In this document: piece by piece, positions 1-35,454 of the stretch
How the letters are laid out: each line of letters opens with the position of its first letter
Position numbering within the stretch: the stretch's first letter is position 1
Origin: Chromera velia
Lineage: Eukaryota; Sar; Chromeraceae
Length of the DNA stretch: 35,454 bases
NCBI GenBank assembly: GCA_018398765.1
Contig: JAHBMJ010000961.1
Coordinates: 2,501 to 37,954 of the forward strand
Direction: 5' to 3'
Program-made: the position numbers and the translations under genes
Notes under the pieces: model-generated
Told to the model about the DNA's origin: nothing
What the model saw: the letters and a program-made list of their open reading frames with translations, nothing else
Database searches by the model: none

Positions 1-1491
1 CTTGCTTATTTACTACTCGACTGCCTTCTTTCCTTCCTTCCTTCCTTCCTATCTTCTTTCCTACCAAAACGTGATCTCTTTCCTCGATCCGGTCCCCTCT
101 CCTTTCAGATTTTGTTTTTTCGTCCTTCTTTTACGCCTCCCTCGCTGTATGTCTTTCTGGAAGGACGTATAGCCAGTGTCTCCCTCTCTTTCTCGATCTG
201 CCTCTGTCACCCCCTGACGGTGTGTGTGTGATGCAATTCATGATCGATTCATGACTTCTTTTTCTTAGGAGGGCACCTTTCTATAAAGCCCGTCCCTTCA
301 CGCTTTAATCGATTGAATGTGATCCTCCCCCCAAAAAACCTTACCCAGCTAGGCAGCTGCTTGTCGCTCTACCTTGCTTCGGGTTGTCAGAGTCCGAGGG
401 GATCGATGAGGCTGGTGGGCAAAACTTTAAAGCGAACTGACAGACGACTGACAGGCAGACATACAAAGTAAAAGACAAGAAAAAAAGAGGGGGGGATGCG
501 GGAGCGGAGTGAGAACAGGTGCAGATTTGAGCCGTCTTGAGAGTCAGGTTGGAGAATTCAGTGCACGGCTAAGGAAAACTGAAGCCATCCAGATTTGTGG
601 AAGGCAAAGGGGGAAGTTGGTCATGGAACGAGAAGATCGATATCACAAAAATTACATGACCCGCATACTAGGTAAAAGTGGCTTGAAGCATCAATGCCTG
701 ATCGATCGAAGGCAGACGCGAAGATGAGCCTTGGGAGACTCTGAAGGTGCATGAAAGGAGGGGGGATAGTCTCCTGACGACCTTCGTATTCGTTGTCTCT
801 CTCTTCATGTGGGCTCGAAGCTGTCTTCTTCGCCTTCTCTTCTCGTTTCGTGTTGCAACCTCCCTAAAAAACATCGATAGGTCAGTGTTCTTCGTCCTCG
901 ATCTCTCTTTTTGCTTGCGTTCTCTTCCCCTCGCTGAGGGCTCTCTCCTTTAATTCTCCCAACAGTCAGAGCAAGCGAGCAACTCGACTCTAATGAAAAC
1001 ATGCAGACTGAAGTGTGGTGTCGTCTCTTCGACCGACCCCCCCAGAGACGGTCCCTCAGCCAGTTTGTCTGACTGTCTGACAAACTTTTTGATTGACCTT
1101 CGCTCTCTGAAGCGAATCATCCGACTCTGACACTGCACCTTGACGCAGTTTACTATATGTCTTGCCGTGAAACTCTCTTCAACTGTCTTTTGGAGAGATA
1201 TATAGGCAGATTTGAAGAAGAACGAACGAAAGTCGGAAAGCAGAAGAAAACAAAAGAACAACAAAGAAGGGGCAAACAGGGAGAGTGACAAAGTAGCTGA
1301 CGGGGTCAAGAATCGCGTCTGATTGTCCACTAACGGGCAACTGAGAGAGTGCACACACAGCCCCCGCCTTTCTTCGGCTCCTGCTTGAGTTGTCTGGCAA
1401 AGCTTTTGATGCCTCGTCAGGCTTGTAATTTTTCTTCCTTCTGCCCCCACTCGGCTTTTCCATTCACTCCACACCACATTTTCTTTTCCGT

Positions 1492-1522
<31 letters not shown>

Positions 1523-4500
1523 TCGTGCGTTAGTGGGCAGGTCGGTTGGTTGACACGCACCACAAGGGGAGACCAAGAAGGAAGGAAGGAAGGAAGGAAG
1601 ATTGAAAGAGACGTGCAAAAGACAATCAATCAATCCATGTTAGGTCAAGCAGACCGAGCAGGCGTGCATCAAGGATGTGTAGACAGACGCATGCTCGCCC
1701 ATGTGCTTGTCTCCCTGCTTCTTTCATTCAACCAACAGGTGTTGGGCACCTCCTCCTTCTTGGTCAGCACATTATTGTCGGTATCGTGTGACTGACACTA
1801 AACGATCTTGTATTCATTGTCTCTTGAATGAATGGATGGATGGATGGAGTGCAAGCAAGTAGGTCTTCATGCCGGTTCGAGACTTGTACAGGCAAACAAG
1901 CCAACAAGATAAGAAGAAAAGGAAGGAAAAGGAAAGGACGAGGAGTTTTTCGTTCAATGACCGGCGGAGTTTTTTTTCTTTCTTCCTTGTTTTGTTGAGC
2001 ACGGTCAGTCTTAACTGACTGCTTTTCTTGCTTCTTTTTGTTACGCCCGTGAAAAAAAAAATACAGAAAGACAGAACATGCGGCTTGTTTGCTTCCCCTT
2101 CCACCTCTCTCTCTCTCTCTCAACTTGTACACGCCGTCGGTCTCCTCACATGTCTGTCTTTCTGTCTGTAGTTTCCCTCCATCCATCCAGCTCGGCAGGG
2201 GGTGCTGCGCGTCCTGGTGGGTGATTGATTACAGACTCATGAATGTGTGCATGCAACCAAAAATGGTCTGCAAGCAAGCCAGCGCGTTTGCATGTGTGTA
2301 TGCATGCGTGTCCGTTGAACATTGGCCGACGTGCGAATGGCTGGCTGGAGTCGGCTGGCTGACTTGCTCTCCAGCTGGCAGCCCGATGTTTGTAGAGGAG
2401 TCGGATGAGCTCCAGTGGACATACGTGGGAAAGGGTAGCACTCGTTTGTGCACTTAGTCAGCCTGGGGTGGGTGGGGTAACGGGGGTGAGTGGCAGACTA
2501 GTAGTTTAAGTGGCCTGCCCTGAAGATGTTTACCGAGAAACTGGAAATGCGTGCATGTGATGACCCATGCATATATGCGTGCATGCACTTGTATCGATAT
2601 GTTGTGTTTGCGACGCACGCATGAAGGGACGTTTTAATTCCCTTCTAGCAGCCTGCTTGGCAGGCTTTTGCGTCCATGCAACTGATCTCAGAGGATTCTG
2701 TCAACTCCTCTGTATCGCTAAGGGTTGGGGGGGGGTCGATCGATGGGTGGCTGCTCCTCTTCATCATCACTGACTGGCAGGCAGGCTTGCCTGTGAGTCT
2801 AGCTGTGAGTTGAACACCGTCATCTGACTCACTCTTCCAGGACTCTTTCTTCAATTGATCGACTCGTAGTGCATCCAAATTTTTGCCTCCGATTTCTAAT
2901 TCCCCGCATGCAATTGCATGATCTAGTGCATGTTACTGGATGCTAGACTCAGGCTGGATGATAATTAAACGGATGAATTTTAAGGCAATGATTTAGCTGA
3001 ACTTTTTGAAATGAAATTATTAATATATATAATTATACACTTAGTCTAATTTAGATCGAAGTCTCTACATATGCCAGTGACTTTATTCTTGGAAATTATA
3101 AAGTTGGAATCAACCATAATTAAACTAGCTTTTTCAAAATTGATTGAACAACTTCTAGAACAACTTGAACCGTACTGTATATATCAGTTAATATTAGTTA
3201 TATATATGTGATGATGATGATGATGATTGAGGGTTAATGTGTAAATTGATGCAATGAACAACAATATATAATAACATTTTTTTATTATGAGTCTAAAAGC
3301 TAGAGCCTTTGAGCTGCCACTGGTAATTGTAATGATCCGCATGATTAGGATTGGGATTTATGTTTCAGACTAGTTCCGGGGTTGTCCCAAGGTCCACAGC
3401 CGGGGGACGGCTTAATTGTTTTGCTCATCTTCAGACTCTTCACACCAGGATTCTCGTGCTTTTCATTCCTAGTTTTATTTTATGGTTCTGCTCTTTTGGG
3501 CATGCATGCACCCGTAAGTACTAAAAATTGTGGAATCCTAGACGACCGGACAGAATATTCGTACAAAGCCACCAGCTTTAGTAGCCACCAGCTCATGCTC
3601 AGTCATGTCCGTTAAAAGGTGCAAGACCAGATTTGGTCTTCCTCTGCATATGCTTCCACAGCAGCCTGAGGGCGATCGGATGCTCCCTGAGAGCATGCTG
3701 CATGTATGTTACTCCACTTGCATGCCGCGGCTTCTCGCTCTCGATCGCCTTAATTGATCAAGGAAGGCGGTCCGGTTTCGATCAACGCACGCGTAAGAGA
3801 TCGTAAGAAACATCAGTCGATCAATCTATGCAAGGGACAGATCAAGGAGCCTAGCAAGGAGCTTCAAGAAAGTATAATCGAGACAGATCAAGAGGTAGAC
3901 AGCTGAGGCAAGAAAAAGATGAAGAAAAACGGAGGAAGAGGAAAAAGAAGTGAGGCTGAAAGAAAGAAAGAAAGAAAGAAAGAAAAGAAAGAAAGAAAGA
4001 AAGAAAGAGGCAGCGAGGCAGAAATAGAAAAAGAAACACTGAATCAACGAGGAACGGGAACACATATGTGTGTCAGAGAAGAAAGAAGACAGTCCTTTAC
4101 TTTTCCTTTCATGCACTCAGTCAGTGCCTCCCTCCCTCACTCACTCACTGTTCTCACGCAGTCAGTCAGAACAGACGAAAGTCAGACGATTCCCTCTACA
4201 TGCTTGACTCAGTCCGGCCATCTCATTTGAAGATCGAGGCTGTCTATCCGTCTGCCGAAGAGAAAAGAATCAGTCATGACCATTTGAAGTAAAAGCTTGA
4301 CGAAGAACCCATTCATAGAAAGCAACGACGTGAGTGAGTCCATCTAGCTGGCTGCATGTCATCAGATTCGATCGCACTGCAGGTCCCCGGAAAGACATTT
4401 CCGGGGCCCCCTTATTTGCAGACCGAACGACAGACGTACAGACAGAGTCAGAAGACACGCACGATCGTGCATGCGAAACACAATTCAGACAGCAGCATGA

Positions 4501-6125
4501 AGAGCCAGACCGGCGGCGTGTCCACGCATCTCCACGCGCATGAGTCAGGTGAGCATAAGCATTAGGAAGCAAAACACTCCAAGTGACTCACTCGATCTTT
4601 CTGGCTGCGATCGACCCCTCGTCCTTATTCGGTAACGGTCGACGCATTGAGAGCTCAAGTTCTCACTTAATTAAATTGAGGCAGGCAAGGTGGGAGAGAG
4701 ACGAGAGAAAAAACATGCCTGTACATGAAATCATGCATACACCGAGAAGGAAGGGAGAAGAAGAAAGAGAGCCCCAATGACGCGTGAATGAAAGAACGTT
4801 TAAACGTCCTTCTGACCGAATGACTTAAATGGAAGCAAAAAAGAAGGAGAAGAAGATTAGGAAGAAAGAAATTGAAGAAAGAGGAGAAAAAGCAGAAAGA
4901 CTACGAAGCGAATGCAGTTGACGCGGTCTCACCCGTCTGCATGATCCGCAAGAACGATCGATTGCCGTTTTGGTCAACCATCTTCTCCTTCTCTCACATA
5001 GGAAATAGGCAAAACACACGTACACTTCTGCATGCATGTTATGGCTCGCCAGAAGTTCGGCAGCCACGGACCGAGACTTGATTTGGTGTTCGCTTGTGCG
5101 CATGGTCGAAGGAACATGCGCAGGAGAGATGGAGTAAAACACATGCAGGCAGGCAGGCAGACAAGTCCTTCCTCTCGTGTCCCGAACCCTTCAGACAAAA
5201 TGAAGGCCATGCATACACAATCATGCATGGCATGGAGATAATCTTCCTTCCCAAGTTAGTCTTAATTGACTGCCTCAAATCCACGACGACATGCATGCAC
5301 AAAATCACACGCACATCATTCGTCTAGCTATACACCGCCACGCTTTGCACCCAGCCAGCCTGCTGGAGGAAGGAAGGGTTGCGCTATGACGTCTAGAAAC
5401 ACGTTCACCTTTTCGTCTTCAAAGGATTTCGCCTCATCATGCCAGAGAAGCAAGAGGGGGAGGAAGGGATTCTTCTCTGTCGCAAAAAGAGAGAGAGCGC
5501 TTGCATGGGGATCCTTCATGTGTCTTCCTTCACTCACTCAATCAGAACCCACCATGCAACCCCACTGCATGTATGATGGATTGATTGAGTGATGCACGCA
5601 TTGAATTTCATGCATGCACAGATTGGTGCATGACCGCTCCATTACCGATTGAGTGAAGCCACTCGCCACCCGCCTGCCTGCCTGTCTGTCTTCCTACCAA
5701 CGTGAGGTAGGATTCTCAGCAGACACACATACCTCTATCGCTCTTCTTTCTTCTGCGCAGTCTTCAGGGCATTCCCTGCTTCTACGCAGACAGCCATCCT
5801 CCCTCGCCCCACGCCCCCCTTGCAATCGCAAGGAGAGAAGGGAAGAGCCTGTATACACTCCCGTCCTCGACCTCCCCCTAAAAAGTAACAAAGAGAGGAG
5901 AATCAATCGAGGAGGTTCCATTTCTTCTGTTTTTTGTGTCTCTCCTCATTTCTCTCTGAGTCGAAAGCAAGCCGCAAAAAATTCTCCGAAAAGAAATGCC
6001 GGAGTTCTTTTGCAAAGCCTTAAAACTGCTCATGCACACATTCACTCACACACACCCTAAGAGACAGAATAAGAGAGAAAATGAGACCAGACAAAGAGAG
6101 ACAGAGAGACAAAGAAAGAAAGAGA
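1..6125. other. Gene-poor stretch, microsatellites and AT-rich island
   Basis: I find no coding region I can support here. The open frames are short, mutually overlapping and made of low-complexity residues from microsatellites, such as a CTGT run near 1492-1522, a GAAG run near 1576-1600 and a GAAA run near 3960-4010. Bases about 2870-3380 form an AT-rich island with many TA steps and a GAT run at about 3209-3226. TGCATGCA octamers occur at 3503, 5029, 5292 and 5611. A small multi-exon gene could be missed because exons in this genome can be as short as 36 bases. Confidence 0.6.
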
Positions 6126-6467
6126 CTACCGTCGATACAGGTCCATTGCATGAGGTTTTGATCTTCCACCCTCAATGTCTTTTTCCTCTTCTGGGACTGC
6201 CGAGTCCTCTTCGTCAGAAAGTGCAGGAAGAGACACACACCCGAGAGGAGTAGTCTTTCCCTCTGCCTCCGGTGGATGGTATGCCTTCTCCTTCTTCTCT
6301 TCCTGGGCAAATTCAGTGTTGCACTGTAGTTGTGCCGTTGCAGGAAGGGAAAAATTGGGGGGCAGCACAACCTGAAAGTCTGAGAGGCCCTCGGAGATGT
6401 CTGCATTCATTTCTTCTTCCTCCTCTTCCTGTGGGAGGCTTCCCTCTCCTCTCTCGAGATCGACCTC

Positions 6468-8018
6468 CTAGTCTTCCAAGGGAAGCTCTGCTGCGTGTGT
6501 GAATTCTGGTTCGTCTTCTGGCTGTTTGGCGGGAGAGGGGGGGGGAGAGTCAAAACCTCCGTTCATGGCTGCAGACTGCTGGAGGGCCTTCAGGGCTGCC
6601 ATTTGGGAGCTTGATCTTGCCTGTTGCGAGCTGTTGCTCTGGTTGGTTTGGTTTGTGAACATCCTCAGTTTTGTTGACAAACGCCGAGACCTCCTTCTGA
6701 CGTCTGTTACGCAATCTCCAAAACAACCACCCGCCCGCGCAAGCCTCATGCGCGCCCAATGGCCCCAGTCGTCGATATTGATGACTCGTAGAGCTTCCAA
6801 CAGGCCCACCAAAAGTGAGACAACTGTAAAGAAGATCGCCACAAAGTCAACAAAAGCACTGAACCCAGATTCCATCCAGAAGGGTGAAAACAGAAGTTCA
6901 ACGACAAGAATCACAGGCTTTCCCACCAGAGCTGGGTAGAAGAGAACCACTCGCAAGTCTCGCTTCAATTCATCGTTCTCGAGAATGCAGACTAACAAAG
7001 GACCAATCAATAGGCCATTCACGAGTAGCACTACAACCCCCCAAATTTGCGTCGTTTCTTCTGGAGATTCCAATCTCTGGACTCCCACGAACGTGTTGGC
7101 TGCGAATCCGATCAATGAGAAAGACTTAAAGGTCCAAGTGAACAAAATTCGAAGCACAGGCCTCCGGGGGAAGGTGTACAGATCCAAGGCAACGATCTTG
7201 AGGCAGACCAAGATGACAGGCAGCAGCCACAGACTGTACATCTTCCCGACTTTGTTGATGCGCGACATCGCCAGTCCAGCCATCAACAAAATGATGACGG
7301 TCCGGTGTACCCACATGTACACCAGGTGCGTGGGCGCAAAGAACTGCAAACATTCATTGATATTGAATCACAAAAGACATGAAGCATGCATTCATAGAGA
7401 TGAACCTCAAGAGAACTAAGACGGCTCCATTGCTGACGAGGTGCATTTCTAGATGGAAATGGGATGACCTGACAAGCTTCCCCTTGTCTTCCTGAATGTG
7501 ATAGGGAAATCTGTAGTAGCTTTCTCAGCAGATTTCTCGAAATTTAACGGCACCGGCTGCGAGATCTGTGTTGTCATGTGGTCAAATCCGTTCGTGTATG
7601 TCAATTGCAAAGAAACAGAACAACATGCACTGACCGGCAATGCGTAGATGGTCAGCAGGGAGGTCCACAGAAGAGGAAACCACAGCTTTCTGACAGATCC
7701 GAACCATAGTAACTCTTGCCTCTGTCCTGTTTCTTCTGGGAAGAGTACGAGCAAGAGGACGAGGGGAATGAGTATCAACAAAAAGGGGAGGTAGCGCAAA
7801 ACAGTAATGTTCCGTGACTTTTTGACATGTATCCATGAGGTTTGGCTGGCTTTCGGCGCGTAGTCCTTCTCGAAGCCTCTTGAAAGACTTCCAGCACTGT
7901 ATGGTAAGAGACAGTGATGCGGTCTTGCGTTTGGTACCGATAGTGAGTCTGCCTCCGTGACCTGTGCAGTCGACTCAGTTCTTCCTGTTTTGTTTGTTTG
8001 CTTATCAGTCGCCGTCAT
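6468..8018 (-). CDS. Multi-pass membrane protein, unknown function (two exons)
   Basis: Exons 8018-7635 and 7343-6468, joined by a 291-base intron with donor GTCAGT and acceptor TTTGCAG, give 419 residues. The ATG at 8018 follows an in-frame TGA, which supports this start. I see about eight hydrophobic segments: residues 73-93, 111-128, 135-154, 164-182, 193-214, 228-248, 259-283 and 290-315. The splice falls between the second and third segments. A basic linker (about 325-358) leads to a Ser/Gln-rich and then Pro/acidic cytoplasmic-type tail. There is no clear signal peptide. I do not recognise the family; the layout resembles the C-terminal membrane block of large alveolate surface proteins, but that is only an impression. 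The TAG at 6470-6468 is followed in the same frame by 113 open codons to 6126 (see findings), so the true end may be 6126. Confidence 0.7.
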
Positions 8019-8631
8019 CTTTGATCCCTCAGTGAACCGGGGCCCTTTTTCCTGCCATCAGAGGCCATGATTAGATGGGCTAAAACCTCTGGAGGCGTTT
8101 CACGTGCTGAAAACTGCCTCTACACTTGCAACTACATATATATTCTGCTATTATTCTGCTGTGTGGCCGCATTCTGCTGCATGCAGAAGAAAAGAAGTAA
8201 TATTTTTGCGGAATCGGATTCTTTCGACGAAATTGACGCACGCAATGACCCATACAACCGGGCAGCAGCCCATTGCAGCCCGGCCCCGCACGGCCGCCGC
8301 GCCGCCCGCGCGAGCAACACACATTCATGCCGGCCGTGTCAGGCGAGTACAGGCGAGACGATCGGACGCGGTCCGAAACTCCGAGTCGGGACTCGGGACT
8401 CGGACTACAGTCCGGCAGTCCGACTCGGACTGCATGTATGTTAAGTTTATGTTGCATGTTGTGCTGGTAGAGCCTATATATGTAAGTGTTAGAGTATGTT
8501 AGAGTGAAAAAAAATTTCTTTGTTGCTATTTGTTAATTGCATATTAAAATTCAAGCTTCAATTCATGATTAAGTTTTGTTGAATTTTGTCTACCTGTTTT
8601 ATAAAGTTCTTATTTAGACCTATAAACACTG
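8019..8631. promoter_or_regulatory. Upstream region of membrane gene; GC-rich hairpin block and AT-rich segment
   Basis: This stretch lies upstream of the membrane protein start. It holds TGCATGCA at 8178-8185 (160 bases upstream of the ATG), a very GC-rich block at about 8275-8345, an inverted-repeat-rich block of ACTCGG/CCGAGT words at about 8371-8432, and an AT-rich segment from about 8480 onward. No gene is seen. A promoter role is inferred from position only. Confidence 0.4.
8178..8185. promoter_or_regulatory. TGCATGCA octamer upstream of the membrane protein gene
   Basis: A perfect palindromic TGCATGCA lies 160 bases upstream of the ATG at 8018. This octamer is a known ApiAP2 target in Plasmodium. 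The role here is inferred from position and from its repeated occurrence upstream of other genes in the window. Confidence 0.3.
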
Positions 8632-10254
8632 TTAGTTTGAACGTTTAACTATTTTTAGTGCACGAGAAATCGACTTCCAAAGTTTTGCTAAAATGAGGGA
8701 AATCCAAAGAAGACAAGAGGGAAAGACGGAATGGAATGCCCCCAGGCATCCTAGAAGTGATAACAAAGTCAGAGTCAGTAATTGATTGCTACAACTCTTT
8801 GCTGAATGTGTGTGCTCGCTTTGTATGGTGGCCCAAGGGGTGGAACGATCTAGTGATTGCTGTTGTCCCGAAGGCTTAGCATGGCCTCTACTCAGCATAG
8901 GCCAAGAATTAAGGGGTCTTTTATTGGCCCGTCTGACTCCTTTTCTTTTCCGTTTCCCTCTTCCTTTGCTGCATTGGGAACCGATGTGATTCTGTGACTG
9001 CTGGGGTCTCTCTTCGCTTTTTTTTTTCTTCTTCTTGCCTCCCTTCGCCTTCCCTTTTCCACCACTGCTCTTGGACGACTGGTGGCCGTCGAGCTTGATT
9101 CCTTTTCTTTTGGAATCCGCACTTGCACCAGCAGAGACAGAAAGAGAAGCGATACCCTTCTTTTTGCTTCCCTTCAGAGTGGCTGCCATTCTTTGAGCTT
9201 TCACCCTCTCCCGATCTTGCTCCTGTCTTCTCTCAGGCAAGGGACGCTCTTCCTCCTCTGCCTCCTGTTCTCTCTTCTTCTTCTCTGCCTGATCTCCTTC
9301 CCTTTCAATCTCCTCGGCAAGCCTGACTATCGCAGCGAGGGACTCCATCGCCTGCTCGGTGGCCTGGTCCCACTCCCCACCATCCACCAGTCCGCGTTCC
9401 GCCCTCTCTCTCTGATTCCTCTGCAGATGTGCTAGAAGGGTGTGTGGAACCTTCCACTGAGGAAGAGCCTTCAACAGCCAGTGGTCCAGACGAAGCTCCC
9501 GCGCCTTCTCGTTGAAACCCCTCACATTCTGGCGGAGGCACTCATTCATTTGCCCCCACATGTAGTCGGAATTCCAAGGCGGCAAACCGTCGTGAGGGAA
9601 GGCGAACTGGGCAAAAGGGACGGGATCATTTGGGGGTGTGGGGGCAGAGGAGGTACCCTCATCTGCTTGCTCATGCTCTCCGCCAGCCTCCCCCGCCTCT
9701 TCTTCGTTTTCAGTCTGATCTTGTTTGATGTTCTCCTTTGCCTTCGTGATCAGCGCCTTCAACCTGTCTTGGAAAGAGAGGGGTACCGGGGCCGGGGGAG
9801 ACGGTGCGGCGGCGGCGGCGGCGGACTTGGAGGAGGCCCCAACACGGTTCCCGCCTCCGCCCCGCCCTGAGGCTGAAGCTCCGACAGCCGCCTCAGCTGC
9901 CCTCACTCTCATACCCAGGATGGCCTGTGCAGAAGCCTCGGGAACCTCTCTCTGGCAGGGCCGCAGAACACGACCGCCCGGGGGGGCAGAAGCGTGGGAA
10001 GCTGCTGCTGCTGCTAAGCCCGGCGGCACCTCCGCGGAGGAGGACGCAGAAGGGTTGAAGGGGGGAAAAGGAAAGGGCAGGGGGGAGACTGAAGGAGCTA
10101 GGGAAGGCGCGAGAGATCTCTGCCTCTTTTTCCCGTTCCCATCCGATGAGCTACACGCAGCATAAAGGGTCACGGCAGTGAGCAAAGAATCTGCGTATCT
10201 AGCCTCTCTACCCCCTTCTCTAGCTGCTCTCTCTGACATATCCCTTTCTAACAC
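8632..10254 (-). CDS. 540-residue low-complexity ORF, unknown function
   Basis: This is one uninterrupted ORF from ATG at 10254 and the longest in the window. The first 160 residues are rich in Ala, Pro and Ser. A more normal-looking core follows at about 205-310, including a Trp/Tyr-rich patch near 226-234 and a helical stretch near 236-285. Residues about 310-355 are a Glu/Arg/Lys-rich likely coiled coil. Residues about 385-450 are very basic with runs of Lys, like a nuclear or nucleolar localisation region. The last 50 residues are hydrophobic and may be read-through of an intron or 3' region, because the sequence becomes AT-rich there; the real C-terminus could be earlier. I recognise no family. 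A gag-like or transposon origin is possible, given the flanking repeats, but nothing specific shows it. Confidence 0.45.
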   Translation of the reverse strand: MLERDMSERAAREGGREARYADSLLTAVTLYAACSSSDGNGKKRQRSLAPSLAPSVSPLPFPFPPFNPSASSSAEVPPGLAAAAASHASAPPGGRVLRPCQREVPEASAQAILGMRVRAAEAAVGASASGRGGGGNRVGASSKSAAAAAAPSPPAPVPLSFQDRLKALITKAKENIKQDQTENEEEAGEAGGEHEQADEGTSSAPTPPNDPVPFAQFAFPHDGLPPWNSDYMWGQMNECLRQNVRGFNEKARELRLDHWLLKALPQWKVPHTLLAHLQRNQRERAERGLVDGGEWDQATEQAMESLAAIVRLAEEIEREGDQAEKKKREQEAEEEERPLPERRQEQDRERVKAQRMAATLKGSKKKGIASLSVSAGASADSKRKGIKLDGHQSSKSSGGKGKAKGGKKKKKKSEERPQQSQNHIGSQCSKGRGKRKRKGVRRANKRPLNSWPMLSRGHAKPSGQQQSLDRSTPWATIQSEHTHSAKSCSNQLLTLTLLSLLGCLGAFHSVFPSCLLWISLILAKLWKSISRALKIVKRSN

Positions 10255-10432
10255 TTGGTGCCCTTCTTCTTTCTACACCAAAATCCTAAATATAGCCTAG
10301 AAATATAGCCCTTTAGCCTCCCGCCTGTCTCCTGTCTTACCCAGCGTCCTTTCTCATAGCCTCACTCAAGTCGACTCAAGTCGACGGTGCAAAATCTGCT
10401 CTAAAGCCACCCGCCTACAGAAAAGCCTGGTG

Positions 10433-10500
10433 CAAGGGTGGAAACCATGACTTTCAAGAAAAGATTTTCACGCGATATACCGCACTAAGGATGACTCACC
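10433..10500. repeat. 68-base hairpin element, copy 1
   Basis: This copy aligns without gaps to the one at about 11201-11268, with 60 of 68 positions the same by my count. It contains three short inverted repeats in a row (GAAA/TTTC, GAAAA/TTTTC, GCG/CGC). The loops differ from copy 2, but the arms are kept. Confidence 0.65.
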
Positions 10501-10545
10501 GTGACCCATCCGTGACCCCCTGTTCGTCTTCTGCCTCGCGGCCCC

Positions 10546-10553
10546 TGCATGCA
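10546..10553. promoter_or_regulatory. TGCATGCA octamer upstream of the 540-codon ORF
   Basis: A perfect TGCATGCA lies 292 bases upstream of the ATG at 10254. A regulatory role is inferred from its recurrence upstream of other genes in this window. Confidence 0.25.
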
Positions 10554-10673
10554 GCCAAGCAGAAAAGCGCACGAGAGAAGGGGGTGCAACACAGAAAGTT
10601 GCAGGAGCGCCCACCCGTTCTGCCCAACGCTGGAGGAGGAAGAGGAAGCTAAAGGAAGTTGGGGAGAGCTGCT

Positions 10674-10809
10674 CTGGAGGTCGCTGCTCACTACGGCAGG
10701 CTGGAGGAGCTGGAGGTCGCTGCTCACAGCAGGCTGGGGGAGCTGGAGGTCGCTGCTCACGGCAGGCTGGGGGAGCTGGAGGTCGCTGCTCAAGGCAGGC
10801 TAAGGGAGC
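10674..10809. repeat. 33-base minisatellite, about four copies
   Basis: Units begin with CTGGAGGTCGCTGCTCA at 10674, 10710, 10743 and 10776, with spacings of 36, 33 and 33. Because the period is a multiple of three, both strands give repetitive open frames: an LEVAAH-type repeat on + and an EQRPPAPPAC-type repeat on -. Confidence 0.85.
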
Positions 10810-10837
10810 TTTGGGGGGCTGCATGGGAGAGGGAGGG

Positions 10838-10969
10838 CTGGGAGGGAGGAAGGGAGAGAGGGAGGCTGGACGGAAGGCTGCATGGGAGGCTGGAGGGGAG
10901 GCTGGCGGGGAGGCTGGCGGGGAGGCTGGAGGGGAGGCTGGAGGGAAGGCTGGAGGGGAGGCTGCGAGC
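10838..10969. repeat. 12-base GC-rich minisatellite
   Basis: Tandem GGCTGGAGGGGA-like units, with GGCTGGCGGGGA variants, run to 10969. In frame they read as Gly-Arg-Leu-Glu/Ala on + and Leu-Pro-Ser-Ser on -. They directly follow the 33-base minisatellite. Confidence 0.8.
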
Positions 10970-11200
10970 CAACTTTAACTTTGTGCGGTCAAAGGATTTG
11001 GATGACAAAGGACGACGAAAGGAACGCGACGCAGGAAGGAATTTGAATGAGAATGGACGACGAAAGGAACGCGACGAAGGGATCCAGAAGGGAATCTGCG
11101 TACCTCCTCTAAAGGAATCTGCGTACCTCCTCTCAGGCCTGACTCAACAGCCACGTAAAGGAAGAACCACGGTGACAACCCGCCCCAGAATATTCTTGTA

Positions 11201-11268
11201 CAAGGGTGGAAACCATGGTTTCCAAGAAAAGGTTTTCACGCGGTTTTCCGCACAAAGGATGACTCACC
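11201..11268. repeat. 68-base hairpin element, copy 2
   Basis: This is the second copy of the element at 10433-10500, in direct orientation and 768 bases away. It includes a perfect 18-base palindrome, TGGAAACCATGGTTTCCA, and the hairpin GCGG-TTTT-CCGC. The two copies bracket the minisatellites. Confidence 0.65.
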
Positions 11269-11371
11269 TCTGAGTGTCTTCTGCTTTCCCCTTGTGCATC
11301 TTCCTCAGGTTGCCGGTTTTTCTTTGTTTTATCCGTCTATCATCCGCCTCCGGCGGGTCCTGAAAAGCTCG

Positions 11372-11653
11372 AAGGCACAATGAAGGACATAATTCAAAAT
11401 AGAAACTAGCTATAAGGTGCATGGGGACGTGGTGAAGTGGAATTACGAATCGAAGAAGAAGAACTGAATCACGGGCGTATTTCGCATCTGTGCAGAAGTG
11501 GTGCGGAAATGCAGGGAGGGCAAAGGGGCGCTTTGAGAGAGTAGACTCACTCAGCACCCCAATACAAAAAGGCGCAATGAAAGACATTCGAAATGGACCA
11601 GCCTGGGTGGGGAGGATCACGGGCGTATTTAATTCGCATCTGTGCAAGGGTGG
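11372..11653. repeat. Diverged direct repeat, period about 150-200
   Basis: Two blocks recur in order. A block reading AGGCACAATGAAGGACAT at 11372 recurs as AGGCGCAATGAAAGACAT near 11570. A block starting ATCACGGGCGTATTT at 11468 recurs at 11616. The spacing differs because of internal deletion. Confidence 0.55.
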
Positions 11654-11756
11654 ATCGTATTTCGCACCTGAGCTACGCTCTGGTTGACTCGCTGTCTGCT
11701 TCATTATTGAGTCACTTTAATACTGACTAACTTTTTGGTTCTCATTGATTATCTGC

Positions 11757-13197
11757 CTAGCTGCTTGGCTGCTTGACTAGAGGACAAAACAAACCCTCCG
11801 AGTCCCACCTCTCCGGCTGTGCTGCTGCAGGAGCGGCTGCCTGGGTAGAGGAAAACTTCCCTCCCCCCGTGTTGGCTGACGACGCCCCCCCTCCAGCAGG
11901 TGACTTTGCAGCCCCTGTCCCGACCACCGCTTGGTAGAGTTTGTCTCTGTACTCCGCAACCGAAACCTTCGTGTAGTCTTCAGTTGGAATCCTGCAGGCA
12001 AGCAAGCAGGCAGGCAGGCAGGCAGGCAGGGGCAATGAACGAGTCATGTCATGATGAATGAGGCCAACAAATGTCAAGATTCAGTCGACTCCTCCAGCTG
12101 CTACAGAAAACAAACAAACTGCCCAAGCAAACGCCCTCTTCCTGCATATCTTCAATTCTTCATTCTGACTGACTGACCGAATTATCCGACCGCAGTCGGG
12201 CTCATCCTCCGGATTATGGAACTGGGCGACATAGGGGTGCTTCAGAGCATCAGAGGCGCTGCGGCGAAGGGGGGGGGAACAGGTGGAGACCGTGGATGGA
12301 TGGATGGATGGATGGATCGACTGGATGCTTTCTGTCGTTTCCCCTCTCTTCTTCTTTTCATGTTACCATCAATCCATCAAACAAGCAAGAAGATGTAAGG
12401 AAAGAAGGATAGAGAGACAGGGAGCCAGGGAGAGAGGGACCTCTGGAAGAGAACACAAAGTAAGAGACTACCAGAGAAGAGCAGCAAAGAGAACAAAAGA
12501 GAAGAGAAGAGCAGACGACTCGTGAAGTAAACCGCTGTACGTGATGGATGATGTCTTTTCCCTTCGAGGAGAAAGGAGGAGGAGAAAACACAGTGCCCAG
12601 ACCCGCCAACCCTGCAGGAGCGTTCGTTCCAGCCCGCAGGCAGGCCTACCTGATTCTCTTGTTGGGGTCAAATTGGAGGAGACGCCCGAGGATGTCGAGG
12701 GCTTCAGCCGAAGCGTCGGGGAACATCTCTGCCAGAGGTCTGCATGCAGAAAGGGGGAGGGGCAAACAGCAACACAGAGAGATCCAAAAGGGGAAGGGAA
12801 GGTGCACACCGGAAGTGCATGCCTTAAGAGGTCAGGACGAGACTCAAAGAAACACCCCAAACTCCCTCCCTCCTCCCTTCCATGTGCAAACTGAAAGAAG
12901 CTGCCAACCCCGTACCCACCCTCTACTCTAACCTTCCCACTAGCTCGCGCGCTCCTGACCCCACCCCCAACCGCGCACCAACAACCAGAGAGAACTCCCA
13001 TCACTCCCTCCCTTCCTCACTTCACTTCACTTCACTCACTTCACTACTAACCCACCGAGGCCGAGGGGCAGGGAGGTTCTCTAGCATCGTCTCTGCGAAG
13101 GGCGACTTCATTGCCGCGATGGCCTCAGGTGAGGGCTTCCCTGTCACCTCCAAAATTTTCTCCAGCTGATTCATCGTCGAGCTCCCTGCACATACCA

Positions 13198-13233
<36 letters not shown>

Positions 13234-16046
13234 AAGAGAGAAGCTGTCCAAAAACGAAAGAGGAAGGAGAAAGCCGCAAGACGGAACCAAATCAACGGAC
13301 CACGTCGTTCTTTTCCCTTTTTCTTTTTCTTTCGACGAACACAAGCGGGCAAGGACGCAAACAGACTACACAGAACGCAGACAGACGAAATGGTTTCTTT
13401 CCCTCCATTTCTTCATGAACACAACAGACAAAAAGAAAGAAAGCAACAACGACAAAAGAACAGCAGACAGACAGACCAACGTATCAAATTGAGCTGCGCA
13501 TTCTACACCATACAAGAAAAAGAGAGAGCCACACAAGGATTCATTTGCTTGAGCTCTCCTCCCCGATGCGTTTCTCTTCTTGTCTGCTGCCTCTTTCAAC
13601 CTCCCCAAAAAGACGCACAGCCCCCCCCCCTGCCGGTGAAAAAAAAGAAAGAGAAACCCACCCACCCTCCCACCCACCCACCCGGAAAGACAGGCTTCCC
13701 TCCCAGCAGCTCCCCCCAAGGGACCACATGTCCACGCCCTTCGTGTATCTGCAGGTCGACCAGGTTCGGCAAAGGAGGGGAGGGGATGAACGGACAGATG
13801 AGTGAATGAATGTATGAATGAATGGATACATGAATAAATGAACGAATGAATGAACAAAGGGATGAGTGAATCAGTGAGTAAGAAGGACCGTGAGTGGAGA
13901 AAAAAAGATGCGATGCTGCGAGGAAAGAGAAGGAAGGAAGGAAGGATATAAGACAAAAGCGCGCAGGAGGGAGGGCATGGCTCGACTGCTTCTCTCGACG
14001 GTAGGAACTTGCTCTCTCTCTCTCTCTCTCTCTCTTTGTTGGGAGGGGACCAATGTTCGTTCGTTGAGCCTTCTTTCAACCGCAAAGAAAGAAAGAAAGC
14101 TGCGTGCCCGACTATCTGATTATCTGATTGAAGAAAGCACTTCACTGACGGACTTTGTGGACCCCAACAGAATCTCGGGGGCTCGGTACCTGCACACAGA
14201 GAGCAGTAGAGTGGGCGTTCCGTCTCTCTCTCTCTCCCCCCCCCTCTGTGTGTGTGTGTGTGTGTAGGAAGCACTAAGCAGAGAATGCCTGTCAGGCGGC
14301 TGGAGATACGGCTGCCTCCCTTTCGGCAAGAGAGTGAGTGAGGGATGAGGACGATATTGAAGGCCAAATCTGAAGTTGAGGAGAGGGAGAGAGGGGGAAC
14401 GATTTGGAGAGAGAGGACCTATGCATCGCAATTTGGGTGGTCACAAGAGTGAGTCGACAGGAGACAGACAGAGTCCCAACAGCCGGTGTTGAGGTGAGAG
14501 AATGAATGTGTCTGTGCATGAATGAACAGAAGAGAAGAGGGGATGAAGCAGACAACGTGCAAAAAAAAACACGCACCAACAGGTTGCGACGTATTCTGTA
14601 ACAAAATAAAACTATGGAATGAATAGAAAAAAACGAGACGCACCAACGGGTTGCGACGTAGTCCGTCAACGCAGGGTTGGGTCCTCCGTCGCTCTCTGCC
14701 TGTGCGACTGATCTCGCTAGACCGAAATCAGCCACCTTCACGAGACATTCGGAGTTCAGAAGAATGTTCGACGGTTTCATTCCCCTATGAAGGAGCTCTC
14801 CTGCACAGACAAACAGAAACATTCAATCAATCAATCAATCGATAAGTCAATCAATCAAACATGGACGGACGGAAAGAAGGAGAGATCCAACAACGACGTG
14901 CGTCAGTATGTGCGCAGAGAGAGAGAGGGGGGGGGAGGGAAGGCGGAGAGGAAGAGAAGAGAAATGGAGAAAAGAAAAAGATCAAGACCGACGGGCGGGG
15001 GGCAAGAGGACGGCAACGAGGAGTGAAGCGTCCTCCTCACTTTCCTTCTTTCTGTCTCCATTTCTCTGTTTTGCTGCCCTTTCCATGCCTGAGTGCATCT
15101 CACTGACCCGAGTGCATCTCACTGACCCGAGTGCATATACTTGAGTGACTTGAGTAGTTGATAGACGATGTGCTGCTTGTGAATCTCCTCCAAGATGTTG
15201 GCACGGATCGCCGCGTGCAGATCCGTCTCTGCGTCAATCCACAGGCAGGCATCACAAACGGAAAGAAAGAACATGAGGACGTACGTCTCTTCAAGGCCGT
15301 TTAACAATATGAAGCTGACGAGATATTCTCACAAAAGTGTGGCAAAAGAAGGTCACTGCAATTCGGTCTTCTGTGACAACAGTCGAGGGCTGTCTATGCA
15401 CTGATTGAGAGAGAAGGGAGAAGGGGGGATGGGCAAACAGCTTTCCCGGGGTCTGTCTCCTCTTGTCTTGGACGTCACTCGTTCCCTGCCGCTCTTGTCA
15501 GACGCAGGCCCAGCATTACCACACGCCACAGACGTTAGGAAACACGCAGAAAGACGGAAAGCAGGCATGCCCACTTCCTTGCTTGACACACTCACTCACC
15601 CATGTAGTCAAAGACCAGATAAATGTCTCTATCGTTGTCTGCTTTCAACACGTTGAGCATTCTGACGATGTTCTCATGGCCCTTCACCTCTTGAAGAAAC
15701 ATGATCTCCCGAAATGTTCGTTGTGCATCTGTCGCGTTTTGAAAAGCATCGAAGATTTTTTTCAAAGCGACGATTTCTGTGGTCTCTCTGTCGATGGACT
15801 TCCACACAATCCCATAAGCCTGCACGACGAGTCGGAAGGAGGAAAGGATGAGAGCAGAGCTGTCCAGAATCTTGAAGAAAGAAGAAAAGAAACAGGAACT
15901 GGGGCCACATCGGAAAGGGTCGGGAAGAGGAAACGAAAGACAGAGGTTACTTGTATATCCACACACACTTTCTGACTTACTCTCTTTCCCAACTTCTGCA
16001 CGATTTCATACTTCCGCAAGACGTGCTCATCTACTTCCTCACTCAT
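11757..16046 (-). CDS. ERK7: ERK7/MAPK15-like MAP kinase, frameshifted and with altered catalytic residues
   Basis: Ten exons: 16046-15981, 15819-15600, 15228-15127, 14800-14644, 14189-14154, 13748-13682, 13185-13056, 12739-12650, 12258-12178 and 11991-11757. ERK7/MAPK15 is an atypical MAP kinase tied to basal bodies, cilia and, in Toxoplasma, the conoid. The family is clear from [42 protein letters not shown] (154-156), activation loop [14 protein letters not shown] (TDY 175-177) and a C-terminal stretch [13 protein letters not shown]. Lys42 is the beta-3 lysine. Three defects are seen. The glycine loop reads LGKRAYG instead of GxGxxG. The HRD motif reads HRG (134-136), removing the catalytic Asp. 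Exon 6 lacks about ten bases after WSLG, which shifts the frame and truncates the product to about 220 residues. All splice phases otherwise agree, so either the gene decayed recently or the sequence has errors. Confidence 0.85.
13199..13234. repeat. AC and GA dinucleotide microsatellite in ERK7 intron 6
   Basis: An AC run passes directly into a GA run, just upstream (in gene orientation) of the exon 7 acceptor. Confidence 0.85.
13803..13868. repeat. AATG tetranucleotide repeat in ERK7 intron 5
   Basis: Imperfect AATG/AATA units lie within intron 5 of the kinase gene. They produce the repetitive reading frames seen there on the - strand. Confidence 0.8.
14571..14661 (-). repeat. Duplicated 3' end of ERK7 exon 4
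   Basis: The last bases of exon 4 and its donor (from the TAC codon of TDY through GTGCGT) recur about 70 bases into the intron with one mismatch in the core 22 bases. The intronic copy is preceded by a good acceptor (TTTTGTTACAG) and ends in the same donor. Read in the exon frame it encodes T-E-Y-V-A-T-C-W, against T-D-Y-V-A-T-R-W in the exon. Confidence 0.75.
15090..15140 (-). repeat. Tandem duplication of the ERK7 exon 3 donor
   Basis: A 19-base unit spanning the end of exon 3 and its donor (ATGCACTCGGGTCAGTGAG on the gene strand) is repeated, giving a second donor 19 bases downstream. Use of the second donor would add an in-frame TGA, so only the first gives the family sequence. Confidence 0.8.
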
Positions 16047-16428
16047 TTTGGCACTTGTTTATTCCCCCTGCCGATGTGTGGTACAGGTGCTGAGCACCAG
16101 GAACACAGAGAAGAGAAACCTCTCTCTTGAACACAAGATAAGATCTACAGGAGGTTTTGTGTGGTTCTCAAGGAAAAGATCGTCTGTTTACGTTCTGTAA
16201 CTGCCGCAAAGCGCTCCGTCACAAAGAAGAGTTTACTTGAGAAGGAGTACACGTTTTCTCGCACGCTGACTGAAAGACCCTTAGTCAACACACACGACCT
16301 CCCTTGAATCAGTGACCTATCTGAAAGATTGAACTTATACACACGACCGGAGCCTGTAAAGTTGCAAACGCGGTCAAAGCGCTCAGATATTGCGCTCAGT
16401 CTGCATGGAGACGCCGGACGCCCATCGA

Positions 16429-16440
16429 TGCATGCATGCA
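16429..16440. promoter_or_regulatory. Overlapping TGCATGCA octamers upstream of ERK7
   Basis: TGCATGCATGCA holds two overlapping octamers 383 bases upstream of the ERK7 ATG at 16046. A regulatory role is inferred from the repeated association with gene starts. Confidence 0.3.
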
Positions 16441-16449
16441 TCGGAGCTT

Positions 16450-16800
16450 CCACAATAGATGTAATGTGTGCGGGTGGGCGCGTAGGCGGCACCTCTGGCT
16501 AAGGAAAGAGAAAAGAGTGCGAGGAGGAGGAGATTTCTGTGTTTTGAGAGAGGGAGTACGTCATTTGTTTAAGTTCGGCTGTTTACAAAAAAAAGAGGAT
16601 CTTCAGAGACACATTGGACCTGCTCAAACTCGGTCCTTACATGAATCAGTCCACCCGTTGCCCCCACTCTTTTGCCTTCACGGTCTTTTCCCTTCACAGA
16701 CGTCAAAACAACTGTTGCCTCAATAATCCTGAATGCATACACACGGTATTGAAGGCATGCACGCTGACGCACGCATTGTGACTCATTACATCTATTGTGG
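16450..16800. repeat. Inverted repeat, 17-base arms, possible small non-autonomous element
   Basis: CCACAATAGATGTAATG at 16450-16466 is exactly reverse-complemented at 16784-16800, enclosing about 317 bases. I see no transposase and no convincing target-site duplication, so a MITE-like origin is only a possibility. Confidence 0.45.
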
Positions 16801-18268
16801 CCATTCCGGCATGCAGCGTGCACTGACTGAATTCCACAGCTACAGAGCCGCTCGCTCCGCTCGCAACTCCAAAGGCCCCGGAGGGCATGAATGAATTACA
16901 GCTCCGCCCTCCGTGGCCCGTGGGGCCATTGATGCATCGGTGTGGAACCCAGGCATGCAGGGGCCGCTCCGTCAAGTTGTGAGGGCATATGCCGGGGCCT
17001 GTACGTGTGCGCGCTCCCGCGAGCATCGCCTCATGCAGGTGTCGGAGGAAGGAGTCGCGGAGGATTAAGTACCCCCCGGGCGGAGAGCTCCGTGCGAACA
17101 TGTTTCAAGCCTCACTCTGCCCTTCGGGGCCAAGGATACTTTTTTGGGCTCTCTTTGACGTAAGCAAGCTTGCAAACGGCTCCGGAAAGCAAGAAAAATG
17201 AGAAATGCACGATTAACGCATGCCGGCCAGTCGGTGGCGGCTAGGTGCTCACGCCGCTCAGCAGTATACGTTTTCTGCCGCATCCCTTCCCCCCCTTTCC
17301 TGGGCCCCCCGCCCGCAGAAAAAAACTATGCAGCTTTTCATACACTGCAGAAGCCCCCCTATGCAGACCTGTTAAAAAGGCTTTTGGGATTGATTTTTTG
17401 GGCAGGTACGGCTGTGCCGCTTCGTCTCAACCCCGGCGCACCACATACCTACCTTAGTGGGCAAGCCCGGCGCATGCCTATCTACAGCCCGTAGCCCCTA
17501 CATTTCTAATTACTTCAAATGCGGAAATATCCAGAGGGCCACATACATGCATACGTACAGCGTGTGTGGCGCATAGCGTAGCATAGTGCCATGGTTCTGC
17601 GCGTGCATGCGCAGGCATACACTGTTAGTTTGTGTTACCCCCAAAAAGGCTTTCCATCGTCTATTGGTGAGCTGCAAAAAAGCTTGGACGCCGAAAACGC
17701 CTAGACACTGCGGCGTAAAAGCCTAACCACGCTAAATGCGTGGGTGCGCTTAGGCCCAAGGTAATTTGACGTTATATTTTAGGTTAACATCTATAGGAAT
17801 TTAAACTTGCATATGACTCTTGATATATAAAAAAATAGATTTGTTATAAGTAGCTATGGGATACTATGGGAATACTATATGTGACGTACGTAATTATGAT
17901 TTCTTTAAGTTTTATAGTTTTTTTTACTTTCTATCAGTTTATCATCATCATATATCATCATACGTCAAATCTGGTGATAGATCTGGTGGGATTTGACCTT
18001 CAACTTGAAATCAAATCAAATCGATCAAATCACATCCAATCAAATCAAGCCTCTGACATGAAATCAAACCTGCTCACTATGTATAATAAGTTTTTCATCT
18101 AGTATCTAATTGAAGATCTTAAGCAGTCCACTTATGTCCACTGAATCTCCAATCTTGTCATTTGCAGGCAGACAATCAATCGATCGCACCGTTAGACAGA
18201 GGAATGGCTTTGAACATCCAGGGGACCCTCGGAAGGTGACCCCGGGAGGTCATGCATTTCCTGTACTG

Positions 18269-19783
18269 TTATACGCCAACAGTGCACTCGTGGTTGTGGC
18301 TGGGGATGTTCAGGGTAGTCAGTGTGGCCGTCGTCTGTCCTCCCTTCTGTCCCATCTGGGTAGTCTCTGTGCCCAACCCTGCAGACCCACCATTCCCCAA
18401 AACAGCACGACCGCGCAAATCTGGAAGCCCGAAAGTCGTACGCCCATCCCCCCCGTAGGTCGTTCCAAGAATCGAGAACAGGGCTGAGTTACTGCTAATG
18501 GGAAGAAGCTGACCCTCACACAAAGCCCATCCACGAGGGGCGAAGTTGCCCGCAAACAGAGCCACCTGACCGATTGTGGGGTCTGAAATGCTCAAGCTTC
18601 GTCTCTCTCCCGTCTCCTTCCCGTCCTCCTGAAGGAGACGGTTCCTGCTTGGGTAAATTCCTTCGAGTGCAATGATGTAGTTCAGAGTCGTGTACGGATC
18701 CGACAGAGAGAAGGACTGAGACCCCCCGACAATACCGACAGAGCACCCTCCTGGGGGGATCTCCAGAGGCCCCCCCGCCCCTGTCGAAGTAGACGAAGAG
18801 GGAACGGCAGTGGCGCCTCCGTCACAGCTGCACACTCCGGGAGGACCTGCAGGGAAAGTGGATGGATCGACAGATGCAATGCAGGGAGGTGAGCACGGCA
18901 ACGCATAGTCAACCTGAGTTCTATCAATTGGCACGCAAGATTCTGGGTCTCTTTTGAGGGTCTCTCTTTTACTGCAACCCAAAATACTACCGACTCACAA
19001 AAACAATTCTGTGTATTTCAACGTCAATGGAGAGTGGCGGAACTTTGCCAGAAAAGAAAGCGCCGTTGTTCTCAAGAGGGCCTCGCAGTCCAGCGTCAAA
19101 AGCATTTCCAAATCAAGGTCAGTCGTCTTTTGCCAGGAGGACCGTTCACTTAAGGCTACCACCTTCACTCGACTCAAAGTGAGCAGAACAAGAAAGGTAA
19201 GTCTAAAGAAGTTACCTGGCGGTCCCTGGGGCCCTCTGGGTCCTGGAGGTCCCTCCCGGCAGCCAGTGCAGTCTCCTCCCTCGTCAACGCTTTGAGTCGC
19301 CAGAGTAGCAGCAGACTGTGCGACGGGCCCTTCAGGGGCAGGGGGGGTTTGTGTGAGCTCGGGGGAGATGGCGGCACCAGTAGGGGCAGTGTCGAAGTCA
19401 GGAGGTGGTGCAGGGACCCCCATGGGGTCTTGAGGGGGCGGCGCAGTTTGTGCTCCCCCGAGAGTTGCCTGTGCTGTCTTTGCCCATGCTTCGAGTTCAA
19501 ACAACCTCTTCATGAGTGCGTCCATCCCCTTTTCTAGGAACACGACGCGCTCCTCTAGTTTCTCCTGGTCACTTGACAGAATGCCAAGAGGGTCCAAGTC
19601 AGGCCCATCCCCCACGATGTCATCCATCAGTCTTTGAGTCCTGCACCCCAAACCTGTGCAGGAGTCACGATCATCTTCGTCGTCGTCACCTCTGCGGAAA
19701 AGAGATCTGCTCAGGTCGCCGATGCCCTCACACAGAGCGAACAGAACGGCACTCGCAAGCAGGACACACAGCAAGCTCCGCAT
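18269..19783 (-). CDS. Secreted coiled-coil/collagen-like/tail-collar fusion protein
   Basis: Exons 19783-19216 and 18846-18269, with donor GTAACT, acceptor CCCTGCAG and phase 1, give 381 residues in frame. Residues 1-20 form a signal peptide. An acidic Cys-containing segment follows (33-47), then a likely coiled coil (about 69-100) and a Pro-rich linker (110-160). Residues 178-192 are five perfect Gly-X-Y triplets flanked by CxxC and CxC. Residues 231-261 match the end of a bacterial collar unit (TLNYIIALEGIYPSRN). Residues 280-340 are a canonical tail-collar domain (PF07484 type) with GNFAPRGWALCEGQLLPIS, FSILGTTYGGDGRTTFGLPD and LRGR. It ends in the usual SHNH motif. In bacteria and phages such domains sit in trimeric tail fibres and microcystin-dependent-type proteins. 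The coiled coil plus collagen-like stretch fits a secreted trimeric fibre. Bacterial origin of the collar domain is inferred; the intron and signal peptide show it is a nuclear gene. Confidence 0.85.
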
Positions 19784-20008
19784 TTTTCGTCAGCTGAATA
19801 ATTGGGTTTCCTATGAACTAATTTACCAAGAGAGACGACCCAGCTCCGAACCTTAATTGCGCGTACTGTTGTCGAGTTCGTTTCGCAAGAAACGGAAAAT
19901 TACACCAAGGATAAAACGGCAGCGTGATGAGTGCTGATTCTTCCGTAACAGTGACCTTTGCTGTGTGCTATATATACTATACGTTCTCGCCATGCAGCAA
20001 ACGACCCT

Positions 20009-20034
20009 ATATATATATATATATATATATATAG
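20009..20034. repeat. TA dinucleotide microsatellite
   Basis: A pure TA run lies in the divergent intergenic region, about 230 bases upstream of the collar gene start. Confidence 0.9.
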
Positions 20035-20168
20035 GGCTGCAATGCTGATGCATGCGTATATTTGCGACTTCATCTTAAATTTGTCTCTTAATTGCTAGCT
20101 GAAGGTGCATGAATTCGATCATGGCAACGTAGAGCCGAATATTCGAATGGATTTTTGGCCCCGGAAAG

Positions 20169-20176
20169 TGCATGCA
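20169..20176. promoter_or_regulatory. TGCATGCA octamer in the divergent promoter region
   Basis: A perfect octamer lies between the collar gene start (386 bases away) and the START-like gene start (422 bases away). The role is inferred. Confidence 0.3.
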
Positions 20177-20597
20177 TGTTTAAGGCTATATACGCAAAAG
20201 TTTTGTGTCAGCTAGGCGCGCGTGCACCGCGCGAAATTGGATTCGCCTCGTCGTTTTTTGAAGGATTTTAATTATAACGTACGTATATACGTATATACGC
20301 GTATACACGCATGCACGCCCGCCCACGCCCGTGCGCGTGCACTCGTAATTTGCCCTGCATGATGTATATAGGTCAGACATCGGCCATTTCAGTCATCGTC
20401 AGACGTGGTCCGACTTCCCACACCATACTTCGATCTGCAACGAACGAAGACATCCCATTCCATCCTTCCTGCAGACAATACCAGTCTGGATCGATTTGCC
20501 TTGAAGCAGAAGACTCCACCTTCGCAGAAATCAGCCTTTTGACTTCAAATTTTCAAGTTGTTCTTGTTTCCCTCTTAATTTTGTTCCTGTCAGACCA

Positions 20598-21863
20598 ATG
20601 GCGTTCTTCCAGCAACTCTTCGGGCGCCGAGCTACACAGCGCCAGACACAAACTCCCACCCCACAGCCGACCGGGGCCCCCAGAGGTTCCCTTTTCAGCA
20701 ACTGCTGTGCGCCAAAAGTCTCCACCGAGCAAGAATTTGTTGTCACGAAGGAGGCACCCCCAGAAAGTCCCAACCATCGTGGCTCAGTGACTACCGACGC
20801 CCCGTCTGCACCCTCTCCTCTTTGGGGCCTCTCTTTCGAGAAGAGCGCCGAGATTGACGAGGTCGCTGATGAGGTACCCGACCTCGAGGAGCTAGTCGAG
20901 GAGTTGAGGGCAGAGGCAGAGAGGGAGAGAATATCCTCTTCTGACCTTGCTGCTTCATTCCCAAAGCAGCAAAAGGCCTCCAGCTTCCTCTCAAGCTCGG
21001 GAAGCACCGAGGAAAGAACTGAGCAGCTGAAGAACGAGGCCGACTACATGCTGAGGAAAATAGATGGAGGACAACTTTACGAGCTTTTCAGCCAGGACAA
21101 GTACGTGGGTGAGCTGAACGGCACGACTTTGAGAAGAAACGGGGGACTGATCCAGGAGATTCTTCAATCGGCAGACCTAAACCTGCAGAAGGACCAGGTC
21201 GAGAGTCTGAAGCGATGCCAGACGGCATGCCATGATCTGGATTTGATTGTCAAGGAGTATGCCGCCAGTGGCAAGGACGTCCTCAACCTGGTCAGCCCTT
21301 TGTCTGACCTGTATCGTCTGACCTGACTCGCTTCGCATCACCAACTGTGCTGCATGTACGTGGCGTGAGGTGGGCATGTGACTGCATGCTGGTGTGCCTG
21401 GCTCTTGCATGTCTGGCCGATAAGGTGCTGACTGACTGGTTGCCCACTTGTTTTGAGAGGGACCGTGTGCAAGCGACACAGAGAGATTTGGGGAGCTTGC
21501 AAGAACTTAGAGATAAGAGAAAGAAAGTTTCCGCCTCTTCGTTTCCTTTGTTTGTGCAGGAAAAGCCGGCGGCGACGGAATGGGAACCGGAGCCCGGTTG
21601 GCATCGACATGAGAAGTTCTCGCTCGGGGGGTTTTTCTCAGGGAAGAAGGGGAAGCAGAAGCCCGAGGAGGGCAAAATTTTCTACCAGTGCAGCAAGAGT
21701 ACCAAGGAGATACTGATCAAGATGCTCTTCACTGTGTAAGTCGAATAACAGTAAGAGCATATCTGCATTCATATGGATTCAGTCAGAAAACGGGAAGGAA
21801 GATGCTTATGGCACTTCGACAAATTCACATGAGACGAAACACTCGAAGGCACGCATGAAAAAG

Positions 21864-21932
<69 letters not shown>

Positions 21933-23686
21933 TTTCTCTCCTTCGCCTTCATTTGTTCCTTTTCACTACCACCATCCCTTCGGTTGCTCTGCCCTCCCGA
22001 AATTTCGGTGTGACTTCTTTCTCTCACTCCCCGTTCTTTCTTGCCCTTCCCTTTCGTTTCGTGCCCCAATGCAGGTCGACCCTTTGCTCCCCCCCCATTC
22101 CTCTCAGCCAACAGCCTGACAGTCCCACCCCTCTGCATGTCTTTTCAATTCCACAGGACCCTTTACTCTTTTTTCCCTTCCCTCTTGGTGAATGCAGAAA
22201 GGCTCCACTCCACGTCACAGTGCAAATGATCAACGACCCTGCGTTCACCAAGCGGTGGATGCCCGGTCTGTGCCCACCTGTAGAAGTGACAGAACAACCC
22301 TCGGAGACGGAGGCAGTCCAACGCATGAAGCTTTCGTTCTTCAACGGTATCATCCAGGTGCGTGCGTCAGTAGGGGATTCCAAAGGGATGAGTGGGACAG
22401 CCAATTCCTGTTCCCTTTCATTTGCATTTGTTCTCGTTTCACGTCTCAAGCCCCACTAGACAGTCTGTCACTCGCTTTGTCCCTCTACGAAGTTGGCTTT
22501 CCTTGGAGGAGCTTCCCTCACTCTTCCTCAGTCTTAGTTTCCCATTGTTCCCACTTTTCTGCCTTTTTTTCCCTTCAACTTTTGCGCACCACTTACGAAT
22601 AAAACTTTACGTTTATTTTCCATCACAATGATTATCTGCACAATTCTCCCCCCCTCCCCCCCTCCGTCCTCCTCGTCTTGCAGCAAGATACCTTTACAAC
22701 CACCCGGATTGTCGACGCTCTGGACACGCCATCGCAAAGCGTGATCATGTACTCATCGACCCCACCCGAAGAGAGACACGCATACAGAGGAACTCCGAAC
22801 AGGACCTGGTTCGGGGAGTCAAAGGAGGCCGCAGTGAAGGGAACAGTCGTGAAGTTCACCCCTGAGTTCTCTGGCCTCACGCCACAGCAGGTGGCCGCAG
22901 ATGCCAAGGTGATGGAGGCTCCCCAATTAGCAGGGGAGGAGCCGCTCTTCTCCTGGCCGGAGACAGACTCCGCCAAATACAACGGCTCCACTCGTATCGA
23001 GGTTCGTCTGATATCTTGATGTCTCTCCACGTATATATTCACGTCTGCGTTTGAGGTTCTTCTGTTTACTTGTTGTCTCTCCATATTCACGTCTGCTTTT
23101 GAGGTTCGTCTGTTTACTTGTTGTCTCTCCATATTCACGTCTGCTTTGCCTTTCATTTTGTTCTTTGAGTTTCTCTCATGAGTACTTTCCCTTTCTTCTT
23201 CCTTTCGTTGGCTTTTTGCTTTTCTTTTTGAAAAATCCACAGACAGAGCGGGTCCTCCTCCATGCAGAGAACACATACATATGAGGGCGCGTGCACAGAG
23301 GCGAGTGTGCATGAAAATTTACGCTCCGTCATCAACCAAGAAAATGCCCCTGCAAAGCTTCAACGCAAAATCTGCAACCCATCTGCACTCATGCATGGTC
23401 TCTGCAGGTATGCATGAAAATTCACGCCCCTCAGGTGCCAAACAGTGCATTTGACATTGGAGGAAAGATTGTCACGTCGTGGACCTCGGAAGGAATTAAG
23501 AACGTGGTCGCTGCCCTGCAGGACGAGACGGTTGTGAAAACCGTAGGGCACTGGAGGGGCGATGCGAAAGAATTCCTCCAGCAATCTCACAAAGGCCACA
23601 CAGAAGACGACGTTTCCCGACACCTGAACCGACGCTTTTATCGTCAGTTCGTTGATTCGTTAGATTGGAGGGGAAAGCTCTTTTGA
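20598..23686 (+). CDS. Five-exon protein with possible START-like lipid-binding fold
   Basis: Exons 20598-21290, 21560-21735, 22198-22357, 22684-23001 and 23435-23686 give 532 residues with all phases matching. The exon 1 donor (CTG|GTCAGC) is the least certain. The N-terminal 80 residues are low-complexity with a Cys pair (SNCCAPK). An acidic likely coiled coil follows (about 85-115). The C-terminal 270 residues look globular. APLHVTVQMINDPAFTKRWMP, then TTTRIVDALDTPSQSVIMYSS, an RTWFGESKEAAVKGT strand region and a closing IGGKIVTSWTSEGIKNVVAALQ helix are in the order and spacing of a START/helix-grip fold. This is a weak structural guess, not recognition. A second possible last exon starts at 23243 and stops at 23284; it would delete the closing helix. 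Function is otherwise unknown. Confidence 0.7.
21868..21932. repeat. TC then TG dinucleotide microsatellite in intron 2
   Basis: A TC run of about 30 bases is followed directly by a TG run of about 34 bases, inside intron 2 of the START-like gene. Confidence 0.9.
22999..23147 (+). repeat. Tandem triplication spanning an exon-intron donor
   Basis: Three units of 54, 48 and about 47 bases, each starting GAGGTTCGTCTG or GAGGTTCTTCTG, begin at 22999, 23053 and 23101. The first GAG is the last codon of exon 4, so the donor GAG|GTTCGT is present three times in a row. Confidence 0.85.
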
Positions 23687-26600
23687 AAGAATTGCGGCTG
23701 CATGTACGGGAGGAAGTATGAGGAAAAGTGCGACCTGTGTTACTCAGTGTACATGCAGAAAAGAGACAGACAGAGACGGGAAGACTTCATAGAGACAGAA
23801 GCACGAGAAGAGAAAGAGGAAGTATAGAGGCTCCTCGCAATCCTGGCCGTCCTTTCCATACTTCTGCGCACGTGCAACCGCCTCAATTGTTCACGTCTGT
23901 CTTCACACACTGCCTTCCCTTCTGCCCATGCTTCGACACACAACAGGTCTTCTTTCTCTTGATTCCACGAGCCATGTTTTGCGTTTCCACCCATTCTCTT
24001 CGCTTCTCCTTTCAATTTATTTACTTTTTATGTATGCGTTGATGCTCGTTCACGTTCTTGGCTGCAGGGAACTCTCTCTTCAACCGGGTCCACCAGGTTT
24101 TTCAGCGACGCCGCTGAAACACCAACCAACTGTTCGATGCAAGAGACTGATGCAGACAGACAGAGGCCCAGGGATGCATCCATAAAATTGAAGGAACGAA
24201 GGAACGGCCTCAGGGGGGGAGAGCGTTGGGAGACAGGGACAAGGGCGTGGGAAGGCGGGAGGGAAGAGGGGTTGGACCCATTCCCGTGCAAAGAAAAGAA
24301 AAGAAAAGAAAAGAAACGATGCAGCGTCGTCAGCTCATCCACACCATCCGAAGGTTCACAGCAGGCATCACTCACGTTCAAGGGGTTGAGTGGGGAACCC
24401 GCATTCGCCGCCCGCTCTGCAGTTCGTGTTTTGCCCTAGCTAGCTCGACCAATCCATCAGATCATTGACTCATGAGTTGCACGGGTGTCCTGCACACATG
24501 GAGAGAGAGACTTGTCTGCAACGAAGAGGAATTTTGTCATGCAGCATGCAAGAGACTGATGAGGGGGACGTTCCTGACGTGTCTGATCTTCTGGAGGAGC
24601 AGGCCGTGATTGCACCAAAGGGCGGTGGCGGCTCGAGAGGGGATGGGGGGGTCCGCGGCTGGAACCTTTCGGGAGTTAGAGCGCGCCCTCGGAACCGACA
24701 GAGCCAAAGCCGCTGGCTGGTGTTGATCTGGATCGTTGTCTTTCGGGCATGTGCAGGGAGGGAGCGTCTCTCCAGGGAAGAGGGGTTGGACCAATTCGGG
24801 TGCAAAGAAAAGAAAAGAAAAGAAACGATGCAGCGTCGTCAACTCATCCACACCATCCGAAGGTTCACAGCAGGCATCACTCACGTTCAAGGGGTTGAGT
24901 GGGGGACCCGCAGTCGCCGCCCGCTCTGCAGTTCGTGTTTTGCCCTAGCTAGCTCGACCAATCCATCAGATCATTGACTTATGAGTTGCACGGGTGTCCT
25001 GCACACATGGAGAGAGAGACTTGTCTGCAACGAAGTGGAACTGTATCATGCAGCATGCAAGAGACTGATGAGGGGGACGTTCCTGACGTGTCTGAGCGTC
25101 TGGAGGAGCAGGCCGTGATTGCACCAAAGGGCGGTGGCGGCTCGAGAGGGGATGGGGGGGTCCGCGGCTGGAACCTTTCGGGAGTTAGAGCGCGCCCTCG
25201 GAACCGACAGAGCCAAAGCCGCTGGCTGGTGTTGATCTGGATCGTTGTCTTTCGGGCATGTGCAGGGAGGGAGCGTCTCTCCAGGGAAGAGGGGTTGGAC
25301 CAATTCGGGTGCAAAGAAAAGAAAAGAAAAGAAACGATGCAGCGTCGTCAGCTCATCCACACCATCCGAAGGTTCACAGCAGGCATCACTCACGTTCAAG
25401 GGGTTGAGTGGGGAACCCGCATTCGCCGCCCGCTCTGCAGTTCGTGTTTTGCCCTAGCTAGCTCGACCAATCCATCAGATCATTGACTCATGAGTTGCAC
25501 GGGTGTCCTGCACACATGGAGAGAGAGACTTGTCTGCAACGAAGAGGAATTTTGTCACGCAGCATGCAAGAGACTGATGAGGGGGACGTTCCTGACGTGT
25601 CTGAGCGTCTGGAGGAGCAGGCCGTGATTGCACCAAAGGGCGGTGGCGGCTCGAGAGGGGATGGGGGGGTCCGCGGCTGGAACCTTTCGGGAGTTAGAGC
25701 GCGCCCTCGGAACCGACAGAGCCAAAGCCGCTGGCTGGTGTTGATCTGGATCGTTGTCTTTCGGGCATATGCAGGGAGGGAGCGTCTCTCCAGGCTTCTC
25801 CGCCGACAGCGCCCCCGACCCGAAGTTCCTAAGGAGAGGGAATCAAGGAGTGGAAGAAGATAAGCTAGAAGATAAGCTTGAACAGAGAAGATAACTTTTA
25901 AAGAAGAAGAATGAGACCACGAAGAAGTCTAAGAAGACTTCGGTCCTTTGTACAGAGTCGTTCAACCAAATTTTATGGGACTGCAAGACCTCCGCACCCG
26001 TCATCACTTCAAATGAATTCTGCGGCAATTTCTGCCCGTACCAAGTGCCACAGACCCAAATTTCAATGTGAAAGGGTGAATTTCATTCCCCTTTGTGCCG
26101 TGAAATTTTATAATTTATTACATTTAGGACCATCACCATCATATACTATGTTAAATAACGTTAAATTGAAGTAGCAGAAGTACAGCTATGATTTACTAAC
26201 ATATATTACTATGACTTGCCTAGTGATCTAGCTAATGATTTGCATGATTGAGAGTCATGTTGAGATTATTATCACTGTTGAATAGTTATGATCTAGGTTA
26301 TAATTATAGTCACCAGAGTCCGAGTCCAAATCGTAGCCTAGCTATAGTTAGCTAGCTCTTCATAACGTACTAACTAGTAGTAATGTGGCCAAGAAAGGAA
26401 AAAAAAAATGTTTAGGGATAATTAGAAATTACTAGATCAAGAAATCATTTGAAATCTAGTTTGAAACAATAATCTTAGTAATTCCTATAGACATACCTAG
26501 GTTTATTCATATCGATCTCTTATTCGTTCTAGTATTCGATCATCTCTAGGATCATCTCAGCAAGCCTGACTCCTGAGGGGTGAAGGACTTGAGTCTTACA

Positions 26601-27133
26601 TTTAATATAGAGTCATTCCATATAGTATGGACTAGCATATAGTCTCATCTGGTATCTGACTTTGGGCACTGTGACGAGCAGTTCCAAGTTATGCACACTG
26701 CCCAGTCAGCCTGCGTCGCCTGCGGCCTGCCTACTCTAGTGCCTACTAAACCTGCTTGCCGATGATTGCCTGCCCAGATAGATAAATCCCTAGATAAATC
26801 CATGCAATCTTTCCAGGACTTCGACCCTCCACAGTCCAGCCATCCCGCCTCTTCCATGTTCCTGCAAGTCGAGACCCAGATCAAGATCCCCGATCATACT
26901 GATTGATTGGCGCCTCGATAATTCAACAGTCAACACTCGTTCTATCCCAACTCAACATGACTTTTTGATTTACTAGATCCCTGTAACCGTTCTGTATGGT
27001 TCCATTCAAATTCATTGCCTTAATTCAGTTTTTTCTCCCTGCACCCCGTAAAACCCTGTGATAAACTCTTAATTCTCCCCGTTGTTTCCCCCAAACGAAC
27101 GAGAGCAAGTGCGTGCGTTAGACGGCCCGAAGA
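23687..27133. other. Intergenic region: tandem repeat array and AT-rich island
   Basis: No gene is supported between the START-like gene and the MYND gene (which ends here on the opposite strand). The region contains the 509-base tandem array (annotated separately) and, from about 25860 to 27060, an AT-rich island with many CTAG, TAGCTA and GCTAGC words. Open frames within the array repeat with the array and shift frame between copies, so they are not good gene candidates. Confidence 0.5.
24261..25794. repeat. Three tandem copies of a 509-base unit
   Basis: Copies run 24261-24774, 24775-25283 and 25284-25794. The first is five bases longer through one extra AAAAG unit. The copies differ at only a handful of positions. 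Each contains a 170-codon frame that overlaps the next by four bases, but 509 is not a multiple of three, so the frame moves at each copy. A diverged fragment sharing TGCAAGAGACTGATG lies just upstream near 24137. The high identity points to recent duplication. Confidence 0.9.
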
Positions 27134-28096
27134 TCAGCTGGGCGCTTTGCACACCCTTTTGTGAAATTTCCAGTCGGCCTTTTGGCAGTCCACATTACAA
27201 TACCATACTTGTTGACATCTACTACAGCGCTTCAGCTCCTTCCCCCCTCCCCCTCCCGGTGTATTGCAGTTATTGCACTTCAACTCTACTACCCTCTGTC
27301 CTGCCTGCGCCGCCTGCAATCCCTTCAGAGCCTCCGCAGGATCCCATCTGCCCTGTTTGGACGGGGGGGTCCTCATGAAGTCTTCGTAGTCCTTCCTGGA
27401 GAAGTCGATGCGCTTGAAGACGTCCTCGTCGTCAAACGTCCGAGAGAGAAAACAGTCGCCCTTGATGGCGTCGCTCGTCACGTGACTCGCACGCACATTC
27501 ACTGGAAGACCTTTGTAGGCCCCAACGTCTGCATCATGCATTGAGTGAAGGGAGGGAGACAGGAGCTGAAATTGAACGGAGTACTGAGAACAGGAGCGAG
27601 TGGGGGGACTGCGGGAATTCGAAAAACAGAAAGAGAAATGAGTCAAACGTCATGACAGAAAGAGAGCGACCGTCAAAGGCAGACTTGATTACCGGCTGTG
27701 ATTCACCAGAAAACAAAACGCGGCAAAAGCGTTTGTGGTAAAAGTGTGAACGACTGACAGAAAGGGCGCGGAGGATGCGAAGGAAAGAAGAGAAGTGCCA
27801 AGGTGAAAAAAAAAAGAAGAGCAGAGAGGAAAGATCACACAAAGGAAAAGGAGATGAATGGCGGAAGGAAAACAAACACCATGCAGAAAACATCAGGAAC
27901 AAGCGAGAAACGAAGGAATGAGAGGGTATCAGGAAACAAGCGACGGGGGATGACAGAAAGATCTTCGAAAAAAAAGAGAGCAAACAAAGAAAGAACATAT
28001 TACAGAAAAACGAGGACAGAAAACGAGACAGATGAAGAGAAGAAGGTAGTAAAAAACAAACAAGCAAACAAAGGAAGGAAGGAAGAAAAGAAAGGA

Positions 28097-28127
<31 letters not shown>

Positions 28128-28143
28128 GAAGGAAGGAAGGAAG

Positions 28144-28175
<32 letters not shown>

Positions 28176-29243
28176 AGAAAGGAAAGAAAGAAAGAAAAGA
28201 AGAAAAGAAAAGAAAAGAAAGAAAGAAAGGAGGAAGGGCAGACGAAAACGCAGAAACGCACAAAGAAGACAGGACCGGAAACCAGACACGAAAGAAAGGA
28301 ACTAAGAAAGAAAGAAAGAAAGAAAGAAAGAAAAAAAGAAAGAAAGACAGGAAAGAAAGGTGGAAGGAAGGAAGGAAGGAAGGAGGCAGGCAGGGAGAGA
28401 AGGGAGGGAAGAAGGGATGGAAGAAGAGAGGGGGGGAGCGGAGGAAGGAAGGGAGCGAAGCGGGAAAAGGCGTAAGGACGGATCACACGGGGGAGACAAA
28501 AAAAACCAAGGAGGATGGGTAAACGCGTCTCAAGTCGAGTGTGAAGAGTAACTCTCCCTGAAGTGACCCTTCAAGGTAGGACAGCAAAAGTTGTGTGACA
28601 GGCACAGGCAATCAAGAGACGATGGGAAGGGGCAAGGGGAATGATAGAAGGGGGAAAGCCGATTTGATAGAAAGAGGAGTATAAACAGACAGACCGTCGA
28701 TGTATGCGTTGACTGCCAAATGTCCGTTTGCCTTTGTGGGCAGTGTCAAGGGAATGATCTGCAAAGACACGGAAGCAAGAATGAAGGAGGCGAAATTGTG
28801 ATACGGCGATACCTGCATGGTATCATGAAGGAACAGGTCAAGGCAAAGGAGAAGGGAGACGGGGTGAAGAGAATTCTATGAGGAGATGGGTGCAAGCACG
28901 TCAGTCGCGTCGGAGAAGGTAGGGCGAAGTTGCTCGCGTGGATGCATGCCAGAGTTTCGAGAAACCAGCTAGAGTATAGTCTGACCTGGTAGTTCGATCC
29001 GGAGTCGGCTGCAATTCTGGTCAGGACATCGTCATCCACACTGGCACCTCTCATCTGACTCTGCATATTCTTCTTCAGCCCGGCGGCATCCTTCAGGACT
29101 GCTTGGGAGAAATGGGCCCTGAGTTTCTCTTTGAAGTTCCTTTCAGTTCCTGCGAAGCGGATCTCCTGAATCTGTTCTTCTACATCCGAGGGGATGAAGA
29201 TGTAGGAGAACTCGGGGTGTTCAATGCCTTCAATCGAATCCAT
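27134..29243 (-). CDS. MYND-type zinc-finger protein (three exons)
   Basis: Exons 29243-28986, 28758-28695 and 27528-27134 give 238 residues, with phases 0 and 1 matching at both introns (donors GTCAGA and GTCTGT). The ATG at 29243 is the first in frame after a TGA. The C-terminus is a complete MYND finger with ligands Cys192, Cys195, Cys209, Cys212, Cys218, Cys222, His230 and Cys234; a five-Gly insert lies between the first two Cys pairs. MYND fingers bind proline-rich partner peptides. The N-terminal 170 residues (FSYIFIPSD near 12, an acidic/helical middle, and AYKGLPVNVRAS near 111) look like a globular domain I cannot name. Intron 2 is 1,166 bases and carries a long purine tract. There is no SET domain, so a SMYD methyltransferase is unlikely. 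It is divergent from the WD40 gene. Confidence 0.8.
27780..28510. repeat. Long purine-rich tract (GAAA/GGAA) in MYND gene intron 2
   Basis: More than 700 bases are strongly purine-rich on the + strand, with pure GAAA and GGAA runs at about 28075-28240 and 28295-28385. Long open frames on both strands here are Lys/Glu/Arg or Phe/Leu/Ser artefacts of the repeat. The tract lies wholly within the intron. Confidence 0.85.
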
Positions 29244-29872
29244 CGTTCCTTGCTGACGAAAGTCTTTGTGAACAAGGCGGAAGCTCTCGAGTCGTTCTCA
29301 GATAGTGTGACGAATGTAAGCCTGGAAGTTTCATCTGTTCGCGCACACCACACACACGATTTGGCTGCAAGAACAGCTGATTGAATCAAGGAAGTACATG
29401 CATGCAGTACAGTGAGACAACTAACAGGTCCTCGAAGACCCGATTTTGGGAGACGGCAGAAATCGGTGGAATCGGAAGGCGCGCGTGAATACTTTTTTTT
29501 TTTTTTTGAGCCGCGGTCGACACGTTCGTGCATGGCTCTTCCACGATACTGCACATATACTGCACACAAGTCGATCACACCGAAGTGATTCGGACATGCA
29601 CTTTCTGACGGTGCAAAAAGTCGTCTAAGGAAGGCAGCTAGGTTTCCGAATATACAGACATCCAATCTTATCATAGCAGCTTGAAAGACGGAATGTACAG
29701 ACTGCCAGTTTGTGTGCACTGATCGACTTTCAGTCCAGTTTGTGCTTTTCTGTGCCCCCCGCCTTTCAAGATACAAACATCTTCAGTCTGTCTCCCCAGA
29801 TCTGACTGATCGTTTCGTCTTCCTGGGGCAGGCCGGCCGGTCTTGCTTGTCCCTTCCTGGAGTATCAGCACC
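29244..29872. promoter_or_regulatory. Shared upstream region of the divergent MYND and WD40 genes
   Basis: These 629 bases separate two divergent starts. They contain TGCATGCA at 29399-29406 and a T run at about 29491-29506. No gene is seen. Confidence 0.45.
29399..29406. promoter_or_regulatory. TGCATGCA octamer in the MYND/WD40 divergent region
   Basis: A perfect octamer lies 156 bases upstream of the MYND gene start and 467 bases upstream of the WD40 gene start. The role is inferred. Confidence 0.3.
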
Positions 29873-32039
29873 ATGATAGGCCCCATCTCTTTGTTCGTTC
29901 AGTACCCAAACAGACCGCCAGTGCACAGAGACGTGGTGCCCAGCAGCCTCTCTGCCGTACGGGAACAGCTGGAGATTTTTGACGACCAAGAGTCAGTCGG
30001 GTCTCTCCTCCCACCCGTACAGATCTCTCCGTTGTTGTTCACACCTGCCCATTCTGTTCTTTTCTCTTTTGGCTTTCTCTGCAGCATTCTGATCAACCAC
30101 AAAGTCCACAAGAGCGAGTTCTTTCTTCTCGAGGCCTCCTCTCAACTTTGGGATGGCGCCTCTCTGAAAATTCAAGTCCCGACAAGGAAGGCCCTCGTTA
30201 CCTGTGGAAGAGATATTCTCGATAAGGTCAGCAGGCATAAAGAGAACTCTCCGTCTGAAAGCCGTGTGTTGGTACGGATTTCGCAACTGATGCCCACATT
30301 TTTGTTGTTGTTTTCGGTGGCTGAGGCTTGCTGTCTCCTGCCGCCCGTGGTGTTCCTGACTGGTGCCTAGTCCTCTGTGCAACGTGAATTTTCAACCGTG
30401 TCCTCTCTTTCTGACTCTCTCTGCCAGTTTCCCTTTCCCACTCGTTGTGCAAGCCTTGTGTATCTGGTTCCCTCAGGCGCCTTCGGGCGTCAGGCCCGTC
30501 AGACAGGCAGAGACGACCCTGACTGATGATCCAGATCACACACACGATTACGCAATTAATTCGTGAAAAAGTCAATTAATTCGGGCATCAGGCCTGTCAG
30601 ACGGGCAAAGACGACCCTGACTGATACCCTACATCACACACACCTCTATGTTTTCACACTTACACGCATGTGCTTCCTTCTGCAGGAGGTGGTTTGGTTC
30701 CCAGGGGCCTCTCCCGAGCAGATCGAGGCGGCCTTGAAGAGAGCCTGCCGTCTGGACCCCCAGGAGGAAGTTGAAATTCTGGATGAGAGGGGGAGGGGGA
30801 TTGTCCTCTCAGCAACGGTAAGGGAGAGGGGGGCAGGGAGAAAGAGAAAGAGAAGGAGAGAGAGCTGTAAGATCGTTTCGATGGACCGGCAGACAAGGAC
30901 AGAGGCGCACGTACAGACAGAAGGACAGATAACCACGAGAACATAAAGCAAGGAAGACAGACAGGCACGGAGACGGACCGACATACGAACAGACGCATTA
31001 AGTGAGGATAGAAAGAACCCCGCAAGCCTCGGGAGAGAAATGCGTACTTTTGTATGGCTTTTTGCTGATAGACCCCCATCCACTTCGGCAGTCTCTCTCG
31101 GCGTGTTTTGCCGGCCTTCCTTCGCTCCCCTCTCCCCAGTCGATCGAGAGAACCTCTCGTTCAACTGTTCTTTCAATGCTTTGGTCTTTGCATTTTTCTC
31201 TCCGACTGTTGTGTCTTCTGTTGCGTTGTTGACATCCATTTGCAGCTCCCCAACGACATCAAGCTGACAGTACGGTCCGCTGCCACCCAGCGAGACACAC
31301 ACACAGACGCCCCCTCCGGAGCTGCTCAGGAGAGGGAGACGGGCGGAGGCGGCAGGGTGTCCCTCAGAGGCGTGAGGGACAGGGGAGAGAGGGAGACTGC
31401 GCAAACGACGGGGGGAGCACCCAGCGCACCGGATTACCCTGCAAGTAGGTAGCTTACTCGGAGGAAGAGTTTTGCAGACGCACGTGCACATGTATGTATG
31501 TACACATAGGGAGGGAGGGAGGGGTACATGTGCATCATGCGGGAAGGGAAGGGGAATACTTGATTGATTGATCAGACGCCCCCTCCCCTTCCCTTCCCTG
31601 ATGTGTTTCGTCACTGGCCCTTTTTCTCTGTGTCCGTGTACTTCAGCAAAGAAAGAAAGAAAAGAGCTTTGAGAACGAACCGTTGGCTGACCTCCCTGGC
31701 TGCTTGCCTGCCCAGTAACAGATCCGCCTAGCTCAACCTGGGGGCTTTTTCGTCTGCTCTTTCTTTCTGCAGAAGGGGGTCAAACAGAAGGTCCCACAAG
31801 GCAACCCTATGCGCACACCCACGCACAGAATCGACCCCTGAGTGCCTCCGACAGAGACGCAGAGAGACGGGGAGGAGGTGGAGGGGGACCCAGGAGTCAC
31901 CCTGTGTTCGACGAACAATTTGACCCTGCAGACCCTGGTAGGCTTCTCTGGCTGCTCTCTCTCGCTGTTGGTCTGTCTGTCTGTCTATCGGGTCCTTGTT
32001 TTTTCCTGTCCTTCTCTCTCTCCCTCCCTCCCTCCCTCC

Positions 32040-32074
<35 letters not shown>

Positions 32075-33431
32075 GCGTGTGCATATGGCTGGGGAATTCT
32101 TCAGTTGGAGACAAGAGAGCGTGTCTCTCCCCCGTCTCCCGGTTTGGTTTCTTTCTGTCTCTCACGTGAAGGATTCCTTTTCTGGCAGGCTCTCTGTCCA
32201 TCTGTTTCACAAAAAGGTGGCTGAATGAATGAAATTACACACCTTCATTTTTATCTGCCCTGTTGAAGAAGTTTCGAACAGGACCCCAACACATCATGCC
32301 CTGAGGGCCCTTTCTTTCCTGATTTAGCCGCTTTCCCTTAGTCCTTCATGCGAACAGGAAGTGTATGTGCCATGATATTCTTCTTCCACGTTTTCCAACC
32401 CAATGAATGCGCGTATGTATGGGTTGCCATTTGTCTCTGGTTTCGGAGACCCTAGGCGTAACCACAATTAAGTATATATATATATATATATACATATATA
32501 CATGCAGGCATGCTGGGGGTGATGCAACCGGGGTTCAAGGTCGCTGCCCGTGCTTCGTCCCCTGTGCCTGCGAGTGCTGCTGGACGTAACGGAGGCCCTT
32601 TGCCTCTCTCGAAGAAGACCCAGAGCCTGATCCAGATGCAGAGCGGGGGCATGCACTCCTCTCTCTCTGCCTCTGCTGCTAGTGGAGGGGGGGGGAGGAG
32701 CTCCCAAGGAGAGGAGGGGAAGGTCCGGGCACGGGTACAGCAGGTCCGTCTGTCTGCGTTTGAGGCTGTCCGTGTCTTTCTGTCTCTCCCTCTCTCTCTC
32801 TCTCTGTGCCCGCCTTTTTGTGAGCGTGTGCGCATGTTTTTGTGTGTGTGCGTGTGCTCTCGAGAGTGAAAGAGTGTGTGAGTTCTTTCTTGCCCCTGAA
32901 TTCGCATACACACTCACTGCGCTGATTGGACCTTCCCCTCCCTTGATTCCCTTTCAGGACTGCGTTCATGTCCTCTCTGGACACGTCGGGTTCGTCTCTT
33001 GCATGGAGGTCGTGGGGGACGTCCTCTTCACGGGGTCGCAGGACGCAAATATTATGGTCAGGCAGGCAGGCAGGCAGGGAGGAGCGGGGATGGGTGCCAA
33101 AAAGAAAACGTATGAGGAGAATGAAAAGGACGTGCCTCACTCATCCCACATCATCACTTCGATTGTCTGTCTTCTTTGCTTCATTCAAGCCGGACAACAA
33201 AAGTCCATGCAGAGAAGACTGACTGCTTTCTGCTTTCTATCCAAACACCGGAGCGCCGACCCCCCCGCATGAATGCATGGCGCATCAGATTGCTTTCCTT
33301 TGCGACCCCGGCTTTCTTGTTTCCACTACTCTTTTCCTCTCTTCACTCTTCTCTTCACTCTTCTCTTTCTGCCCGAATGAATAAGCAAGCAGATCTGGGA
33401 CCTGAACAACCTGTGTGTGGGTGTGTTTGTG

Positions 33432-33462
<31 letters not shown>

Positions 33463-35356
33463 GCAGATCTGGGACCTGAACAACCTCCAATACATCGGCA
33501 CGCTCCCTGGCCATAGAGGCTTCATCAGGTNGGGGGGGGGGGGGGGCAGAGGGGCTTTTTTCCTTAATAGAGACGGGAGTTGACGCGGGACGGAGGGAGA
33601 AAGATAGAATGGGTGTTAAAAAAAGGGCACGGAGGAATGAAAATTGTGCAGAACATTTGGTTCTTCCTGGTGGTCTGTCAGTGGCTATTTATCTCTCCGT
33701 TTGTTTCTTTCTTTCTCCCTTCTCCCTCCCTCATGTCTGCAGATGCCTTTGCAGCAGTTACCCGAGGAAGATCCTTTGCTCGGGTAGTCAGGACAAGACC
33801 ATCAAGGTCAGAGGGGGGGGGGGGGGGGGGGGGGGGGGGTCAGTGGGTATTTCTTCTTCTGTTATTAGAGCACTTCTGTGGAATCTCCTGCTGTGAGAAC
33901 CTGTCGTCAAATATCGTTCTACGCTTCCAGATGCATGTGACAAAAGAATTCTTTCCTTCCCTCTCAGAGAGAGATCAGAAGAACACTAGGAGTCAAGGAA
34001 GGAAGGGAGTGGAGTTCTCCGCTCTGATTAGGGAAGAAAAGAACAAAAGAACAGAAAAAAATGAATGAACTGACAGGACACAAAGCTTCCGTTTGACTTC
34101 CTCGTGCTTCCCTCCTTCCTGCCTTCATTCAGGTTTGGAGTCTGGAAACGTTTTCTGCCAAGAGGACCCTAGTCGGACACCAGAAGGAGGTCCGTCCGTC
34201 CGTCTGTTTGTCTAGCGCTCATGCTCTGCTTTTTTTGTTGGTTACAAGAGTTTTTGGGCCTCCCTTATGTTCCTTCCTGCCACGCCATTTTTTTACCTTT
34301 CGTTCATGGGCTGCATGCGTCTCGTTTCTTCTCTTCTCTTTGCTGAAGAGAGGAAAAGATAAAACCGAAGTTGAATGCATGGAGCATGCAAAAGGGAAGA
34401 CGAAACGAAAAAGAAAGAGTGGAATAGTGGGAGCGCATTTGCTAGATCTAGATCGCAAAGCACAACGTGTCTTTCAGGAAGTCCCACTGTGAATCGCTGT
34501 CGGCTCTCTATCCTCTTATTTGTTTTTCCTCTGTGCAGCTCCCTCCCTCACTTCCCGCCCGCCTCTCGATAGATGAATGAATGAATGAATGAATAAATGA
34601 ATGAATGACTGAATGACTGAATGAATGCGTGCAGGTGATGTCCCTCCTTTTGTTGGAAAGGAAGGAGTGCCTTCTCTCTGGGAGTGAGGACAAGACTCTG
34701 CGGGTGGGTGGGTGGGATCGATCAGTTTTTTTCTCATTAATCAGGACTAACAAATTTGCCTTCTTCGTTTTTTCTGTCCCGACCAGCTGGTCTGTCGGCT
34801 TGTTGACTCTCTCTCTCTATGCCTAGGAAGGGTTTTGGCCGCCAGAAATGGATTTCAAAAATCCAAAGTACGTGACAGCGTCTCTCTCTCTCTCTCTCTC
34901 TCGCGCGTGCGCGCGCGCGCGTGAAAATACGACCAACTTACTACCCTTAACGAGATCATGTGCCGTCCTAGTGTCTTTTTGTTTTCTTTTCTTTTCCCGC
35001 TCGCTCTGCCAGCTTTACTGTCTGCCAGATTCCTTTCCTTTCCTCCCCCATTAGAAGGACGAGACGTGAATGAAGAATGAAAGGACATTCTCTCTGTTTC
35101 TCTGTGGGGTTTTCTCCATACGTGCACACATGTATGCGTGTGCGTGTGTGTGTGTGTGTGCAGTTGTGGTGCCTGAACAACCTGAATCCTCTTTTGATTC
35201 TGGATGAGGCCCACTCAGCGGGTCTGTCTGTCTGTCTGTTTGATTGTTTTTTCTTCTCTTTTTTCGTCAACAGATGCAAGAGAAGGGAAAACAAAAGAAG
35301 GAAGACGCTACAGGATCACTTGGTATGGCCCAGAGAGGCGGGAAGGAGCCTTCTAA
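29873..35356 (+). CDS. WD40-repeat protein with N-terminal ubiquitin-like modules (thirteen exons)
   Basis: Exons 29873-30000, 30085-30226, 30686-30817, 31246-31444, 31773-31937, 32508-32743, 32958-33056, 33467-33528, 33743-33806, 34133-34189, 34635-34703, 35164-35221 and 35274-35356 give 497 residues with every phase matching. Residues 1-75 and 91-145 look like two beta-grasp (ubiquitin/doublecortin-like) modules; the second has VVWFPGASPEQIEAALKRAC and ends NDIKLTVRS. A Gly/Arg/Ser-rich linker spans about 145-330. Residues 335-455 hold three WD40 blades with GH starts and SGSQDKTIKVW-type ends (Trp369, 411, 453). Three blades cannot close a normal seven-blade propeller alone. The last exon could instead splice at GTATGG (about 35321), taking the gene beyond the window. 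Exact function is unknown; WD40 proteins act as scaffolds. Confidence 0.8.
30482..30643. repeat. Tandem duplication in WD40 gene intron 2
   Basis: A block of about 64 bases at 30482-30545 recurs at about 30580-30643 with a few changes. It includes GACGACCCTGACTGAT and a CACACACA run. Confidence 0.8.
32473..32500. repeat. TA microsatellite next to the exon 6 acceptor of the WD40 gene
   Basis: A TA run with two TACA interruptions ends seven bases before the WD40 gene exon 6 begins, taking the place of a normal polypyrimidine tract. Confidence 0.8.
33387..33486 (+). repeat. Duplicated 5' end of WD40 gene exon 8
   Basis: The 26 bases from AAGCAG through ATCTGGGACCTGAACAACCT occur at 33387-33412 and again at 33461-33486, 74 bases apart. 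A TG then TATG microsatellite lies between them. The second copy is the one that continues into the WD40 blade. Confidence 0.85.
33531..33546. other. Ambiguous base and G run (possible assembly problem)
   Basis: A single N at 33531 sits at donor position +3 of intron 8 and is followed by a G run. A second, longer G run is at about 33817-33839. The local sequence and run lengths should not be trusted. Confidence 0.8.
34566..34628. repeat. AATG tetranucleotide repeat in WD40 gene intron 10
   Basis: A GAATGAAT-type run with a few GACTGAAT variants ends shortly before the exon 11 acceptor. Confidence 0.85.
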
Positions 35357-35454
35357 TATGAGTATCTGCATTGTTCTCAGGGGTGTGTAGTTTCACGTTC
35401 GGGAATGGAATGTCTCTCTCTACCTCCCTCTCCCTCTCCCCCCGACCCCCCCCC

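Follow-up and report, generated by a model that had tools for sequence, protein, structure and literature searches.

The window, a stretch of 35,454 nt from the genome of Chromera velia (contig JAHBMJ010000961.1), carries on its minus strand (18269..19783) a gene of two exons whose predicted 381-residue product ends in a single tail-collar domain, the two halves of which are circularly permuted. A second gene of this genome and proteins of eight bacterial genomes share this order, with the cut at the same site. With a probability of roughly 0.6, the window gene encodes a secreted, trimeric adhesin or fibre in which the permuted collar head is reversed on its stalk.

Gene model and stalk of the predicted protein

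Exon 1 (19216..19783) encodes a signal-like leader, a coiled coil, a Pro-rich stretch and the first Gly-X-Y triplets. The following GT-AG intron (18847..19215, 369 bp, phase 1) interrupts the Gly-X-Y run, and exon 2 (18269..18846) carries the end of this run and the entire permuted collar in a single open frame; all of these features, and those given below for the same protein, are on the minus strand. The intron has two neighbouring acceptors, both in frame, of which the one at 18847 preserves the Gly-X-Y register.

The leader (residues 1–20, 19724..19783) has a strongly hydrophobic core at residues 4–15, and every later 19-residue segment of the protein has a mean hydropathy of 1.02 or less. 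The coiled coil (residues 70–112, 19448..19576) was located by its heptad score, which was equalled in none of 200 shuffles. The Gly-X-Y run (residues 170–197, 18824..19276 with the intron included) consists of six triplets by direct count and is bracketed by two cysteine pairs, CTGC before and CSC after; an equal number of triplets occurred in 3 of 2000 shuffles. Separate scans of the exon-1 frame, containing the Gly-X-Y triplets up to the intron, and of the exon-2 frame gave no Pfam match to Collagen (PF01391) up to E 1; a search of the same two frames against NCBIfam for the MAT N-terminal domain had no family match within that limit either. Judged from these features, the product is probably secreted and appears suited to form a trimer.

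The assembly that carries the window comprises 178 Mb in 4040 contigs, a eukaryotic size. It contains 11 alveolin-type stretches (best E 1.2e-8; one of 14 control genomes, a bacterium, had a match) and 58 light-harvesting stretches (again one of 14 control genomes with a match, a cyanobacterium). The preliminary description had proposed a nuclear gene of two exons, closing at 381 residues and joining a leader, a coiled coil and Gly-X-Y triplets to collar motifs at the C-terminal end. This proposal is borne out by the intron, by the size and content of the assembly, by the simple scores and triplet count given above, and by a match of the protein to the collar family PF07484 (E = 4.4e-28, 97.4 bits against a cut-off of 24), which detects a single collar domain.

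Elsewhere in the window, pieces of a protein kinase gene, which we take to read like a MAP kinase, lie downstream of the collar gene (14292-15966, minus strand). At about 24465-25863, a unit of ~509 bp is apparently repeated head-to-tail, with near-identical ORFs at 24465, 24974 and 25483; the tandem-repeat search covered periods up to 500, and this unit is absent from its list.

A permuted collar domain and its paralogue

The usual order of a collar domain is N-terminal half, variable stretch, C-terminal half, as in MdpB-type proteins, the ordinary-order collar proteins of tandem bacterial operons. No full collar in this order is present in the window protein, where the C-terminal half is placed first, followed by a linker and the N-terminal half, without the variable stretch. 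The C-terminal half (residues 224–258, 18641..18745) has the layout GGSQ..PY..NYIIAL.GI.PSRN and is matched by its half-domain HMM at residues 226–258 (E = 9.9e-18). The linker that connects the two natural termini (residues 259–280, 18575..18640) holds the sequence RLLQE. The N-terminal half (residues 281–375, 18290..18574) has the layout IGQVALF...SHNH, is matched by its HMM at residues 282–376 (E = 2.8e-44) as well as by PF07484, and ends with SHNH. Six residues further on the chain stops, with the new C-terminus ECTVGV (18272..18289), whose Cys377 is a candidate partner of Cys224. Both halves and their junction lie within one uninterrupted exon.

The C-terminal half had previously been taken for the end of another collar unit lying before this one. 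It belongs to the one domain present, moved to the front, since no front to a 'first unit' and no tail to a 'second unit' were found; the window collar is one domain in circularly permuted order. An AlphaFold2 monomer model of the permuted domain was poor (pLDDT 49, pTM 0.25), and that of an ordinary-order control was equally so (51 and 0.27), which may be expected because these chains would fold as trimers. In the open-licence papers searched we found no description of a permuted tail collar, and nothing that links Chromera with a tail collar.

When the genome was searched with the profile of the collar family, five matching stretches turned up, distributed over four loci. One of the paralogues (C3680) can be spliced from four exons (35363-35591, 36159-36319, 37165-37294 and 38109-38362), giving a product with a signal-like leader, strong heptads, a permuted collar and a stop. 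Its half-domain matches (C-half 105–137, N-half 161–253) have the order and cut of the window protein, and the predicted protein aligns with the window gene in one piece over the junction (residues 97–255, 50%, E 9.3e-41, no stop). The three introns of C3680, one of them within the C-half and one within the N-half, are laid out differently from that of the window gene. Its chain stops five residues past the second His position, matching the place of the window stop, and of the HxH motif, which may act here as a metal site, it retains a single His (SNFH). Outside the leader, the only cysteines of C3680 are Cys103 and Cys254, one at each domain end, and their places are occupied in the window protein by Cys224 and Cys377.

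Similarity between the two proteins extends into the linker (R.L.ED in both), where RLLQE of the window protein (residues 259–263, 18640-18626) aligns with RRLEE of C3680 (residues 138–142). In each of the two proteins the linker site is the sole match to RxLx[EDQ], an apicomplexan export/cleavage motif. Two further paralogues have collars in the ordinary order, one with a signal-like leader and two exons (C3897) and one with a coiled-coil-like stretch (C605). The circular permutation and these three paralogues are additions to the preliminary description. A separate feature of C3680 (L016, about 3299-3575) is that CAGTACATCATCGCACTCGAGGTCGG, comprising the end of its C-half exon and the splice donor, is present in three copies, one at the exon end itself and two within the intron that follows.

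Bacterial counterparts and possible origin of the permuted order

Proteins with the order C-N were found in eight bacterial genomes (L042, L047, L174, L193, L202, L231, L233 and L234), which are placed in Bacteroidota: the L042 and L047 records are named Bacteroidetes and Bacteroidales, and the remaining six were sampled within the phylum or the order to which the genome of L047 belongs, or within the order of a further genome of this phylum (G394). All eight proteins end 5–7 residues past the second His. We propose a permuted-collar group, defined by C-half, linker, N-half and a stop at most seven residues past the second His, which comprises the window protein, C3680 and the proteins of these eight genomes. 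Against a bacterial profile, the permuted proteins scored E 9.1e-77 or better versus 8.0e-48 for the best other match, with two of the five permuted proteins being among the rows that built the profile.

Two of the five bacterial permuted proteins that were scanned (L042 and L202) exceed the cut-off for Collagen (PF01391), and in both the permuted collar is combined with a signal-like leader and a stalk of Gly-X-Y triplets. The supposition that stalk and collar were first joined in a eukaryote is not supported. The bacterial kinship of the collar, which had also been supposed, is supported: the closest rows among those compared are from Bacteroidota (69% over 126 columns; from the bacterial scan the best 80 of at least 581 matches were kept). 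In L042 (3027-4760) and L047 (1853-3553), a gene that reads like that of a subtilase-like secreted protein follows the permuted gene.

The orders of the collar-bearing frames in 150 loci (L019-L168) were N-C 283, N 23, C 1, C-N 2, CNCNCN 1 and NCNCNCNC 1. Over L019-L210, counted with four repeats left out, four of our own proteins added and a stricter N-half threshold, they were N-C 355, N 25, C 1, C-N 7, of which five were bacterial and two our own, plus four longer chains, and L211-L242 gave N-C 50, N 1, C-N 5 (two refetched) and CNCNCN 2 (both refetched). Genome samples, each including its centre genome, were searched with the permuted query at thresholds of E 1e-30 to 1e-50. Confirmed in-frame C-N proteins occurred in 3 of 395 genomes from the phylum of G001, 2 of 295 from its order and 5 of 123 from the order of G394, counts that are no rates because G001 and G394 were chosen for their permuted proteins, the samples overlap, thresholds vary and only part of the candidates in each genome was scored. 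There were none among 246 genomes from the phylum of G003, apart from a mixed chain in G003 itself, and none among 398 from the phylum of G1025, where all 13 listed matches read through stops, as expected of gene pairs. Two other candidates were set aside: G169 (L196) seemed permuted when the genomes were searched but has the order NCNCNC, and a protein of a Planctomycetaceae record (L073, 2159-5377) carries a leader-like stretch, soon followed by C-N-C-N-C and, much later, by a further N-half, which agrees cleanly with neither of the two orders.

Collar genes stand three in tandem at five annotated plasmid loci (L019, L020, L021, L023 and L025), separated by gaps of 9-46 bp and encoding proteins of about 160–180 residues each, and tandem collar units fused within single proteins also exist (L160, L196 and L205). 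Of the 73 plasmid records matched 28, and of the 303 phage records 1, had a place where the permuted query is covered to 80% or more. Seven of these records were opened; in five the match crosses the boundary of two genes, in one it lies within a single gene in two pieces (H38) and one is unannotated (L024). Losing one stop and one start would join the back of one collar gene to the front of the next, so tandem genes with such small gaps provide a one-step route to a permuted head. The half-domain matches are separated by 6–8 residues in the bacterial proteins versus 23 in both algal proteins, and the short bacterial linkers would fit the junction of adjacent tandem genes. A tentative scenario, to which we give less weight than to the fibre itself, is that the collar was turned round on its stalk by way of tandem genes, probably repeatedly, and that the algal lineage came to have two such genes with disulfide-stapled termini and an outermost loop formed from the former termini, which may bind a target or undergo cleavage by a protease (RxLxE is conserved).

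Alternatively, the permuted domain may have been taken over ready-made from a Bacteroidota bacterium that already possessed leader, stalk and permuted collar, a possibility that we regard as real, if rather doubtful. The L042 and L202 proteins have just this architecture, and a single clade of the ten permuted rows was not rejected (p-AU 0.154; 0.121 for seven rows). Other single-clade constraints gave p 0.0275 for the eight bacterial rows in a 50-row tree, 0.138 for five bacterial rows in a 95-row tree, 0.339 and 0.294 for the window row with C3680, and 0.158 for the three eukaryotic rows, so that the p values would favour neither one nor several origins firmly. Against a ready-made transfer, the 50-row tree groups the window row with two Bacteroidota genes of the ordinary order (98/93, starred), along its starred branches the permuted label must change four times or more, no starred set of the 95-row tree holds the window row, and the algal and bacterial linkers differ in length. 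Both trees are based on 126 columns and are poorly resolved, their bootstrap had not settled, and C3680 and C3897 are on long branches. The alignment kept 326 of 362 units after gappy and identical rows were dropped, 95 of these 326 entering the first tree; the second, of 50 rows, took 47 from the first and added three permuted rows, with long L114 rows skipped. C-half fragments were left out of the model input, the alignment having placed them over the N-half, and the C605 paralogue is absent from both trees.

It is improbable that the window domain is a remnant of two tandem units, the first without its front and the second without its back, in a decaying gene with no working head. The tandem plasmid genes would supply the material for such a remnant, and the domain could span a junction like those of the fused units. 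However, order and cut are shared, in open frames, by two paralogues that lie on separate contigs and are about 50% identical, and the order is kept in the eight bacterial genomes. The permuted domains of the two algal genes differ by a dN of 0.51, well below a saturated dS of 2.9, which fits purifying selection.

Still less probable is an incomplete gene model, in which an extra exon would add a C-half and the head would be an ordinary one with an additional C-half in front. The genome does have introns, the model was predicted from the genome alone, and GT dinucleotides lie near the stop. However, no C-half exon was seen by eye in the three minus-strand frames of 18330-14500, 3.8 kb downstream, a search that a short or divergent exon could escape. 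C3680 stops at the same place despite its different intron layout, and the stop follows the second His after 6 residues in the window protein, 5 in C3680 and 5–7 in the bacterial proteins. Collar domains occur mainly in bacteria and viruses, but contamination or a mis-assembled bacterial insert is scarcely credible given one intron in the window gene and three in C3680, including one inside each half, and an identity of the window protein to the rows compared of at most 72% in the N-half and 66% in the C-half.

Proposed fibre and comparison with known collar proteins

In the fibre that we favour, the chain would enter the secretory pathway, the coiled coil and the short Cys-bracketed Gly-X-Y segment would drive trimerisation, and the chain would finish in the single, circularly permuted collar head. 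The stalk would attach where the receptor-binding tip of phages sits in ordinary collars, and the 22-residue linker would close the natural termini, which in the ordinary order would face the stalk. With the stalk at the place of the tip, the natural termini closed and the chain ending six residues past SHNH, the head should be reversed. This would place the linker loop outermost, and stalk and C-terminus may be stapled together by the two cysteines at the new termini. The fibre would probably serve to attach the alga to bacteria or to other cells, or form part of the cell coat. The adhesive role is suggested by the family, which includes phage fibres and a collar-domain protein that, according to PMC4949626, a marine bacterium secretes in co-culture with a cyanobacterium.

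The swapped order is also found in a few bacterial proteins, suggesting that the same head can be mounted on a stalk the other way round. If the head is truly reversed, it would expose a surface unlike that of known collar fibres, and the tandem bacterial genes would give it a simple origin. A natural circular permutation of a 'knitted' domain puts ideas on the formation of such folds to a strong test. For the alga, the gene would mean that the secretome of a eukaryote near the apicomplexans has gained a part of a phage-type adhesin.

The nearest relatives of the window protein in domain order are the eight Bacteroidota proteins, which share its order and cut and have a signal-like N-terminus by eye. 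They differ in their shorter linker (6–8 versus 23 residues) and in having no Cys beside the cut. In all five that were scanned, the N-terminal region is weakly similar, below the cut-off, to the N-terminal domain of the Bdellovibrio MAT fibre; a term count of the main text of the MAT fibre paper gave neither 'collar' nor 'permut' (PMC10769870). Ordinary 'tail fiber protein' or MdpB-type proteins have both half-domains and the core motifs in common with the window protein, and reach up to 69% identity over 126 columns among the rows compared. By its domain listing, protein OLV19 of the Organic Lake virophage, an element associated with eukaryotes, combines collagen-like repeats and a tail collar domain in one protein (PMC3671162).

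The likeness to T4 gp12 and gp37 lies in the collar, by sequence to the gp12 structures 1ocy, 1pdi and 5iv5. For gp12, PMC3004832 describes a domain in which three chains are 'knitted' into one another. In gp37, the collar fold is formed by residues 811–881 and 1010–1026, with the elongated distal domain (882–1009) inserted between them (PMC6957217). In phage collar fibres of this kind, the chain runs from the stalk through the N-terminal half and the inserted receptor-binding tip to the C-terminal strand. Both T4 proteins have the ordinary order, and gp37 bears its large tip where the permuted protein is cut, the permuted cut being taken as the same place as the site of tip insertion.
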